DNA from: Kribbella sp. VKM Ac-2568
GTDB taxonomy: Bacteria > Actinomycetota > Actinomycetes > Propionibacteriales > Kribbellaceae
NCBI RefSeq assembly: GCF_004345365.1
Contig: NZ_SLVF01000014.1
Location: 186,001-250,000, forward strand
Direction: 5' to 3'
Length of the DNA: 64,000 nt
The notes beneath the pieces were generated by a model. It worked only from the letters and a program-made list of their open reading frames with translations, was not told where the DNA came from and searched no databases. Of the stretch, positions 1 through 64,000 are shown piece after piece. How positions within the stretch are numbered: position 1 is the stretch's first letter; each line of letters begins with the position of its first letter. Both the position numbers and the translations under genes were made by a program.

Positions 1-1973
1 ACGGAGTCCATAAGACTTTTCACGGCCGCGATATTATTTCCGAGCCAATCAGGATCACGATGATTGAACAGGATGGTCTGGATCCGTCGCCCAGAGTAGG
101 AGATATCCGCTTGCCGCGCGGTCTGCATCTTCGAGGCCGCAGTAATAGCCAATTTCGGATGGGTGCGAATATTGACACCGAGGACATCCGGTTTGACGTG
201 CTCTCTCTCATAACGCTCGATATCGTACCTTATTTCCTGCTCGACCGTGGCGAGGTGATGGAACCACTCACGCATCTCATCTGTCATCCAGATCCGGGTC
301 AGATCCGCATATCCGTTCCTGTATCCGAACCACCTTCCCATTTGGAGCAACGTGTCGTATGCAGATGCAGTACGCACGAAGAACGACACTGCCAGCCCTT
401 CCAGGGTCAGTCCACGCGACAAAGTGTTACCACCCACAGCTACAATCACTCGCGGATCGCTATCATCGAAGTTCAACCGCTCGGTGCTGCGCGAGTTATC
501 GGTTACTACCACTGCATCTTCTGCGACCGCCGGCAACAGCGCCAGGACATCGTCCCACTCCACCGCTGACTGTCCGAAGTCCGACGCCGGAACCCTCTTG
601 CATTCCTCCTGCCAGACAAATTCCAAGGCTGCGACGAGATCTGCGTCGCGCCGTGCGAGCGCCTTCGCGAGTGATTCCAGGTGACTGCTGATCGCCTCAG
701 CCAAGCGTTCGTGCACATCGATGTGTTGTGAAGTGTGAACGAGCGCCGTCGCATGGCGATTGCCTTTGGCGCGGATCCTGCGCGCAGCGGTACTCAGCAG
801 GAAGTACTTCAGCGCCTCATCCAGGCTCGGCGTGATCGTCGGTTCGAATTCATGCCGGGTAGCCGCCCCGCGAGGGCGGAGCCCGTCGATCTCCTCGATG
901 GCGACGCTGCGGACGAAGTCATGGCCGTCGTCGCCGACGTCCTCCGCATCGAACTCAATCGGCTCCCGCCCAAAGATCGCCTCGGGCCCGATATAGATTT
1001 CCGGCCTGGGAAGGTCAACGATGAAGTCCCGCGGGTACAGATCCTCATAATTCTTCGGATCAATCAGAACATTGGCGAACGGCGTTGCCGTGTAGCCGAC
1101 ATAGGCAGACTTCGGAAGCTTGTTGACTATGCTGCGTATCAGGCTATTTATCGTACTTGGCTGGCGGTCCGGCTTCGCGGTATTGACAGTCGCTTGGTCC
1201 GCCTCATCATCGATGATGAGTACTGGACAGTCCGCGAGGACATTCGCACGCGCTGCGAACAACCATTTGTTCAGGGCACGCAGCCTGGGTCCGTTCTTCT
1301 TCACGATCGCCAGCACCCGCTGGTTCCGCGTAGCCAGCAGGGCATCCACATTTGCGGTCGCGCGGAAGTCGCCTTCGTTGGTGAGACGGTTCCACAAGTC
1401 GGGATTCCGCTCCCAGAGCTGCTCGTTCAGGCGGTCCTGCGTCTGCTGGCGGAGTGCGTCGTGGATGCCGGACAGGACGATGAAGAATCGATAACCTGCA
1501 TCCGCGGCCTTCGCGATCACGGCCGTGAAGTTCGTCGTCTTGCCACTCTGCACATACCCGAGGACAAGGCCACGACATTGATAGTCAGTCTGGCCATGAG
1601 GATTGGGCAGTTGGGCAACGACCTTGGTTGAGGCGTCATCCAGGTCGCGTAACGCGTCTCCTCCCCACCCGTCAGCCTCAAGGATCTCGACTAGCGAGGT
1701 CCAGTTCTGGTCTTCGGCCCGCGGTCCGGCGTACCAGGACTCGATGTTTCCGGCAACCACCGCCCTCGGATTCTGCGCCGTCTGAATCTGCTCGGCCAAC
1801 TCCCTGATCCGTGCGGCCGCAGCATCCACCCGGGCATGGTCGATGTACTCCCGGGCTTCCGCGACCGCCTGCTCGAGGCTGACTCCGCGACCGTCGCGCA
1901 TCGTCCGAGCGAGGTTCCGGATCACTGGATCGTCGGCGCTCAAAGCATCCAGATCACTGAATGACTCACTCAT
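1..1973 (-). CDS. Z1-domain ATPase/putative endonuclease, 3' end outside the window
   Basis: Read from the reverse strand, an uninterrupted frame runs from ATG at 1973 to the left edge (657 codons, no stop). It carries the hallmarks of Z1 proteins found in MORC-associated restriction systems: a P-loop GYVQSGKTTN (about residue 145), a Walker B-like LIIDDEAD, the string YVGYTATPFANVLID, and further on GGNTLSRGLTLEGL and LLQMGRWFGYR, which look like helicase-type motifs. A GGCAGGTGG ribosome site lies just before the ATG. It is divergent from the methyltransferase gene. Expected role (family knowledge): the ATP-driven motor or effector subunit of a restriction system. The C-terminus and any following genes are not visible. 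Confidence 0.88.
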   Translation of the reverse strand, partial: MSESFSDLDALSADDPVIRNLARTMRDGRGVSLEQAVAEAREYIDHARVDAAAARIRELAEQIQTAQNPRAVVAGNIESWYAGPRAEDQNWTSLVEILEADGWGGDALRDLDDASTKVVAQLPNPHGQTDYQCRGLVLGYVQSGKTTNFTAVIAKAADAGYRFFIVLSGIHDALRQQTQDRLNEQLWERNPDLWNRLTNEGDFRATANVDALLATRNQRVLAIVKKNGPRLRALNKWLFAARANVLADCPVLIIDDEADQATVNTAKPDRQPSTINSLIRSIVNKLPKSAYVGYTATPFANVLIDPKNYEDLYPRDFIVDLPRPEIYIGPEAIFGREPIEFDAEDVGDDGHDFVRSVAIEEIDGLRPRGAATRHEFEPTITPSLDEALKYFLLSTAARRIRAKGNRHATALVHTSQHIDVHERLAEAISSHLESLAKALARRDADLVAALEFVWQEECKRVPASDFGQSAVEWDDVLALLPAVAEDAVVVTDNSRSTERLNFDDSDPRVIVAVGGNTLSRGLTLEGLAVSFFVRTASAYDTLLQMGRWFGYRNGYADLTRIWMTDEMREWFHHLATVEQEIRYDIERYEREHVKPDVLGVNIRTHPKLAITAASKMQTARQADISYSGRRIQTILFNHRDPDWLGNNIAAVKSLMDS

Positions 1974-2363
1974 ACAATCCACCTGCCGGGAATAGTGCAG
2001 CGCAGAGCCCCAGGCGTGAAAGGCATACTTCCGCGCGTGAAAGGCATACTTCCGCGCCGGTCTGCTTCTGGATGTGCCTGCCGGTCTATCCCCACGCGAG
2101 CCCCTCGTTAGTTTATGAAATCACTGTCATCGCGCTCCGTAGCCTGACGTTACCGTTGAGCGATGAGCTCCACCAGATACTCGGCGCACTGACGTGCTGG
2201 GTGGCCACGTTGTGCCACTAGCGCGTCTATCGTTCGGCTGCCTGCAGCGTTACGGCGCGCCACGACGGCACCCCTCCTCGGACGGGAAGCATCGGATGAG
2301 TGAGACCGTGTCGTCCGGCTCTGACCTCCTGGCGGCCCCTTAGACTGCGGCGAAGGAGTGATG
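1974..2363. promoter_or_regulatory. Divergent intergenic region of the restriction-like island
   Basis: This 390-bp stretch separates the Z1 gene from the methyltransferase gene and must hold both promoters. It contains the 21-bp tandem repeat and a locally AT-richer patch around 2105-2130 (GTTAGTTTATGAAATCA) that could hold a -10 element. I see no convincing gene in it; an open frame that crosses the repeat has low-complexity, non-actinobacterial-looking translation. Confidence 0.5.
2014..2057. repeat. Two exact tandem copies of a 21-bp unit
   Basis: The unit GTGAAAGGCATACTTCCGCG plus one C occurs at 2016-2036 and again at 2037-2057, with the identity extending two bases further left. It sits between the divergent Z1 and methyltransferase genes, so it could be a binding site for a controller protein. 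No inverted symmetry is obvious within the unit. The operator role is inference. Confidence 0.8.
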
Positions 2364-4313
2364 ATGACGACCGCTGGGCAACGCAAGATGGGGGTCAAGC
2401 TCGTTCGGGGCCCCTTCGTACGACTTGAACCGCATCCCGAGCACTGCACGACCGAGGAGTCATACCTAGAACTGTGTGACCGGCTACGCAAGAAATCTGG
2501 GCAGCTCCTCGCCGCAGATCTGTTCGCTGGCGCTGGTGGTCTCAGCCACGGCTTGGAACAGTCAGGCATGCGTGTCGTCCTAGCCGCCGATCACGATACT
2601 GAAGCCTTGGAGACACATCGTCACCATTTCGGTGGCCTGATGGTCGACTGGGATCTCGGGGATCCGCGTGTCGTCGAGAAGGTCGCTCATCTGGTCAAGA
2701 AAGGTGGGGTGGACGTCCTGGCGGGCGGACCGCCCTGTCAGCCGTTCTCGAAAGCTGGAAGGTCGGGCATTCGACACCGAGTCCGGCAGGGCCTTCGCGA
2801 GCCGATCGATCAACGCCGGGATCTCTGGCGTTCCTTCTTGGAAGTTGTCCGCCTTGCCGGCCCGTCGGCCGTGATCATGGAGAACGTTCCGGACATGGCG
2901 CTCGACCGCGAGATCTTCATCCTGCGAACGATGGTGCTTGAACTGGAGCAGATGGGTTACGCCGTCGAAGAGAGAATCGTCGACACCTGGCGTTACGGCG
3001 TTCCACAGTTCCGGCAGAGGCTGATCCTTGTCGCATTGCGGGATCGTCAGGTCTTCGAGTGGCCTGCGGAGACGGAGAAGAAGGTCACGGTCAGCAATGC
3101 CATTTCGGACTTGCCACCCGTTGCAGGTGGCTGGCGGCCGGCCGGTGGCGCCGAGGGATGGGCGGAGTATGACGGCCCGGTCACTGAGTTCCAGAAGGCC
3201 ATGCGCCGTCAGGTTGACCCCGACGCCCACAAGAAGGTTTACGACCACATCACTCGCCCTGTCCGTGAGGACGATGCGGTTGCGTTCGAGCTACTCGGCT
3301 CGAATATGCGCTACTCGGAGCTGCCGGACGAGTTGAAGCGCTACAGGGATGACATCTTCGACGACAAGTACAAGCGCTTGGACGGTGACGACCTCTCGCG
3401 CACGATCACCGCGCATATCGCCAAAGACGGCTACTGGTATATCCACCCTGTTCAGAACCGTACGCTGACGATCCGCGAAGCTGCCCGCCTCCAGACATTC
3501 CCGGATCACTTTCGTTTCGCCGGTCCGCCGTCCGCGGCCTTCCGTCAGATCGGAAACGCCGTCCCGCCCCGCTTGGGAGCAGTGATCGGGGCCGGCATAC
3601 AGGAGGCTCTCGGCCGGGGCCAGCGCGCTGATTTCACCTCTGAAGAACTTGCCGCAAGCCTGGCCGCCTGGTTCCAGGCGACAGAACATCTCTTTCTGCC
3701 TTGGCTCAAGGCCGAGAACCGTTGGCAGGTTCTGATGGCCGAGCGTCTGCTGGACCGCGCTCCGACCACTAGCATCAACTCGCTGTGGCCGTTGCTGCAA
3801 CGGTGGAAGTCGCCGCGTGACGTCGCTGACCATCAAGAAGAGCTGCTGATGATGGGCGGCTGGATAGGGCGCGAAGGACGAGCATCAGCAGTCGGCCAGA
3901 TCGCTACGGCGTTAACAGGACGCGGTGAACCACCGCTCGACGACGCAACTGTACGCCAGCTCGCGACGGAGCGACTGGTCACGGAGGCGGAAGCCGATCT
4001 GGCGTCCCTCGTTGTCCCTGAAGGTGCAGCGGATGACGGAGAAGAGCCGGTCCTCGTCACCAAGGGAGTCCTCAGAGTGGCGGCACGGTTCGTCGGCGAA
4101 ACAATCGACCGTCGCAACCGGAAGACGGACGGGAGGCTGGCCGTCGCGCGGATGATTGGCTATGGCTTCGCCAGTCGGCAGGCGCATCTTGCCCTCATCG
4201 AGCTCGCGTCGGACATCTGCGGTCCGACTGAGCCTGCGTGCGATAGATGCCCGCTCAGCCGTGCGTGCAGCTCCTCCCCCGTCACGATGGACGCGGCAGG
4301 TTCATCGGTCTAG
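2364..4313 (+). CDS. DNA (cytosine-5-)-methyltransferase fused to HhH-GPD (EndoIII/MutY-like) domain
   Basis: Residue numbers count from the upstream GTG at 2358. The N-terminal two thirds is a C5 methyltransferase: motif I DLFAGAGG (54-61), motif IV GGPPCQPF with catalytic Cys127, motif VI ENVPD (175-179), and QIGNAVPP (397-404). After it, about residues 445-637 match a MutY/EndoIII-type glycosylase: RWQVLMAERLL, WPLLQRWKSPRDVA, a candidate catalytic Asp591 in KTDGRLAVARMIG, and a final C621-x6-C628-x2-C631-x5-C637, the iron-sulphur loop spacing of endonuclease III. The helix-hairpin-helix LPGVG element is degenerate. AAGGAG at 2353-2358 overlaps the GTG, so ATG 2364 is the better start. The gene ends 12 bp inside the convergent MORC gene. 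Likely role: protects host DNA and perhaps repairs deaminated 5-methylcytosine. Confidence 0.92.
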   Translation: MTTAGQRKMGVKLVRGPFVRLEPHPEHCTTEESYLELCDRLRKKSGQLLAADLFAGAGGLSHGLEQSGMRVVLAADHDTEALETHRHHFGGLMVDWDLGDPRVVEKVAHLVKKGGVDVLAGGPPCQPFSKAGRSGIRHRVRQGLREPIDQRRDLWRSFLEVVRLAGPSAVIMENVPDMALDREIFILRTMVLELEQMGYAVEERIVDTWRYGVPQFRQRLILVALRDRQVFEWPAETEKKVTVSNAISDLPPVAGGWRPAGGAEGWAEYDGPVTEFQKAMRRQVDPDAHKKVYDHITRPVREDDAVAFELLGSNMRYSELPDELKRYRDDIFDDKYKRLDGDDLSRTITAHIAKDGYWYIHPVQNRTLTIREAARLQTFPDHFRFAGPPSAAFRQIGNAVPPRLGAVIGAGIQEALGRGQRADFTSEELAASLAAWFQATEHLFLPWLKAENRWQVLMAERLLDRAPTTSINSLWPLLQRWKSPRDVADHQEELLMMGGWIGREGRASAVGQIATALTGRGEPPLDDATVRQLATERLVTEAEADLASLVVPEGAADDGEEPVLVTKGVLRVAARFVGETIDRRNRKTDGRLAVARMIGYGFASRQAHLALIELASDICGPTEPACDRCPLSRACSSSPVTMDAAGSSV

Positions 4314-5588
4314 CCCGAGGGCCTTCCAGAGGTCCGGGTTGCGCACCTTCAGAACCTCGAATGCCTGTGTGAGCGCTCCGAGTTGACCGGCTTCCATAGC
4401 GGCAGCTCGGAGTGAGACCCCGACGTCCCCCAGGTCGACCTGCCGGCGGTCGGACGTGGTTGCAGCAGGCTTTGAACGACTGGCTTTCCGGTAGGTGTCA
4501 TCAGCAGTTACGCAGAGCTCATGAACCGGCCGCTCCAGCATCTGCTTGAGCGAAGGCGGGATATTGACCCGCATCTTGGCAACGTTGATCTGGAAGGCCT
4601 CGTCCAGGTCAGTGTCGAAGTCGAGCGAGGCACGCGCGAGCTTGGTGTGCTCGTCGACCGCGCGGAGGCCGCTCCAGCCTCCGAACTGGACCATGCGATT
4701 CGCACGATAGATATATAGCCCCTGTTGTCGATTCCATTTCAAAGGACCCGAGAGTTCCTCGAACTCGGCCGGGGACGAGAACTTGTTCTTGGGCGGCAGT
4801 ACGAAGCCGCGCATTGCAACCTCGCCGGTCGTCCCACCGACCTCCAGCTCGAAGAGCTGCGGAGGAAATGACACCGTCGCCAGCTCATCCACCGCGAAAG
4901 GATCCCATGGCTTCAACTTCTCACCGTTGACGGACAACACAAGTTGCCGGCCATCGGGTAGGCCAGAGATGAACCGGTGGAACACCATCCGGAGGTGCTG
5001 CGCAGTCTTCTGCGCCAAACCGGCCATCCGCCGACGACCCCACCCGGTCTCGGCCTGCCTGCCGGCCAGAACGCGGTCCAACTTCTGCCAGATGACCACC
5101 GTCCCCGGCCCCTCCCCCAACGCACTGGTCGCACGCCGGAGCAGCTCCGTTGGTTCGTCGTCAACGATCAGCCACTCATCCCACTCCTCGATCAGATCGA
5201 GATCGAGAGTCCTTGTACTGATCCGAGCCACCGACGCCGAGCGTCGTGAAGCAACCGTCAACCTGCGACATTGCGATAATGAAGCAGTCTTCAGTCCAAG
5301 CCCGAAGCGGCCCAAGTCGCCGCGACCGTACGCCCGGCGAGTGCCATATCTCAGCGCTTCTACCAACCCGTTCGCTGACATACCGTCACCGTCATCACTG
5401 ATAGTGACATACGATTCGCCGGGATCGAAGGCGATCTCGACGTCTACTCTTGTCGCGTTCGCAGCAACCGAGTTGTCCACCAAGTCAGCGATGGCCGTGT
5501 GGAAGTCGTAACCGATGTCTCGTAGGGAGCCGGTCAGGCGAGCTGCTGATGGCGTCACCTCTAGAGACTTCGGCAGAGTGCGGGACAT
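4302..5588 (-). CDS. MORC/MutL-like GHKL ATPase
   Basis: 428 residues. The GHKL ATP-binding fold is clear in the first 105 residues: N-box region AIADLVDNSVAA (32-43, Asn39), G1 DDGDGM (65-70) and G2 GRFGLGLKTAS (93-103). The rest is the MORC/MutL-type transducer and a C-terminal region without an obvious catalytic motif. A GGAGGT site precedes the ATG. Its stop overlaps the methyltransferase end by 12 bp, and it is divergent from vsr. Such ATPases are known companions of Z1, C5-methylase and Vsr genes in predicted restriction systems, so I read it as the ATP-dependent switch or DNA clamp of this one. Confidence 0.85.
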   Translation of the reverse strand: MSRTLPKSLEVTPSAARLTGSLRDIGYDFHTAIADLVDNSVAANATRVDVEIAFDPGESYVTISDDGDGMSANGLVEALRYGTRRAYGRGDLGRFGLGLKTASLSQCRRLTVASRRSASVARISTRTLDLDLIEEWDEWLIVDDEPTELLRRATSALGEGPGTVVIWQKLDRVLAGRQAETGWGRRRMAGLAQKTAQHLRMVFHRFISGLPDGRQLVLSVNGEKLKPWDPFAVDELATVSFPPQLFELEVGGTTGEVAMRGFVLPPKNKFSSPAEFEELSGPLKWNRQQGLYIYRANRMVQFGGWSGLRAVDEHTKLARASLDFDTDLDEAFQINVAKMRVNIPPSLKQMLERPVHELCVTADDTYRKASRSKPAATTSDRRQVDLGDVGVSLRAAAMEAGQLGALTQAFEVLKVRNPDLWKALGLDR

Positions 5589-5677
5589 GCCACCTCCATG
5601 ATCAGAACTAACGATTGCACGGGACCGAGAGCGTGGCTGGTAGATCTCTCGTGTGTCGAACGGAAGACTAGGTCATC

Positions 5678-6133
5678 GTGCCGACAACCCAGCCCGAACG
5701 ACCCGCGATGAAGTCGTGGGCCTCGTCACCAGCGGTCCGGCGCAACATGCAGGCGAACCGCGGCCGGGACACTTCTCCCGAGCTCGCGATCCGCTCCCTG
5801 CTTCACGCGCGCGGACTACGCTATAGGGTGAACGCACCTCTTGAGTTCGACCGTCGGCGCCGCGCAGACATCACGTTCCCGCGCCTCCAGCTCGCAATCT
5901 TCATCGATGGTTGCTACTGGCACGGTTGCGTCGAACACTTCCAGACACCGAAAACCAATATGGCCTTCTGGCTGCAGAAGATCGGGGCCAATCAGACGAG
6001 AGACCGGCATACGGACGGAATGTTGAGGGCCGCGGGGTGGACCGTGCTGCGCTTCTGGGAGCACGAGAAGCCAGAGCTGGTCGCCGATCAGATCGCCGAG
6101 ACTGTAGGACAACTACGCGAGCCTCGGACCTAA
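5678..6133 (+). CDS. vsr: Very short patch repair (Vsr) endonuclease
   Basis: 151 residues, the usual Vsr length. Visible family motifs are RSLLHARGLRYRVN, RADITF with the catalytic-type Asp64, FIDGCYWHGC (75-84), NQTRD and GWTVLRFWEHE. Vsr nicks 5' of T in T:G mismatches that arise when 5-methylcytosine deaminates, so it normally accompanies a C5-methylase. The GTG at 5678 gives the full N-terminus; ATG at 5708 is an alternative, and neither has a strong ribosome site. It is divergent from the MORC gene with an 89-bp shared promoter region. Confidence 0.93.
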   Translation: MPTTQPERPAMKSWASSPAVRRNMQANRGRDTSPELAIRSLLHARGLRYRVNAPLEFDRRRRADITFPRLQLAIFIDGCYWHGCVEHFQTPKTNMAFWLQKIGANQTRDRHTDGMLRAAGWTVLRFWEHEKPELVADQIAETVGQLREPRT

Positions 6134-6223
6134 GGGTCTACCGATCCAGTTATCAGCTGCAGCGATCGTATTGAGCGGATTCCCCTGTTGGACATCTGCA
6201 CTTGGCGGCGCGAGGTTGGAGGT

Positions 6224-7198
6224 ATGGACTTCACTCATCTTGGCCGGACCGGCCTTACTGTCAGCCGTATTTGCCTGGGCACGATGAACTTCGGGCCGCA
6301 CACGAGCGTGGAGGACTCCCACGCGATCATGGATGCGGCCCATGAGAAGGGGATCAACTTCTTCGATACCGCCAACGGGTACGGGCGGTCGATCTACCCG
6401 GGGCGTACTGAGGAGATCGTTGGTGAGTGGTTCGCGAAGGACCCGGCGAACCGGCACAAGACTGTGCTCGCTACCAAGGTGTACGGCGACATGGGCGAGG
6501 GGTGGCCTAACGAGGGCAAGCTCTCGGCGCTCAACATCCGCCGGGCACTTGACGCGAGTCTGAAGCGGTTGCAGACGGACTACATCGATCTGTACCAGTT
6601 CCACCACGTCGACCGGGCCACTCCGTGGGATGAGATCTGGCAGGCGATGGAGGTCGCGGTACAGCAGGGGAAGATTCTGTACGCCGGGTCCAGCAACTTC
6701 GCCGGGTGGCACATCGCCCAGGCGCAGGCGGCCGCGGACAAGCGCAACTACACCGGGCTCGTCAGCGAGCAGTCGATCTACAACCTGATCGTGCGGGACG
6801 TCGAGCGCGAGGTGCTGCCGGCCGCCCAGGAATACGGTCTCGGCGTCATCCCCTGGTCGCCGCTGCAGGGTGGTCTGCTTGGCGGTGTGCTCCGCAAGGA
6901 GAACGAGGGCGTCCGCCGGCTAGAGGGCCGCTCCAGGGAGACCGTGGAGAAGCTGCGCCCTCAGATCGAGCAGTACGAGGCGTTCGCGGACGAGCTCGGA
7001 CACGCGCCGGGAGATGTCGCACTCGCTTGGCTCCTCCACCAGCCGGCGGTGACCGGCCCGATCGTCGGCCCCCGCACGATGGAGCAGCTCGAGTCCGCAG
7101 TACGCGCGGTCGACGTCAAGCTCGACGACAAGGCCTTGGCCCGCCTCGACGAGATCTTCCCGGGCTACAAGACGGCCCCTGAGGACTACGCTTGGTGA
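6224..7198 (+). CDS. Aldo/keto reductase
   Basis: 324 residues, normal for the family. It begins MDFTHLGRTGLTVSRICLGT and shows the catalytic tetrad Asp48 and Tyr53 (FFDTANGYG), Lys85 (ATKVYGD) and His127 (YQFHH), followed by NADPH-site segments GSSNFAGWH and GPRTMEQLE. GAGG/GGAGG lies just before ATG 6224; a TTG 36 bp upstream is in frame but less likely. It is a soluble NAD(P)H-dependent carbonyl reductase of unknown substrate. A truncated second copy of its 3' half lies at 20835-21247 and a 21-bp trace of its tail at 7323. Confidence 0.93.
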   Translation: MDFTHLGRTGLTVSRICLGTMNFGPHTSVEDSHAIMDAAHEKGINFFDTANGYGRSIYPGRTEEIVGEWFAKDPANRHKTVLATKVYGDMGEGWPNEGKLSALNIRRALDASLKRLQTDYIDLYQFHHVDRATPWDEIWQAMEVAVQQGKILYAGSSNFAGWHIAQAQAAADKRNYTGLVSEQSIYNLIVRDVEREVLPAAQEYGLGVIPWSPLQGGLLGGVLRKENEGVRRLEGRSRETVEKLRPQIEQYEAFADELGHAPGDVALAWLLHQPAVTGPIVGPRTMEQLESAVRAVDVKLDDKALARLDEIFPGYKTAPEDYAW

Positions 7199-7224
7199 CA
7201 CTGATGGTGTGAGTACGGTCAGCG

Positions 7225-7262
7225 AATCGCCCGTACGCCGACCGGTCGGCGTACGGGCGATT
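7225..7262. terminator. Perfect 19-bp inverted repeat, rho-independent terminator
   Basis: AATCGCCCGTACGCCGACC is followed directly by its exact reverse complement and then TTGTTTGTTTG. It sits 26 bp after the aldo/keto reductase stop and is the probable terminator of that gene. A diverged copy follows the pseudogene copy at 21257. Confidence 0.85.
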
Positions 7263-7322
7263 GTTTGTTTGTCTCGAGAGCATCCCTACCCCTGCGGGGC
7301 GCCTACGAGTGACCGCTGCCCC

Positions 7323-7343
7323 CCGAGGACTACGCCTGGTGGT
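7323..7343 (+). repeat. 21-bp remnant identical to the 3' end of the truncated aldo/keto reductase copy
   Basis: The stretch around GAGGACTACGCCTGGTG matches the tail (PEDYAW-stop region) of the reductase fragment at 21228-21248 and nearly matches the intact gene at 7178-7198. It lies downstream of the intact gene and terminator and overlaps the end of the convergent pRiA4b-like gene. It looks like a scar of an earlier duplication; chance is unlikely but not excluded. Confidence 0.55.
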
Positions 7344-8889
7344 GCGCCGTTCCGGGCCAGGTGCGCAGTGCGGCCCTGGCGAACACCACGCCTTCCGGTG
7401 TGGACTTCGCGGACCGGCAGTGGATGCCTGGCTCGTCGATGAGGGCGCCGACGCGGTGCAGTACGGCATCGGTGTCCCAGGCCGCCTGGCCTGCCATCGA
7501 CGGCGTCATCGGAGTTCCATCAATGTTCGTCCAGCCGATCGCGGCGAGAAGCTCCGCGATCGTCCTGTACGGGTCACCGGTGGATCGTGCGGCGACAGTG
7601 GCCAGGAGGAGGAGGAGCCCGGCTTGGGTTTCGCAGGCGTCCCTGGAGCGTAGTGGCATCTGTTCGGCGAGATGCCACCACAGTGCGAGCGGATCATTGC
7701 GGACGGCACGTCCGCGCTTTGTGAGCACGAGCGTTCCACGATGCTTGCGCAGCAGGCCCATAGCCTGTGCCGATTCTCGCAGGTGTAGTACTGGCAGGGT
7801 CTGGATCTCACGGTTGCCCTTGCCGATCCATTCCTCGCCCAGCCCGAGATCGGCCATAGCGGCTTCCACGTGGACAGGCGGCAAGTAGCCGGCCCCGGTC
7901 AACTTGATGCCGTCAGCCCCGACGCGATCCAGCAGCCAGCTGTACGGCGAGACCATCCGGGCCGCGGTATCGGCGTCAAGCTCAATAGAGGCGTCCAGGT
8001 CCGCGTCTTCGATCATCTGCTCGAACAGGTATCTCTGGGCTATGGGGCGGATTGCGTCCGCGAGTTCGCCGAGCGGTCCGAGAAGAAGAGCCAGTCGGCC
8101 ATCACTGGGATCGGCCAGGGTCTTGTTGATCGACTCGAGGTCGAACGGGGTGGGTGCGTAATGGCCCGGGTTGGCGTCGCCGCCGTACATGTCGGCATAC
8201 TCGGCGACCGCCTCGGCATGCTCGGGATGGCCGGGATCGAGGGCAGCGGCGATCAACTCAAAGCCGGATACCCCGCCGCAGTCCTCACTCGGGCCAGGGC
8301 GGCGGCCGTCGGTACAGACGGCCCTTGGAGCGGAATCGTCCCGCGGGCGCTCGGCTTCGAGCTTGATGACGTGCATCCAGTCGTCGCCGAAGTCGTACAA
8401 GTAGAGGAGCTTGTCGCCCGGCTTCGCAAGGACCTCGTCGAGGCGTACGTCCGCTTCTGGCACGCCAGTCTTGCCCTCGTCGGCTTCGAACGGACACAGG
8501 TAGTGCTCGGTCAAGTGGTGGTAGTAGTCCTTGCCCGACGCGAACTCGTGCAAGTGGCTGTCGGTCCAGCCGAACGCGATCTGGAGGATTTCGTGGACCT
8601 CGTTCAAGAACAGGTCAGATGCGAGCTCCAGTCGCCGCCAAACCGGTGGCTTGGTCCCTGTGAGATCGACACGCACCTGGTAGGTGGTCACGTCGTCACG
8701 ACGAGCTCGCCGCCTCGACGGCGGTGGTGTCTGTTCGAACGGATACACCCCTGGCGTCGCAGCGGCTAGAACCTGCGGAAGCAGTTTGCGTAGCTCCTCG
8801 GCCCCCAGGCCGGTAAGACTCGCCTTGAACTGCTCCAACAGCTCAGCCTGGCTGGCCGGGGACAGATGAGGATCGTCGTTGCGCGCCAT
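7330..8889 (-). CDS. Plasmid pRiA4b ORF-3 family protein
   Basis: 519 residues. The central N-terminal part (about 70-260) has the family signature, including TTYQVRVDLTGTKPPVWRRL and AFGWTDSHLHEFA, then YDFGDDWMHVIKLE. The C-terminal half is a helical region conserved in longer actinobacterial members, without a motif I can name. The family is widespread, some members sit on plasmids and in IS1096-like elements, and the biochemical role is not established. Start ATG 8889 has no strong ribosome site. The 3' end overlaps the reductase remnant, so the last few codons may be recent. Confidence 0.85.
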   Translation of the reverse strand: MARNDDPHLSPASQAELLEQFKASLTGLGAEELRKLLPQVLAAATPGVYPFEQTPPPSRRRARRDDVTTYQVRVDLTGTKPPVWRRLELASDLFLNEVHEILQIAFGWTDSHLHEFASGKDYYHHLTEHYLCPFEADEGKTGVPEADVRLDEVLAKPGDKLLYLYDFGDDWMHVIKLEAERPRDDSAPRAVCTDGRRPGPSEDCGGVSGFELIAAALDPGHPEHAEAVAEYADMYGGDANPGHYAPTPFDLESINKTLADPSDGRLALLLGPLGELADAIRPIAQRYLFEQMIEDADLDASIELDADTAARMVSPYSWLLDRVGADGIKLTGAGYLPPVHVEAAMADLGLGEEWIGKGNREIQTLPVLHLRESAQAMGLLRKHRGTLVLTKRGRAVRNDPLALWWHLAEQMPLRSRDACETQAGLLLLLATVAARSTGDPYRTIAELLAAIGWTNIDGTPMTPSMAGQAAWDTDAVLHRVGALIDEPGIHCRSAKSTPEGVVFARAALRTWPGTAHHQA

Positions 8890-9014
8890 GCGGGCAACGC
8901 TACCGCCGCCGACTGTGAGACATCGAGCAGCCTACGCAGTCGCAGCACGACCCACCGGACCTCGTCAGCACACCGCATCGCCCGTACGACGTCACGTAGT
9001 ACGGGCCATGCGCG

Positions 9015-9677
9015 TTAGCGAAAGCCGGCTGGAGGATTGCCGATGCCGGATTCCTTTGCCTTGAGGGCGGCGGCTGTGCGGTCGGGGACCTGGAGTTTGG
9101 TGAGGACCTGGGAGACGTGGTTGCGCACGGTCTTCTCGGACATGCCGAGGCGGCGGGCGATCTCGTGGTTGCGGCAGCCGGCGGCCAACAACTCCAACAC
9201 CTCACGCTCGCGAGGAGTCAGGTCCGGGAAGGCGCGAGCCGTGGGCGACTCGACCTGACGGCCGGAGTAGAACGCGACGATCCGCCGGGCGACCGCACCG
9301 CCATACACCGCCTCACCCGAGGCGACCGAATGGACGGCGCGGACGATCTCCTCTCCATCGGAGCCCTTGACGAGGTAGCCGCGGGCGCCCGCGCGGAGCG
9401 CCGCGAAGACGTGCTCGTCGTCCTCGTGCATGGTGAGCACGAGAATCGGCAGCTCGGGCTGCGTCTCGAGCAGTTGCGCGATCGCTGTGACGCCGTCGAA
9501 GCGAGGCATGGACAGGTCGGTGAGCACGACGTCCGGCGAGAACTCCCCCACCGCACTCACCAACGCCGCCCCGTCCCCCACGCTGGCGATCACGTCGATG
9601 GCCTCGGCCTGCTCGAGGATCGCGGTCAGCCCATACCGGTACATCGGGTGGTCGTCGGCCAGCACCACGCGGATCAT
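9015..9677 (-). CDS. Two-component response regulator, NarL/LuxR family
   Basis: 220 residues. Receiver domain with acidic pocket ADDH (7-10), phosphoacceptor Asp54 (VLTDLSMP) and Lys104 (GYLVKG); C-terminal LuxR-type helix-turn-helix LTPREREVLELLAAG...IARRLGMSEKTVRNHVSQVL. Its ATG overlaps the stop of the upstream histidine kinase gene by 4 bases (ATGA), so the two are translated together and form a cognate pair. It would bind DNA as a dimer when phosphorylated; targets are not shown by the sequence. Confidence 0.95.
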   Translation of the reverse strand: MIRVVLADDHPMYRYGLTAILEQAEAIDVIASVGDGAALVSAVGEFSPDVVLTDLSMPRFDGVTAIAQLLETQPELPILVLTMHEDDEHVFAALRAGARGYLVKGSDGEEIVRAVHSVASGEAVYGGAVARRIVAFYSGRQVESPTARAFPDLTPREREVLELLAAGCRNHEIARRLGMSEKTVRNHVSQVLTKLQVPDRTAAALKAKESGIGNPPAGFR

Positions 9678-11668
9678 GACAGCTCCAGCGGCAGTACTGC
9701 GGTCACGAGTGTCCCGTGCGGGTTCGCGGCTTCCACGAGGAGGCTGCCTCCTACATCGGCGGCACGCCGGCGCATCGAGTCGAGGCCATGTCCCGAGCCG
9801 GCGTCAGGACTCAGTCCCCTACCGTCATCCAACACCCGGATACGAAGATCTCCGTTCGCCTGATTGAGCCGTACGGCGCAGTGCACCGCGGCCGAGTGTC
9901 GCGCGACATTCGTCAGGGACTCCGCCACGATCCGGAACGCCGCCTCCTCGACCTGAGGCCGCAACAAAGGCAACGCATCCGTCTTGAGATCGAACGCCGG
10001 ACCACCGGGATGACCCATGCCGAGCGAGGACGCGGTGTCTCGCACTGCCCCTTCGAGCCCGTGCAGGTCGAGCGATGTCGGCCGCAACCCGTCGAGGACC
10101 CGGCGGATCTCGCGGACCGCCACCTCGGCCTCGGCATGTGTTCGCTCGAGCAGCGCGGGTACGGCATCGGGATCGATGCGATGTGCGGCGCTTGCGGCCT
10201 GCAGACCCAGCGCGATGCCGGCGAGCGAGGGACCGAGCCCGTCGTGCAGGTCCCTGCGGAGACGGTCCCGTTCCGCGAGGGTGGCCATGGTGACGCGCGT
10301 GCGTTCGCGTGCGAGTTCTTCGGCGAGCCGTGCCGCGCCGACGACGACAGCCAGGTGCGGCGCGAGAGCTGTCACGAGCCGCGCATCCTGCTCGGTGACC
10401 CCAGTTGCACCGCGGCGCGGCCCGATGGTCAACGTGCCGAGCTGCGCTCCCCTGTGGCGCAGCGGGAGATCGAGCGTTGCCTCCGCCGCCTCACCCACCT
10501 TGGCGATCACCCCACCGTGGATGTCCCGGACGATGGCGCACGACGTACCGGCGGCTGAGGCGACTGCTTCAAGCATCGAGGCGACCGGGTCATCGTGCTC
10601 GACCTCGAGACCGGCACCAACCCGGTCCACAAGAGTGAGTGGATCGGCACGCTCCCCCAGGACCAGCCGATCGACGAGGGTCCGCAACCGCCCGGCGACG
10701 GGCACCACGAGCACCGCCACCACTGCTGACGCGGCCAGCAGCGGCAACGGTCCCTCGGGTACGAGCCGGGCGAACGCAGTGGTGAGCCCGCCGATGACGA
10801 GAGCGACCAGCAACGTCATGGGGACGTACAGCAGAGTGCGACGTAGCACTACCTCGATGCCCAGCAGCCGATAGCGCAGTACGCCGATCGCCACCGCGAC
10901 GGGAACCAGTCCGTAGGCAATTCCGAACAGCACGCGGTACTCGGTAAAGACAGTGGCCGCCATCGCTGCGACCACGCTGAGCAGCCACAGCAACTGCTGC
11001 CGCTCGGGGGTCTTGGCGCGGATCGCGCGGACCAGGGTCCCGATCACGGTGACTGCCGCGGTGGAGATCAGGAGGGCGGCCGCCGACAGCCCGACTACCC
11101 ACACCCACCAGGTCGGGGCGTCCCACGGCAGCCGGGTTCCGCGCACGGTGTCGTCAACGCCACCGGGGCTGGTCGCGGCCGCCAGCACGATCAGCCCGAT
11201 GCCAACGAGCGCCACCCGCACGTGCCACGACCAGAAGGCGGACGCCGGTCGGCCGGTGGGATACAGCGGTGGGAGCACGATGACCGGCAAGAGCAGCGAC
11301 GGGATCCAGGTCCACGATGCGAGCCACACAGCCGCGAGGCCCAGCGGGAGGGATTGGTCGGGATCGGTGAGCGCGCGCGTGGCGTACGCATCGGCGGCCA
11401 CGTTGGTCACTTGGAGCAAACCCGAGGCGACCAGGAGCCAGCCGATCCAGTTCCGTGGGCGCACCTGGATCAGCGCGGCACCCGAGATAGCGAATGCGGC
11501 AACGATCAGTCCCAACCACAGGTCGGGGCCTGGGGCGACGACCTCGGGACGGGACATGACGCCGCCCGCTAGTGAGAACGGGATCGTCGCGAATAGGAGC
11601 AGCGTGAGCGCAGCGAGCGACCAGCCGCCGATCCGGCGTACTCGGTCGTCGTCACGCACCGCTCCCAT
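9674..11668 (-). CDS. Sensor histidine kinase, HisKA_3/HATPase_c type
   Basis: 664 residues from ATG 11668 (MGAVRDDDRV); a longer open frame upstream is arginine-rich and crosses into the neighbouring promoter, so I reject it. The first about 325 residues carry eight or more hydrophobic segments. A GAF-like region (about 345-445) follows, then the dimerisation box RRDLHDGLGPSLAG with phosphoacceptor His475, an N-box IVAESLTNVARHS and G-box DDGRGL. It is a membrane sensor phosphorylating the coupled LuxR-family regulator. The signal sensed is unknown. Confidence 0.93.
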   Translation of the reverse strand: MGAVRDDDRVRRIGGWSLAALTLLLFATIPFSLAGGVMSRPEVVAPGPDLWLGLIVAAFAISGAALIQVRPRNWIGWLLVASGLLQVTNVAADAYATRALTDPDQSLPLGLAAVWLASWTWIPSLLLPVIVLPPLYPTGRPASAFWSWHVRVALVGIGLIVLAAATSPGGVDDTVRGTRLPWDAPTWWVWVVGLSAAALLISTAAVTVIGTLVRAIRAKTPERQQLLWLLSVVAAMAATVFTEYRVLFGIAYGLVPVAVAIGVLRYRLLGIEVVLRRTLLYVPMTLLVALVIGGLTTAFARLVPEGPLPLLAASAVVAVLVVPVAGRLRTLVDRLVLGERADPLTLVDRVGAGLEVEHDDPVASMLEAVASAAGTSCAIVRDIHGGVIAKVGEAAEATLDLPLRHRGAQLGTLTIGPRRGATGVTEQDARLVTALAPHLAVVVGAARLAEELARERTRVTMATLAERDRLRRDLHDGLGPSLAGIALGLQAASAAHRIDPDAVPALLERTHAEAEVAVREIRRVLDGLRPTSLDLHGLEGAVRDTASSLGMGHPGGPAFDLKTDALPLLRPQVEEAAFRIVAESLTNVARHSAAVHCAVRLNQANGDLRIRVLDDGRGLSPDAGSGHGLDSMRRRAADVGGSLLVEAANPHGTLVTAVLPLELS

Positions 11669-11824
11669 GCCCAAAGTGTGCGCCCGATCGGGCCGGCTGT
11701 CCCGGGACAGAAGTCCCGGGGCGTACGGGAGGGCCTCCCGGTCGGACCCCGTCCCGTGACGGATCCGTCCTGGCGGCCAACCGTGGTGCTCTCGAAGCCT
11801 CACTTCCATCCAGAGGGGGCTCCC

Positions 11825-12283
11825 ATGAGCACCGCCACCACAACGTCGAACCGATTCGACGTGCTTAACCCGGTGATCGCCGCGGCGACCGGCGCAGTCA
11901 CCTTCGGCCTCACGATGATTGCCGGCGACGTGTTCGACCTCAACACCGACTCGGACACAGGACCGGCAACCAGCGGGTGGGAAATCGCCCTGTACGTCGG
12001 GGTCGTGGTCGCCGCGATGCTCATCGCAGTCTGGCTCGGTCTCCGTGCCCGAGCCGGCTCGCCGAGGCGGCTGTCCGCGACAGCGCTCGGTCTCTCCATC
12101 GCAGCGGCCGTCACGTACGTCGCCTTCTGGTCGGGCTGGCCACAGGTCTTCGGTGCAGTCGCTGTCGTACTCGCCGTCGAGCACCGCCGCCGGGTCGGCT
12201 CGTTCTCCGCCGCCACCCTGACCGCACTCATCCTCGGCGCGATCGCCTTCATCGCGGCCGCCATCACCTGCCTATTCGGCTGA
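11825..12283 (+). CDS. Small integral membrane protein
   Basis: 152 residues with about four hydrophobic helices (near 15-32, 50-68, 82-100 and 128-150), and a short hydrophilic start MSTATTTSNRFDVLNP. AGAGGGGG precedes the ATG. It is transcribed divergently from the two-component pair, which makes it a candidate target of that system. I recognise no named family; the hydrophobic pattern resembles DUF-type actinobacterial membrane proteins. Confidence 0.75.
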   Translation: MSTATTTSNRFDVLNPVIAAATGAVTFGLTMIAGDVFDLNTDSDTGPATSGWEIALYVGVVVAAMLIAVWLGLRARAGSPRRLSATALGLSIAAAVTYVAFWSGWPQVFGAVAVVLAVEHRRRVGSFSAATLTALILGAIAFIAAAITCLFG

Positions 12284-12311
12284 ACAAGATCGTTGTCAGA
12301 GGAGTCATGTC

Positions 12312-12818
12312 ATGAAGCACAAGCTGGCCACCGTGCTCGGCGCCTTCGCGCTCGTCGGGGTCACTGCAGGCCCCGCGGCCGCGGCGGGCGGGGCCGAACA
12401 CGCGTTCCTCATCGAGGACTACAACGCCTACGAACCCTTCGCGCCTGGCGACGGCCCATGCGTCTCCTGGGCGGGGACGTTCCACGAGGTCCGGTCCGGC
12501 GGGTACCGATTGGTCACCGCGCCTGGCGGCCAAGCCGAGGGAGAGTTCCACCTCAACGGCGTGATCAACGGCCTGGTCGAACTGATCCCGGACGCCGCCG
12601 GACTACCGACGTACTCGGGCACGTACCGGGAGAAGGTGAACGCGGTGGTGACCTCCTTTACCGAGGAGGGCGACACCTCACGCGTGTCGCAGTACCGGCT
12701 GCGAAGCACGCTCCGGGGCACCGACGGTTCGACCCTCAGCCTTCGGCTATCCGGCAAGTTCACGATGAACGCCAACGGTGTCGTCGTGGTGTCCCGAGAC
12801 ACCTTCACCTGCGATTAG
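12312..12818 (+). CDS. Secreted protein with Sec signal peptide
   Basis: 168 residues. A clear signal peptide (MKHKLATVLGAFALVGVTAG, cleavage likely after PAAAA near residue 25) is followed by a beta-rich, cysteine-poor domain with two cysteines (C50 and the penultimate C167) that could form a disulphide. It starts 28 bp after the membrane protein gene, so the two are probably co-transcribed. No family recognised and no catalytic motif visible. Confidence 0.75.
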   Translation: MKHKLATVLGAFALVGVTAGPAAAAGGAEHAFLIEDYNAYEPFAPGDGPCVSWAGTFHEVRSGGYRLVTAPGGQAEGEFHLNGVINGLVELIPDAAGLPTYSGTYREKVNAVVTSFTEEGDTSRVSQYRLRSTLRGTDGSTLSLRLSGKFTMNANGVVVVSRDTFTCD

Positions 12819-12941
12819 GAAGCGTTGGGCCGTGGCGGCCTACGGGCTAGGACGCGATGTGCTCACTTTGACGCTGAGCCAGAAGCCGAAACGCCCGTAC
12901 CGCTCACTCGATTCGCTCGGAGGACTGACTATTGTCATCCT

Positions 12942-13928
12942 GTGGCGGACCAACTTGCATTGGCGACTGACGACACACGGGCGCATCTCCGGGAGTTGGA
13001 GGCTGAACTCGACGAGTACCCCGATCAGCGCGGCGAGATCCTGCTCGAGATCGCCGCCGCTTGGCTCGAGGCAGGCGAGCCGGACCGGGCGGTCATCATC
13101 TGGCGCGACCTGATCGCCGAAGGCGGCGAGGACGAGGATTACGCGCGAGTCGAGCTTGCCGAGTACCTGTTCGGCATAGGTGAGGACGAGAGTGCCCGCA
13201 CCGAACTGGCGGCGCTGAAGGCGACACGTCGGACGGCCGGCGGCGGATGGCAGCTCGCGGCGGAATTGCTCGAAGAACGTGGCGAGCTGGCCGAAGCGCT
13301 GGCCTGGTACACGATCGCGACCGAGCGATTCACGACCGACGAGATGGCAACCCTCGGCGACGGGGCCGGCTGGGTGTCAGCGCCTGGCATGTTGGTACGA
13401 CGCCGCCGTGAAGTGCGGACGGCGATGGGCTTGGCCCCCGACCAGACCGATCAACTGGTGCCGGCTGAGGAGGGGCTCCTGGAACTCGTCCGTCGGCGGT
13501 TCTCGTCGATCGAAGACGCCGTGGACACGATGCATGCCCGTCGCGGGGCGGCGACCGAGGTCCGGCTCTTGTTCTGGCCGCGGTCTGAGTTCGACCAGGC
13601 GCGCGAGCGTTGGCCTGACGCGATCGACCAGGATGGGAGCCAGTCGGAGTACTACCAAGACCTCGAGGTCAAGCTGGACGCCATGGCGAGCGGGGGAGCC
13701 CGTCGGGTCGATGCCGTGCCCTGCAGCGTCGAAAGCTTCGCCGTGTACCTCGACGCCGGCGGCGACCGTCCGTTGGACTCGTCGGCCGCACGGCGGGACT
13801 ATCTCGACGCCCGCTACAGCGAGGGTCATTATTTCCAGTGGCCGCCACCGCGGAACAAGCCCTGTTGGTGCGGCTCGGGTACGAAGTACAAGAAGTGCTG
13901 CGGCGCCCCGACCCAGGCTTTGACCTAG
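12942..13928 (+). CDS. SEC-C motif, tetratricopeptide-like protein
   Basis: 328 residues from GTG 12942. Helical repeats in the first half (AWLEAGEPDRAVIIWRDLI, LAEYLFGIGEDESARTEL) resemble TPR units. The C-terminus is a SEC-C zinc-binding motif, KPCWCGSGTKYKKCCG (Cys-x-Cys...Cys-Cys). The start is chosen because the paralogue at 23355 begins at the same point in alignment; the open frame extends further upstream with unlikely composition. SEC-C motifs also occur at the C-terminus of SecA and in many uncharacterised proteins, usually as a metal-dependent protein-binding tail. Function unknown. Confidence 0.82.
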   Translation: MADQLALATDDTRAHLRELEAELDEYPDQRGEILLEIAAAWLEAGEPDRAVIIWRDLIAEGGEDEDYARVELAEYLFGIGEDESARTELAALKATRRTAGGGWQLAAELLEERGELAEALAWYTIATERFTTDEMATLGDGAGWVSAPGMLVRRRREVRTAMGLAPDQTDQLVPAEEGLLELVRRRFSSIEDAVDTMHARRGAATEVRLLFWPRSEFDQARERWPDAIDQDGSQSEYYQDLEVKLDAMASGGARRVDAVPCSVESFAVYLDAGGDRPLDSSAARRDYLDARYSEGHYFQWPPPRNKPCWCGSGTKYKKCCGAPTQALT

Positions 13929-13954
13929 TTCGGATCCCGCATGAAGATGTCGCA

Positions 13955-14743
13955 ATGAACAGTGACGATCTGGCTTCGCGCGTGCAGGCACTGCGGGCCG
14001 CCGGCAGCACACCCAAACAGATCGCCCGCACGCTGGGGATCCCACGGTCCAAGGCCGTATCTCTGGTACACAATGGTGCAACCCCACGGCGGGATCGCGG
14101 CACCACCACCCCGGAGAAACAACTCATCGGTTGCTGGATCACCCGGCAGTGGAGCAACGGATTGACCATCGAGAACCGGCCGTCGGACTGGATCGACGAC
14201 GACGAACTTCCTCCGCTTGCCATGGGCGCCGGACTTCCCAGCGTCGCGGTCGTGCGCGAACACAGCGACAAAGAGGTCAGCGTCTGCGGATACCTCGTGG
14301 ACACCTACTGCCAGGGCGTCAAGAACGCAGTTCCCCCACACATGATGGACCGACGCGACCTCACCGCATATCTCGCCCACTTCTTCAGCGCATATGAGGG
14401 CGAGCCGCTACCCGCCCCGATCGAACTCGCCCAGAACCTGGTGCTCGGCGCCGTCGAGTACGCCCAGAGCCTGGGCTTCGACCCCAACCCGGATTTCTAT
14501 CTCGCAAAACCGCACCTTGGCGCCTGGCAGCCGCCCAGCCAGATCCGATTCGGCCTGGACGGCAAGCCCTACTTCCAACAAGGCCCCTACGACAACGCCA
14601 CCCGCGTCATGCGCACCCTCGACAGATCGGTAGGACGCGGCAACTACCACTTCACAGCCGTCATCACCACCGACGGTGATCTCTACGACCCCGAAGAGGT
14701 TTCCGAAGGCAGAGTCGCCAAGGCCGCCGGTCGTCGCCGATGA
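13955..14743 (+). CDS. Helix-turn-helix domain protein of unknown function
   Basis: 262 residues. Residues 6-45 form a resolvase-type helix-turn-helix (VQALRAAGSTPKQIARTLGI followed by SKAVSLVH). The remainder is a conserved actinobacterial domain with the segment WITRQWSNGLTIENRPSDW and a C-terminal part rich in aromatic residues; no catalytic motif is evident. It starts 26 bp after the SEC-C gene and is probably in the same transcript. The upstream in-frame extension overlaps the SEC-C reading frame and is rejected. Confidence 0.78.
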   Translation: MNSDDLASRVQALRAAGSTPKQIARTLGIPRSKAVSLVHNGATPRRDRGTTTPEKQLIGCWITRQWSNGLTIENRPSDWIDDDELPPLAMGAGLPSVAVVREHSDKEVSVCGYLVDTYCQGVKNAVPPHMMDRRDLTAYLAHFFSAYEGEPLPAPIELAQNLVLGAVEYAQSLGFDPNPDFYLAKPHLGAWQPPSQIRFGLDGKPYFQQGPYDNATRVMRTLDRSVGRGNYHFTAVITTDGDLYDPEEVSEGRVAKAAGRRR

Positions 14744-14922
14744 TGACTGGCTCAGGGGGATTCGGCTCCCAGCACAGGGAAACGTGCTGGCGTCGGTGCA
14801 GGGTCGTAGTGCTGTGCGGGGCGGTGTCGCCTGATCGCCATACCCGCCTCCCACCTCCTCGACGATGGCTGCATTCTATCCAGCGGTTCTCATCCGCCCG
14901 AGTGGCGCGAGATGCGTCCCTG

Positions 14923-15803
14923 TCAATCCTTGACGAGATCCAGCCTGACGTAGGGGCCAGCCGCCGCAACAGCATGGACTTCATACCCGGCTGGTGCGTC
15001 AGGAAGCTGCCCGACCGACGCCGCGGGACGGCTCGACGCCGGCTGTCGAGGGACGTAGATGGTGATGCGCTTCACCAGGCCCGAATCTGCCATGGCCACC
15101 GCAAGCTTCGTCCGTCCAGATACCAACAGCGACCGCACGCCTCGACTGAACAGATCCGCCAAGACCGCGGTGGGCTCGACTCCAGCCATCGCCAGCAATG
15201 AGAACACGTCCGGTGAATGCGCGCCGGGAACGCCCTCCTCAAGCCGGCCGTCGGAAGTCAGAATCGCGTCGAGCTCGGGCCGAAAGGTCACCACCCCATC
15301 TGAAACAGGATCCAGGCGCGACTCGCTGTCCACCACGTAAGCCCAGTGCACGTGCGGGAGTCCTGATGCAAGTGCTTCGAGCCATGGCCCTGTGACCAGG
15401 CGAGCCTCGTCGCTCAGGACGTCAGCCTCGACATCTACCCCGGCCGCCTTGAGGCGCGCTGCCCCACCCTCTTCACGCGACGTCGGGTCAATCACCGCGA
15501 TCACCACCCGCGCGATGCCTGCGTCGATCAAGGCCTGCCTGCAGGGCGGGTTGTTCCCTGGTGGTTGCATGGCTCCAACGTGACGACTGCCGTGCCGTCG
15601 CGGGCCCGCTGCCCCGCCGCAGCAAGCGCGTTGAATTCTGCGTGGGCCTCGCCCGTGCGGCGGTGGTAGCCCTCGCCAACAACGTTGCCCTCGACATCAA
15701 GTACTACGCAGCCGACCGGCGGATTGGGACTCGTCGAGCCGAGCCCCAAAGCCGATAAGGCGATAGCTCGACGCATTGCCTCCTCTTCGTGAGCTGTCGC
15801 CAT
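14923..15803 (-). pseudogene. RibD-like deaminase/reductase split by a one-base deletion
   Basis: The first frame from ATG 15803 gives a cytidine-deaminase-type domain with GSTSPNPPVGCVVLD, HAEFNAL and VTLEPCNH, but then shifts. Restoring one base near 15560-15570 rejoins it to the second frame (NNPPCRQALIDAGIARVVIAV), which rebuilds the zinc-binding PC...PPC motif and continues into a divergent reductase-like domain ending at 14923 (about 293 residues in all). The start is 2 bp after the stop of the XRE gene, so it closed a four-gene operon. Family role: pyrimidine deaminase/reductase of riboflavin synthesis or a related nucleotide enzyme. Sequencing error is the main alternative to true inactivation. 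Confidence 0.8.
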
Positions 15804-15805
15804 GA

Positions 15806-16786
15806 CTACCGAGGCTCCACAGCTAGCTCGCGCATGAGCTGTGACACGGCAGCCAGGCCGGGCGACGTCGCCTCGTACACGGAGATCGCCCGGTCAGGTT
15901 TGCCGAGCGGCAGCCAACACCCAGCACGTTGTCCCTCGATGTAGCTCGCCGTACAGAAGGAACCGTGCCCGGTCCGCGCGTCGCCGGCTGCGTCAGCGGC
16001 AGCCCATGTGTGAGCGTCATCCAGCTTCCGATGAGCAGCAGATTCATCGCCGTCCAAGGCGAACCCTTGTGCTTCTTGTTGGTCGAGAGCGGCACGCATG
16101 GGCGGGAGCAAATCGGGGGCTGCGCGACGGGCCGCGCCAGCAAGCCCTAGCACCTGGGCAGCATTGCCGCTCGGCACAGCCTGCTGACTACGACAGAACA
16201 AAACCCAGGACGTCATCAGCGGATCGTTTGCATCGATGGCCCATTCCAAAGCGCGGCCGCTCCACTAGCGCGCCTCAGCTATCCCGCCGCTGTCCTCATA
16301 GAGCCACGAGGCGGACTCGGCGTACTGCGCAGCGAGGCGCACCACCTGCGGTCGACTGGCGGTGCCAGCTGTGGCGAGCAGCTCGTCAATGGTGTCGAGT
16401 TGGCCAAGCACTCCGCTGAGCGCATGTCGAGGGCCGAGCAGGTTGTCTGTCTTGACGAGCAGATGCCACTGCTCGCGGAGGAGCTCCACGACAGCGTCCA
16501 AGCGTGGACCGTCGCTCAACCTGACTGACATGCCGGGCCGCGCGCCCGGGACAGCATCGCGTCGCTCGATTGGATCACAAATGTCGTCGAGCAATCCATC
16601 AAGCTCGTGGACCGTAATACCTATCGCCTCAGCAAGTTTGGGGCGCAGCCACGGTTGAGGCGCAGTGTCAGCGGCTTCCCACCGCACAATTGTTGAGCGG
16701 TCGACACCGCACAGGGCAGCCAAGTTCTCCTGGCTATGACCGGCTGCTTTGCGCCGCTGCGCAAGTCGCACCCGCCTGCTTGCCAT
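15806..16786 (-). pseudogene. XRE-family regulator with in-frame amber codon
   Basis: From ATG 16786 the frame encodes an XRE helix-turn-helix (MASRRVRLAQRRKAAGHSQE, then ALCGVDRSTIVRWE) and a TPR-like regulatory domain of the Streptomyces type. A TAG at 16265-16267 interrupts it after ...SGGIAEAR, and the same frame continues without other damage (WSGRALEWAIDANDPLMTSW...) to 15806. The full product would be 326 residues. The surrounding sequence fits the family on both sides, so the amber is a point change (for example from CAG). The 173-residue N-terminal fragment with the DNA-binding domain could still be made. Confidence 0.8.
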
Positions 16787-16823
16787 GACTCGAACCGAGG
16801 ACGCGATCCCGTGAACCGCTATG

Positions 16824-17399
16824 TCATCGGTCGCGCCAGGCGAGTGGAGAGGTGTGGAGGGCTGCCTCGGCGAGGCGGCGGCCGAAGAGGGTTTGGATAC
16901 GGGCCCGGGAGGATTCGATCCAGCCGTCGACGCGCTTGTAGCCAGCTTCTCCGTACTCGACGGCTTGCATGAGGCATTCGAGGCGGTCGGCGTCCTTGGC
17001 ACAGCGGGCCTCGATGGTCTCGACTGCCTCGTACTCGATGACGGCCTCGCGGATGCTCTTGGCCGCGTTGTCAGGTAGCACGGCGGTTTGGTCTTCGGTG
17101 ATCCGCTCATTGCTCGCTGCGTCGACGTACGGCCGCGCGCTGTGGGGGATGTCGCCGATGCGGGTCTCTTGGGAGTCGTGCCACAGGCCCAGGTAAGCGG
17201 CACGCGCCGGGTCGCCGCCTTCCTCGGCGGCGATCAGGGCGGCGAGTTGAGCGACCCTGAGGCTGTGCTCAGCGACGGATTCTGGGTCACGCACGCCAAC
17301 GTGCCACCAACCAGATCGGCGGAGTCGCTTGAGAACGCCCATCTCCTAGGCGAAGGCGACGGTTCCTGCTGCGTCCCGGTCGGTGGTGTCATCCGTCAC
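16824..17399 (-). pseudogene. HD-domain hydrolase (YfbR/HDDC2-like) with amber at codon 18
   Basis: GTG 17399 has an AGAAGGG ribosome site and opens MTDDTTDRDAAGTVAFA, then TAG at 17346-17348, then EMGVLKRLRRSGWWHVGV. The catalytic HD-superfamily residues follow intact: SVAEHS, LGLWHDSQE and KDADRLE. Homologous proteins have a tyrosine-like residue where the TAG falls. ATG 17342, two codons later, could rescue a protein of 172 residues, but it has no spaced ribosome site. Family role: 5'-nucleotidase acting on deoxynucleoside monophosphates. I call it a damaged gene that may still be expressed by restart. Confidence 0.7.
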
Positions 17400-17415
17400 G
17401 GCTGTTGCCCTTCTG

Positions 17416-18537
17416 TCATCGGTTGGCAAGCTGCACAGCACAGCGCAGGTTATTCAACTCTACGGTGGCGTGCACGTCGGGCCCGTCGTCCAGCGCCTGT
17501 TCGACACGCTCGCCGGTCCTTCGGCGGAGGTCGGTGTCGTACGTGAGCAGTTCAGGCCGAGCCAGAACAAGGTGCCACAAGCTATGGATGTTCAGTGTGG
17601 CGTTCACCTGATCTGTCAGATGCTCCAGCAGGTGATCGGCAAGGCGGACTCCTGACCAGGTCCGAGAGGCGGTCGCAGTCAGCAGGAAGCCGTCATCGGC
17701 GTGAGGCTCGTTGATCTCGCCAAGCCAGTAGGCCCAGTAGGCAAGGTTTGCGGCGGCATGCCTCTCGTCGTTCAGAGTGTTATTGATGAAATGCCGCAGG
17801 GGATCGCCGTCGCCCCTGCGTGCCAGAGCGACTGCCGCTGAGCGGGCCGCGATGCCGCTCGTCGGATCCTCCGCCCTTCGGCCGGCGAACGCCCGCTGAT
17901 GCTGAGCGGCCAGCCAATCGGCAGACTCGCTGCGCTCGTCGAATCCGAGCAGGTAGATCGCCTGGCGGCGCAGGACCGGCATGTCCTTGGACGCTTTCGA
18001 ATGAGCCACGTTAAGGAGCGTGTCGAAGAAACTCCGCCGGTCGTCGGAGGTCAAGGCGGGTCGATCCGCGACAGGTCCACGTCCGGGTCGGGCAGGCAAA
18101 TCGCGCAGTTGCGGAGGCGTGATGCCAGTGAAAGGCCAGGTGAGCAGATTGACGAGTCGACGCCGGTGGACAGCCACCGCAAGAGGGTTCTGCTGAATCG
18201 CGGCAGGATGATCATCGCCTGCGATGATCTGAGAGAGCACTCCGTCTGCCTCGACGGCGTCATGCAGTGAAGTTACCGCTGCCGGCGGAGCGCCGAACGC
18301 TGCGAGGCGAGCCTGCAGGCGACGGAAGTCTGATACTCGGAGCGAGGTAAGCGGGCGACGGCCGCTCTCCCAGCCCTGGACTGTGCTGACGTCGACCTCG
18401 AGTTGCTCCGCGAGGGATGCCTGGCTACGACCGAGAGAACCACGAAGCAACTTGAGGACGTAGCCAGAAACCACACCGATGTCACGCCCAGCGGCAGAGG
18501 AACCCTGCATCTCAGTCAGTGTTCTTGGCTTGCGCAC
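17416..18537 (-). CDS. XRE-family transcriptional regulator
   Basis: 373 residues from GTG 18537, which has an AAGGGGG ribosome site; ATG 18510 is an alternative. An N-terminal XRE helix-turn-helix (RSQASLAEQLEVDVSTVQGW) is followed by a long helical domain typical of large actinobacterial XRE proteins, with no enzymatic motif. It heads the minus-strand operon XRE-HD-XRE-RibD, with 16 bp to the HD gene, and appears to be the only undamaged member. It probably controls that operon. Confidence 0.85.
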   Translation of the reverse strand: MRKPRTLTEMQGSSAAGRDIGVVSGYVLKLLRGSLGRSQASLAEQLEVDVSTVQGWESGRRPLTSLRVSDFRRLQARLAAFGAPPAAVTSLHDAVEADGVLSQIIAGDDHPAAIQQNPLAVAVHRRRLVNLLTWPFTGITPPQLRDLPARPGRGPVADRPALTSDDRRSFFDTLLNVAHSKASKDMPVLRRQAIYLLGFDERSESADWLAAQHQRAFAGRRAEDPTSGIAARSAAVALARRGDGDPLRHFINNTLNDERHAAANLAYWAYWLGEINEPHADDGFLLTATASRTWSGVRLADHLLEHLTDQVNATLNIHSLWHLVLARPELLTYDTDLRRRTGERVEQALDDGPDVHATVELNNLRCAVQLANR

Positions 18538-18656
18538 CCGCGGGTTCCCCCTTCCTGCCCGGCGAACCGGCCAAATTCACCCACCTACCGTCTGTTCAGG
18601 ATAGGTCAACGCGGCGTCATCGTTGTCGACATGCCAACAGGGGTGTGGATAAGCGG

Positions 18657-18932
18657 ATGGTGACATCGAAGATGCGATCGACAGTTCCGAGGCCCTTCCT
18701 CCTGGTCCGCCACGCCGACGTCTCAGGAGTCAGCGGCACCGGCGTTGTTGCCGAGGGAACCGAGTGGACAGACGGCTCGGTCTCCCTCCGATGGCGAAGT
18801 GAACACGCGTCGACGACCTTCTACGAAGCGGGAGTACGAGCCGTGCTGGCAGTACATGGTCACGCCGGTGCCAGCGAGGTCATCTACCTGGACGGCGTTG
18901 ACCCGCACTTCACGGATGAGCCGGCATCGTGA
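18657..18932 (+). CDS. Conserved small actinobacterial protein
   Basis: 91 residues from ATG 18657 (MVTSKMRSTVPRPFLLVRHADVSG...). The strings VSGTGVVAEGTEWTDGSV and LRWRSEHAST recall short uncharacterised proteins common in Streptomyces and relatives. No membrane segment or catalytic motif. It is divergent from the XRE-headed operon, sharing a 119-bp promoter region. ATG 18672 is another possible start. Function unknown. Confidence 0.65.
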   Translation: MVTSKMRSTVPRPFLLVRHADVSGVSGTGVVAEGTEWTDGSVSLRWRSEHASTTFYEAGVRAVLAVHGHAGASEVIYLDGVDPHFTDEPAS

Positions 18933-18946
18933 GCCGATTGATCAAC

Positions 18947-18963
18947 GAGGCAGGCCTTGCCTC
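18947..18963. terminator. Short hairpin after the small protein gene
   Basis: GAGGCA, loop GGCCT, TGCCTC lies 15 bp after the stop codon at 18932. No T-tract follows, so it is a weak terminator candidate at most. Confidence 0.3.
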
Positions 18964-19218
18964 TCCCCCACTGAGCCAGCGGGCGGACGTACTGGTCCCT
19001 GTATCTGCGTCCGTCCGCTGTTCCAAACGCAACTGCTCTGCACAGCTCTCACCCGGCGGGGAGACTTCACTGCCGGATGCCGGCTCCGTCGCAGATCGTC
19101 CCTGTCTGGGCTATGCGATCCCCTGCCAGCCCTCCTGGCTCGGGCAGGGCCCAACACCGAAGGGCGAGTGCGTGGCGGCACGCCGTACCGCGCCAGCCGT
19201 TCCACGTTCGGAGGAAGC

Positions 19219-19671
19219 ATGAGGGACCTCGTGGCGCAAAGGAAGTCAGCCCATGTGGTGGCGATCGTGGCTCTACTTGGCCTGACCCCCAAGGCATGCG
19301 TACCTGCGGGCGGCACGCCCGGATCGCACTCGCAGACGATTCACTCCTGCTCGCCGAGCTACACCGACGAGAACAAACTCGGCCGATTGTCGGTTCAGCA
19401 GAAAGGCCCGGGCACCTCCATCCAGTGGGGCGCGTATCCGAAACTGCCAGCCGAGAAGTACATCGTCGGCATCTACATCGGAGATCAGAAGATCGACGGG
19501 AAGAACCAGAGCTACGCTCCGCACGGGTCCCTCCCGGCAAGGGTCCGGGACAAACGTGGCCGTTCGGTTCGGACCTACAAAACCGGACAGGTCTTCAAAC
19601 TCGCCGGGACCTCGTATGATGCCAACGGCGGCGTTGTTCAGAAGTTCTTCATCAAGTGCAGACTGGTGTGA
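19219..19671 (+). CDS. Probable exported protein
   Basis: 150 residues from ATG 19219, which has a GGAGGA ribosome site at ideal spacing. Residues 11-26 (AHVVAIVALLGLTPKA) form a hydrophobic segment that may be a signal peptide; the following KAC lacks a proper lipobox. The mature part has two further cysteines (HSCSPSYT and the terminal IKCRLV) and basic, polar sequence. Followed 2 bp later by the next gene, so co-translated. No family recognised. Confidence 0.65.
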   Translation: MRDLVAQRKSAHVVAIVALLGLTPKACVPAGGTPGSHSQTIHSCSPSYTDENKLGRLSVQQKGPGTSIQWGAYPKLPAEKYIVGIYIGDQKIDGKNQSYAPHGSLPARVRDKRGRSVRTYKTGQVFKLAGTSYDANGGVVQKFFIKCRLV

Positions 19672-19673
19672 TC

Positions 19674-20114
19674 ATGCTCGTGGAGACGTGGACCGAGGAC
19701 AGGATCGCTTCGGCAACGCAGTTTGTTGCCGAGCGCATCTCCGCTGACTTCGTCGAGACGGGCCTGACGATCGAGTTCCGGATCGATCCGCAATGGTCTG
19801 GCGTCGATGTTTCGCGCGGCCCGGAGAGCGTGGTAGCCGTTCGCGGTGGGCACGAGTTTCCGCTGCACCTGGAGGGTGGAACGGAACAGGCGTGTTGGTA
19901 CGCGGCCTATCAAATGCAGGATGACGTCATGGGCGAGCACGGGCGGCCGTGGCCCGAACTAGTGGACAACTCGGGCGGCTATGTCGGCGTGCTCTCGCTA
20001 CCCGGTGAGCCACCTCAGATCGCGGCGTGGGAACTGGCCGGACAGCCGTTCTGCGCGGTCGGTCATCTTCAGCGTGCGTGTGCGGCGGCGGGACTGAAGA
20101 TCAAGAGCCTCTGA
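19674..20114 (+). CDS. Conserved hypothetical protein
   Basis: 146 residues from ATG 19674, two bases after the preceding stop. It is acidic and soluble, with the segments WYAAYQMQDDVMGEHGRPWPEL and a C-terminal CAVGHLQRACAAAG. Codon use is normal for the window. I recognise no domain; coupling to the exported protein suggests a shared role. Confidence 0.65.
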   Translation: MLVETWTEDRIASATQFVAERISADFVETGLTIEFRIDPQWSGVDVSRGPESVVAVRGGHEFPLHLEGGTEQACWYAAYQMQDDVMGEHGRPWPELVDNSGGYVGVLSLPGEPPQIAAWELAGQPFCAVGHLQRACAAAGLKIKSL

Positions 20115-20501
20115 ACCTCTGGCCAGCGTCCGGCTGGAGGGCACTCGAATCGATGCCGGATGGATTCGTTGCCGGCTAGCCGAGTGGATGAGGTCGTTCG
20201 ATCGCTTGGCGACGATTGTGGGATCGTCCTTCCTCACCTAGTGGCCGCCGAGGGGGGCGATCGTGTGTACGGCGCCGGGGTCGGCTACCAACTTGTGGTG
20301 GAAACGACGTAGCGAGATTTCTCGGCGGCAAGGTTCAGGTGGATATCAGTCGAGTCGACCGGACCAAGCCAGCCAGTTATCCTGGCCATCGGGTGGCAAA
20401 GCCCCGCGCGACCAGAACTCCATGCGGTGACCGACCAGAAAAAGCGGTCTCCGAACTTCACCGGTTTGGAACACGGTGACGGCTAATTCGTACAGCAATG
20501 G
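20115..20501. other. Intergenic stretch, one possible 50-codon frame
   Basis: This 387-bp gap lies inside the decaying region. The only frame worth noting is listed separately at 20160-20312. The remainder (20313-20501) shows no coding character on either strand and no strong hairpin. Confidence 0.4.
20160..20312 (+). CDS. Possible small open frame or gene fragment
   Basis: ATG 20160 to TAG 20310-20312 gives 50 residues with protein-like composition (MDSLPASRVDEVVRSLGDDC, then HLVAAEGGDRVYGAGVG). No ribosome site at correct spacing is seen. It may be the remnant of a larger gene, in keeping with the broken neighbours. Low confidence. Confidence 0.25.
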   Translation: MDSLPASRVDEVVRSLGDDCGIVLPHLVAAEGGDRVYGAGVGYQLVVETT

Positions 20502-20810
20502 CTACACCTGCATGCCGTAGTCCCGCAAGCGATCCCTGGCAGTCTCGATCAGCTCGACGGGGCACAAGCTGCTGAATGACTCGTCAATCACTAGATGTTC
20601 GACGGTCAGGTCGAGGTGGTGCTTGAGATACAACGTTGTGAAACGTTCCGACGGCTGACTGCTGCCGACCAATCGGCGCGCCGTTTCCAACCCACCATGC
20701 TCGCTCAGCATCCGCAAGAATTAGGTCGCGTGATAGCCGGTCTCAGCCTTGGCGCGCTCATGGATCCCGACCATGCGACGATCAAATTCCTTCTCGATGC
20801 CCTGAGCCAT
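20502..20810 (-). pseudogene. 102-codon gene with an in-frame ochre at codon 30
   Basis: ATG 20810 has an AGGGGG site and opens MAQGIEKEFDRRMVGIHERA...ETGYHAT; TAA at 20721-20723 stops it, and the same frame continues FLRMLSEHGGLETARRLVGS to 20502. The two halves read as one protein of a small uncharacterised actinobacterial family as I remember it. One base change (for example CAA to TAA) explains the stop. The 71-codon downstream half could only be made by internal restart. Confidence 0.7.
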
Positions 20811-20834
20811 CAGTCCCCCTCAAAGCACGGCCAG

Positions 20835-21247
20835 CCGCTCTCGTGCGGGATGTGGACCGCGAGGTGTTGCCGGCCGCGCAGGAATACCGCCTCGGCGTCA
20901 TCCCCTGGTCGCCTCTGCAGGGTGGTCTGCTCGGCGGCGTGATCCGCAAGGAGAACGAGGGCGTTCGCCGACTCGAGGGTCGCGCCAGGGAGACCGTGGA
21001 GAAGCTGCGACCGCAGATCGAGCAGTACGAGGCGTTCGGCGATGAGCTCGGCCACGAGTCGGGCGACGTCGCGCTCGCCTGGTTGCTCCTCCAGCCCGCA
21101 GTGACCGGCCCGATCGTCGGCCCCCGCACGATGGAGCAACTCGAGTCCGCGGTACGCGCGGTCGACGTCAAGCTCGACGACAAGGCCTGGCCGCCTCGAC
21201 GAGATCTTCCCGGGCTACAAGACGGGCCCCGAGGACTACGCCTGGTG
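20835..21247 (+). pseudogene. Truncated second copy of the aldo/keto reductase
   Basis: The region matches the 3' part of the intact gene at about 6788-7198, from IVRDVEREVLPAAQEY to the stop. The 5' half (including all four catalytic residues) is absent. Near 21186-21196 two single bases are missing relative to the intact gene, shifting DKALARLDEIF into DKAWPPRRDLP. Sequence identity is high but not complete, with changes such as ADELGHAPGD to GDELGHESGD, so the copy is not very recent. It abuts the 5' end of the convergent broken gene at 20810. Confidence 0.85.
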
Positions 21248-21256
21248 ATAGCTCGA

Positions 21257-21299
21257 CGAATCGCCCCCGTACGCCGAAAGCCGGCGTACGGGCGATTCG
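21257..21299. terminator. Inverted repeat copy of the reductase terminator
   Basis: CGAATCGCCCCCGTACGCC and GGCGTACGGGCGATTCG pair with one bulged C around a short loop. It occupies the same place relative to the reductase fragment as the perfect palindrome at 7225, and so was duplicated with it. Confidence 0.7.
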
Positions 21300-21385
21300 T
21301 GGTGATACGGACTGATCGGCGGCAATCCACCAGCGACGCATAATCGGAGTACGGATAGGCGCGGCTAGTGCTAGGTGGCGGTCAG

Positions 21386-22081
21386 ATGAGGCTCCGCGAT
21401 GAGGTTGTTCAGGTTCTGGAGAGCCATACCGAAGGCATGACGGACGCCCAGCTGGCCGAGAGACTCGGCAAGCAACATCAGCAAATCAACAAGCGTTGTC
21501 GGCAGTTGGCGACCGAAGGGCTGCTCGTCAGGGACGCAGCGAGCGGCACGATCGTCAACCGTCTGGTGCGGTCCGGCGGTGTCGTGTCCAGCCAGTCAGC
21601 TCCCCCGCCGATCACCGTGCGAAACAGTCCGCCCGCTCATCCTTGGCCTCACGAAGTTGCAGTTCAGGGCGCCCTCGTCGGCTGGCTCGTCCGGGAAAAC
21701 TGGCGGATCATTCGAGTCGCGGACGCCGAGGCACAGGAGCAAGGCACCGACGTCATCGCCGATCGCGACGGCGCGAGGCTCCTGGTCGAGGTGAAGGGGT
21801 ACCCAGGCCCGACGCATGCCCGCGGCCCCAAAGCCGGCGAGCCCAAGCCCATGCCATCAACGCTGCAGGCATCGCATTGGCTAGCAAGCGCGTTGCTCAA
21901 GGCGATGCGGATGAGAGGTGCCGATCCGGATTCCCGCGTCGTCATCGCGCTGCCGGACGCTGCCCGATACGGCGCCCTCCTGAGCGAGATCGACCAGAGC
22001 CTTCGCGGCGCCCGCATCGAAGCTTGGCTCCTCACCGACCGCGGCGAACCGAGTGCCCGCTTCGGCGGCTGGCCCGAATAG
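21386..22081 (+). CDS. Winged-helix protein with PD-(D/E)XK nuclease-like domain
   Basis: 231 residues from ATG 21386 (AGGTGG upstream; an in-frame GTG at 21368 is possible). Residues 1-60 look like a winged helix (GMTDAQLAERLGKQHQQINK). Residues 88-140 have a restriction-fold pattern: an early Glu in HEVAVQGALVGWL, then GTDVIADRDGARLLVEVKG with Asp122, Glu135 and Lys137 spaced as D-x12-E-x-K. The rest is helical. It is probably a DNA-binding nuclease-like protein, possibly a lone defence or repair factor. Catalytic competence is not proved by sequence. Confidence 0.75.
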   Translation: MRLRDEVVQVLESHTEGMTDAQLAERLGKQHQQINKRCRQLATEGLLVRDAASGTIVNRLVRSGGVVSSQSAPPPITVRNSPPAHPWPHEVAVQGALVGWLVRENWRIIRVADAEAQEQGTDVIADRDGARLLVEVKGYPGPTHARGPKAGEPKPMPSTLQASHWLASALLKAMRMRGADPDSRVVIALPDAARYGALLSEIDQSLRGARIEAWLLTDRGEPSARFGGWPE

Positions 22082-22248
22082 CGACCAAACCCACCAGGGG
22101 CGCTCGTCAACCCACACCCAACGCCGAGTTGATTTGGTAGGCGGCGCTCACATCGGCCCCGGCATACCCCGGAAATGCAACGGCTGACCTGGGTCGGCCA
22201 AGGCACAGAGTCCTGATCTCGACCACTGTCGGCGCGGCCTCAGACTGC

Positions 22249-23136
22249 CTAGCTGACGGACAGCGTCGTCGGGAGCATGCCGATTAGGGCGTCGGCGGCT
22301 AGGGAGGCTGCTGAGCCGGTGGGGATGGCTACTGAGACTTGCCAGGAGTCGGCGGAGTTGGGGGCGAGGGGGACGGTGATGTGGTCGCCTCGTTTGGCGG
22401 CGATGCGTTCGGGGACTAGGGCGACGCCCAGGTTGTGGCTGACCAGGGCCAGGAGGGTGTGGACGTCGTTGACCTCGATCGTGACGGGGTGGGCGACGCC
22501 GGCGGCGGCGAAGGCGTGGTCGGAGATGGCTCGGGCGCCCCAGGTGGGGTCGAAGTCGACGAAGGCCTCCCCCGCCAGGTCGTGCAGGGCGACCTGGGGT
22601 GCGTTGGCCAGGCGGTGTTCGGCAGAGCAGACCATGACCATGGATTCGGTCGACAGGGGGCGGAGGTCCAGGCCCTCGATCGGGTGACCGGCGGTTGCCA
22701 CGAAGGCCACGTCGAGGCGGCCGGAAGCCAACTCGTCGAGCATGGGGGTTGAGCCGCCCTGGCGTACTTCGATCTCGACTCCCGGGTACGCCGAACGGAA
22801 CTTCGCCAGGAGCGCGGGTACATCCACAACCCCAAGGCACTGCTCCAAACCAACGGTCAGGTGACCGCGCAGCAGACCCTGTACTGCGGCGACGGCGTCC
22901 TTGGCGGCCTCGGCGGCGGCGAGGGTGCGGCGGCCTTCGCACAGGAGGGCTCGGCCGGCTTCGGTGAGTTCGACGCTGCGGGTGTTGCGGACGAAGAGTG
23001 AGGCGCGCAGTTCACGTTCGAGTGCTCGGATCGAGGCTGAGAGGCCGGACTGCGAGATCGACATCGCCTCCGCGGCTCGCGTGAAGTGCTTCTGCTCTGC
23101 GACGGCGACGAAGTGCTCGAGATGCCTCAGCTCCAT
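22249..23136 (-). CDS. LysR-family transcriptional regulator
   Basis: 295 residues, the usual length. An N-terminal winged helix (MELRHLEHFVAVAEQKHFTR, AMSISQSGLSASIRALE) is followed by a periplasmic-binding-like effector domain with GHLTVGLEQCLGVVDVPALL and HNLGVALVPERIA. Start ATG 23136 matches the family; the longer frame has an improbable N-terminus. It is divergent from the SEC-C gene at 23355, which may be its target, although LysR targets are often adjacent and here the neighbour is of unknown function. Confidence 0.93.
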   Translation of the reverse strand: MELRHLEHFVAVAEQKHFTRAAEAMSISQSGLSASIRALERELRASLFVRNTRSVELTEAGRALLCEGRRTLAAAEAAKDAVAAVQGLLRGHLTVGLEQCLGVVDVPALLAKFRSAYPGVEIEVRQGGSTPMLDELASGRLDVAFVATAGHPIEGLDLRPLSTESMVMVCSAEHRLANAPQVALHDLAGEAFVDFDPTWGARAISDHAFAAAGVAHPVTIEVNDVHTLLALVSHNLGVALVPERIAAKRGDHITVPLAPNSADSWQVSVAIPTGSAASLAADALIGMLPTTLSVS

Positions 23137-23354
23137 GACTGAGAACTCTAGTCGATCGAACCCAGCGGATTCTCCTCTACGGCATCTCGCCGAGATCGGC
23201 TGGGGCAGTTCTAGGCACCCGGATCGACGTGTGACTGGGGCGACAGCAGCGCGTGCCTGGCCCACTCGACTTGCGGGTGAGGCCGGAGAGCCGGTTGTCC
23301 ACAGCCTGCAAGAAAGGCCGTTCGCTGAGGTCCGGACTGCTTACTTTCTCTGGC

Positions 23355-24248
23355 ATGGAACGCTCGATCGCGGATGAGATCCGCACTCACTGGACCAGGA
23401 CGCCGCTCGATCGAGGTGCGGTCTTGTTGGACGCGGCCCAAGACCATCTCCGGAACGGAGACTTGGACCAGGCGGTAGAGATTTGGAAGGAGCTCGTCTT
23501 GAAGGGTGGCGTGTACGCCGACTCAGCCCGCCTCGACTATGCCGAGCATCTGTTCGACGAATACGAGTATGACGACGCCTATACCCAACTGCATGCAGTG
23601 TTGGCGCCGTGGCGAATCTTCAGCAAGTCGTGGCTGCGCGCAGTCGAGATGGTCGAGCAGCACGAACCGGAAGTTGCTCTCCACTTGTGCATGTCGGCCA
23701 TCGACTGCATCACACCCGAGAATGTCCGAAATCCTGCCAGAGCATCCCGCCTCCTCCATCTGGCTGCAACCTGTCGCAGGTTGAGATGGGAAGCGGGGAT
23801 CCGCCTCACCGATACAGATCTGCTGGCCAAGATCGGTCACTTTGAAACGCGACAGAAGCAGTTGCGACTACTCACCGTCATCGATGAACCCGAGGTGGTT
23901 GACGGACAACTTCATTTCTGGGATCGCGAGCTGCTTGAGTCGCTGGACAGGCCTTCGGGAACCGCCATCCGGCTGGAGCGACCCGCCGCCTACTACCTGA
24001 AGATCGAACGATTACTTCGAGCCCATGACGGAGGCCGGGTCGTTGTGACTCGGCTGGAAGGTGCTGATTGGACGCGCCTCGTACAGCTGGCTTACAACGC
24101 CAAGCACTCCGACGATCTTCAGACCATCGTCACCCGGAACAACCCGGGCACGGCTGTCGAGTGGCCACCAGGGCGGAACCAGCCGTGCTGGTGCGGTTCG
24201 GGAACCAAATACAAGAAGTGCTGCGGGGCGAACAGGCCGCCACCATGA
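23355..24248 (+). CDS. SEC-C motif, tetratricopeptide-like protein (paralogue)
   Basis: 297 residues from ATG 23355. The repeat part (LRNGDLDQAVEIWKELVLKGG) and the C-terminal SEC-C motif (QPCWCGSGTKYKKCCG) align throughout with the gene at 12942; even the preceding WPPxRN is shared. It is shorter by about 30 residues in the middle. Two copies 10 kb apart point to local duplication or to a shared family niche. Role unknown; the SEC-C tail probably binds zinc and a partner. Confidence 0.83.
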   Translation: MERSIADEIRTHWTRTPLDRGAVLLDAAQDHLRNGDLDQAVEIWKELVLKGGVYADSARLDYAEHLFDEYEYDDAYTQLHAVLAPWRIFSKSWLRAVEMVEQHEPEVALHLCMSAIDCITPENVRNPARASRLLHLAATCRRLRWEAGIRLTDTDLLAKIGHFETRQKQLRLLTVIDEPEVVDGQLHFWDRELLESLDRPSGTAIRLERPAAYYLKIERLLRAHDGGRVVVTRLEGADWTRLVQLAYNAKHSDDLQTIVTRNNPGTAVEWPPGRNQPCWCGSGTKYKKCCGANRPPP

Positions 24249-24306
24249 CCCTCACCCAGTCGAGGGGTTGCGCGGGTTAGGGGCCGGCGATCGGTAAGGT
24301 GGACCT

Positions 24307-24711
24307 ATGGCTGACGAGTACCGCGTTGAGGTTGAGCTGAACGACTCTGAGCATGGGTTGTCGTTCTGGGAGCGGCTGCGGGCGCTGGGCGTGGATGAGG
24401 ACGCGAAGAAGCGGCTCGGGGGCCAGGTGACGGTGACTCGGGACGGTTCGCGGTTGCTGATCTACGCGAACACCGAGGAAGACGCTCGCGAGGCCGAGAA
24501 GACGGTGCGTGAGGTCGTCACGGACGATCACCTGACCGCCGATTACAAACTGTCACGGTGGAGCCACGCGAAGCAGGAGTGGACGGACCCGAGTGTTCCC
24601 GAGGACGAGGACGCTCCCGAGCCCAGCTATGAAGGCGTCGAGACCCCGGACAGGAACTATGTGGTGATGCAGACCTACAAGCCTGAGTTCCTCCGCGACC
24701 TCGGTCTCTGA
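24307..24711 (+). CDS. Conserved hypothetical protein
   Basis: 134 residues from ATG 24307. It is acidic and soluble with the segment LLIYANTEEDAREAEKTVRE, which resembles a ferredoxin-like alpha/beta fold, and a C-terminal YVVMQTYKPEFLRDLGL. It is followed by a strong terminator. I recognise it only as a type seen in actinobacteria; no function can be given. Confidence 0.75.
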   Translation: MADEYRVEVELNDSEHGLSFWERLRALGVDEDAKKRLGGQVTVTRDGSRLLIYANTEEDAREAEKTVREVVTDDHLTADYKLSRWSHAKQEWTDPSVPEDEDAPEPSYEGVETPDRNYVVMQTYKPEFLRDLGL

Positions 24712-24732
24712 CGCAGCCGCCCGGACAGGACG

Positions 24733-24779
24733 AACGAGCCGGTACGCCGAGCCAACGCGGCTCGGCGTACCGGCTCGTT
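24733..24779. terminator. Perfect 21-bp stem terminator
   Basis: AACGAGCCGGTACGCCGAGCC, a 5-base loop AACGC, then the exact reverse complement ending in GTTTC. It ends the gene at 24307-24711. The inner GTACGCCG/CGGCGTAC core is also seen in the hairpins at 7225 and 21257. Confidence 0.85.
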
Positions 24780-24951
24780 TCAGTTGACCGGCTATTCGCC
24801 CGCCGCCCCGGACCGCGGAGCGGGCGAAGCGGCCTGCCCTCGTGGTCGCCTCTTCCTCGCGGTCGCCTCCTACTCGCCTGTGGGACGAACCGGAATTGCC
24901 GGCCGGGCGTCGTACTGTCGGACGGGTCTGGGGATTGGCGGAAGGGGTGTG

Positions 24952-25467
24952 GTGGTGGACGAGTTGAGGTTGCGGCCGGTTGTCGAGGACGACTTGGCCA
25001 TGTTCAGGCGGTTTGCTGTTGAGCCGGGGTTGATTGGGCTGGACTGGGGTGGGTTCAGGGATGCGCAGAAGGCGGCGCGGGACTTTGAGGAGGACGGGTT
25101 CCTGGCGGACGACCACGGGAAGTTGATGGTGGAGGAGCGTGCGGAGGTTGCTGGGTTTGTCATGTGGACGGCGGGGTCTTTCGACGAGATCACGACGTAC
25201 TGGGAGATCGGGATCTCGTTGTTGCCGGAGTACCGGGGGCGTGGGATCGGGTGGCGGGCGCAGAAGATGCTGACCGAGTATTTGTTTCTGCATACACCGG
25301 TGCAGCGGATCCAGGCCGCCACGCATCCGGAGAACAAGGCTGAGCAGAGGTCGTTGGAGAAGGCTGGGTTCCAGCTTGAAGGCGTGATTCGCGCGTGTGA
25401 GTTCCGGGCCGGTGAGTATCGGGATGGGCATCTGTACAGCCGGCTGCGCAGCGATCCCCCGGCATGA
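24952..25467 (+). CDS. GNAT-family N-acetyltransferase
   Basis: About 171 residues. Three consecutive GTG codons (24949, 24952, 24955) follow GGAAGGGG; the middle one is chosen. The protein begins VDELRLRPVVEDDLAMFRRF and has the acetyl-CoA site EYRGRGIGWRAQKML and the terminal GFQLEGVIRACEFRAGEYRD that marks RimJ/RimL-like members. It would acetylate an amino group on a protein terminus or small molecule. Its stop overlaps the start of the next gene by 4 bases (ATGA). Confidence 0.88.
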   Translation: MVDELRLRPVVEDDLAMFRRFAVEPGLIGLDWGGFRDAQKAARDFEEDGFLADDHGKLMVEERAEVAGFVMWTAGSFDEITTYWEIGISLLPEYRGRGIGWRAQKMLTEYLFLHTPVQRIQAATHPENKAEQRSLEKAGFQLEGVIRACEFRAGEYRDGHLYSRLRSDPPA

Positions 25468-25964
25468 ACGACCCCGGCAGCATCGGCATCAATGACCCGA
25501 GCAGCACTGGCATGAGCGGCTCGGACGGCAGTGGTTCACCGAGAGGGGAGCCCCTGCTGCGGAAGGTCGATGCGGTGACCGTGAGGGTGCCCGATCTTGA
25601 GAGTGGGTTGGCGTTCTATCGCGACAAGCTCGGCCACCACCTGCTCTGGCGGAACGACGAGATCGGACAAGCAGGTCTCGCATTGGCCGATGCTGACACC
25701 GAGATCGTGCTTGCGACGGAGCTCGACTATGCGCCGAGTTGGCTTGTCGAAGATGCCGACGATGCTGCCCAGGTGTTCGTCGAAGCAGGCGGCGGGATCG
25801 TCACGGAGCCGTTCGACATCCCGGTCGGGCGGTGCGTTGTCGTGGCCGATGCGTTCGGCAACAACCTGGTGTTGCTCGACTTGTCGAAGGGGCTGTACGC
25901 AACGGATGACAACGGTTCGGTGACGGGGGTGGAGCAGCCGGGCTCGGAGAACCCTGCGGAGTAA
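25464..25964 (+). CDS. VOC-family (glyoxalase/bleomycin resistance-like) protein
   Basis: 166 residues. After a low-complexity Gly/Ser start of about 30 residues, the vicinal-oxygen-chelate fold shows as VDAVTVRVPDLESGLAFYRD, then FVEAGGGIVTEP and VADAFGNNLVLLD. Metal ligands cannot be assigned safely from sequence alone. It is translationally coupled to the GNAT gene. Substrate unknown. Confidence 0.85.
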   Translation: MNDPGSIGINDPSSTGMSGSDGSGSPRGEPLLRKVDAVTVRVPDLESGLAFYRDKLGHHLLWRNDEIGQAGLALADADTEIVLATELDYAPSWLVEDADDAAQVFVEAGGGIVTEPFDIPVGRCVVVADAFGNNLVLLDLSKGLYATDDNGSVTGVEQPGSENPAE

Positions 25965-26053
25965 TAGCCTCGGCGGGCGGCTGCGGCGTACGGCGGGTCT
26001 TCCAGGTGTGCGGCTGCGATTCTGCGACGCTGAACTGAAGAGGGAGGGGAACT

Positions 26054-26866
26054 ATGTCCGGACGACGTGGTCTCGTTGCTGGTGCACTGCTGCTCGCGCT
26101 GGTCCTCACCGGTTGCGCCGACGTAGCGGCCGATCCCGGGACGGCGCCCTCGTCCGGTTCCCCGACGCAATCCGCCACAACATCCAGCAGTACTCCGTCC
26201 GCGAACCCGAGCGGCACACCGACCAGCACTCCACCGGTCAAGCCGACCCCGAAGCCCACCGCTAAGCCGACCGCAAAGCCCAAGCCACGACCGCCCGCGG
26301 CGTACGCGAAGCAGGTCGAGGCCAAGCTCGACGCCCTCGGCTACCCGGTCGGCGACGTCGACGGCGAGATCACCAAGCGCGCGAAGCAGGCCCTCTGCGC
26401 CTGGCGCGAAACCAACGGCCTCCCGATCAGCCGCGGCGGGCTCACCTCTGCCGACGTCCGATCGGTGCTCACGGCAACAAAGCGCCCAGCCGCCAACAAG
26501 GAGCCCGGCATCTACGTCAACAAGACCTGCCAGGTGCTGTACCAGGTGGTCGGCAAGACGTACCGCCGGATCGTCTGGGTCTCCACCGGCGGCCCCGGGT
26601 ACGACACCCCGAACCGCACCGGCAAGGTCTGGCGCAAGTGGGCCGGCGCGCACGAGAGCAGCCTGTACGACGACGCGTACATGTACGACTCGATCTACTT
26701 CCTCAAGGACCGCCCGGGCATCGCCCTGCACGGCTCCCGCGTGAACACCCTGATCAAGACGTACCCCGCGAGCCACCGCTGCGTACGGGTCATGCGTCCC
26801 CAGATCCACCACATCTTCGCCGAAACCCCCATCGGCACCAAGGTCAGCGTCTACGGCCAGTACTGA
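26054..26866 (+). CDS. L,D-transpeptidase lipoprotein
   Basis: 270 residues. Lipoprotein signal MSGRRGLVAGALLLALVLTG with Cys21; a Pro/Thr/Lys linker (about 50-78); a peptidoglycan-binding-like segment (YAKQVEAKLDALGYPVGDVD); then a YkuD domain with ALHGSR and the catalytic SHRCVRV (Cys243). It would be anchored outside the membrane and form 3-3 cross-links in peptidoglycan. GGAGGGGA precedes the ATG. Its stop directly abuts the convergent next gene. Confidence 0.92.
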   Translation: MSGRRGLVAGALLLALVLTGCADVAADPGTAPSSGSPTQSATTSSSTPSANPSGTPTSTPPVKPTPKPTAKPTAKPKPRPPAAYAKQVEAKLDALGYPVGDVDGEITKRAKQALCAWRETNGLPISRGGLTSADVRSVLTATKRPAANKEPGIYVNKTCQVLYQVVGKTYRRIVWVSTGGPGYDTPNRTGKVWRKWAGAHESSLYDDAYMYDSIYFLKDRPGIALHGSRVNTLIKTYPASHRCVRVMRPQIHHIFAETPIGTKVSVYGQY

Positions 26867-27820
26867 TCACGGGGCCAGGTCCGCCAGGATCCGATCCGCC
26901 TCGGCCACGATCCGCCTGACCAGGACACCTGCCGGGACGATGTCGTGGATCAGCTCCACCGACTGACCCGCAAACGGCAGGGCCTCGTCACCATGACCGC
27001 TCCGGATCAACTCGAGCAAGCGTGATCGCTCGGCGTCATCCACCGAGGCTGGATCGCGCTCGAGCCGATCGATGAAGTCGGTGCGCAGCGCACGAGGCGC
27101 CATTGGTACGCCGAGCTGCGGCAGGGTGAACGGCGGCATCGCCACCTCACTGTGCCGGACCTTCACGGCGTCGAGCGCATGTGACGCCACGAGCCGGTCC
27201 TTCCACCCAGCGGAGGCTGCCATCTCGGTGGTGGCGAGGAACCGGGTCCCGATCCAGGCGCCTTGCGCGCCGAGCGCCAGAGCGGCGGCGAGCCCCCGGC
27301 CATCGGCGATACCGCCTGCGGCGAGCACCGGTACTGCGCCGGCCAGGTCGGCGATCGCCGGAACCAACACCAGCGTGGAGATCCAGCCCGAGTTCCCGCC
27401 GGCTTCTGTGCCCTGCGCAACCAGTACGTCGGCGCCGGCGGCCAGAGCCACCTCCGCCGAGGCGGGATCGCCGACGGTCTGGAGCCACAGGATCCCGCGA
27501 TCATGAGCACGCTTGATCAACTCCGCCGGCACGCCCATGTGGAACGAGATCGCCTTCGGAACCACTTCGAGCGTCGCCAAAAACGCCTCCTCGTTGAAGG
27601 GCCGGCCAGTGTGGTTGATCGCGAACGGCGCATCGGTCAGCGATCGCAACCGCTGCCACTGAGCCTCCAGTTGCGCCAACGGTAGGACCGCAGTACCGAC
27701 GCTTCCCAACCCGCCCGCCTCGCAGACGGCAGCCGCAAGGTCGACCTGGTCCCAGGGCCCGAACGGCGCCAGCACGATCGGCACCTCAATCCCCAACAGC
27801 TCACAGACCCCTGTTCGCAT
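26867..27820 (-). CDS. Nitronate monooxygenase-like flavoprotein
   Basis: 317 residues from ATG 27820 (GGGGGAG site). A TIM-barrel FMN enzyme of the 2-nitropropane dioxygenase family: LAPFGPW, ADVLVAQGTEAGG, VPVLAAGGIADG and GAQGAWIGTRFLAT. The motif normally reads EAGGH with a catalytic histidine; here it is EAGGN, so classical nitronate chemistry is doubtful and the enzyme may do another flavin-dependent reaction. Confidence 0.87.
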   Translation of the reverse strand: MRTGVCELLGIEVPIVLAPFGPWDQVDLAAAVCEAGGLGSVGTAVLPLAQLEAQWQRLRSLTDAPFAINHTGRPFNEEAFLATLEVVPKAISFHMGVPAELIKRAHDRGILWLQTVGDPASAEVALAAGADVLVAQGTEAGGNSGWISTLVLVPAIADLAGAVPVLAAGGIADGRGLAAALALGAQGAWIGTRFLATTEMAASAGWKDRLVASHALDAVKVRHSEVAMPPFTLPQLGVPMAPRALRTDFIDRLERDPASVDDAERSRLLELIRSGHGDEALPFAGQSVELIHDIVPAGVLVRRIVAEADRILADLAP

Positions 27821-27873
27821 ATCGCTCCCCCGTTTCTCCCGGCCCACGAGCTGTCATCACACAGCCGGACTGG

Positions 27874-28874
27874 TCAGTCGTTGTGGTTGTGCCGGATGCG
27901 CTCGATGTGGAACCGCGGGCGCTGACCGCCGACGGATTCCGGGAGGCCGGCCAGGAGGTCCGGGAGGGCGAAGGCGTCGAACAGGCTCAGATCGAAGAAG
28001 GCGACGGCGTGGATGATGCCTGCCGCTGTGAGTGTCAGGACCTGGATCTGGAATGCGCGGTGCGTGTTGTCGACCGGGTCGCGCATGTAGACCGCGAAGG
28101 CTGGCTGGCCGTTCGCCTTGATCGGCACGAGAACCTGGTCGCCCGGGCCCTTCGCCGGGCAGTGTGTGGAGATCAGCCGGCCGATGTTCTTGGCGCCCCG
28201 GAACCACGAGGTGAACGGCGGCATCTCCCAGACAGCATCGTCAGCGAACAACTCGACGATGGCCGGTACGTCGTACTGCTCGAACGCCTGGGCGTATCGG
28301 TCGAGTAATACAACTGAATCGGGTCGGGTGTGATCGACGACGTCGCCCGGTCCTGGATCGAAGAGCACCCTCGCTTCTGCCAGGAGGTCGTCGACCGCAA
28401 GCGGGCGAGCGTCGAGTACCTCGGCGACCTCGGCCGCCGGCCATCCCTCGAGGTCGCGCAAGATCAGCGCGGCCCGATGCTGCGGCGGCAGGTACTGCAA
28501 GGCGGCGATGACCTCCAGCCCGACAGTGTCGCGGCCGCCCCCGACGAGCGCATCGGGAATCGGCTCGAGCCACAGCACCTCCGGCCGCTGGGCGAGCTTG
28601 CCCTCCGGCTCACCGCTCGGTCCGGCGAGACCCGTCGGCAGAGGGCGCCGGCCGATGCGGTCGACTTCAGCGAAACAGGCCTGGGTCGCGAGCCGGTACA
28701 GCGGCGTCTGCGGAGAGGTTCGGCCGATCAGACGTGGAGGTCTGCGCGTCGGAAGACGTCCCTGGACACCGTCTCGGCGTTGCGCACCGAGCCGAGCATG
28801 CGGTAACAGTGCGCGAGCAAGTCCCGCCGGAGCGAATCGGCGCGGAGGTCGTCACTGCCGAGATGGTCTGCCAT
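27874..28874 (-). pseudogene. ECF sigma factor with SnoaL-like tail, frameshifted
   Basis: ATG 28874 opens the sigma region 2 sequence RRDLLAHCYRMLGSVRNAET, which ends at TGA 28728-28730. One base lost near there moves to a second frame (IGRTSPQTPLYRLATQACF), which continues through region 4 (AALQYLPPQHRAALILRDLE) and a C-terminal SnoaL-like domain (FEQYDVPAIVELFADDAVWE) to 27874. The restored protein would be 333 residues, normal for this sigma group. The downstream frame alone lacks region 2 and could not act as a sigma factor. Sequencing error is an alternative. Confidence 0.78.
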
Positions 28875-28950
28875 GGCTACTGCTTCTGCTGATTCCTCGA
28901 TTCAGAGCCTGGTCCGAATCTACGACAGTACGACGACGTGGGCGACTGCC

Positions 28951-30336
28951 TCACCCCGTAGGCCAGTCGCGGCGGTCCCGTTGCAGGGAGTCGATGGTGG
29001 TTGCGAGGCGGAGGGTTGCCATGTCTTCGAAGCGGGGGGCGGCTATTTGGAGGCCGATGGGGAGGCCGTCGGAGGACCAGCCGCAGTTGACCGTTGCGGC
29101 GGGGTGGGCGGACATGTTGTACGGGACGGTGAAGGCGATGTGCTCGAACGGCTTCAGGGGGTCGTCTGTCGGGTAGGCGAGTTCTGCGGGAAAGGCGGTG
29201 ATGGGGGCGACTGGGGAGATCAGGAAGTCGTAGGACGCGAAGGCGGCGTTCACCGCGGTGGCCATGGCGGTCATCTGAGTGTGGCCGTGAAAGACGTCGA
29301 ACGCGGTCAGGTCGGTGGCGGTGGAGACCCAGCGGCGGATCTCGGGGAGGACCTTGGCGCGGCGGTCTTCGGGAAGGGCGTTGATGTCGTACGCCGAACG
29401 GACCCGCCAGAAGCGATCGAGGCCGTCCAGCATCTCGCGGGTGATGATCGGGGCGATCGGTTCGACGATTGCGCCGGCCTTTTCCAGGAGGGCGGCTGCG
29501 GCGGAGACGGCGGCGGTGACCTCGGGGTCCACTGGTAGGCCGACGCCCGCGTCTAGGAGCAGGCCGATGCGGGTGCCTTCGATCGGGCCAGGCTCTGTGT
29601 AGGTGTCCGCGATGCGCGGGAGCGAGGTTGGGTCGCGGCGGTCGGGGCCGGTCATCACGGTCAAGGCGAGCGCGGCGTCTGCCGCAGTACGGGCTAGTGG
29701 GCCGATTGCTCTGCCTGGGTAGGGGTTGCCGACTGCTACTCGGCCGTGGGTTGGTTTGAGGCCGACTACGCCGCACCAACCGGCGGGGAGGCGGATGGAG
29801 CCGCCGATGTCGGTGCCGATGTGGATAGGCCCGTACCCCGCTGCGGCGGCTGCGGCGGCGCCTGCGCTCGAGCCTCCTGGCGTACGGGTCGTATCCCAGG
29901 GGTTGCGCGACAGGTGGTGGAAGGTGGAGACGCCGGACGAGAGCATGCCGTATTCGGGCATCGTGGTCTTGCTGAAGATGACGGCGCCGGCCGCGCGGAG
30001 GCGGGCTGCGGCGGGAGCGTCTTCGGTTGCTGGGATGAGTTCGGTCGCGGCCGTGCCTTGCGGTACCGGGGTGCCGCGGGTGGCGATGTTTTCCTTGATG
30101 GTGATCGGTACGCCGTCAAGCGGGCCGGCTGGGTCGTTGCGGAGCCAGCGGAGCTCGGATTCGCGAGCTCCCTCGCGAGCTGCCGTGGGATCGAGGGCGT
30201 AGAGCGCGCAGAGTTTGGGCTCGAGCGACTCCACCCGGGCGAGCACGGCCTCGGTCACCTCGACCGGCGAGAGCGAGCCGTCCCGGTAGTACGCCAGCAG
30301 ATCCGTGGCGGTCAGATCGGCGAGGTTCTCAGTCAT
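28951..30336 (-). CDS. Amidase signature enzyme
   Basis: 461 residues from ATG 30336. The Ser-cisSer-Lys triad is visible: Lys in VPITIKEN, cis-Ser in TPGGSSAGAAAA and nucleophile Ser in GTDIGGSIRLPA. It hydrolyses a linear amide to acid and ammonia; substrate not predictable. It is the last gene of the leftward transport/catabolism unit, 20 bp behind the SDR gene. The longer frame starting in the SDR tail is rejected. Confidence 0.93.
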   Translation of the reverse strand: MTENLADLTATDLLAYYRDGSLSPVEVTEAVLARVESLEPKLCALYALDPTAAREGARESELRWLRNDPAGPLDGVPITIKENIATRGTPVPQGTAATELIPATEDAPAAARLRAAGAVIFSKTTMPEYGMLSSGVSTFHHLSRNPWDTTRTPGGSSAGAAAAAAAGYGPIHIGTDIGGSIRLPAGWCGVVGLKPTHGRVAVGNPYPGRAIGPLARTAADAALALTVMTGPDRRDPTSLPRIADTYTEPGPIEGTRIGLLLDAGVGLPVDPEVTAAVSAAAALLEKAGAIVEPIAPIITREMLDGLDRFWRVRSAYDINALPEDRRAKVLPEIRRWVSTATDLTAFDVFHGHTQMTAMATAVNAAFASYDFLISPVAPITAFPAELAYPTDDPLKPFEHIAFTVPYNMSAHPAATVNCGWSSDGLPIGLQIAAPRFEDMATLRLATTIDSLQRDRRDWPTG

Positions 30337-30356
30337 CCGCGGCTCCAGACGGTCGA

Positions 30357-31130
30357 TTAGTTCGGGGGGTCGAAGCGGCCGTCGACGGCGGTCCAGCCTC
30401 CGTCGACGTGCAGGACGCTGCCGGTGACGAACGAGGAGGCATCCGAGGCGAGATAGACGACAGCGCCGGCCAGTTCGTCGGGAGTTGCCCAACGGCCGAG
30501 GGCGCCCTTCTGCGCGTAGGCGTCGTACCAGGCCTGGTTCGCCTTGATCTGTGCGGTGAGCGGAGTCTCGACGACGCCGGGTGCGATCGCGTTCACCCGT
30601 ACGCCGCTGGGGCCGAGCTCGGCGGCGGCAGTTCGCAGGAGTTGGACGAGGCCGGCTTTGGTTGCCGCGTACACCGATTGGCCGGGTTCCACGGTGGTAG
30701 CACGGATCGAGCTGAATCCCATGATGCTGCCGCTCCCCCGCTCGGCCATCGGTCCTCCGAACGCGCGGATCAGGTCGAACGACGCCCGCAGGTTGAGCGC
30801 GACCACCCGATCGAACTCCTCGCCGGTGTAGTCGAGGATTCGCTTCCGCACGTTGGTCGCGGCCGTGAACACCAGTACGTCGACGTCCTGCAGCTCGGCA
30901 GCCGCACGGATGATCGCGTCTTCATCGAGAACATCAACTCTGTACGCCGTAAGGTGTTCGCCACGCGAGACGGTTTCCTCGGCCGCGGCGAGATCCCGGT
31001 CCGCGCAGGTCACGCGGGCTCCCTGAGCCGCCAGAGCCAGCGCCGACTCGCGCCCGATCCCGCTCCCTGCTCCGACGACGACCGCGTGCTTGCCGTCGAG
31101 CCGGAACAACTTCGAGTAATCCCGCTCCAT
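30357..31130 (-). CDS. Short-chain dehydrogenase/reductase
   Basis: 257 residues. Classical SDR: cofactor loop VVGAGSGIGRES, acidic ADRDL favouring NAD, FTAATNV, catalytic Ser and Tyr-x3-Lys in SSIRATTVEPGQSVYAATKAG, and a C-terminal SVLHVDGGWTAVDG. It oxidises an alcohol or reduces a ketone. It is between the aldehyde dehydrogenase and amidase genes of the same unit, with 73 bp before it. Confidence 0.93.
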   Translation of the reverse strand: MERDYSKLFRLDGKHAVVVGAGSGIGRESALALAAQGARVTCADRDLAAAEETVSRGEHLTAYRVDVLDEDAIIRAAAELQDVDVLVFTAATNVRKRILDYTGEEFDRVVALNLRASFDLIRAFGGPMAERGSGSIMGFSSIRATTVEPGQSVYAATKAGLVQLLRTAAAELGPSGVRVNAIAPGVVETPLTAQIKANQAWYDAYAQKGALGRWATPDELAGAVVYLASDASSFVTGSVLHVDGGWTAVDGRFDPPN

Positions 31131-31203
31131 CAGTGCCTCCTCGTTCCCCGTGCCCGCGCGGCTGACGTCGATGTGTTCGAGGGGCGCGTGGGCATGGGCA
31201 TGA

Positions 31204-32730
31204 TCACGGGTGCCGGGGTGTCGGGCGGATGATTGCCATCCGGGTGGTGGTGAGTTCCTCGATGGCGAAGCGGGGTCCTTCGCGACCGGTACCGGAGTCC
31301 TTGACGCCGCCGTACGGCATCACGTCCGAGCGGAACCCGGGTACCTCGTTGATCACCACTCCCCCGACGTCGAGTTGATCGATCGCGTCGAAGGCTGTCT
31401 CTAGAGAGGAGGTGAAGACGCTGGCGTGCAGCCCGTACCGCGACGCGTTGACCGTGCGGAAGGCGGTGGCGATGTCAGGCACCGAGCGGATCGCGATCAC
31501 CGGCCCGAAGATCTCCTCGTCCCAAGCCAACTGCCCGTGCGGAAGGTCCAACAACACCGTCGGCCCGACGATCTCTGGCCTCGTCGAGGTGTCGGCGGCT
31601 GAATGAGCAGGGTGGGCGAGGGTGGCGCCGGCAGTTATGGCTTCGTTGATCCAGGTGTGGACTCGGTGGGTGGAGCGGTCGTCGATTAGGGCTGAGACTC
31701 GGGTTTCGGGGTGGCGGGGGTCGCCGACGACCAGCTGGTCTAGGCGTGGAGTTAGTTCGGCGAGGAAGGGTGCGCGGACTGACTCGACGACTATTACTCG
31801 TTGGACGCTGATGCAGGCTTGGCCGGAGGCGTAGTAGCCGCCTCGTACTACGGCGTCGGCGGCGGCTGGGATGTCCGCGTCGGCGGCAACCACGAGTGCT
31901 GAGTTGGAACCGAGCTCCAGGAGCACCTTCGTGGGGGCCGCGTCGCGCGCGATCTGGTGGCCGACTGCGGCTGAACCGGTGAAGGAGACTGCGCCGATTC
32001 GTGGGTCGGTGGTGAGGGTGGAGCCGACGTCTACTCCCCCGGTGACCAGCTGCACGGCCGATGCCGGCCCGCCGGCGCCAGCAAGTGCCTCGCGGACCAG
32101 GTGGACGAGCCAGAGGGTTGCGAGTGGAGTTTGCGGGGCGGGCTTGACGATGATGGGGCAGCCGGCGGCGAGGGCTGGGGCGATCTTGTGGGACGCGAGC
32201 AGGAGCGGATAGTTGAAGCCGGCGATGCCGATGACTACCCCGATCGGCTTGCGGACCCAGAAACCCATCAGGCCGTCGCCGCTCGGGAGTAGATCCAGCG
32301 GGACTGTCTCGCCGTGGAGGCGGGCGACTTCTTCCGCTGCGGTTTCAAGCGTCAGAAGAGTCCGCTCCACCTCGACGCGGCAATCGACGAGCGGCTTGCC
32401 GGTCTCCAGAATCAAGAGATCGACGAAGGCGTCACGCTGGTCGCGGACAGCGGAGAGCGCTCCTTGAAGAGCTGACCTGCGGACATGTGAAGGCAGGCGA
32501 CCAACCTCGAAACGCACAGAGAGCGCGTTCTCGAGTGCCTGCCGAGCCAGGTCCACATCCCCGACGGGCGCCTCAGCAACCACTGACCCGTCGTACGGGA
32601 AGTGCACAGGGGCCGTTGACGGCGCTGCTACCCACTCCGAGCCGATCGGGAGGCCGGTGGGGAATGGGAGCTTGCCCGGCTGAGACTGGTCGGCGGGTTC
32701 GGGTGGCGTCGTGGGTTGCTGGTCCGTCAT
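31204..32730 (-). CDS. NAD(P)-dependent aldehyde dehydrogenase
   Basis: 508 residues. Family motifs: IGIAGFNYPLLLASHKIAPA, SFTGSAAVGHQI, catalytic Glu in LLELGSNSA, catalytic Cys in GQACISVQR, and WDEEIFGPV. It oxidises an aldehyde to the acid. Its ATG overlaps the stop of the upstream ABC ATPase by 4 bases, tying it to the transporter. Confidence 0.94.
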   Translation of the reverse strand: MTDQQPTTPPEPADQSQPGKLPFPTGLPIGSEWVAAPSTAPVHFPYDGSVVAEAPVGDVDLARQALENALSVRFEVGRLPSHVRRSALQGALSAVRDQRDAFVDLLILETGKPLVDCRVEVERTLLTLETAAEEVARLHGETVPLDLLPSGDGLMGFWVRKPIGVVIGIAGFNYPLLLASHKIAPALAAGCPIIVKPAPQTPLATLWLVHLVREALAGAGGPASAVQLVTGGVDVGSTLTTDPRIGAVSFTGSAAVGHQIARDAAPTKVLLELGSNSALVVAADADIPAAADAVVRGGYYASGQACISVQRVIVVESVRAPFLAELTPRLDQLVVGDPRHPETRVSALIDDRSTHRVHTWINEAITAGATLAHPAHSAADTSTRPEIVGPTVLLDLPHGQLAWDEEIFGPVIAIRSVPDIATAFRTVNASRYGLHASVFTSSLETAFDAIDQLDVGGVVINEVPGFRSDVMPYGGVKDSGTGREGPRFAIEELTTTRMAIIRPTPRHP

Positions 32731-33626
32731 GCGAGGGCTCCCTTCGGCGGGTCGGACGGGGTGCCTGATAACAGGTCCGCGGTGGTGGCGCCGGCGAGGG
32801 CGCGGGGCAGGGTCGGGATGGACGAGACGAGTCGGCGGGTGTACGGGTGGGCCGGAGCGGCGTAGACGTCGCCGGTCGGGCCGGTTTCGACGATCTCGCC
32901 GGCGTTCATCACGGCTACTCGGTCGCAGACGTGCTTGATCACCGAGAGGTCGTGGGAGACGAAGATCAGGGTGAGGTTGAGTTCGTCGACGAGGTCGGAG
33001 ATCAGGTTGAGGACCTGGGCGCGGACGGAGACGTCGAGAGCGCTCACCGGTTCGTCGGCGATGAGGATACGTGGGCGCGGAGCCAAGGCTCGAGCGATGG
33101 AGATGCGCTGGCGTTGACCGCCGGAGAACTGGTGAGGGTAGCGGTCGCCGGCGTCAGCGGACAGGCCGACGGCTTCCAGCAACTCGCGAACGCGCTCTCC
33201 CGAGGCGGGATGCCCTTGTACTACGAGAGGTTCGGCAATGATGTCGCGGACTCGCATGCGCGGGTCGAGCGAGCTCATCGGATCCTGGAAGACGAGCTGC
33301 AGGTTCTCGCGGAGGAAGCGGAGCCGGCGTTCCGGCAGGTGGGTGATGTCGGTGCCTTCGACAACAACCTGGCCCGAGGTCACGCGGTCGAGGGCGGCGA
33401 TGATGCGCAGCAGGGTGGACTTGCCGCAGCCTGATTCGCCGACGATGCCGAAGCGTTCACCCGCCTGTACTTCGAGGCTCACCCCGCGCAGTGCACGTAC
33501 GACGGGAGCCGGGCGCAACAACGACGTACGAGGGCGCGGGTAGTCGCGCACGACATCGACCACCCGGATCGCAGGATCGGCCACGGAAAGATCCGAGGGG
33601 CGGTGGTTGGCCGTGGGGTCAGGCAT
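32727..33626 (-). CDS. Peptide-type ABC transporter ATPase (OppF/DppF-like)
   Basis: 299 residues from ATG 33626. Walker A GESGCGKST, signature FSGGQRQRISIARAL, Walker B LIADEPVSALD and the D-loop follow in order. The usual cysteine-bearing C-terminal extension of OppF is short. Its start lies 8 bp inside the preceding ATPase gene. The longer upstream frame overlaps that gene and is rejected. Confidence 0.94.
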   Translation of the reverse strand: MPDPTANHRPSDLSVADPAIRVVDVVRDYPRPRTSLLRPAPVVRALRGVSLEVQAGERFGIVGESGCGKSTLLRIIAALDRVTSGQVVVEGTDITHLPERRLRFLRENLQLVFQDPMSSLDPRMRVRDIIAEPLVVQGHPASGERVRELLEAVGLSADAGDRYPHQFSGGQRQRISIARALAPRPRILIADEPVSALDVSVRAQVLNLISDLVDELNLTLIFVSHDLSVIKHVCDRVAVMNAGEIVETGPTGDVYAAPAHPYTRRLVSSIPTLPRALAGATTADLLSGTPSDPPKGALA

Positions 33627-34581
33627 CGGCTGGCTCCAAGGCTGGGGCGGGGTGGTGGCAGGCGAAACCGCGGGAGGCCGTGCCACTCCACGGAGGGGCC
33701 GTTGCGCAGATCTCGGTCGCGTGCGCGCAGCGAGTGCGGAACACGCAGCCGTTCGGGAATTGACCGGCGGCCGGTACATTGCCCGGGATCGTCGGCAAGC
33801 GACGGTCGGCTGATTCGAGGTCGGACGCCGCGATGAGGCCCTGCGTGTACCGGTGGCGCGGAGAAGTGAACACCTCGTTCACCGGACCCGATTCCACGAT
33901 CCGCCCGCCATACATCACCAGCACGCGTTGGCACACGGTCGCAACCACCGCCAGATCATGGGTGATGAACAGCAGAGCCGACGAGCGATCGGTGACCCCA
34001 CGCACGATCAGATCGAGCACCATCGCCTGCACGGTCACGTCCAGCGCCGTGGTGGGCTCGTCGCAGATCAGCAACGAAGGATCGTTGGCCAAAGCAAGAG
34101 CCAGAACCACTCGTTGCCGCTGGCCACCAGACAACTGATGTGGATAGGCACGAAGAACGTCAGGCAACTGCACCCGCCCGAGCAGTTCAATGGCAGCCGC
34201 ACGAGCCGCGCGTCGACCAGGAACCGTGTCGTGGATCAGCATCGCCTCGGCGACCTGATCCCCCACCCGCATCGTCGGGTTCAGAGCGGTCATCGGTTCC
34301 TGGAAGACGATCGCCAGCTGCCGCCCGCGAACGCGTGACAGCCGCCGCTCGTCAGCACCGATCAGGTCGTGATCGACCCCAGCCAACCGCACCGAGCCGG
34401 AAGCGTGCACATCCTCGGGCAACAGCCCCATCACGCTGAGAGCAGTCAGCGACTTCCCCGACCCGGATTCGCCGATCAGCCCGACGCGCTCCCCCGGATC
34501 CACCGTCAGCGAGACGTCCTGCACGAGCGTCTTGTCCCGCACAGTCACGGTCAGGTCTTCAACAGCCAAGACGGAGTTCAT
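33619..34581 (-). CDS. Peptide-type ABC transporter ATPase (OppD/DppD-like)
   Basis: 320 residues from ATG 34581, which has GGAGG. Walker A GESGSGKSL, signature LSGGQRQRVVLAL, Walker B LLICDEPTTALD and the OppD-type C-terminal FPNGCVFRTRCAHATEIC. It pairs with the OppF-like ATPase and the two permeases. Start overlaps the permease stop by 4 bases. Confidence 0.94.
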   Translation of the reverse strand: MNSVLAVEDLTVTVRDKTLVQDVSLTVDPGERVGLIGESGSGKSLTALSVMGLLPEDVHASGSVRLAGVDHDLIGADERRLSRVRGRQLAIVFQEPMTALNPTMRVGDQVAEAMLIHDTVPGRRAARAAAIELLGRVQLPDVLRAYPHQLSGGQRQRVVLALALANDPSLLICDEPTTALDVTVQAMVLDLIVRGVTDRSSALLFITHDLAVVATVCQRVLVMYGGRIVESGPVNEVFTSPRHRYTQGLIAASDLESADRRLPTIPGNVPAAGQFPNGCVFRTRCAHATEICATAPPWSGTASRGFACHHPAPALEPADA

Positions 34582-35396
34582 CGCCGATCCTCCAGCTTCG
34601 GATCGAAGCGATCCCGCAATCCATCGCCCAGCAAGTTGAAGCCCAGCACAGCCAGAGCAATCGCAAGGCCTGGGAACACAGCCAGCCGCGGCGCACTGAA
34701 GAGGAACTCCTGACTCTCCTGCAGCATCCGCCCCCACGAAGGCGTCGGCGGCGGAGTCCCATACCCAAGAAACGACAGCGCAGCCTCAGCCAGTACTGCG
34801 ATCGCAAACGACACGGAAGCCTGCACGGTGATCAAGCTGGCCACATTCGGCAGCACATGCCGCACCGCGATGGGAAACGGCTGCCGCCCGGCCGCCCGCG
34901 CTGCCAACACATACTCCGTTCGCATCACCTGCAACGCACCACTACGAATCACCCGCGCGAAGCTCGGAATCGAAGCGATGCCGATGGCAATCATCGCCGT
35001 CAACGTGCTCGCCCCGAAGACTGCTCCGAACATGATTGCCAACAGCAACGCGGGAAATGCCAGCAGCAGATCGTTGCTCCGCATGATCACCTCGCTGGAC
35101 CACCTCCGCGACATCGCCGCGAGGATCCCCAGCGGTACGCCGATCACTGCCGCCACCCCGACCGCCACGATGCCGACGAACAACGTCGTCCGCGACCCGA
35201 CCATGATCTGGCTCAGCACGTCCCGCCCGAACTTGTCGGTCCCGAACCAGTGAGACCACGACGGCTTGAGAAGACGACTGGCCGGATCCACGAGCGTCGC
35301 GTCGTACGGGGTCCAGACGAACGACACCAGAGCGGTGACCACGATCAACAGGACGATCACTCCGCCGGCCACAAGGCTCGGGTTCAGCCTCCTCAT
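34578..35396 (-). CDS. ABC transporter permease (DppC-like)
   Basis: 272 residues from ATG 35396. About six membrane segments; the N-terminal GTDKFGRDVLSQIMVGSR and the coupling-helix segment EYVLAARAAGRQPFPIAVRH are typical of DppC. ATGA overlap on both sides with the flanking transporter genes. Confidence 0.93.
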   Translation of the reverse strand: MRRLNPSLVAGGVIVLLIVVTALVSFVWTPYDATLVDPASRLLKPSWSHWFGTDKFGRDVLSQIMVGSRTTLFVGIVAVGVAAVIGVPLGILAAMSRRWSSEVIMRSNDLLLAFPALLLAIMFGAVFGASTLTAMIAIGIASIPSFARVIRSGALQVMRTEYVLAARAAGRQPFPIAVRHVLPNVASLITVQASVSFAIAVLAEAALSFLGYGTPPPTPSWGRMLQESQEFLFSAPRLAVFPGLAIALAVLGFNLLGDGLRDRFDPKLEDRR

Positions 35397-36343
35397 CGCG
35401 AACTCACCCGCAACCGGGGATCCAGCGCGACGTACAGCAGATCGACGAAGAAGTTGACGACCAGGACCGCGACCACCAGCACCATCACGACGTCTTGCAC
35501 CAGTAGGAGATCCCGGTTCGAGACAGCGTCCAGCAGCAGGCTGCCGAGCCCCGGGATGACGAAGACCCGCTCGACCACAACGGCGCCGATCAACAGCGTC
35601 GCGAGCTGCAGTCCGAGCACGGTCACCACCGGCACCGCCGCGTTGCGCAGACCGTGCCGCCACAGAGCAGGAAACGGCCGCAATCCCTTCGCTCGCGCGG
35701 TTCGCAAGTAGTCCTCGCGCAGCACTTCGAGCACAGCACTGCGGACGTACCGAGTCAGTACCGCGCCCTGCACCAGGCCGAGCGCCAACGCCGGAAGGAT
35801 CAACTGCTGCAAGAACATCCCGGGATCCTCAGCCGGTGGAGTCCATCCGTTCGCGGGCAACCAGCCCAGCTTCACGGCGAACAGCGTGATCAGCAGGATG
35901 CCCGCCAGAAACGCAGGCACGGCCACACCGACCTGAGACAGCGCGGACAACGCCAGCCCGGAGACGTGCCGATGCCGCGCAGCCATCACCGTGCCGGCCG
36001 GAACCGCGATCACCAGCGCGATGATCATGCCCGCCACCACCAGCCAGAGCGTCACCTGGAACCGGTCGATGATCTGGGGCCCGATAGCAGCCTTCGACAC
36101 GTACGAGATCCCGAAGTCGCCCCGCAGCAGTCCGCCCAGCCAGTCGAGGTACTGCGTGGGCAGCGGCCGGTCCAACCCGAACTGCTCGCGAAGCTGCGCG
36201 ACGGCCTCCTCGGACGCGTTCACGCCGAGCGCGACCCGGGCTGGATCACCCGGGAGCACCGCCATGAACGCGAACACCAGCACCGAGCTGACCACAAGGC
36301 TGACCAGGAGCACCGCGGTGCGCTCGATCAGGCGGATGATCAT
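35393..36343 (-). CDS. ABC transporter permease (DppB-like)
   Basis: 316 residues with about six membrane segments. Family features include FMAVLPGDPARVALG, LREQFGLDRPLPTQYLDWL and the coupling loop DYLRTARAKGL. It precedes the DppC-like gene with a 4-base overlap and lies 21 bp after the binding-protein gene. Confidence 0.93.
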   Translation of the reverse strand: MIIRLIERTAVLLVSLVVSSVLVFAFMAVLPGDPARVALGVNASEEAVAQLREQFGLDRPLPTQYLDWLGGLLRGDFGISYVSKAAIGPQIIDRFQVTLWLVVAGMIIALVIAVPAGTVMAARHRHVSGLALSALSQVGVAVPAFLAGILLITLFAVKLGWLPANGWTPPAEDPGMFLQQLILPALALGLVQGAVLTRYVRSAVLEVLREDYLRTARAKGLRPFPALWRHGLRNAAVPVVTVLGLQLATLLIGAVVVERVFVIPGLGSLLLDAVSNRDLLLVQDVVMVLVVAVLVVNFFVDLLYVALDPRLRVSSR

Positions 36344-36364
36344 CGGGTCCTCTCGGTGGGCAGG

Positions 36365-37876
36365 TCAGGAACGCGCGAGGTGGGACAGGTCGAAGGACTC
36401 TGTGATGGCGTTCTGCGGCAGGCCGGTGATGTTCTTCTCCGCGACCATCAGGTTCGGCAGTAGGAAGAGCCAGTCGCCGGCCGCCTGCTCGGACACCCGC
36501 CTCGCGGCCTTCTTCATGTCCGCGACCTGGGTGGCCTCGTCGCCCGCGTCCGCCGAGGCGAGCAGCGCCTGCAGCGTGGGGTCGTCGTACCGGGTGTAGT
36601 ACTTCGCGTTGAAGACGGCGCCGAGGTCGCGGGGTTCGACGTGCGCGATGATCGACATGTCGTAGTCGGCGTTCTTGAACACGGTGGTCAGCCACGCGGC
36701 CGGGAACTCCAGCTGGTCGATGGTCACCTTCAGCCCGGCCTGCTCCAGCTGACTCTTGACCACCTGACCGCAAGAGGTTGCGTAGGGCAACGTCGGCAGC
36801 CGGAGCCGGAGCGAGGCGCCGGTGGCACCCGCTGCCTGCAGCAACGACTTCGCCTTCGCCAGGTCGTACGGCGCGACGCTGGTCAGGTCCTCGTACCACG
36901 GGTCCGTCGGCGGCACCATCGAACCGATCAGCTTGCCGCGACCGGCGAAACACGTGTCCAGCAAGGCCTTGTGGTCGATGGCCTGCCGGATCGCCTGGCG
37001 GACCCGGACATCCTTGAAGACCGGGCGCGAGTTGTTGAACGACAGGAGAACCTCGCCGTTCGTGGTGCCCTCGATCACCTGGTACTTGTCGTTGCTGGTG
37101 AATTGGCTGAGGGCCTCCGGCGCCTGCACCGTGCCGACCACGTTGATCGTGCCGGTCAGCAGCGCGTTGTTCAGCGCGGTCGGGTCCTTGAAGTATTTCA
37201 GCGTGACCTGGTTGAAGAACGGCTTCGTCCCCCAGTAGGTGTCGCTGCGCTGCAGCACGATCGAGTCGCCGCGCTTCCACGAGCCCAGCTTGTACGGGCC
37301 GGTGCCGACCGGGTCTGTGGCGAGCTTGTCGACGCCGGTCTGGGAGAACATCGCGCCGATCCGGGTGGTCATCCGGAACAGCCAGTCGTTGCTCGGCTTG
37401 GCAAGCGTCACCGTGAGCTTGGTGGGCGAGTCGGCCTTCGCGTTCTGGACGACGTCCATCGCAGCCTTCAGCGAGGTCGTCCACTTGGTCTTCACCTGGT
37501 TGATGCTGAAGACCGCGTCGGCTGCGGTGAACGCGGCGCCGTTGGTGAACTTCGCGTTGTCGACCAGGGTGAAGGTGTAGGTCTTGCGGTCCGGCGAGAC
37601 GGTCCACGACTTCGCCAGGTCCGGCACGATCTTGCCGGTCTCGTCCTGCTTGACGAGTCCGTTGTAGACGTTGCCGAGCAGCGCCTGCGGGATCGCGGCA
37701 CCGTCCGTGGTGGTGAAGTCGAGGCTGGCCGGCTCGGCGACCAGGCCGATCGAGAGCGACTGGTCGGCGCCCGGGGACGAGCCCGACGACGTACTCGAGC
37801 CGGCCGAGCAGGCCGTGACGACCAGGAGTCCGGCGGTTGCGAGCAGTGCGACCGCTCGGGTGGGATACGACTTCAC
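36365..37876 (-). CDS. Extracellular solute-binding lipoprotein, family 5
   Basis: 503 residues from GTG 37876, preceded by AGAGGAG. Signal sequence VALLATAGLLVVTACSAG gives a lipobox with Cys. The mature protein has the SBP_bac_5 pattern: IGLVAEPASLDF, GNVYNGLVK, KLTVTLAKPSNDW and GTGPYKLGSWKRGD. It would hang on the outside of the membrane and deliver oligopeptides, amides or similar compounds to the permeases. It heads the eight-gene leftward unit. Confidence 0.94.
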   Translation of the reverse strand: MKSYPTRAVALLATAGLLVVTACSAGSSTSSGSSPGADQSLSIGLVAEPASLDFTTTDGAAIPQALLGNVYNGLVKQDETGKIVPDLAKSWTVSPDRKTYTFTLVDNAKFTNGAAFTAADAVFSINQVKTKWTTSLKAAMDVVQNAKADSPTKLTVTLAKPSNDWLFRMTTRIGAMFSQTGVDKLATDPVGTGPYKLGSWKRGDSIVLQRSDTYWGTKPFFNQVTLKYFKDPTALNNALLTGTINVVGTVQAPEALSQFTSNDKYQVIEGTTNGEVLLSFNNSRPVFKDVRVRQAIRQAIDHKALLDTCFAGRGKLIGSMVPPTDPWYEDLTSVAPYDLAKAKSLLQAAGATGASLRLRLPTLPYATSCGQVVKSQLEQAGLKVTIDQLEFPAAWLTTVFKNADYDMSIIAHVEPRDLGAVFNAKYYTRYDDPTLQALLASADAGDEATQVADMKKAARRVSEQAAGDWLFLLPNLMVAEKNITGLPQNAITESFDLSHLARS

Positions 37877-37981
37877 GCGAACTCCTCTGGTGCCGCCGGC
37901 TGTTGCCCTCATTCGCCGCATTTTGCCTGTCCATCGGTGCGGCCACGCCACCGGATCGCCGATGACCGTGCCAGAGTTCAG

Positions 37982-37994
37982 CTGGTCAGACCAG
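37982..37994. promoter_or_regulatory. Probable FCD-GntR operator, TGGT-N3-ACCA
   Basis: CTGGT CAG ACCAG is an inverted repeat that matches the known TGGT-N3-ACCA consensus of PdhR/FadR-like regulators. It lies between the binding-protein gene and the gntR gene, about 105 bp from the former and 69 bp from the latter. Two direct copies of ACTAGGT follow at 37998 and 38016. The regulator at 38063 is the obvious ligand. Confidence 0.65.
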
Positions 37995-38062
37995 TGGACT
38001 AGGTCTCAATAGGCCACTAGGTTTGTCGCTACCGAACGGACTGTCAAGCGATGGGGGCCGAG

Positions 38063-38821
38063 ATGGCGAAGGGACTGCGGTTCCAGCCGGTGCAGCCCGT
38101 CCGCGCCTACCAGCGGATCGTCGAGCAGATCGAGGAAGCGCTCGTCCGCGGTGACCTCGCCCCTGGCCAACGGCTCCCCAGTGAGCGGGAGCTCGTCACC
38201 CAGTTCGCGGTCAGCCGGTCGACCGTGCGCGAGGCGCTCCGGGTACTGGAGAGCAACGGTGTCGTCCGTTCCCGGCCGGGCGATCCGAACGGCCCGGAGA
38301 TACTGCCGTTCTCCGCCGGCCCACTGCGCAAGCAGATGACCCGGCTGGCGCGCGTGGACGAGCTGACCCTGAGCGAGCTGATCGCGTTCCGGATGATCAT
38401 GGACGGCGCGGCGATCCAGCTCGCGTCGCGGTTGCGTACGCCGGAGCAACTGGTCGAGATGGAGCAGACCCTGGTCGCGATGCGCGAGGCGATCGAGGAG
38501 GACTTCGACGCGTTCAGCGAGGCGGACGTGGCGTTCCACGACGCCGTCGCCCGGGTCAGTCGCAACTCGCTGATCCAGACCTGCAACGAGGTGGTGCGCG
38601 GCGTCGTACTGGGGTTGATCGCGGACAAGGTCACGCACGCCGCGAACAGCCGCGCGCTGATGCTCGAGTCACTGCAGCACCATGCCGAGGTGGTCGAGGC
38701 GATCCGCGCCGGCGACGGTCACGCCGCCGCCCGGATCGCCCGCCAGAACCTCTACGACTACTACGCCAGCTACGTCCCGGCCCCGGAACGAGAACCCCTC
38801 CGAGCCCTGATCGACGACTAG
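38063..38821 (+). CDS. GntR-family regulator, FCD subfamily
   Basis: 252 residues from ATG 38063 (GGGGGCCGAG upstream; ATG 38051 is also open). N-terminal winged helix GDLAPGQRLPSERELVTQF, SRSTVREALRVLESNG; C-terminal FCD helices with metal or ligand residues in EADVAFHDAVARVS and HHAEVVEAIRAGD. It faces the catabolic unit and very probably represses it until the substrate or a product binds. Confidence 0.93.
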   Translation: MAKGLRFQPVQPVRAYQRIVEQIEEALVRGDLAPGQRLPSERELVTQFAVSRSTVREALRVLESNGVVRSRPGDPNGPEILPFSAGPLRKQMTRLARVDELTLSELIAFRMIMDGAAIQLASRLRTPEQLVEMEQTLVAMREAIEEDFDAFSEADVAFHDAVARVSRNSLIQTCNEVVRGVVLGLIADKVTHAANSRALMLESLQHHAEVVEAIRAGDGHAAARIARQNLYDYYASYVPAPEREPLRALIDD

Positions 38822-38907
38822 CCGCCCGGCGGCTGGTAACCACGGCCGCACCGGCCGCTCGTACCCCGGCCGCGGGCCCGGCTGTTTCGCGACGGCCACT
38901 GTCGGGT

Positions 38908-38939
38908 TGTTCGACCGCTGGCGGCTTACTAGGTGCCAG
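38908..38939. repeat. 32-bp direct repeat, left copy
   Basis: TGTTCGACCGCTGGCGGCTT followed by ACTAGGTGCCAG. The right copy at 39989-40020 differs at one position (A for T). This copy contains the stop codon of the AbiEi-like gene. Confidence 0.85.
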
Positions 38940-39921
38940 TCGCCACATACCCCGCCACTGGACCTCGACGGTGCAACGATCGCGCGATGGCACGCCGGAT
39001 TCGGGCGACCAGCTCGACGGGCTGTGCGAGGTCTGCCCAAACAGCTCGCACCACCTCATAGCCGAGGTCTCGGAGCTCGTCCTCGCGAGCCTTTTCGGCG
39101 ATCAGCACCTCGGCGCCGACGCCGGCGTACTTGAGCGCACCATCGAACTCGACGATCACTCCCCAATGTTCGAGCAAGAAGTCGACTCTCGCCACCAGCC
39201 TTCCGCCGACGTCCCGGATCTCGGCTTGCAGCACAGGCGCGGGCAGGCCGAGATCCGCCAGCAGAACGCGCAGGCGCGACTCGCCGACCGACTCCGATCG
39301 CGCGTCGCCGAACGACGCCGCCCGCTGTGCCGTCCCGATGCCGGTCCGGCCGGCGAATAGACCCAGCGCATCGGCGAACTGCTCCGCAGTAGCGATCCCC
39401 TGCCGCAGCGCCGCATCGACCACAGACACAGCCACCGGGTACTGCGTGCCGCGGATCGTCTCGACCACCGACCGTGCTCCAGGCGTCAACCGCACCCGAT
39501 CGACCTCGACCGAGTCCGGGACCGGCGGACGAGCCGCATGCTGGCAAACCGATCCGTTCGATCTACCGAAGCCGTCCACCCTGGTGAGATGAACCCGACT
39601 CAGGTCGAGGTCCGACACCTCGACGCCATGCAGCAGCAAGGCCGACTGATGGCTGACGATCGCGCGGCCGCCGAGCCGGTGATAGATCGCTCTAGCCGTC
39701 ATCCGGTGCTGCCAGATCGCCTTGTCCCAGTCAGCCCGAGAGTCGTCGTCAGGTCCAGGTATCGCGTAGGCACCACGGCAGAGTCGCAGCCAACGGCCGT
39801 CCCTCACTCGCGCGTGGACCTCGTCATCGGTGTATCCAGCCGCAAGCGCGTCCTGCCGATCGAACCAGCCGCCTCGCTTCGCTGCCGTCGCAGCCAGTTT
39901 CATGTTCATGCCAGAGAACAT
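38929..39921 (-). CDS. AbiEi-like winged helix with Vsr/DUF559-type endonuclease-fold domain
   Basis: About 330 residues; in-frame ATGs at 39921, 39909 and 39903 cannot be separated by ribosome site. N-terminus: RGGWFDRQDALAAGYTDDEV...GRWLRLCRGAYA, the helix-turn-helix seen in AbiEi antitoxin-type proteins, then IVSHQSALLLHG. C-terminus: VARVDFLLEHWGVIVEFDG and EKAREDELRDLGYEVVR, a PD-(D/E)XK arrangement like Vsr/DUF559. Such proteins are common in actinobacteria and their role is not settled. It is bracketed by 32-bp direct repeats. No AbiEii-type toxin is beside it. Confidence 0.8.
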   Translation of the reverse strand: MFSGMNMKLAATAAKRGGWFDRQDALAAGYTDDEVHARVRDGRWLRLCRGAYAIPGPDDDSRADWDKAIWQHRMTARAIYHRLGGRAIVSHQSALLLHGVEVSDLDLSRVHLTRVDGFGRSNGSVCQHAARPPVPDSVEVDRVRLTPGARSVVETIRGTQYPVAVSVVDAALRQGIATAEQFADALGLFAGRTGIGTAQRAASFGDARSESVGESRLRVLLADLGLPAPVLQAEIRDVGGRLVARVDFLLEHWGVIVEFDGALKYAGVGAEVLIAEKAREDELRDLGYEVVRAVWADLAQPVELVARIRRAIARSLHRRGPVAGYVATGT

Positions 39922-39988
39922 GCCGAGCCCGGAGCAGCCCGTGTCTGTGATTTGCCGGCTTGTGGACGGCGCGGTACCGATCACTGTC

Positions 39989-40020
39989 TGTTCGACCGCT
40001 GGCGGCTTACAAGGTGCCAG
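39989..40020. repeat. 32-bp direct repeat, right copy
   Basis: Matches 31 of 32 positions with the copy at 38908, 1081 bp away, on the same strand. A short CACTGTC also precedes both copies. It lies just upstream of the AbiEi-like gene. Confidence 0.85.
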
Positions 40021-40043
40021 CGGTCGGACAAACCGTCATCGGG

Positions 40044-40544
40044 TCAGGTTTCGTGCTCCACGACGCGGACTCGGGGGACCTTGAGTTCGCGTTTGGCGCG
40101 GTGGGCCCAGTCGGAGCAGACGAAGCTCGCGGCGGTCTCGGGCCACGCGACCACGACGACCTCCTGGCTCTTCGTTCTGTTCACCAGGGTCTTCAGGGCC
40201 AGCAGGATCTCGCCGTGGGTGATCGAGACGTTGACCCGGCAGTCGTTCAGGCCGCGCAACCGGCGCGAGCTGTGCTCGATCACCGAGGCCAGGTCGGTGT
40301 CCGGATCCGCCAGCGCCGTCGCGGTCGACGCAGCCGCCGCGCGAGAGACCGAGGACATGCCCGCGACATCCGCGAAGCTCGACCCGAGCAGCGCCAGTGG
40401 TCCGCCGATTCCCTCGGTCGGATGACTGGAGACGAGCAGGTGGTAGTCCACCAGATCTTCCCGCCTTGCGTGCAGGGCGGCCACGCGTCGTGCGTCGCCC
40501 TCGCTCATCTCCCGCTCGATGAGCACCACCACGTCGTACGTCAT
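40044..40544 (-). CDS. Conserved hypothetical protein
   Basis: 166 residues from ATG 40544 with AAGGGAG upstream. Alternating beta strands and helices (YDVVVLIEREMSEGDARRVAA, DYHLLVSSHP, QEVVVVAWPET) suggest a Rossmann- or USP-like fold, but without a nucleotide motif. Similar actinobacterial proteins are sometimes labelled indole-3-glycerol phosphate synthase, which this sequence does not support. Function unknown. Confidence 0.75.
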   Translation of the reverse strand: MTYDVVVLIEREMSEGDARRVAALHARREDLVDYHLLVSSHPTEGIGGPLALLGSSFADVAGMSSVSRAAAASTATALADPDTDLASVIEHSSRRLRGLNDCRVNVSITHGEILLALKTLVNRTKSQEVVVVAWPETAASFVCSDWAHRAKRELKVPRVRVVEHET

Positions 40545-40648
40545 TCGTGGCTCCCTTCGCCGACCCTTCCTTTGTAACCCCAAAGGGCCGGCGAATCCCG
40601 TCAAAGCCCCGGCAACTTCATCGAATTGTCAAACTCCCTGCCTCGGAC

Positions 40649-42346
40649 TCACTGCATCAGGTCCGGGATCTCGTGGGCGAGGAGCCGACCACGGTCACCG
40701 GCGGCCAGCGCCTGGACGCGACCGGTGGCCCGCCGCGCGTCAGCCTTGCCTGCCGATTCTGTACCGGTCGCAGCCAGCGGTACTGCGGACTGCGGGTCCG
40801 CGGGGCGGCGATGATGCCAGTCGGTCAGCGCCTGGTACGCCGCGGCGACGGCGAGCAGGCGATCCTCCCCGAAGGGCTTCCCGCCGAGAATCGTCCCGAT
40901 CGGCACACCCTTGGCGGTGAAACCGATCGGCAGAGCGAGCTCGGGCAGACCGATCGCGTCGAACGGGTTGGGACTGGTCTGGACCACGACGTCGCACTGC
41001 TCGAACAGGTCGTCCAGAACGCGCTGCAGCAGAAGCACCTTTGCTCGCTGACCGATCAGGTATTCGTCGGCGCCGAGCAACGCGCCCTGCAGCCAACCTG
41101 TCACCGACACGCCGAATCCCCGGAGATCCGACCGCAGCATCGGCAGGAAGGGTTCGCTCCGCTCGGGCAACCTGACGTTGTTGAACGCTGCGTTGGTGAG
41201 GACGTCCCACTCGTCGGGCATCGTCACGTCGACCAACTGCAGGTCTTCCACCTCGGCGAGCTTGCTCAGTGCGGCCCGGCGCGCGGCGGCAGTCTCCGAA
41301 GTACCCGTGGTGAAGCCCGGGATCACGCCGACCCTGGTACGCCAGCGCACCCGCACCTTGCGACCCCGCAGTACGGGTGTGGCCGCGGTGATCAGGTCGG
41401 GGACGGGTGGGAGGCCCTGTGTGCGCGGGTCGTTCGGGTCCTCGCCGGCCATCGCGGTGAGCATGATCGCCGCGTCCTTGGCATCCCGGGCGAGCGGTCC
41501 TGGGTGGTCGCGCGTGTAGCTGAGCGGCACGATGCCGTAGAGGGACACGCGGCCCATCGTCGGCTTGAGGCCGGTCAGGTTCTGCGCATTGGACGGCGCG
41601 ATGATCGAGCCGCCCGTCTGCGTTCCGACGGCGGAGGTCGCCATCCGGGACGCGACCGCAGTGGCCGATCCGGACGAGGAACCGCCCGGGTCGGTGGACG
41701 GGTCCGCGGGCGTCCACGCGTTGACGGTGGTGATCCTGCCGTCCGGCGTTGTGGCCCTCGTCGTGGCCAGTGGACCCATCTGGGTCTTGCCGAGGACGAT
41801 GCCGCCCGCACCCGTCAGGCGCCGTACTGCGGTCGCGTCGAAGGGTGGCTCGAACTTCTCGAAGAGGTACGAGTTCGCCGTGGTCGGGATGCCGCGAGTG
41901 TAGTAGTTGTCCTTGATCGCGAGCGGGATGCCGTGCAGCTCGCCACCGCGGGTGCGGCCGAGCGAACGGGCGCGGGCGAGGGCCTCGTCAGCGAGGACCA
42001 GGTTGAACGCCTGGTACGTCGCGTCGAAGGCGCCGATCCGGTCGAGGTAGGCCTCCAGGAGGCGCTCAGGACGAAGCTTGCCGCTGCGGATCAGCGTGGC
42101 GGCCTCGGCGATCGTGAGTTCGGTGACGTCGGCGATCGCCTCGGGGCGGACCGGGACGTCCGGGGTGGTGGTCGATTGGAGGTTGCCCTGCGGTCCTGCG
42201 TACGCGACGGCGGGCAGGGCGACCGTGCCGACCGTCGCGGCTGCGGCGAGGGCGCCGACGCGATGGATGAAGGAACGACGGTCGACTCGGGTGTCCATCG
42301 GCTCGTCGGCCGTGGTGACGACCACGTGGTTCAGCGGGGCGGTCAC
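40649..42346 (-). CDS. Tat-exported amidase
   Basis: 565 residues. A twin-arginine signal (DRRSFIHRVGALAAAATVG, AYA cleavage) is followed by an amidase-signature domain with Lys in GIPLAIKDN, cis-Ser in DPGGSSSG and Ser in TQTGGSIIAPS. GTG 42346 overlaps the upstream stop (GTGA), implying coupled translation; ATG 42298 would also keep the signal. It acts outside the membrane, folded before export, on an unknown amide. Confidence 0.92.
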   Translation of the reverse strand: MTAPLNHVVVTTADEPMDTRVDRRSFIHRVGALAAAATVGTVALPAVAYAGPQGNLQSTTTPDVPVRPEAIADVTELTIAEAATLIRSGKLRPERLLEAYLDRIGAFDATYQAFNLVLADEALARARSLGRTRGGELHGIPLAIKDNYYTRGIPTTANSYLFEKFEPPFDATAVRRLTGAGGIVLGKTQMGPLATTRATTPDGRITTVNAWTPADPSTDPGGSSSGSATAVASRMATSAVGTQTGGSIIAPSNAQNLTGLKPTMGRVSLYGIVPLSYTRDHPGPLARDAKDAAIMLTAMAGEDPNDPRTQGLPPVPDLITAATPVLRGRKVRVRWRTRVGVIPGFTTGTSETAAARRAALSKLAEVEDLQLVDVTMPDEWDVLTNAAFNNVRLPERSEPFLPMLRSDLRGFGVSVTGWLQGALLGADEYLIGQRAKVLLLQRVLDDLFEQCDVVVQTSPNPFDAIGLPELALPIGFTAKGVPIGTILGGKPFGEDRLLAVAAAYQALTDWHHRRPADPQSAVPLAATGTESAGKADARRATGRVQALAAGDRGRLLAHEIPDLMQ

Positions 42347-42642
42347 CGGGACTGCCTCATGATGTCGATGGACGGGAAGAGGGCGGGCGGGGACACCTGC
42401 TGCGCGAGGGCGGCGCGGTCACTATCCGGACCGGCGGCCGCGAACTGGTAGGCGGCAAGCGGGACGATCGTCGTACGGACGAAACTGCGGAGGCCGGCCA
42501 GCGCGGTGTCGCGCCCGGGGCTGCCGGTTTCGGGGTCGGGCTCGGTACCGGCAGGGAGTTGGTCGAGATCGATGCCGATCGCGGCAAGCCGGGCGCGAAT
42601 CATCACGTCCAGCTCGGCATCTGAGGGTGGGGTGAGGCTCAC
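42343..42642 (-). CDS. Small protein coupled to the Tat amidase
   Basis: 99 residues from GTG 42642, with GAGGAG upstream. Helical, acidic start (SLTPPSDAELDVMIRARLAA) and a middle RDTALAGLRSFVRTT; no signal peptide or membrane helix. Its stop overlaps the amidase start, so it may be a cytoplasmic partner or chaperone for the exported enzyme. No family named. Confidence 0.7.
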   Translation of the reverse strand: MSLTPPSDAELDVMIRARLAAIGIDLDQLPAGTEPDPETGSPGRDTALAGLRSFVRTTIVPLAAYQFAAAGPDSDRAALAQQVSPPALFPSIDIMRQSR

Positions 42643-42910
42643 TCGTGCTCCTCGAGGTCTGCGGCGGAAAGACTGCAGACCTGTTATGTCACGACATGTA
42701 TGTCCCCACATTTCACTGATGTCGCAGCAAAGTTAACTCCCCACCCACGCGCCGACCGACGGTGACTTCATCTCGGTCGACCGAGGCGGAGGGTCGGTGG
42801 AATCGGCAGCGAGCCCGACCCTGCGTATCGCGGCGCCTTCGAGCGCAGCCGGCGTGGCCGCGGGCGGTGTCCGGGCCAGGGGGGCGGGACCTCGGGGGCG
42901 GTGGTTCGGG

Positions 42911-45463
42911 TTAGTGGGTGGGGAGGTTGGCTCGGGTGTCTGGGGTTAGCGGGGTTAGGAGGTCGGGGGCGGCTGTGAGGGTGAGGTTGGTCGGGTCCAG
43001 GAGGTGGGGGTGGAGGGCGTAGACCTCGGCGCCGGCTTTGGGGTCGATGTCGCCGGTGATGACGGCGATGAAGTCGGCGCGGTTGGCTGCGTCGAGGTCC
43101 CAGTAGCGGTCGGGTTCGAGGCGGGCGGTGAGGCGGCGAGCGAAGTCGGGGAGCTCCTCGGAATCGCCGCGGAGGTATCCGACCACCGAGCCGTCGGCGC
43201 AGCGGACGACCACCTCGTCCGTCCGGGCCGCCGCGTGCCAGCAGCACACTTCCCACAGGCTCACCCGGTCGCCGGCACCGTGTACCTCCTCGATCGTCGC
43301 CGCCATCAGTGCGACCTGCGGCGCGTACCGCGCGATGCCGTGCCCGTACCCTGCGGCGCTGAGGTTCACGTCGTACCAGCGGAGTTCCTTGGTATGCAGG
43401 TCGACGCCGAACGGCAGCAGGATCTTGGCCGGCCCGGTCAGGTCGAACCGGTCCTCCACCGCGGCAGGGTCGAACAGCCCGGACGGCTGCCGCATGATTC
43501 CTATCAAGCCGCGCTCGAGCTCGCTGAACGACACGTCGTTGTAGCTGAAGACCACCGGCAGCACGTGGCGCCCGCCCACCCGGCGCAACGCGACCAGGTC
43601 GAGGTCGACGAACTCCGTCGATCCCTGCGGCCCGGGCGCCGACGTGAGGTTGCCCGAGTGCACCAACGCGTCCTGGTCGAACCTGAGCCGCGTGTAGTCG
43701 CACAGCCCGAGAAACGCCCACTCCTCGTCGAACACCGCGACCGAGAGGTCCAGGTCGACTCGCCGCCCGGCCGGCTCCACCCAGTGCACGAACAGCCGCA
43801 ACAACTCGTCCTGCGAGATCGGCGCCGCACTACCCCGCGTCATCCGCAGCAACGTGGACGACGCGCTCCGCCCAGAAGCAGGCGCAGCCAGCCGCGCCAA
43901 CTCCTCGTCCAGGAACGCCCGCCGTACCCGCGGCAAGGAAGTTGCCCGACGCAACAACTCACCGACCAGTACTGCGGCCAGCGATGCGGCGAGTTCCGCA
44001 GGCAGCGGTTCGCGATCATCCACGGAGGTCCAGATCCGGGTCGTTCCGCCGCGCGGGAAGAACAGCCGGAGGTCACCCGGCGGCGTTCGGACCTGGCCGA
44101 GTGCGGCGGTCAACACGAAAGGCGACACGTCCGAGACAGCCGTAGCGACTGCCTCCACCAGTGAGCCGTGCGCGTCCACCGGCAGTGCACGAGCGAGCTG
44201 GACCAGTCGGCGGACCATCTCCCCCGGCCGCGTCCGCAACAGATTCAACGCGAGATCGGCCCGCTCGGCCGCGAACGCCCCCTCGACCCGACTGGCGAAG
44301 GTGTTCATCCTCAGCCGTCCACCTTCGAGCCGGACGACGGGATGCTTTGCCGCCTCGCTGAGGACCGCGCGACCGGTCGGGCTCGTGGCATCCAGGGTGG
44401 TTCCGCGCAGCACGGCGAAGGCGAGGGCGGCGACCGGATAGCGGTCGGCGAACTCGAAGGGATGCAGGTTCTCCCCGACGCGTTTCCAGGCGCGGTGATG
44501 GCGCAGCATGTCCTCGACGAGTTGCTCCACCGGCATTCGGTCGAGCCGCGCAAGCACGGTCCGGCGAATCCCCCGCGCCAACGACTGGCGCCGTACAGGT
44601 GGGTTGCGAAGACCGGGATCAGCGCCCATCAGCGCATAGAGGAGTCGCAACGCATCGGTCGCGGTCTCGACGAGCTCGTCAACCAACGAGGGGAACCGCG
44701 GCATCAACAGCGCGAGCACCAGCGCACGCGTCTCCCGGACCGGGATCGTGTCCGACAGCCAGGACGGGTCGGCTTCGGACAAGAGCACCCGGAGGTCAGC
44801 ACGGTCGCCGGCCGACAGCGGCGTCCGACGAGCGAGAAGTTCGGAGGCTGTCGTCCGATCGGCATCGGCCGGCGCCAGGGTCAGCAGTCGGAGACGATCG
44901 GCACGACCCGGAGTGGTCACCTCGTCGAAGGACGGCTCGAGGAACGGATCGTCCGGATCGAGGTGCCGCAGACAGATCGGGCACGCGCTGAAGTCGGCTC
45001 CGTCCCAGCACGAGCGACAGACCAGGTGTGCGCAGGGCGATACCGGCTGGACCGTCTCCACCTCACCACACAGCACACAGGGCTGCTCGGGCTCCTGCAG
45101 CAGCCGCGCAAAGACTCTGTCGATGTAGAAGGTCTCTGTGTTGCCCGGCACGCTCTCGGGGAAGCCCCGGAACAGCGGTACGTGATCGGCCGCGGCGCCC
45201 GACTCTGCGTCGAGCACGTCCAGCAGTTCACGACCGAACCCGGTCAACGCGAAGGCGTTCAGTCCGGCGCAGTGCCGGTAGACAGTCGCCGAGAGCAGGA
45301 AGCCACGCTGGATCAGCTCGGCCTGCAACGCGGCCAGCCCCGCCTGCGTCGTGAGTGGATGCCGCAGCCACTGCCACGCGGACCGGCGTACGGGTGGGGT
45401 GAGACGGGCGGCGTCGACCAGTCGACGGCGGCGCAGCAGGACCGCCGCTAGTGCGTCAGGCAT
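42911..45463 (-). CDS. RING-finger protein with TerD-like C-terminal domain (MXAN_6230/SCO0854 type)
   Basis: 850 residues from ATG 45463 (GGGGAGGG site). A full C3HC4 RING pattern lies at C129-x2-C132-x11-C144-x-H146-x2-C149-x2-C152-x8-C161-x2-C164. The long middle is helical. Towards the C-terminus a TerD-like beta domain appears: VDLDLSVAVFDEEWAFLGLC, HSGNLTSAPGPQG, EFVDLDLVALRR and PVVFSYNDVSF. Related proteins are known in Myxococcus and Streptomyces; RING fingers are rare in bacteria. The open frame extends upstream with Cys/Pro-rich translation I reject. Probable stress-response scaffold or protein-modifier; activity not shown. Confidence 0.87.
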   Translation of the reverse strand: MPDALAAVLLRRRRLVDAARLTPPVRRSAWQWLRHPLTTQAGLAALQAELIQRGFLLSATVYRHCAGLNAFALTGFGRELLDVLDAESGAAADHVPLFRGFPESVPGNTETFYIDRVFARLLQEPEQPCVLCGEVETVQPVSPCAHLVCRSCWDGADFSACPICLRHLDPDDPFLEPSFDEVTTPGRADRLRLLTLAPADADRTTASELLARRTPLSAGDRADLRVLLSEADPSWLSDTIPVRETRALVLALLMPRFPSLVDELVETATDALRLLYALMGADPGLRNPPVRRQSLARGIRRTVLARLDRMPVEQLVEDMLRHHRAWKRVGENLHPFEFADRYPVAALAFAVLRGTTLDATSPTGRAVLSEAAKHPVVRLEGGRLRMNTFASRVEGAFAAERADLALNLLRTRPGEMVRRLVQLARALPVDAHGSLVEAVATAVSDVSPFVLTAALGQVRTPPGDLRLFFPRGGTTRIWTSVDDREPLPAELAASLAAVLVGELLRRATSLPRVRRAFLDEELARLAAPASGRSASSTLLRMTRGSAAPISQDELLRLFVHWVEPAGRRVDLDLSVAVFDEEWAFLGLCDYTRLRFDQDALVHSGNLTSAPGPQGSTEFVDLDLVALRRVGGRHVLPVVFSYNDVSFSELERGLIGIMRQPSGLFDPAAVEDRFDLTGPAKILLPFGVDLHTKELRWYDVNLSAAGYGHGIARYAPQVALMAATIEEVHGAGDRVSLWEVCCWHAAARTDEVVVRCADGSVVGYLRGDSEELPDFARRLTARLEPDRYWDLDAANRADFIAVITGDIDPKAGAEVYALHPHLLDPTNLTLTAAPDLLTPLTPDTRANLPTH

Positions 45464-46000
45464 CGACCCTCCCCGCGAACATCGGCAACAGGAACAGCAG
45501 TGGGAACCACAGCAGGGACACAGGTGCCAGGGGCGGAGAGCGAACGCGCTACATGCCTGGTGAAGGAGAAGGAAGCACGTCCAAGAGCCGTCCCTGGCAA
45601 GAAGAACGCTACTGGGCTCCACCGACAGTTTCGGAGCCGCTCTGACGCTGGTCCGAGAGCCTGTCTGGAGGCCTGTCCTGAAGCGGCGCGACGGCCGCGG
45701 GTCCGCAGAAGGGACCGGACAAAGAAGAGGTCCAGTACCAGGGTCGGGGCCGCCCCGCCCAGACCCCGGTACCAGACGACTCCAGAGTAGAGCCGCCGGA
45801 CAAGTCCTGCGCCATCGGGCCACCCCAGTTGGCACTTATTTGCCGCCAACAAACCCTTGAATGAGTGGACCAGTGAGCACCGCTGGATCAGACCACTGGC
45901 GTGGGTTCCATCACATCGGCCGCCAGGCCCAGTCGCAGGGAAACCCTCATTGTCACGCGTGGCAGGTGTCGAGCCACGGATAGTGGTTAAGGTCTCCGGC
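45464..46000. other. Divergent intergenic region, no gene seen
   Basis: 537 bp between the RING gene and the MFS gene. Open frames exist on both strands but with improbable composition. A GC-rich imperfect inverted repeat occurs near 45740-45765. Promoters of both flanking genes must lie here; I cannot place them. Confidence 0.4.
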
Positions 46001-47245
46001 ATGGTTGGTGGGGTGGTGGAACGGGCGCGCTGGCGTGACGTGTTCGGACATGCCGAGTTCAGGGCGTTGTTCCTGGCCGGCATCCTGTCCGTCGCAGGGG
46101 ATCAGCTGGCCCGGGTGGCACTCTCCGTGTTGGTGTTCGAACGCACCGAATCCGCCGGGCTCACCGCGCTCACCTACGCCCTGACCTACGTGCCGGATCT
46201 GCTCTTCGGCCCTTTGCTGGCAGGGATCGCCGACCGGTATCCGCGGCGCCGTGTGATGATCATCACCGACCTGGCGCGCGCAGTACTGGTGGCCGCGATG
46301 GCGATCGAGGCGTTGCCGCTGATCGTCGTGATCCTGCTGCTGATCGCGCTGCAGGCCTTCGGCTCGCCGTTCAACGCGGCACGCGCCGCGACGCTGCCAG
46401 TGGTGCTGCCAGGCGACCACTACGTGCTGGGTAAGGCCGCGAACGACATGGTCGTGCAGTTCAGCCAGGTGCTGGGCTTCGGCACCGGCGGCCTTGCAGT
46501 GGTCGCAGTGGGGACGTCGGGAGGCCTACTGCTCGACTCCGGGACCTTCCTGCTGTCCGCACTGCTCATCGCTTTCGGAGTGCACGCTCGCCCGGCCCCT
46601 GCCAAGCAGGTCGACGAGCCGCGACGCAGCTACTTCGCAGACATGGCCGCAGGCGCCTCACTGGTCATCCGTACTCCGAGCCTGCGCGCGCTGATCGCTC
46701 TGGCGACCATCGCCGGGTTCTACGTCACGGTGGAGGGCCTCGCCGTCCCCTACGCCAACGAGATCGGCGGCGGTCCGAAAGCAGCGGGACTCCTGCTGGC
46801 CGCGAGCCCGGCTGGGGCGGTCGTCGGCATGTGGCTGATCACGCTGTGGCCTCCTGAGCGGCGGATGCGCCTGCTCGGGCCGCTCGCGGTCGCCGCCTGC
46901 GTCCCACTCGTGTTCTGCGCGTTCAGACCCGGACTGGTGCCGACACTTGTGCTCTGGGCGCTCTCAGGGATGGCTTCGGCCTACCATCTGCCGACCAGTG
47001 CCGCTTTCGTCCAAGCAGTACCGGACCACCAGCGGGGCCAGGCGTTCGGAGTCGCTAGTACGGCTCTGAAGGGCAGCCAGGGCCTCGGAATCCTGCTGGC
47101 CGGCCTGATCGCCGACAGGACCTCGCCATCGCTGGCACTGGCTGTGGTGGGTGCCGCGGGAGTGCTCGCGGCCCTTGTGGCGGGCACTGCCTGGGCCCGT
47201 GCCCGCCAGGGCTCGGTCGGAACCGCGGAAACAGTTACGGAATGA
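46001..47245 (+). CDS. Major facilitator superfamily transporter
   Basis: 414 residues from ATG 46001 with about twelve hydrophobic segments, the loop ADRYPRRRVMIITD between helices 2 and 3 (MFS signature A) and VVLPGDHYVLGKAANDM typical of the MFS_3/enterobactin-exporter-like branch. Probably a proton-driven drug or metabolite exporter. The longer in-frame start at 45857 adds a non-membrane, low-probability segment and is rejected. Confidence 0.9.
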   Translation: MVGGVVERARWRDVFGHAEFRALFLAGILSVAGDQLARVALSVLVFERTESAGLTALTYALTYVPDLLFGPLLAGIADRYPRRRVMIITDLARAVLVAAMAIEALPLIVVILLLIALQAFGSPFNAARAATLPVVLPGDHYVLGKAANDMVVQFSQVLGFGTGGLAVVAVGTSGGLLLDSGTFLLSALLIAFGVHARPAPAKQVDEPRRSYFADMAAGASLVIRTPSLRALIALATIAGFYVTVEGLAVPYANEIGGGPKAAGLLLAASPAGAVVGMWLITLWPPERRMRLLGPLAVAACVPLVFCAFRPGLVPTLVLWALSGMASAYHLPTSAAFVQAVPDHQRGQAFGVASTALKGSQGLGILLAGLIADRTSPSLALAVVGAAGVLAALVAGTAWARARQGSVGTAETVTE

Positions 47246-47324
47246 GCGGCCGGAGACTCAGGGAAATATCGCCGGACGCCGTCCGTAAAATGTGAGTAAA
47301 GAATTTTTCGGACTCAGCGGCGGT

Positions 47325-47478
47325 TCACCACTCGTTACCACCGGTGAACCACTCGTTACCGGGCCCGCCGGCCAGCCGGAACCACTCGTTGCCACCGCCG
47401 GTGAACCACTCGTTCCCGCCTCGGAACCACTCGTTTCCGCCGGTGAACCACTCGTTGCCGCCGCGGAACCACTCGTTG
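47325..47478. repeat. Tandem 21-bp-based DNA repeats encoding NEWF units
   Basis: On the plus strand the core AACCACTCGTT recurs at intervals of 21 bp, with one 24-bp and one 33-bp step, and varying third-codon positions. It is the coding repeat of the peptide above and not a CRISPR array. Confidence 0.85.
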
Positions 47479-47498
47479 CCGTTGCTCTTCTTGGTCAT
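47325..47498 (-). CDS. 57-residue NEWF(R/T)GG repeat peptide
   Basis: ATG 47498 with GAGAGGA ten bases upstream. After MTKKSNG the product is built of N-E-W-F-(R or T)-G-G units: seven NEW, six NEWF, with Arg and Thr alternating, one longer spacer (RLAGGPG) after the fifth, ending NEW-stop. Repeated Gly codons vary (GGC, GGA, GGG, GGT) and Arg uses CGC, CGA and CGG while the residues stay fixed, so selection acts on the peptide. No signal peptide, cysteine or membrane helix. No maturation enzyme lies next to it. Candidates: multi-core modified peptide precursor, or a self-associating aromatic repeat. Function unknown. Confidence 0.7.
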   Translation of the reverse strand: MTKKSNGNEWFRGGNEWFTGGNEWFRGGNEWFTGGGNEWFRLAGGPGNEWFTGGNEW

Positions 47499-47619
47499 GG
47501 TCTTGGATCCTCTCGTTGCCAACCGTCTGATGGAATACCTGCGCCTCGGGGATGACCTCACGTGAACAGGCAGTTACTATTCAGCAATAACCGTTCAGGT
47601 CTATCTGTGTGAGGCCACC

Positions 47620-48960
47620 ATGATTCTGATCGGTCGGAGCAAGTGGGTGCCACCCCGCCGATGGAAGCTCTGGTCGTTACCGCGTCCTGCGCTGAGCTAC
47701 GTGCTCGGTGTGGAAGCGGTCGCTGTCACGATCACCGCCCTCGCTGTGGCATTTACGCTCTCCGGCGACCATCCGGGGGTCAGGCCGTCCGAGTGGGCTG
47801 CCTTCGCCGTGCTGGCGGTCGCTTCTGTCCTCCATCTGGAGTCTGCCCGCGGAATCGAGCGGCGACGCGAGATGGCGGCGAACACTTCGCCGTACACGAA
47901 CCTGAAGAGCCTCTGGGTCTTCGCCGGGCTGCTGCTGCTCCCGCTGTCACTGGTGATCGCGCTGGTGGTCGTCTCGTACAGCTATTCCTGGATCCGTGTC
48001 TACGGGCGAACCATCGCGCACCGCAAGGTCTTCTCCGCGAGCACGTTCATCCTCGCCAGCGCCGGCGCGGCCGCCGTACTGCGGGGCGGTGGTCTGCTCA
48101 CCGAACCGCGCGTGCCGACGAGCGCCTGGACCCTGCTGGTCGTGGTCGCCGCGGCGTCCACCTGGTGGCTGCTGAATTTCGCGCTGGTGATCGGCGCGAT
48201 CCTGCTCTCCTCCCCGGACGCGTCCGCTCGCGGGGCGCTCGGGAACCTCTCCGAGCAGCTCGTGGTGGTGGCCGGGCTCGGTCTCGGCGTTGCCGTCGCC
48301 GGCCTGCAGGCGTCGTACCCCTGGATCGTGCCGATCCTGATGGTGACGGTGCTGACGCTGCACCGCGACCTGCTGCTGCCGCAGTTCCAGCGCGCCGCCG
48401 GGACCGACGTGAAGACCGGCCTCGCGACCCCGTCGTACTGGGCCAGCGCGGTGCCGGTGGAGCTCGCCCGGGCCGAGACGCTGCGCAGTACGGTCGGGCT
48501 GCTGATGCTCGACCTGGACCGGTTCAAGGAGATCAACGACACCTACGGCCACCCGGCCGGCGACCGCGCGCTGCGGGCAGTCGGCGAGAGTGTGCGGGCC
48601 GAGGTGCGGCAGGGTGACATCGTCGCCCGGGTCGGCGGCGACGAGCTTGCCGTGCTGCTGCCCGGCGCCTCCGAGACCGAGGTGCTCGAGATCGCCGAGC
48701 GGATCCGCGAGCGGCTCACCACGCTGACCGTCTCGGTCGACACCGTGTCGAATGCCAGCGCGGTCATCACCGGCGTACCGGCCTCGTTCGGGGCAGCGGT
48801 CTACCCAGCGGTCGCCGGGACGATGGACCAGTTGGTGCTCGCCGCGGACAACGCCCTGCTGACGGCGAAGCGGGCCGGCCGGAACAAGATCGTCTCCGCC
48901 CGCCCGAACCCTCCGATCGTCGGCGATCTCTCGGAGAGCCCGACCCCCGACGCCGCCTGA
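47620..48960 (+). CDS. Membrane diguanylate cyclase, GGDEL active site
   Basis: 446 residues. About seven membrane segments in the first 245 residues, then a GGDEF domain: LMLDLDRFKEINDTYGHPAGD, and ARVGGDEL at 336-343 with GGDEL in place of GGDEF. A product-inhibition I-site RxxD (RQGD) stands five residues before it. Phe-to-Leu at the last position is uncommon but can retain activity in this family. It would make cyclic di-GMP in response to a membrane signal. Divergent from the NEWF peptide gene across 121 bp. Confidence 0.9.
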   Translation: MILIGRSKWVPPRRWKLWSLPRPALSYVLGVEAVAVTITALAVAFTLSGDHPGVRPSEWAAFAVLAVASVLHLESARGIERRREMAANTSPYTNLKSLWVFAGLLLLPLSLVIALVVVSYSYSWIRVYGRTIAHRKVFSASTFILASAGAAAVLRGGGLLTEPRVPTSAWTLLVVVAAASTWWLLNFALVIGAILLSSPDASARGALGNLSEQLVVVAGLGLGVAVAGLQASYPWIVPILMVTVLTLHRDLLLPQFQRAAGTDVKTGLATPSYWASAVPVELARAETLRSTVGLLMLDLDRFKEINDTYGHPAGDRALRAVGESVRAEVRQGDIVARVGGDELAVLLPGASETEVLEIAERIRERLTTLTVSVDTVSNASAVITGVPASFGAAVYPAVAGTMDQLVLAADNALLTAKRAGRNKIVSARPNPPIVGDLSESPTPDAA

Positions 48961-49042
48961 TCCACGGCCCGCCTGATCCACTGCCCGGCCTGATCCACTG
49001 CTCGACGGCTGTCGCCGCCTGCGGCTGGCCGTCACCCACACG

Positions 49043-49070
49043 CCGCCGCCGCCGGCTCCAGCGGCGGCGG
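49043..49070. terminator. GC hairpin between converging genes
   Basis: CCGCCGCCGC, an 8-base loop, GCGGCGGCGG. It lies between the ends of the cyclase gene and the convergent gene at 49078, a good place for a bidirectional terminator. No T-tract. Confidence 0.5.
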
Positions 49071-49077
49071 TCGTCAG

Positions 49078-49431
49078 TCAGGCGTGGTCGCCGTCGAGCA
49101 GCTTGTGGAGCTCCACGATCGCGTTCTTGATGTCGTCGTAGTCCTGCTGGGCCGCCCGTGACTCCGCGCTGATCACGCCGCAGCGATGCACCCGGCGGAA
49201 GTCGCCGTACGGGAACTTGTACCGGCCCTTGGTCTCCTCCCCCAGCTCGTCGTCGACGCCGAGATACCACTGGGAGTACTCGTGCCAGCCGTGTTTCTCG
49301 AGGTACTCGTTCTCCTGCTCCGCGGTCGGCGCGTGCTCGCTCCAGTCGTCCCGCTCGTCCTTGCGGGTCTGCCCCTTCGAGATCAGATCCTTGGCGTGCT
49401 CGAAGGCATCCTTGTTCAGAGTGACGCTCAT
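49078..49431 (-). CDS. Conserved hypothetical protein
   Basis: 117 residues from ATG 49431 with GAGGAGGAGCG upstream. Charged, aromatic-rich sequence (HGWHEYSQWYLGVDDELGEE, YKFPYGDFRRVHRCG) conserved as a unit in actinobacteria as far as I recall. No catalytic motif that I can name. Soluble. Confidence 0.78.
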   Translation of the reverse strand: MSVTLNKDAFEHAKDLISKGQTRKDERDDWSEHAPTAEQENEYLEKHGWHEYSQWYLGVDDELGEETKGRYKFPYGDFRRVHRCGVISAESRAAQQDYDDIKNAIVELHKLLDGDHA

Positions 49432-49474
49432 CGCTCCTCCTCAGGGTCGCGTCACCGGTGCCCCCGAGCCGGCA

Positions 49475-50449
49475 TCAGCTAACCCTGATCAGAGCCTTGC
49501 CGAGCAGCGAGCGGTTCTCGATCGCGGCGTGTGCCTTGCCGAGTTCGTCGAGGGAGAAGGTCCGGTCGATCACCGGCACCAGGTCGACGCGCAGCACCCG
49601 CTCCAGCACGTCCACTCCGCTGATAACCACGCTCGTCGTGTCCGCGCGGAGGTCCCTGATGCCCTTCACCGTGATGCCCCGGCGCTCTGCCTCGGCTTCG
49701 TCGTACTCCGCGAAGCCGCCGCTGGGGGCACCGTGCGCGGAGAACCAGCCGCCGTCCTTCACCGTACTGAACGCGGCCGCTCCGAGCTTGCCGCCTGCCC
49801 CTTCGAAGACGACGTCCGCGCCGTCGCCGTTGATTGCCTCGAGCACCGATTTCTCCCAGCCGGGCTCGGAGTAGTCGATCACCACGTCGGCGCCCTGGGC
49901 CTTGACCAGATCGAGCTTGGCCTGGCCGCGAGCGGCGCCGATCACATGCGCGCCGGCCTTGTGCGCCAGTTGCACGAGCAGTACGCCCATGCCCCCGGCC
50001 GCTGCGGTAATCAGGACCTCCTTGCCCTGCAGATCGGGGGCCAACTGCTCGAGCAACAACGCGGTGAAGCCGTCGCCGAAGGCCGCGACCGCCGTCTCCA
50101 GGTTGAGCTCGTCAGGCACGGTGAGCAGAGAGTCCACGGGGACGACCGCCTGCTCGGCGTGCGCCCCGAAACCGGCCGTCCGGCCGATCACTGTCTTGCC
50201 GATCCAGCTGTCATCCACGCCGTCACCGACTGTGCGGACCTGCCCGCCGAGAGAGTTCCCGGGGACATACGGCGGCGTCACATCGAAGAACCCGCCGTGC
50301 TGCCCGTGCCGGATCGCGGTCTCCACGAAGATCAGGTCGGTCACCTGAACGTCGACGACGACCTCCCCCGGACCAGCAACCGGCTCCGGCCAGTCCATCG
50401 TGCGAACCACCTCCGGGCCTCCGAACTCCGTCACTACCGCTGCCCGCAT
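49475..50449 (-). CDS. Quinone oxidoreductase-type zinc-independent alcohol dehydrogenase
   Basis: 324 residues from ATG 50449. MDR superfamily: MRAAVVTEFGGPEVVRTMDW, GNSLGGQVRTVGDGVD and the NADPH fold GKEVLITAAAGGMGVLLVQL. Structural zinc cysteines are absent, as in quinone oxidoreductases. It reduces quinones or enones with NADPH. It is divergent from the helicase gene. Confidence 0.92.
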   Translation of the reverse strand: MRAAVVTEFGGPEVVRTMDWPEPVAGPGEVVVDVQVTDLIFVETAIRHGQHGGFFDVTPPYVPGNSLGGQVRTVGDGVDDSWIGKTVIGRTAGFGAHAEQAVVPVDSLLTVPDELNLETAVAAFGDGFTALLLEQLAPDLQGKEVLITAAAGGMGVLLVQLAHKAGAHVIGAARGQAKLDLVKAQGADVVIDYSEPGWEKSVLEAINGDGADVVFEGAGGKLGAAAFSTVKDGGWFSAHGAPSGGFAEYDEAEAERRGITVKGIRDLRADTTSVVISGVDVLERVLRVDLVPVIDRTFSLDELGKAHAAIENRSLLGKALIRVS

Positions 50450-50587
50450 CTGGACCACTCCATCCGTCGCTGTTCTGTGGACAAGAGCCTGCAACCTCAA
50501 CTTGAGTTCAGGTCAAGCCCCGGGTTGTCCACAGGCGAGCGTGAGGGGTGCGGAAAGCTGTCGGTACTTCGGCGTAATCTGCCGTGC

Positions 50588-53503
50588 ATGTTCGACGCCG
50601 TCTTCCTGCCAGCCGACCCGCCACGCGCGGGCCGGCTGGCCCTGTACGGCGACCTGGCGGCGGCCGGGGTGGTCCCGGACAGCAAGGTGGAACTGGTCCT
50701 CCCCCGCGGCGATCAGGTGCGGCGGACGAAGGTCGCGGCGCGGTTGTTGCCGGTCGAGGAGGCGCTCGCGCTCTTGACCCGGCCGCCCTCCCCGGACGAT
50801 TCGGCGAGTCATCGGGCCTGGGCAGCCGCGGCACTCGCCGGGGTCGGGTTGATCGCCCGTGGACGGCTCGTGCCGGATCGAACCCCCAGCGGGTACGGCG
50901 CCTGGCGGGTGGCGCCGCTGGATCCGACCGATCACGGCTGGCTGAAGAACCTCGGTGCGGCGATGCCCGCGCACGGTCACGCCGTACCGGTCGAGGGGTC
51001 GCGGCCGCTTCGGCTGGCTGGGCCGGAGCAACTCGTCCGGGCGTTCTGGGATGCGCTCGCGGACACGTTGGTGCGGACACCGGCGGCAGGCGTCGCAGTA
51101 CGGGGTAGTGCGGCCGCGTTTGCTGAGGTGGAGCCTCGGGAGCTCACTGGGTCCACCGCCTGGTTGGACGAGACTGCTTTGAGCGAGGAGGCAGGTGCGC
51201 GGCTGGTACTGCGGATCGAGCCGCCTGAGGATGACTCGGAGTTCAAGGCGGTCCTGCAGTTGCGCAGCGGGGTGGACCCGAGCCTGCTGGTGGATGTCGC
51301 TGACGTGTGGAACGCGCCGGCCGCAGTACTGGCTGCTCTTGGGGAGCGAGCCGAGACGGATCTGCTGCTCGCCTTGCGGCGTGGGGCGCGGGTCTGGCCG
51401 CCGCTTGGTGCGGCGCTTCGAGATGCGGCGCCGGCCGAGGTACCGGTGGACGATGTGGCGCTGGACGAGCTTGCCGGGGACAGCGATGCGCTGGAAGGCG
51501 CCGGGATCGAAGTGTTGTGGCCGGCTGAATTGTTCGCCGGTGAGTTGGCGTTGCGCGGTGCGGTTCAGGCGACGCCGACGCCCGGCGCGGTGACCGGGCC
51601 GGACTTCAACCTGACGGATCTGCTGGCCTTCAAGTGGCGACCGACGCTCGACGGCCAGGAGTTGACGGAGGCGGAGATCGCCGCGCTGGCGGAGGCGAAG
51701 CGGCCGATGATCCGGATGCGCGGGCGATGGGTGCGGATCGACCAGGACCTGGTGCGGAAGTTGCGGCGCGGTGGATCGCGGAAGCTGACCGGCGCGGAGG
51801 CGCTGGGTGCCGCGTTGACCGGTTCGCTGGAGGTCGACGGTGAGCTCGTCGCCTTCGATGCGGACGGCTCGCTGCTGACGATGGTTGATCGATTGCGGGC
51901 CGCTTCTGAGCCCGAGCCCTTCGCGGAGCAGCCGGTGGGGTTGCGGGCGACGCTGCGGGATTATCAACGCCGGGGTGTGGCGTGGATGGCGCAACTGGCG
52001 GAGCTCGGGTTCGGTGGGTGCCTCGCGGACGACATGGGGCTGGGCAAGACGATCCAGGTGATCGCGCTGCATCTCCACCTGTCGCGGCGTGGTCGCGGAC
52101 CGACATTGGTGGTGTGTCCGTCGACGCTGCTCGGGACCTGGGAGCGCGAGCTGGAGAAGTTCGCGCCGGGCGTGCCGACTCGGCGATATCACGGTGCCGG
52201 GCGTTCGCTGAGCGATCTCGCCGCGGACGAGGTGGTGCTGACGACCTATGGCGTGGTGCGGCAGGATCACCGGGTGCTCGGCGAGATCTTCTGGGGTCTG
52301 GCAGTGGCTGACGAGGCGCAGCATGCGAAGAATCCCTTGTCCAGAACGGCTCGGGCGCTGCGGACGTTGCCTGCGGCAACCAGGCTTGCGTTGACCGGGA
52401 CGCCGGTGGAGAACCGGTTGTCCGAGCTGTGGTCGATCCTCGACTGGGCCGCCCCGGGATTGCTTGGCACGCTGGATCGCTTCCGCCACGACGTCGCAGT
52501 ACCGGTCGAGCGGTATCACGATGAGGAGGCGACCGCGCGGCTTGCGCGAGTGACCCGGCCGTTCCTGTTGCGGCGGCGCAAGAGCGACCCGGGGATCGCG
52601 CCGGAGTTGCCGCAGAAGTCGGAGCACGACGTGGTCGTACCGCTGACCGCCGAGCAGGCCACGCTGTATCAGGCGGTCGCGCGGGAGACCCTCGCCAAGA
52701 TCGAGTCGGCGGAGGGGATCGCGCGGCGCGGGCTGGTGCTGAGTCTGCTGACGCAGTTGAAGCAGGTGTGCAACCACCCGGCCCAGTTCCTGCACGAGCC
52801 CGGGCCGCTGCCACGGCGCTCGGGGAAGCTCGCCGCCCTGGACGAGTTGCTCGACGTGATCCTGGCCGAGGGCGAGTCGGTGCTGATCTTCAGCCAGTAC
52901 GTCGAGATGTGCCGGCTGATCGAGTCTCATCTGGCGGCTCGGCAGGTGCGGACGTTGTTCCTGCACGGTGGGATCGGCGTGCGCAAGCGGGAGCAACTGG
53001 TCGAGCAGTTCCAGGCGGGCGAGGCGCAGGTGTTCCTGCTGTCGCTGAAGGCGGGCGGTGTCGGGCTGACGCTGACGAAGGCGACCCACGTCGTGCACTA
53101 CGACCGCTGGTGGAACCCGGCCGTCGAGGACCAGGCGACCGACCGGGCGTACCGGATCGGCCAGGACAAGCCGGTCCAGGTGCACCGACTGGTCACCGAG
53201 AACACCTTGGAAGACCGGATCTCCACGGTCATCGCCGCCAAGCGAGAACTGGCTGATGCTGTTGTCGGTTCCGGCGAAGCCTGGCTGAGCGAACTCTCCG
53301 ATGCCGACCTCACCGAACTGGTCGAACTCTCCACGACGCCGGCCAAATCCGGAGCGGCGAGCGCCTACAACCCTTCGTCTGTAGGTAAATCCACCGGTGT
53401 CGTAGACCAGGCTGCTGCTGTGGGCGTCGCTGACCGGTCGGGTTCTGTGCGGGTCGTTGGGCCGTCGACTGATGTTGACGATGGCGGTGAGCTGGATGAA
53501 TGA
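50588..53503 (+). CDS. SNF2-family DNA translocase/helicase
   Basis: 971 residues from ATG 50588; the frame is open far upstream but there it covers the opposite gene, so it is not used. An N-terminal SNF2-associated domain (about 1-440) precedes the motor: LADDMGLGKTIQ (Walker A near 480), DEAQHAKN, LTGTPVENRLSELWSILD, and in lobe 2 SLKAGGVGLTLTKA and DRWWNPAVEDQATDRAYRIG. It moves along double-stranded DNA using ATP. The next gene, a SWIM protein, overlaps it, a common actinobacterial pairing. Confidence 0.95.
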   Translation: MFDAVFLPADPPRAGRLALYGDLAAAGVVPDSKVELVLPRGDQVRRTKVAARLLPVEEALALLTRPPSPDDSASHRAWAAAALAGVGLIARGRLVPDRTPSGYGAWRVAPLDPTDHGWLKNLGAAMPAHGHAVPVEGSRPLRLAGPEQLVRAFWDALADTLVRTPAAGVAVRGSAAAFAEVEPRELTGSTAWLDETALSEEAGARLVLRIEPPEDDSEFKAVLQLRSGVDPSLLVDVADVWNAPAAVLAALGERAETDLLLALRRGARVWPPLGAALRDAAPAEVPVDDVALDELAGDSDALEGAGIEVLWPAELFAGELALRGAVQATPTPGAVTGPDFNLTDLLAFKWRPTLDGQELTEAEIAALAEAKRPMIRMRGRWVRIDQDLVRKLRRGGSRKLTGAEALGAALTGSLEVDGELVAFDADGSLLTMVDRLRAASEPEPFAEQPVGLRATLRDYQRRGVAWMAQLAELGFGGCLADDMGLGKTIQVIALHLHLSRRGRGPTLVVCPSTLLGTWERELEKFAPGVPTRRYHGAGRSLSDLAADEVVLTTYGVVRQDHRVLGEIFWGLAVADEAQHAKNPLSRTARALRTLPAATRLALTGTPVENRLSELWSILDWAAPGLLGTLDRFRHDVAVPVERYHDEEATARLARVTRPFLLRRRKSDPGIAPELPQKSEHDVVVPLTAEQATLYQAVARETLAKIESAEGIARRGLVLSLLTQLKQVCNHPAQFLHEPGPLPRRSGKLAALDELLDVILAEGESVLIFSQYVEMCRLIESHLAARQVRTLFLHGGIGVRKREQLVEQFQAGEAQVFLLSLKAGGVGLTLTKATHVVHYDRWWNPAVEDQATDRAYRIGQDKPVQVHRLVTENTLEDRISTVIAAKRELADAVVGSGEAWLSELSDADLTELVELSTTPAKSGAASAYNPSSVGKSTGVVDQAAAVGVADRSGSVRVVGPSTDVDDGGELDE

Positions 53504-54725
53504 ACGGACGCCGTGGCAGGGGTGGCGCGGATATGGGGACAACGCGGGGTTGCCGACGGCCAAGGGGCCGGGGAGCCGGCGGCCGTTCGGGGCGACGTGG
53601 TGGGGCAAGGCTTGGCTGGATGCGTTGGAGCACCGGGCTCGGCTGGATCCGAATCGGCTCGGGCGGGGTCGGTCGTATGCCCGGCGGGGAAGTGTTCTGG
53701 AGCTGACGGTGGATCCCGGCGTCGTACGGGCTTCCGTGCAAGGGAGCCGGGTGACGCCATACGTGGTGACGGTGCGGATCCGCCCTTTCACCGACGACGA
53801 GTGGGACTCGGTGCTTGATGTGGTGTCGGCGCAGATCGGTCGGGTTGCCGCGTTGCTTGACGGTGAGTTGCCGCCGGAGCTCGTGGATGACGCGCAGGCC
53901 GCGGGACTCGAGTTGTTGCCGGATGCGGGCGAGGTGAAGACCGACTGCAACTGCCCGGACTTCGCGGTGCCTTGCAAGCACTCGGCCGCTGTCTGCTACT
54001 TGATCGCGGACGCGTTGGACGAGGACCCGTTCGAGTTGCTGTTGTTGCGCGGGCGGCAGAAGGACGAGTTGCTGGCCGCCCTCCGCGCCCGACGCTCGAG
54101 CGGTGCCGAGGCGCCCGCGCTCAAGGCAAGGCCGGTCGGAGTACTTGCGAAGGCTGCCTTTGCCAGAGCGCCTGCCGCGGTGCCGTCGCCGCCAAGGCCG
54201 TTGGGGCAAGCCGGTGCGCCTACCGCCGTGTTGGTGCTGGAACCACCTCGGCAATCGGGTGTCGAGGGGCGCGACTTGGTGGCGCTGGCGACCGATGCGG
54301 CTCAGCGGGCTTGGGAGTTGGCGTCGGGTGACGGCGATGGTGGGCTCGGTCTGACCCGAGACGAGGATCTGGCTCGGCGGGCGGCCGGACTACTCGGTAC
54401 GTCGGGGCTGGCGGACCTCGCGCACCGCGCCGGAGTATCGGCCCGCTTGCTGACGAACTCTGCCGTCGCCTGGCGCGACGGCGGCGCGGGCGGATTTGCC
54501 GTCGCGACTTCGGAGCCGGTCGACGTGGATCCGGCGGGGCTGGCCGAAGGACTGGAGGTTCTAGACGGTGTTGTGGAAGGCAACCGAATCACCGCCGACC
54601 GGCAACAACTACGCCTCGGCGCCGACGGCCTCTGGTACCTCTTCACCAACCATTTCAACGACTGGGTCCTCACCAAACCTCCGTCCCCCGACCCCACCGA
54701 CCTGATCGGCGCCACTGACGACTGA
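53496..54725 (+). CDS. SWIM zinc-finger protein
   Basis: 409 residues from ATG 53496 (GGTGAG five bases upstream; ATG 53481 also possible). The SWIM motif C-x-C-x(n)-C-x-H is DCNCPDFAVPCKHSAAVCY, at about residues 150-170, and is expected to bind zinc and DNA or a protein. The start lies 8 bp inside the helicase gene, so the two proteins very likely work together in DNA or chromatin remodelling. Confidence 0.92.
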   Translation: MNERTPWQGWRGYGDNAGLPTAKGPGSRRPFGATWWGKAWLDALEHRARLDPNRLGRGRSYARRGSVLELTVDPGVVRASVQGSRVTPYVVTVRIRPFTDDEWDSVLDVVSAQIGRVAALLDGELPPELVDDAQAAGLELLPDAGEVKTDCNCPDFAVPCKHSAAVCYLIADALDEDPFELLLLRGRQKDELLAALRARRSSGAEAPALKARPVGVLAKAAFARAPAAVPSPPRPLGQAGAPTAVLVLEPPRQSGVEGRDLVALATDAAQRAWELASGDGDGGLGLTRDEDLARRAAGLLGTSGLADLAHRAGVSARLLTNSAVAWRDGGAGGFAVATSEPVDVDPAGLAEGLEVLDGVVEGNRITADRQQLRLGADGLWYLFTNHFNDWVLTKPPSPDPTDLIGATDD

Positions 54726-54744
54726 ACGCGTGCGACACTGAACG

Positions 54745-55206
54745 ATGGAAAAGGACGGCTGGCTCGACCAGCTCCTGCTGGGCATCCTCAACGTGCTCAA
54801 CCAGCCGGTGCTGGCCGTCGTCGTTGCGCTGGGCGGTGGGTTCGTAGTCGCGCTGCTGGCGCGGCTGTCTCCCAAAGAAGACTGGGAGTTCATCAAGGAC
54901 GGCCCTGGCGCTGTGCTGACCGGAGCGTTCCTCGTACTGGCCGGCCTCAAGAGCGTTCCGCGCCTGGTGTTGCCGGAGACCAACTTCGTCTGTGATCGCA
55001 CGATTGGCCCGCTCGGCGTGCCGGAGACCGGTGATTGCCGGTGGACGAGCACTGGTACCACCCACATCGTTTACGACTACACCTTCGGCGACTTTCTTCG
55101 GGAGTTCGCTTCGTCGCTCGTGCTGGAGGCCGTCCTCGGCGGGCTGGGCGCCGTCCTCGGCATCCTCGTGGCGAGGATCGTCCGCCGACGTCGGGTCATC
55201 GGCTAG
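54745..55206 (+). CDS. Membrane protein of unknown function
   Basis: 153 residues. Hydrophobic segments at about 10-43, 57-75 and 118-143, a short loop with two cysteines (FVCDR and DCRW) and a basic tail RIVRRRRVIG on the inside. It follows the SWIM gene by 19 bp but need not be functionally linked. No family recognised. Confidence 0.72.
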   Translation: MEKDGWLDQLLLGILNVLNQPVLAVVVALGGGFVVALLARLSPKEDWEFIKDGPGAVLTGAFLVLAGLKSVPRLVLPETNFVCDRTIGPLGVPETGDCRWTSTGTTHIVYDYTFGDFLREFASSLVLEAVLGGLGAVLGILVARIVRRRRVIG

Positions 55207-55231
55207 CCCGGGCGGAGTCTGGAGCGGCGGT

Positions 55232-55594
55232 TCAGGTGCTGGTGGCTCGGGCGGTGACGAAGGCTTGGGTCAGGCGAGTGATCAGGTCGTACGGGATCGG
55301 GCGGTTCAGCGGGAACTTCAGGGTGCCTTTGCCGGAGCGGTAGGGGGTGATCTCCTGTGCGAGGGCGTCGTCGAGCGGTGGGATCGGGTAGACGGAGATG
55401 TGCGCCTTCCAGCCGCTGAAGTACAGCAGGGACTTGCCGTCGAGGGTGATTGTCGGGATTTGGTAGCTGATCTTCTCGCCGGGATCCGGGACGGCGGCGC
55501 GGATGGTCTGGCGGACCTTCTGCAGGATCGCCTGGACGTCGTCGGGGAAAGACGCGATGTACTCCTCGACGGAGGTGAAGTTCGTGGTCGCCAT
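55232..55594 (-). CDS. DUF1801 (YdhG-like) protein
   Basis: 120 residues, full domain length: ATTNFTSVEEYIASFPDDVQ, ISYQIPTITLDGKSLLYFSG and KGTLKFPLNRPIPYDLI. The fold is related to frataxin-type iron chaperones; exact role not established. Its start lies 39 bp after the next gene's stop. Confidence 0.88.
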   Translation of the reverse strand: MATTNFTSVEEYIASFPDDVQAILQKVRQTIRAAVPDPGEKISYQIPTITLDGKSLLYFSGWKAHISVYPIPPLDDALAQEITPYRSGKGTLKFPLNRPIPYDLITRLTQAFVTARATST

Positions 55595-55633
55595 CTCCCC
55601 ATCGTGGCCGCGGGACCGCCGTCCGGCAATTAC

Positions 55634-56641
55634 CTAGCCGGCGAGGTGTGGGAGGAGGGCAGTGGTCAGGCGGGTGGCGATCTTGGTGTGGCCTGCGACA
55701 GACGGGTGGACGTTGTCGGTGCAGTCTGCCTCGGTGATCCAGCCGTCGGTGCTGATGTAGTGGATCGCCGGATCGTCGGCAGCCTTGACCGCGGCTTCGA
55801 TCTCGGCGGCCCACTTCCCGCCGAAGGGGCTGAGGGCAACGATGGTGGAGCGCTGGTACACCGAGCGCACCCGCGCCAGGTAGTCGCCGTACTCGGCCGG
55901 CGTCAGGTCCTCGTCATTGACGCCGAGGTTGATCACCACCAGGTCGGAGTCCTCGACGCGTTCGGCACGGGAGCCGGCGAAGTTCCAGCCGAAGGAGTCC
56001 AGGCCGGGCGGTACGTCGCCGTTGCCGGTGCGGGTGATGCCCTGCCGGCCGAAACCCACCTGGTACGCCGAGGCACCGAGGGCTCGCGCGGTCAGGTAGG
56101 CGTAGGACTTCGTGCCGTCGGCGCCGCCTGATTCCGGGTCGGAACTGAGTGCGCGGACTCCCTGGGTGATCGAGTCGCCGTAGAACTCCAGCCGCGGTCC
56201 GCCCGGGCGTCCGGCCAACCGGAGCCGCGTCGAGGAGTCGAGCACGAGGCCGGCGAACACGACCGCGCACTCGAACGGCTGGTTCCACCGGTTCGAGTGC
56301 TCGTTGACGTCCTTGACCACGATCTCGACCTTGTGCTGGCCGGGTTCGGCGGTCAGTTCGATCACCGGCTGGCCGATGAGGTGCAGTTCGGGCTCACCCT
56401 CGTCGAGCGTGATCCAGAGGTGCGGCGGCACGGTCAGCCCGTCGGCGTCGAACAGCCCCTGGACAGCGGAGCCGTTGAAGGTGAAGGAGATCCTCGAGCC
56501 CGAGTTCACCGTGATCGCGAGCCCCGGCTGGTGACCCCACTGGCCCTCCAGCACGATCCGCGGATCCCCCGGTGCGACAACCTCGCCCGCCACGAACGCC
56601 ACCCTGCACTCCTCACTCGAACCCACCTCAACCGGCCCCAT
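55634..56641 (-). CDS. SGNH/GDSL esterase, carbohydrate esterase 2-like
   Basis: 335 residues. An N-terminal jelly-roll-like part (to about 145) precedes the catalytic SGNH domain: EFYGDSITQG with the nucleophile Ser, GFGRQGITR, INLGVNDE with Asn, and DNVHPSVAGH with the Asp/His pair. The two-domain layout matches CE2 acetyl esterases that remove acetyl groups from plant polysaccharides. No signal peptide is seen, so it may act inside the cell. Confidence 0.88.
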   Translation of the reverse strand: MGPVEVGSSEECRVAFVAGEVVAPGDPRIVLEGQWGHQPGLAITVNSGSRISFTFNGSAVQGLFDADGLTVPPHLWITLDEGEPELHLIGQPVIELTAEPGQHKVEIVVKDVNEHSNRWNQPFECAVVFAGLVLDSSTRLRLAGRPGGPRLEFYGDSITQGVRALSSDPESGGADGTKSYAYLTARALGASAYQVGFGRQGITRTGNGDVPPGLDSFGWNFAGSRAERVEDSDLVVINLGVNDEDLTPAEYGDYLARVRSVYQRSTIVALSPFGGKWAAEIEAAVKAADDPAIHYISTDGWITEADCTDNVHPSVAGHTKIATRLTTALLPHLAG

Positions 56642-56701
56642 TCTGCCGGACCGAGGCCAGCCGCCACGCTGCCGCTCTGGAGGCGGACAGGGAAGCCCTG
56701 A

Positions 56702-57514
56702 TCACCAACCTTCCTTGTGGGCACGGGCCTCGAAGAGCAGGATCCCGGCCGACAGCGCGACGTTGAGCGAGTCGGCCTGCCCGAGCATCGGGATCGACAC
56801 CGCCTGGAATCCCTGCTGGTGCCAGCGTTTGTCGAGCCCGCTGCCCTCCGAACCGACCACGAACGCTGTCGGCCGTCCCCGGTACGCCGTCGCGCGGTAG
56901 CTCCCGGTGGCGCCGGGATCCGCGAGGTGGACGTCGAACTCGTGCCGGCGCAACCACTCGGCGGCATCGGGGATCGCGTCGAACTCGAGCACCGGCGTGG
57001 TGAGCACCATGCCCCGGCTGGCGGCGTACACGGTCGGGTGGGACAACCTCGCCCGGCGTGACGTGAGCACCAGGCAGTCCGCCCGGCACGCGTCGACGGT
57101 ACGGATCAGCGTGCCGAGGTTGCCCGCGTACTCGACCCCGTCGGCGACCAGCACCAGCGAGGACTCGTCGAAGCGGAAGTCACCCGGCCGCCAGGCAGGG
57201 AGCCTCGCGATCGAGATGAGGCCGTCGGGTCGTCCCCGGCGGCTCAGCCGGGCCAGGAGTTTCTCCGAGATCCGGTACGCCTCGGTGCCTCGCGCGGCAA
57301 CCCGCGCGGCGGCGTCCGCAGTACGGGCGTCTCCTGCTTCGGGGCAGTAGAAGAAGGCGTCGATAGTGGTCGGGGTGTCGAGGAGTTGATTGTGTTCCCA
57401 GCAGCCCTCGACCAGGATCCGGCCTGCCGAGGCGTCCTTGCGGAGCGCAAGCAGCTCACGGATCCGGGGGTGCTGGGGGCCGATCGGGCGGGCGTCGAGA
57501 CGTGACGGTGCCAT
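56702..57514 (-). CDS. SPOUT (TrmH/SpoU) RNA 2'-O-methyltransferase
   Basis: 270 residues from ATG 57514. An N-terminal substrate-binding part (RIRELLALRKDASAGRILVE) is followed by the SPOUT knot: NLGTLIRTVDA, FVVGSEGSGL and IPMLGQADSLNVALSAGILL. It uses S-adenosylmethionine to methylate a ribose in rRNA or tRNA; the exact base is not predictable. Confidence 0.92.
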   Translation of the reverse strand: MAPSRLDARPIGPQHPRIRELLALRKDASAGRILVEGCWEHNQLLDTPTTIDAFFYCPEAGDARTADAAARVAARGTEAYRISEKLLARLSRRGRPDGLISIARLPAWRPGDFRFDESSLVLVADGVEYAGNLGTLIRTVDACRADCLVLTSRRARLSHPTVYAASRGMVLTTPVLEFDAIPDAAEWLRRHEFDVHLADPGATGSYRATAYRGRPTAFVVGSEGSGLDKRWHQQGFQAVSIPMLGQADSLNVALSAGILLFEARAHKEGW

Positions 57515-57686
57515 CAGAGACTCCGGTGAATGAGAACAGCAAGCCGCCCGGGGACGCCCGTCTGGGGGCGTCCGCACCGGTACAGCTGCTGGGGTCGGCT
57601 AGAGCGTTTGAGGACGCACTAGCCGAGCAGTCTCATCATGCTTCGGAGCGTAGACAAAGCCTCCGCAGCCGTCATCCGATTTTCAG

Positions 57687-58322
57687 TCAGGTCGGAGTGC
57701 GGCCTGGGAGTAGGCGGACGACCTCGGCGACGCTGGTCTGGCTGAAGTCGCGGTACCACTCCCCCACGCTGTTCAGCAGCCGTGGCGTGTGCAGACAGAT
57801 GACCTCGTCGGCCACCTCCTCTATCTTGCTCAGGCTGCTCTTGGCGGCGACGGGCGCCGCGACGACGACCCGGCCGGCCGAGAGCTCGCGAGCGACCAGA
57901 CAGGCCGCCCTCATCGTGGATCCGGTGGCGATACCGTCATCGATCAGTACTACGGTCCGCCCGCTGAGAGCGATCGGCGGCCGGTCGCCGCGGAACCGGA
58001 TGGCGCGTGCCTCGACCTCGGCACACTCGCGCTCCTCGACCTCGGCCAGGTCCTCGGCCGAGAAACCGGTGGCCTGCAGCAGCGCCTCGTTGATCACCCG
58101 GACCCCGCCCTCCCCGACGGCGCCGAGCCCGAGCTCAGGCTGGTAGGGCAACCCGAGCTTGCGCACGACGATGACGTCGAGCGGCGCGTCCAGGTGCCGC
58201 GCGACGACAGCGGCGACGGGCACCCCGCCCCGCGGCAGCCCCAGCACGATCACATCCTCGTCGCGCAGCCACCGCACCGCGTCGGCCAGCCGGCGTCCAG
58301 CTTCCTCCCGATCGGCGAACAT
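57687..58322 (-). CDS. Phosphoribosyltransferase-fold protein
   Basis: 211 residues from ATG 58322. PRPP-binding motif VVLIDDGIATGSTMRA and the N-terminal DVIVLGLPRGGVPVAAVVA mark the type I PRTase fold in the branch often found in actinobacteria with dienelactone hydrolase-like neighbours. Substrate unknown. The longer upstream frame is not used because it crosses a probable promoter. Confidence 0.9.
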   Translation of the reverse strand: MFADREEAGRRLADAVRWLRDEDVIVLGLPRGGVPVAAVVARHLDAPLDVIVVRKLGLPYQPELGLGAVGEGGVRVINEALLQATGFSAEDLAEVEERECAEVEARAIRFRGDRPPIALSGRTVVLIDDGIATGSTMRAACLVARELSAGRVVVAAPVAAKSSLSKIEEVADEVICLHTPRLLNSVGEWYRDFSQTSVAEVVRLLPGRTPT

Positions 58323-58545
58323 CCTCGGCCCATCCTCTTCGTCCGTTTCCTCAAGTGGAGACGCCGAGCCCGCCGCTGGCAAGACCTCGCGTCCGCTGCA
58401 CGGACGCGCTGGTCGGGTGCGGGAGATATCCACAGGCGGGTCTCACTCGGTTTTCGATCCGTCGGTCCTGGTCAGTAGAGTCCGTTTTCCGGCTCTCGAC
58501 GGCTTAGGCTGTCGGGTCGGCCGGGCACACGGGAGGAGGTTCGCG

Positions 58546-59736
58546 ATGGACGCGACGTTGCTGGACGCTGAAGCCGAAGCGGCCGTACTGCGGGTCTACC
58601 GCCAGGTCTTCGCGGTGCTCGCCCGCGAGGCCGGCGCGATGATCGTCGATCCCGAACTGCTCGACGTCGACCAGGCGATCCTGGACGCCTTCGCCGAGGC
58701 CGGCAGCGACGGGCTGACCGTCGAGCAGGCCACCCTCGCCTGCCGCGGCTACCCGCACGACGTGATCGTCCGCCGCTTCGACGTCCTGCGGCAGTACGGC
58801 GCGATCACCAAACTGGTCGACCGGCCGAACGAGTTGCGCCACCGCGCCGCCTTCGCGCCGTACGTGATGCTGATGTTCCTCAAGCGGATGTCGGTGCAGG
58901 GCGGCCAGGCCGAGCTGCACCAGTTGCTGACCCTCGAGGCACACAGCGTGAGCGATCCGCGAGCTACCGCCGAGCAGGGTCAAGCGTCGATCGAGCGCCT
59001 GACGAAGGTGTTCCGGCTGCTCGGAAACGAGCTGTCGATCCTGGTGTCCACCAGCACGACCGCGCAGTTGCGGGAGAACGCGCAGCTCGCCTGGGGTAAC
59101 GAGCGGCTGATCGAGCAGGCCGAGAAGGTGCACCGGATCGTCCTCGACCGGTGGCCCGCTCTGCACCGGGCGTGCACCCAGCTCCGGATGTCCCTGGCCG
59201 CCTATGCCGACGCGGTGCAACTGGCTGCCGGCCGACTTGTCGAGCGAGCCGGTACTACGCGCGCGCTCGGGTTGCTGCCGATCGAGACCTGGCTGACGTT
59301 CACCCGGAGCAGCGAGACGGAGGTGCTCGCGGGAGTGCTCGACGGGCTGCTCTTCGACGCCGCCGCGCCGGATTTCTCGCCCGAGGGAATGCTCGAGGCG
59401 GTCGAATCAGGCCGTCGTACCGGTACTGCGCGGATGGCGCCGCCGCGACCGTCGTCCGAGACGGAGGCGCCGGAGTCCGCCGCGGCGACGGATCGCGAGG
59501 ATCTGCGCGCCGAGGCCGAGCGGATCCTCGCCGGACGCGACAGCGTAGACGTCGTCGACATCGTGGACGACTCGGGCGACTGGATCACCGCGCGCCGGGT
59601 CCTCGCGGAGCTGACCGCGGCCCACCTGCACGACGAGTTGGACTACGAGCTCGTCTGGTCCGACGGGATGAGGATCGATCCGTCAGCTGGCACTCCGTGG
59701 GCGACGCACGGCTCGTTCAGGCGGGTGAAGCGATGA
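58546..59736 (+). CDS. First gene of SMC-like operon, possible kleisin-type subunit
   Basis: 396 residues with a strong GGGAGGAGGT site. Residues about 45-105 look like a winged helix (DAFAEAGSDGLTVEQATLAC, HDVIVRRFDVLRQYGAITKL), then a long helical bundle (ERLTKVFRLLGNELSILVST) and a flexible acidic stretch before a final small domain. This layout resembles MukF/JetA-like subunits, but I see no motif that proves it. Its stop overlaps the next start (ATGA). Confidence 0.72.
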   Translation: MDATLLDAEAEAAVLRVYRQVFAVLAREAGAMIVDPELLDVDQAILDAFAEAGSDGLTVEQATLACRGYPHDVIVRRFDVLRQYGAITKLVDRPNELRHRAAFAPYVMLMFLKRMSVQGGQAELHQLLTLEAHSVSDPRATAEQGQASIERLTKVFRLLGNELSILVSTSTTAQLRENAQLAWGNERLIEQAEKVHRIVLDRWPALHRACTQLRMSLAAYADAVQLAAGRLVERAGTTRALGLLPIETWLTFTRSSETEVLAGVLDGLLFDAAAPDFSPEGMLEAVESGRRTGTARMAPPRPSSETEAPESAAATDREDLRAEAERILAGRDSVDVVDIVDDSGDWITARRVLAELTAAHLHDELDYELVWSDGMRIDPSAGTPWATHGSFRRVKR

Positions 59737-60377
59737 CCGCGGAGGCAGCGGAGAGCGGGCGGAGCTACAACGCGTTGTGGTGGGCGAAGGTGCAGTCGGC
59801 TGGACCTCTGCAAGTTTCACCTGACACCCCGGCCGTCGCCGGCCTGACCCGCGCGGCCGAACCCGACGGCGAATCTGTATGGATGCTGCCGACGCTTCCT
59901 GACGGGGCCGGACACAGCGTGTTGGAGGAGCTCGGCACTCCGCCGGTCGCGGTCGAGCAGCCGAACGAGACCGCTCGAGTGCTCGCGATCTGCGTGACCT
60001 GCTGCTGGCCGGATCGGAGCGGCCCCGCTTGGCCGGGCGTCGTGGGCACACTCGCACAGGTCAAGGCCGTGTACGCCGGTCTGCGCGGCCGGTCCGAGCA
60101 GTCGAGCGACCTGACCCTGATCATCGGCAGCCTCCGCCGCCTGAACGCGACGAGTTGGCTGATCTGGAACGAGAAAGCCAGCGAAGTCCGCCTGGGGCCG
60201 CGCGTCATCACCTGGGGGCCATCCCAGCTGACCGGCCTCCGCGAGCTCTGCCGAATCCTCCCGGACCCGCCAACCGCAGTACTGACACCGCGCGACCACC
60301 TGGACCCCGAACCCGACCCGCTCCCCTCCGAGGGCGCTTCGCCTACCTCTTCCGCTGCAGCTGAGGGGGACGTGTGA
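59733..60377 (+). CDS. Second gene of SMC-like operon, unknown
   Basis: 214 residues. It opens with MTAEAAESGRSYNALWWAKV; a middle section (AICVTCCWPDRSGPAWPGVV, TLIIGSLRRLNATSWLIWN) suggests a small alpha/beta or winged-helix domain; the last 35 residues are Pro/Asp/Glu-rich and probably disordered. Overlaps both neighbours by 4 bases. I recognise no family. Context says it is a subunit or adaptor of the complex. Confidence 0.7.
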   Translation: MTAEAAESGRSYNALWWAKVQSAGPLQVSPDTPAVAGLTRAAEPDGESVWMLPTLPDGAGHSVLEELGTPPVAVEQPNETARVLAICVTCCWPDRSGPAWPGVVGTLAQVKAVYAGLRGRSEQSSDLTLIIGSLRRLNATSWLIWNEKASEVRLGPRVITWGPSQLTGLRELCRILPDPPTAVLTPRDHLDPEPDPLPSEGASPTSSAAAEGDV

Positions 60378-61027
60378 CCGAGCAGCACGCCTTGTTCGAC
60401 CCCTTGCTGCAGGACCTCAGCGATCGCAGCCGCGACGAGGTGCTCGCGGCCTTCAGCGCGGTGCAGTACGCGGCGCATCCGGTGCCCGAGGCCCAGCTAG
60501 CCGGGCTCCGTGACGTGACCCTGCGCCGCCAGGTCCAGAAGATGCTGAAGCTCATCGGTCGGACCCTCGTGCACGTCGACGGCACCCACTGGACCGCCGG
60601 CTACGCAGACGACGTGGCCGAGACGCTGACCGCCCAAGGCTGGCAACCGCTGCCGGCGGTCGACCGCGCAGTACTGGTGCTCGTGCTGGTCCATTCAGTC
60701 GCGATCCCCCGCAGCGAAGGCATCCTCACCGGCGACAGCTGGAAGTCCGCGCGCCCGACGACGGTCGACGAGCTCCGGACCACCAAGATCAGCAGCGAGG
60801 AGCGCAGGCTCGCGCTGCAACGACTTCGCGCCGCCGGGCTGATCCAGCTGTCCGGCGACCACTCCGGCGGACCGAGCTACATCCCCGGCCCGCAACTGCA
60901 ACGACTCACCCCGGCCGCGCGCCGCCGTCTGCAGGATCAGCTGATCCTCGCGGCCGCGCCGTCGAGCCCGATCGCGGAGGCCATCCGCGCTCGCAAAGGC
61001 GTCACCACGGAAGAAGGAGCGGCATGA
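60374..61027 (+). CDS. Third gene of SMC-like operon, winged-helix (KITE-like?) subunit
   Basis: 217 residues from GTG 60374, which overlaps the preceding stop. Two helix-turn-helix-like parts are visible: DVTLRRQVQKMLKLIGRTLV and TTVDELRTTKISSEERRLAL followed by LQRLRAAGLIQLSG. Size and two winged helices fit the KITE proteins (MukE/JetB) that bridge SMC heads and kleisin. The likeness is structural inference, not a recognised domain match. Confidence 0.7.
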   Translation: MTEQHALFDPLLQDLSDRSRDEVLAAFSAVQYAAHPVPEAQLAGLRDVTLRRQVQKMLKLIGRTLVHVDGTHWTAGYADDVAETLTAQGWQPLPAVDRAVLVLVLVHSVAIPRSEGILTGDSWKSARPTTVDELRTTKISSEERRLALQRLRAAGLIQLSGDHSGGPSYIPGPQLQRLTPAARRRLQDQLILAAAPSSPIAEAIRARKGVTTEEGAA

Positions 61028-64000
61028 GCACACCCACCCCGGCTGAGGACGGCCCGTTCGACATCCTCGGCTCGAAGGTGCTGCTCGGTGTCCAGGTCGT
61101 CGACCTGTCCCGGTTGTCGACGCACCCGATCCCTATGGTCGGCCAGGGCCTCGTCACGGTCGCCGGCCAGGGCCCGACCGACTCGAACGGCGCGGGCAAG
61201 TCCTCGTGGATCGCCGCGCTCTCGCTGCTCCACGCCGACGACCAGTGGCGTCTCACCAGCGGCGCCCCGGGTGCTGCCGAGCTGCTGTTCACCGCAGAAG
61301 CAGCCGGCCAGGAAGGCAACTGGTCCAACGTCGACCGCGGCTACATCGTCGGCGTCTTCTCCGACCCTGACCTGACCGAGCTCGCCGACATCGAGGCCGC
61401 GACGATCACCGTCTGGATCCGGATCAACCGCAAAGCGTCGTACCTGGATCTCCGCTGGAAGAACGGCCTGCACGTCCCGTACGGCTCGACCGAGGCCGAG
61501 CGCGCGGCCGGCGCGGACGCGTTGTGGGCGGCGCTCCCCCACTCCAACGGCCGCACCGACTTCCACGCGAACAAGCTCTCCACCGTCCTGTACGGCGGCC
61601 AGGTCCGCTGCGTGTCGTTCCTCTCGACGTCCGTCAGGTCGTCGCCGACGGCCAACCTGCTGGCCGAGCCGCTGAACGAGCTCGGCCCGGCCCGCATCTT
61701 CAACGCGATCGCGACGCTGACCGGGCTCGATCACGAGCTGGAGCAGGAGCAGGCTCATCGTTCCGCCGAGCACACCCAGCGCGAGGCGACCAAGCAGGCG
61801 ACGGCTGACCTGGAGCGGTGGGAGCACGAGATGGCGACCGTCGAGGCGGGCATCCTGCAACGTGCCGCCGCGCGCGAGGCCCTGGCTGCCGCGCGCGAAT
61901 CCTGGCAGGCGCGCTACGCCCGGCACCTGGTCGACGGCGACGCCCGGAACAGCGAGATCCTGCACGAGCTCGCCGAGCTGGACCAGCGCGTGGCCGAACA
62001 GGAAGCCCGGCGCGAGTCTGTCGACAGCGAGATCGAGGCGTTCGGCAGCGAGGAGAACCTGCTCCGCGACGTCCAGCTGACCCGGCAGGAGCGCGACAAG
62101 CTCGACGCCCGCGACCGTGAACTGGATCTGGCGCAGCGTTCGGTCCGCGAGCAGCTCGAACGTCTCGGCCAGGAGCACCGGCGGTTGCTGGACGACGGTC
62201 GCTCGGCCGACGGACGGGACCTCGCCGCAGCGGCCGAGGAACAGGAAGAGGCCCGCGCTGTGCTCGAGGAGCACATCGGGCTGGATCACGGGGCGCGCTC
62301 CTACGTTGACCAGGCGACGGCCGAACTGCGCGAAGCGGAGAGTGGCCAGACGGTCTCGGCTCCGCAGCAGCAGGTGCTGGAGAACGCCGGGATCGAATGC
62401 GGCGCGCTCACCGACATCACCGAGCTGTCCGTCAAGGACCGCGCCGAGTGGGAACCGCGGCTCGCGCCGTACCGCGAGGCCGTCGTGGTCGCCGCGGATG
62501 ACTCGGCATTGGCCGCCTCCGCGCTGAGCGACGCCGGCTACCCCGGCTTCCTGCTGATCCAGGCGAACCGCCCTGGCGTTGCCGCCTTCAAGGGCGGTCC
62601 CTCCTCCGCGGACAAGCGATTCAAGCTCGACGCGTTCTTCGCGGCGCTGGCCGAGCGCTCTGCGAAGGAGGTCATCGACGAGGCCGCTGGTGTGGTTTCC
62701 GTCGGGCAGTTCGAAGAGGCGATCACCGGCCGGACCGCTCGGATCGAGGCCGCCCGCCGCCGCCTGGAGGCCGCCGTAGAAGCGCGCGCCGAGGCTTCTG
62801 CCGCGCTCGAACAGGCCCGCGCCCGTGTCGAACAAGCTGAACGCCGTACTGCAGCCGCCCGCGCGCTCGGGACCGCCTCCGATGTCCAGGAGCAGATCCT
62901 CGCCCTCCGCGAGGCGAACGACCGCCACGAGAACGACCGCGACGCCCTGGCGCCCGCGCTCCAGGCGGCCAAGGAATCAGCCGAGGCCGCGGCCGGGCAG
63001 CAACTCGTCCGCGACGAGCGCCTGAAGAACCTCGAGGCCACTCGGCGCGACTTCGACCGCATCCTCGACGACCTCGGCCGCCGTCGGCTCACCCTGCTCG
63101 AGGAGCAGACCGACCTCGACCTGGTCACCCGCGCCACCGCTTGGGGATCCACGCCCGCCGAGGCTTCGGAGTACCTGCTAGGCCTGCCGGACGACGCCCA
63201 GCGCCGTACGACCGCCGACTGGAACCACCAGGCCTGCACCCAACTCGACGACGTCGTACGCCGCTGCTTCCCGAACGCCCGGTCCCGCGAAGAGATCCCG
63301 TCAGAGCTGTGGGAGATCCTCAACGGTCCTGACGGCTGGTCGAACGGGACGCTGGGCGCGCGGGTCGGCCTCGTGCCGGCGCTGCAGCGCACTCTCGCCA
63401 GTCACCTCGCGCAGCACGAGACGTTCGACAGCCTGCAGCAGAAGCAGATCGCCAGCCAACGCGCCGAGCGGAACGCGGCACTCGAGCGTGCCCGCGAGGG
63501 ACTCGGCGAGGCGGAGAGCACAGCCCGGGCCCACCGCGCATCCCTTGCCGACGGCATCAAAGCGCGGCTGCGCCTGGTGTCGAACGAGTTCGACCGCCTG
63601 GACCAGCAGTACGGCGGGTACGGAGCGAAGCTGGAGTACCCAGAGCCCGACCCGCCGGCGGAGCCGGACAAGCCGTGGCGGTGGACCGTCACGCCGAAGT
63701 GGCGGCGCTCCGAGGGCGGCCCGTTCTCGGCGTTCAACGTCAAGGGCAACACGGCGCAGATGGACGAGAAGGCCGTGAAGCTGGTCTGCGCCGCGGCCCT
63801 GGCGGGTGGCAGCGACCGGCCACTGCTGCTGATCCTCGACGAACTCGGCCGCAACCTCGGCTCCCAGCACCGCCGGGAGGCCGTCGCCCTGTTCGAGCAG
63901 ATCGGCCGCGACCGCAACATCACGGTGATCGGCGCCCTCCAGGACGACATGGAGCGCTACGCCCTCTCCTCATCCCGCCTCTACGTCAAACTCCGCCGAA
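61024..64000 (+). CDS. SMC/MukB-like ATPase, 3' end outside the window
   Basis: At least 992 residues. Walker A is PTDSNGAGKSS (51-61, Lys59) after LVTVAGQG. Residues about 245-430 and 570-720 are long coiled coils rich in Ala, Glu and Arg, separated by a hinge-like globular part (about 450-570). Near the visible end come NTAQMDEKAVKLVCAAALA, where a signature motif like LSGGEKAL would be expected but reads QMDEKAV, and Walker B PLLLILDELGRNLG (about 934-947). The start overlaps the upstream stop (ATGA). It should form an ATP-driven DNA-loading ring with the three upstream proteins. Confidence 0.88.
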   Translation, partial: MSTPTPAEDGPFDILGSKVLLGVQVVDLSRLSTHPIPMVGQGLVTVAGQGPTDSNGAGKSSWIAALSLLHADDQWRLTSGAPGAAELLFTAEAAGQEGNWSNVDRGYIVGVFSDPDLTELADIEAATITVWIRINRKASYLDLRWKNGLHVPYGSTEAERAAGADALWAALPHSNGRTDFHANKLSTVLYGGQVRCVSFLSTSVRSSPTANLLAEPLNELGPARIFNAIATLTGLDHELEQEQAHRSAEHTQREATKQATADLERWEHEMATVEAGILQRAAAREALAAARESWQARYARHLVDGDARNSEILHELAELDQRVAEQEARRESVDSEIEAFGSEENLLRDVQLTRQERDKLDARDRELDLAQRSVREQLERLGQEHRRLLDDGRSADGRDLAAAAEEQEEARAVLEEHIGLDHGARSYVDQATAELREAESGQTVSAPQQQVLENAGIECGALTDITELSVKDRAEWEPRLAPYREAVVVAADDSALAASALSDAGYPGFLLIQANRPGVAAFKGGPSSADKRFKLDAFFAALAERSAKEVIDEAAGVVSVGQFEEAITGRTARIEAARRRLEAAVEARAEASAALEQARARVEQAERRTAAARALGTASDVQEQILALREANDRHENDRDALAPALQAAKESAEAAAGQQLVRDERLKNLEATRRDFDRILDDLGRRRLTLLEEQTDLDLVTRATAWGSTPAEASEYLLGLPDDAQRRTTADWNHQACTQLDDVVRRCFPNARSREEIPSELWEILNGPDGWSNGTLGARVGLVPALQRTLASHLAQHETFDSLQQKQIASQRAERNAALERAREGLGEAESTARAHRASLADGIKARLRLVSNEFDRLDQQYGGYGAKLEYPEPDPPAEPDKPWRWTVTPKWRRSEGGPFSAFNVKGNTAQMDEKAVKLVCAAALAGGSDRPLLLILDELGRNLGSQHRREAVALFEQIGRDRNITVIGALQDDMERYALSSSRLYVKLRR

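Follow-up and report, generated by a model that had tools for sequence, protein, structure and literature searches.

The window, by which we mean the whole 64,000-nucleotide stretch of Kribbella DNA analysed here, encodes a 57-residue Trp-containing repeat peptide that, as judged from sequence, is a real conserved gene product and one of the three parts of an actinobacterial cassette whose other members are a membrane diguanylate cyclase (DGC) and a transporter. The peptide most likely acts as the DGC's own peptide signal. We give a probability of about 0.6 to the reading in which the Trp peptide would be the ligand, the MFS transporter its exporter, and the membrane DGC the receptor that sets c-di-GMP synthesis. 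The case is built on the ORFs themselves, selection on their amino acids, the triad architecture, the co-retention of peptide and MFS genes, and the co-segregation of peptide type with the membrane half of the DGC.

In the proposed mechanism, the core of the peptide would be approximately N-[D/E]-W at the Kribbella locus and typically M-R-x-x-x-W-x elsewhere. In related cassettes the peptide would be coded directly by ORFs of 5–9 codons, single or in tandem; at the window locus, GN[D/E]W[F/L] copies would be joined in one ORF by Gly-rich linkers and would need trimming. The MFS protein most likely exports the peptide, and the DGC would most likely bind it through its N-terminal multi-helix domain, which would thereby set c-di-GMP synthesis. 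We infer both that the ORFs are translated and that the action is extracellular (pheromone-like) rather than intracellular.

Results

The repeat peptide is conserved in Kribbella

The ORF lies on the minus strand at 47325–47498, with its ATG at 47498 and a Shine-Dalgarno-like GAGAGGA (47508–47514, minus strand) 9 nt 5′ of the ATG; an AGG-type sequence at this position is retained in the upstream alignment of relatives. The product, MTKKSNGNEWFRGGNEWFTGGNEWFRGGNEWFTGGGNEWFRLAGGPGNEWFTGGNEW, ends exactly in GNEW-stop. A sequence-only reading of this DNA had described a 57-residue product with seven NEW units, a seven-residue leader, a 7-residue period, and an Arg/Thr alternation giving a 14-residue super-period. 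The product, its seven units and the leader count were confirmed. The 7-residue period holds for most units, but spacings of 8 and 11 also occur (consecutive NEW spacings 7, 7, 7, 8, 11, 7). Likewise, the residue after F does alternate (R, T, R, T, R, T) in the window ORF, but the 14-residue super-period is not conserved, because this position is variable among relatives (R/H/T/Q/N/A/S and others). At the DNA level the array has periods of 21 and 42 (TRF). No described family with this repeat had been known to that reading, and none was found here in Pfam, among the papers listed by literature searches, or in NCBIfam, where nothing meaningful and a single chance match (E = 0.34) were returned for the 57-aa peptide. 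A TCTT(T/A)AC ... TTA(C) motif lies 3′ of the peptide stop (window 47280–47312); it is recognisable in the 36-locus alignment and present also at loci without the MFS gene.

Homologues of the repeat, for which a search had been proposed, were found in 37 of the 38 genomes of the genus (E ≤ 0.01). Full-length copies with 6–8 N[DE]W units are present in 31/38 and short copies of 2–3 units in 5/38, the weak matches within the genus being short or broken copies; G047 carries a remnant without an in-frame start, apparently frameshifted. The sole genome without a match, G051, has no peptide at its locus. At E ≤ 0.001, a search of 391 genomes from the order gave peptide matches in this genus only. 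A search of 396 genomes of the phylum returned, besides the window's own, one weak match (E = 5e-4, G244/L090), which was rejected as a homologue: its locus is without any stop-free stretch holding two or more such motifs. A contig titled Streptomyces sp. SID13031 (NZ_JAAGLV010000001.1, L032) carries the Kribbella locus and is probably misnamed.

Selection on the amino acids, read earlier from synonymous changes between repeats, is also seen among relatives, with dN/dS (NG86) of 0.29 among 15 NEW sequences, 0.28 among 16 NDW sequences, and 0.30 among 5 short sequences. The synonymous signal comes mostly from Gly, Glu/Asp, Arg and Thr codons, because Asn is nearly always AAC and Trp has one codon. 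Every gene is all-NEW or all-NDW, with no mixing among the 36 peptides read (L072, with no peptide, and L075, a remnant without an in-frame start, were left out of peptide counts). In L076 the residue before N is Ser in each of the six units, and in L077 it is Thr in each of the six; their next relative, L078, has Gly. The linkers are unlike between units yet largely position-conserved. Such switching of the whole motif with differing linkers suggests one trans-acting partner that would read [G/S/T]-N-[D/E]-W; alternatively, it could come from gene conversion. Main-locus peptides end in N[D/E]W-stop, with GDDW as the end in L034. The second unit has decayed to SSKR/SNKR forms in L028–L030, where the remaining units are intact, and one unit of L027 reads NES.

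The peptide gene lies between a DGC gene and an MFS gene and is retained with the latter

The peptide gene is divergent from the gene for a c-di-GMP cyclase (the DGC, 47620–48960, plus strand), as stated in the earlier reading, and convergent with the gene for an MFS transporter identified by profile matches (TIGR00900/MFS_3 kind, a putative exporter; 45857–47245, plus strand), whose start is uncertain, the TIGR00900 match beginning near 46058. A conserved gene next to homologues had been suggested as something to look for; relatives preserve the gene order QOR–DGC (divergent)–peptide–MFS (convergent)–RING. The observation that no usual RiPP maturase adjoins the peptide gene also stood, the neighbours encoding the MFS protein, the DGC, RING, a quinone-reductase-like protein and a 117-aa product that was not recognised. 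The intergenic region common to the divergent peptide and DGC genes (47499–47619) is in parts strongly conserved in the 36-locus alignment and contains an AGTAAC-N16-GTCA core at 47578–47553 (minus strand). A PHO-box assignment for the upstream GTTCAC/GGTCAC was dropped, the spacing being 10 by eye, and Rfam gave nothing up to E 1 across window 42000–52000. Between the RING and MFS genes, a block at window 45513–45642 is 82–93% identical over 107–120 bp and forms a separate BLAST piece in 22/37 loci; in other loci it lies inside longer BLAST pieces, and it is present in G051, which is without the MFS and peptide genes. This block is possibly a regulatory RNA or the 5′ leader of the RING gene.

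An MFS orthologue (77–100% identity, every other match being ≤56%) is present in 30/38 genomes. The full-length peptide is found in 30/30 genomes with the MFS gene versus 1/8 without it (Fisher p = 6e-7, uncorrected for ancestry). The eight MFS-lacking genomes comprise five with 2–3-unit peptides (one clade), one with a remnant, one with none, and one, G049, that retains a full peptide of 7 units. The DGC is retained with a short, broken or absent peptide in seven genomes. On a DGC+RING tree there are four changes of MFS state; the peptide agrees in three independent pairs and one pair shows no difference, so that the tree sign test gives p = 0.25 and cannot reach significance. For G051, which branches deepest, the absence may be the ancestral state.

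Paralogous cassettes contain single micro-ORFs in place of the repeat peptide

A search with a membrane-domain profile returned 25 strong paralogous DGC matches in Kribbella, all of which were read (a weak partial match, G003:C30, was left out). An MFS paralogue adjoins the DGC in the window's arrangement at 24/25 of these loci. In all 25 gaps, an ORF of 5–8 codons is found behind a strong Shine-Dalgarno sequence, at the same place and on the same strand as the window's repeat peptide; none was found on the other strand (0/25) or in 200 rounds of dinucleotide shuffling (0). The encoded micropeptides include MQNNDW, MRNNDWH, MRNNDWP, MRNGEWH, MRNNEW, MHNEWP, MNNDW, MRNNNDWG, MRANDWF, MRTNDWP and MRNNDWT, and the N[D/E]W-stop end of the fused peptides matches those ending in NNDW or NNEW. 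At L110 the gap was shortened by the MFS match in the strict scan, which counted 0; the micro-ORF is present in the paralogue-gap scan. An inverted repeat, GTGACAT ... ATGTCAC, lies 5′ of the micro-ORF in L108 and L121, with similar half-sites in several paralogue loci, and is a candidate operator.

Tandem micro-ORF arrays occur in a second actinobacterial family

A class-level search of 296 genomes gave 43 with the membrane domain, among them the window's own; they represent 22 genera. The loci read were L136–L164, 19 more, and the window genome's second; the other matches were mostly partial or weak. In family f94 (possibly Micromonosporaceae), the MFS gene lies upstream in 16/18 loci and in 9/12 further loci. 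Among the first 18 loci, 14 have 2–11 micro-ORFs, two have one, and L136 and L142 have none by the strict pattern; L142 contains a fused pair, MRDTNWVLRDTNWSW, four times. Ten of the 12 further loci have 1–5 micro-ORFs, and L187 and L189 have none. The f94 peptides are MRDNTWT (up to 8 copies), MRDTTWS (up to 10), MRDNNWN (8), MRANSWD, MRGNSWD and others.

Each ORF of an array has its own ribosome site, and neighbouring units are mostly spaced 63–79 nt, a few steps being wider. The ORF copies of one array show identities of 0.88–1.00, above both flanks in 16/16 arrays; both flanks are at 0.22–0.45 in 7/16, and in L141, L190, L186, L151 and L138 the flanks also resemble one another, the pattern of a recent duplication. 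The same peptide is encoded by synonymous DNA forms, six for MRGNSWD and five for MRDNTWT. Over 883 strand-kb (the window plus 20 neighbourhoods, 13 from f94 and 7 from Kribbella, chosen by the analyst and not at random), 70/71 pattern matches fall in the stretch divergent from the DGC. Trp constancy in the strict scans is by construction, since the pattern demands TGG; a scan without the TGG requirement showed the same arrays.

Other families have single or double ORFs (MRSVQWA, MSSTQWG, MRDVHWG, MRHTSWS). A strict micro-ORF is present in 59 of 80 further sensor-DGC loci and absent from 21/80; two of the 59 have atypical single peptides, possibly by chance (L202, MAKKIVHWL; L162, MLRGVTWT). 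No Trp micro-ORF was found at L122, L123 and L125 by the scans run, or at L124, L126 and L127 by the strict pattern, and L185 (G000:C3:609500-618500), the window genome's second sensor-DGC, has neither an MFS gene nor a strict micro-ORF nearby. Of the 67 distinct peptide-per-locus entries, 45 are 7 aa long; W is mostly followed by T, D, H or S or else is the last residue, and N follows it in 4/67.

A membrane-domain tree kept 61 of the 80 loci (19 that scored under 120 or were short were left out). It contains a well separated clade of 55, made up of 51 strict micro-ORF loci, the fused L142, and L136, L187 and L189 with none; the six rows outside this clade are all without a micro-ORF. Clades of the tree mostly correspond to peptide sequence, MRDNTWT in L139 and MRNNDWH in L105 being exceptions. 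Several genomes have two cassettes whose peptides differ, as do G878 and G912 with MRDNTWT and MRGNSWD. In a comparison of 21 chosen neighbourhoods, each up to 19 kb long, the MFS and DGC clusters were shared by 20 and every other cluster by at most 10, so the cassette appears self-contained. The window ORF looks like a fused multi-copy micropeptide, because the triad recurs with single and tandem micro-ORFs; the earlier picture of an isolated leader-plus-repeat peptide gives way to a recurring MFS/Trp-peptide/membrane-DGC triad.

The DGC has a membrane domain with a predicted S-component-like fold

The window DGC (446 aa) consists of an N-terminal multi-TM domain and a GGDEF domain (Pfam GGDEF, E = 2e-36) with GGDEL and RQGD five residues upstream. 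R330, D333 and GGDEL are invariant across 32 aligned DGC proteins. At the 80 further loci GGEEF is found in 69 and RxxD at that spacing in 68, the remainder having given an off-motif match. The GGDEF active site and I-site motifs of a diguanylate cyclase are thus present by sequence.

The N-terminal membrane domain (residues 1–255; 47620–48384, plus strand) is the putative receptor domain. An earlier AF2 model of the full DGC was poor in the membrane part, and a deeper sensor alignment was used instead; the domain modelled alone from 32 sequences gave pLDDT 81.4 and pTM 0.82. The nine best VIA rows for this model are all ECF transporter S components (Z 8.9–13.4, including RibU 13.4, NikM 12.9 and ThiT 9.3; next row 6.8), with the limits that sequence identity in them is 4–16%, that helical bundles in general can reach a Z near 13, and that the comparison is confined to the VIA list. 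Foldseek returned ThiT with prob 0.96 but E 0.33, and no match at E ≤ 0.001. As modelled, the membrane domain may resemble ECF S components. S components are ligand-binding membrane proteins, and because they bind ligands the likeness would fit a receptor role. ECF modules (EcfT and ATPases) can be encoded elsewhere.

Peptide type co-segregates with the membrane half of the DGC

We compared the NEW/NDW type of the peptide with the trees of the neighbouring genes. The DGC tree needs one NEW/NDW change, versus four each for RING, QOR and helicase and three for MFS; the DGC catalytic domain alone needs two (DNA) or three (protein). Residues that fully separate the two types number 17 in the DGC, 0 in RING, QOR and helicase, and one, near the C-terminus, in MFS (L072 and L075 excluded). 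All 17 DGC residues lie within 30–239 and none in the catalytic domain. In 60-codon DNA windows of the DGC (34 loci; L022, L085, L075 and L072 left out), one change suffices for each window up to residue 240 and for 211–270, and the windows past 211–270 need 3, 3, 5, 3 and 2. The mean r2 of type versus amino acids in 20-codon bins is 0.16–0.63 in the DGC membrane half and 0.13–0.30 in most of the catalytic half, compared with 0.05–0.17 for QOR, RING and helicase and for MFS as far as codon 289, and 0.23–0.38 at the MFS end. Third positions in DGC 121–200 are near background (0.09–0.14), a result that saturation could produce; single residues there are still fully type-separating.

The last 88 MFS codons also need only one NEW/NDW change. 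The tracts extend into the MFS 3′ end in two of the three cases mapped, and the L080/L082 tract spans nearly the whole DGC. Since the tracts reach beyond the DGC, physical linkage is a live null for the co-segregation, which it could have caused. Peptide and putative receptor sensor domain co-vary by type, as in pherotype systems, with linkage as one possible cause.

Discussion

The reading we favour, peptide as ligand, MFS as exporter and DGC as receptor, carries a wider proposal, to which as a whole we give slightly below an even chance. It would be a new kind of bacterial peptide signalling, in which leaderless Trp micropeptides of 5–9 residues, made directly from micro-ORFs (up to 11 in tandem) with no maturation step, would be exported by a dedicated MFS protein and sensed by an S-component-like DGC receptor that feeds c-di-GMP; it would also cover several peptide/receptor types per genome, exchange of types between species, and the fused version in Kribbella. 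The fused peptide has no hydrophobic signal stretch, and no known processing site or protease was found for it. In the literature covered (mostly open-access), none of the papers listed described these peptides or such a peptide-sensing DGC. If the reading is true, the DGC would be a direct peptide-to-c-di-GMP receptor, and the peptides would belong to a gene class of 5–9 codons, found also in tandem arrays, that is normally out of reach of annotation pipelines. c-di-GMP governs development in filamentous actinobacteria; these cassettes would make it testable which signals feed it there, and would provide naturally occurring pairs of peptide and receptor that differ in type inside a single genome.

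Several other explanations have to be weighed against the ligand–exporter–receptor reading. The peptide might be an intracellular ligand that meets the DGC on its cytoplasmic side, multivalently when it is a repeat, with the MFS protein exporting other cargo or clearing the peptide. The lack of a hydrophobic stretch (across 36 peptides, hydropathy over 12 residues peaks at 0.78), the stronger tracking of DGC than of MFS by peptide type, and the peptide that G049 keeps without an MFS gene are all consistent with this; the co-retention with MFS and the adjacency of MFS in the paralogous and second-family cassettes argue against it, and we regard it as unlikely. An antibiotic-like exported micropeptide akin to microcin C, for which MFS would provide export or self-protection and the DGC would be only a regulator, is suggested by ORFs of seven codons that start with MR and have an MFS neighbour, but we think it distinctly improbable. 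No third gene recurs widely, so that no common MccB-like enzyme was seen (21 neighbourhoods, clustering without a ThiF profile), and Asn follows Trp in only 4/67 entries. Moreover, one locus is present in nearly all genomes of the genus, unlike a patchy antibiotic, and the tracking of peptide type by the DGC membrane half would be left without a reason.

The latter objection applies equally to the idea that the peptide is an output of c-di-GMP signalling, a sticky or self-assembling material whose production the DGC governs. The Trp/Phe/Gly repeats and the common divergent intergenic region are what it would lead one to expect, but relatives of 5–9 residues cannot form such material by within-chain repetition, and we give it a very slim chance. 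Nothing was found in support of the cross-linking, stacking or self-assembly of Trp/Phe units that the sequence-only reading had raised. Somewhat less remote, yet still quite improbable, is a multi-core RiPP precursor whose N-x-W(F) units would be cross-linked by an enzyme encoded elsewhere and exported by MFS. A nearly invariant N-[DE]-W between variable Gly-rich linkers fits such a precursor, as does the sharing of D or E by the intact copies of a gene (and of Ser or Thr before N in L076/L077), as with one trans-acting partner. Against it, no RiPP enzyme was recognised beside the window peptide, no third gene is common to the cassettes, and the relatives encoded by micro-ORFs are too short to include a leader; a trans-acting RRE was rejected, a PqqD-type recognition domain being present in 13/38 genomes and absent from the window's. 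Finally, arrays of Shine-Dalgarno sequences and short ORFs could act on ribosomes as an RNA or DNA element and not through a peptide. This has hardly any probability left in our estimate, given that the same peptide persists in synonymous variants (six forms of MRGNSWD, five of MRDNTWT) and that dN/dS is ~0.29 in the fused form. An attenuator in particular was rejected where MFS is present: the next downstream gene is not on the same strand, because the array meets the convergent MFS 3′ end.

Among known systems, ECF S components (RibU, ThiT, NikM/CbiM) may resemble the DGC membrane domain in its predicted fold and are unlike it in that the latter is fused to GGDEF. Yeast alpha-factor type precursors hold multi-copy short pheromone peptides with spacers in one chain. 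The Kribbella peptide is similarly built of several copies of one short peptide with spacers, but it is bacterial, and neither a hydrophobic signal for secretion nor a known processing site was found in it. The microcin C cluster carries an MFS-type exporter. Like MccA, the cassette peptides elsewhere are encoded by an independent 7-codon ORF, often with an MR start and a strong Shine-Dalgarno sequence, the window's own form being 57 aa; unlike MccA, they do not keep a C-terminal Asn, occur in tandem arrays, have a DGC partner, and include a fused multi-copy form. In comQXPA systems, peptide type tracks the N-terminal half of comP. By analogy with comQXPA and agr, the peptide type of the present cassettes would track the sensor half of the candidate receptor and not its catalytic half; they differ in that the DGC is not a histidine kinase, there is no ComQ, and the peptides of 5–9 residues are coded directly or in tandem. 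Polymorphism clusters of comQXP have been reported (PMC4408185), and microcin C precursors are described as 7-aa peptides made by reiterative translation (PMC6495379). By analogy, then, the closest known system would be microcin C in gene size and pherotype systems such as comQXPA in evolutionary pattern.
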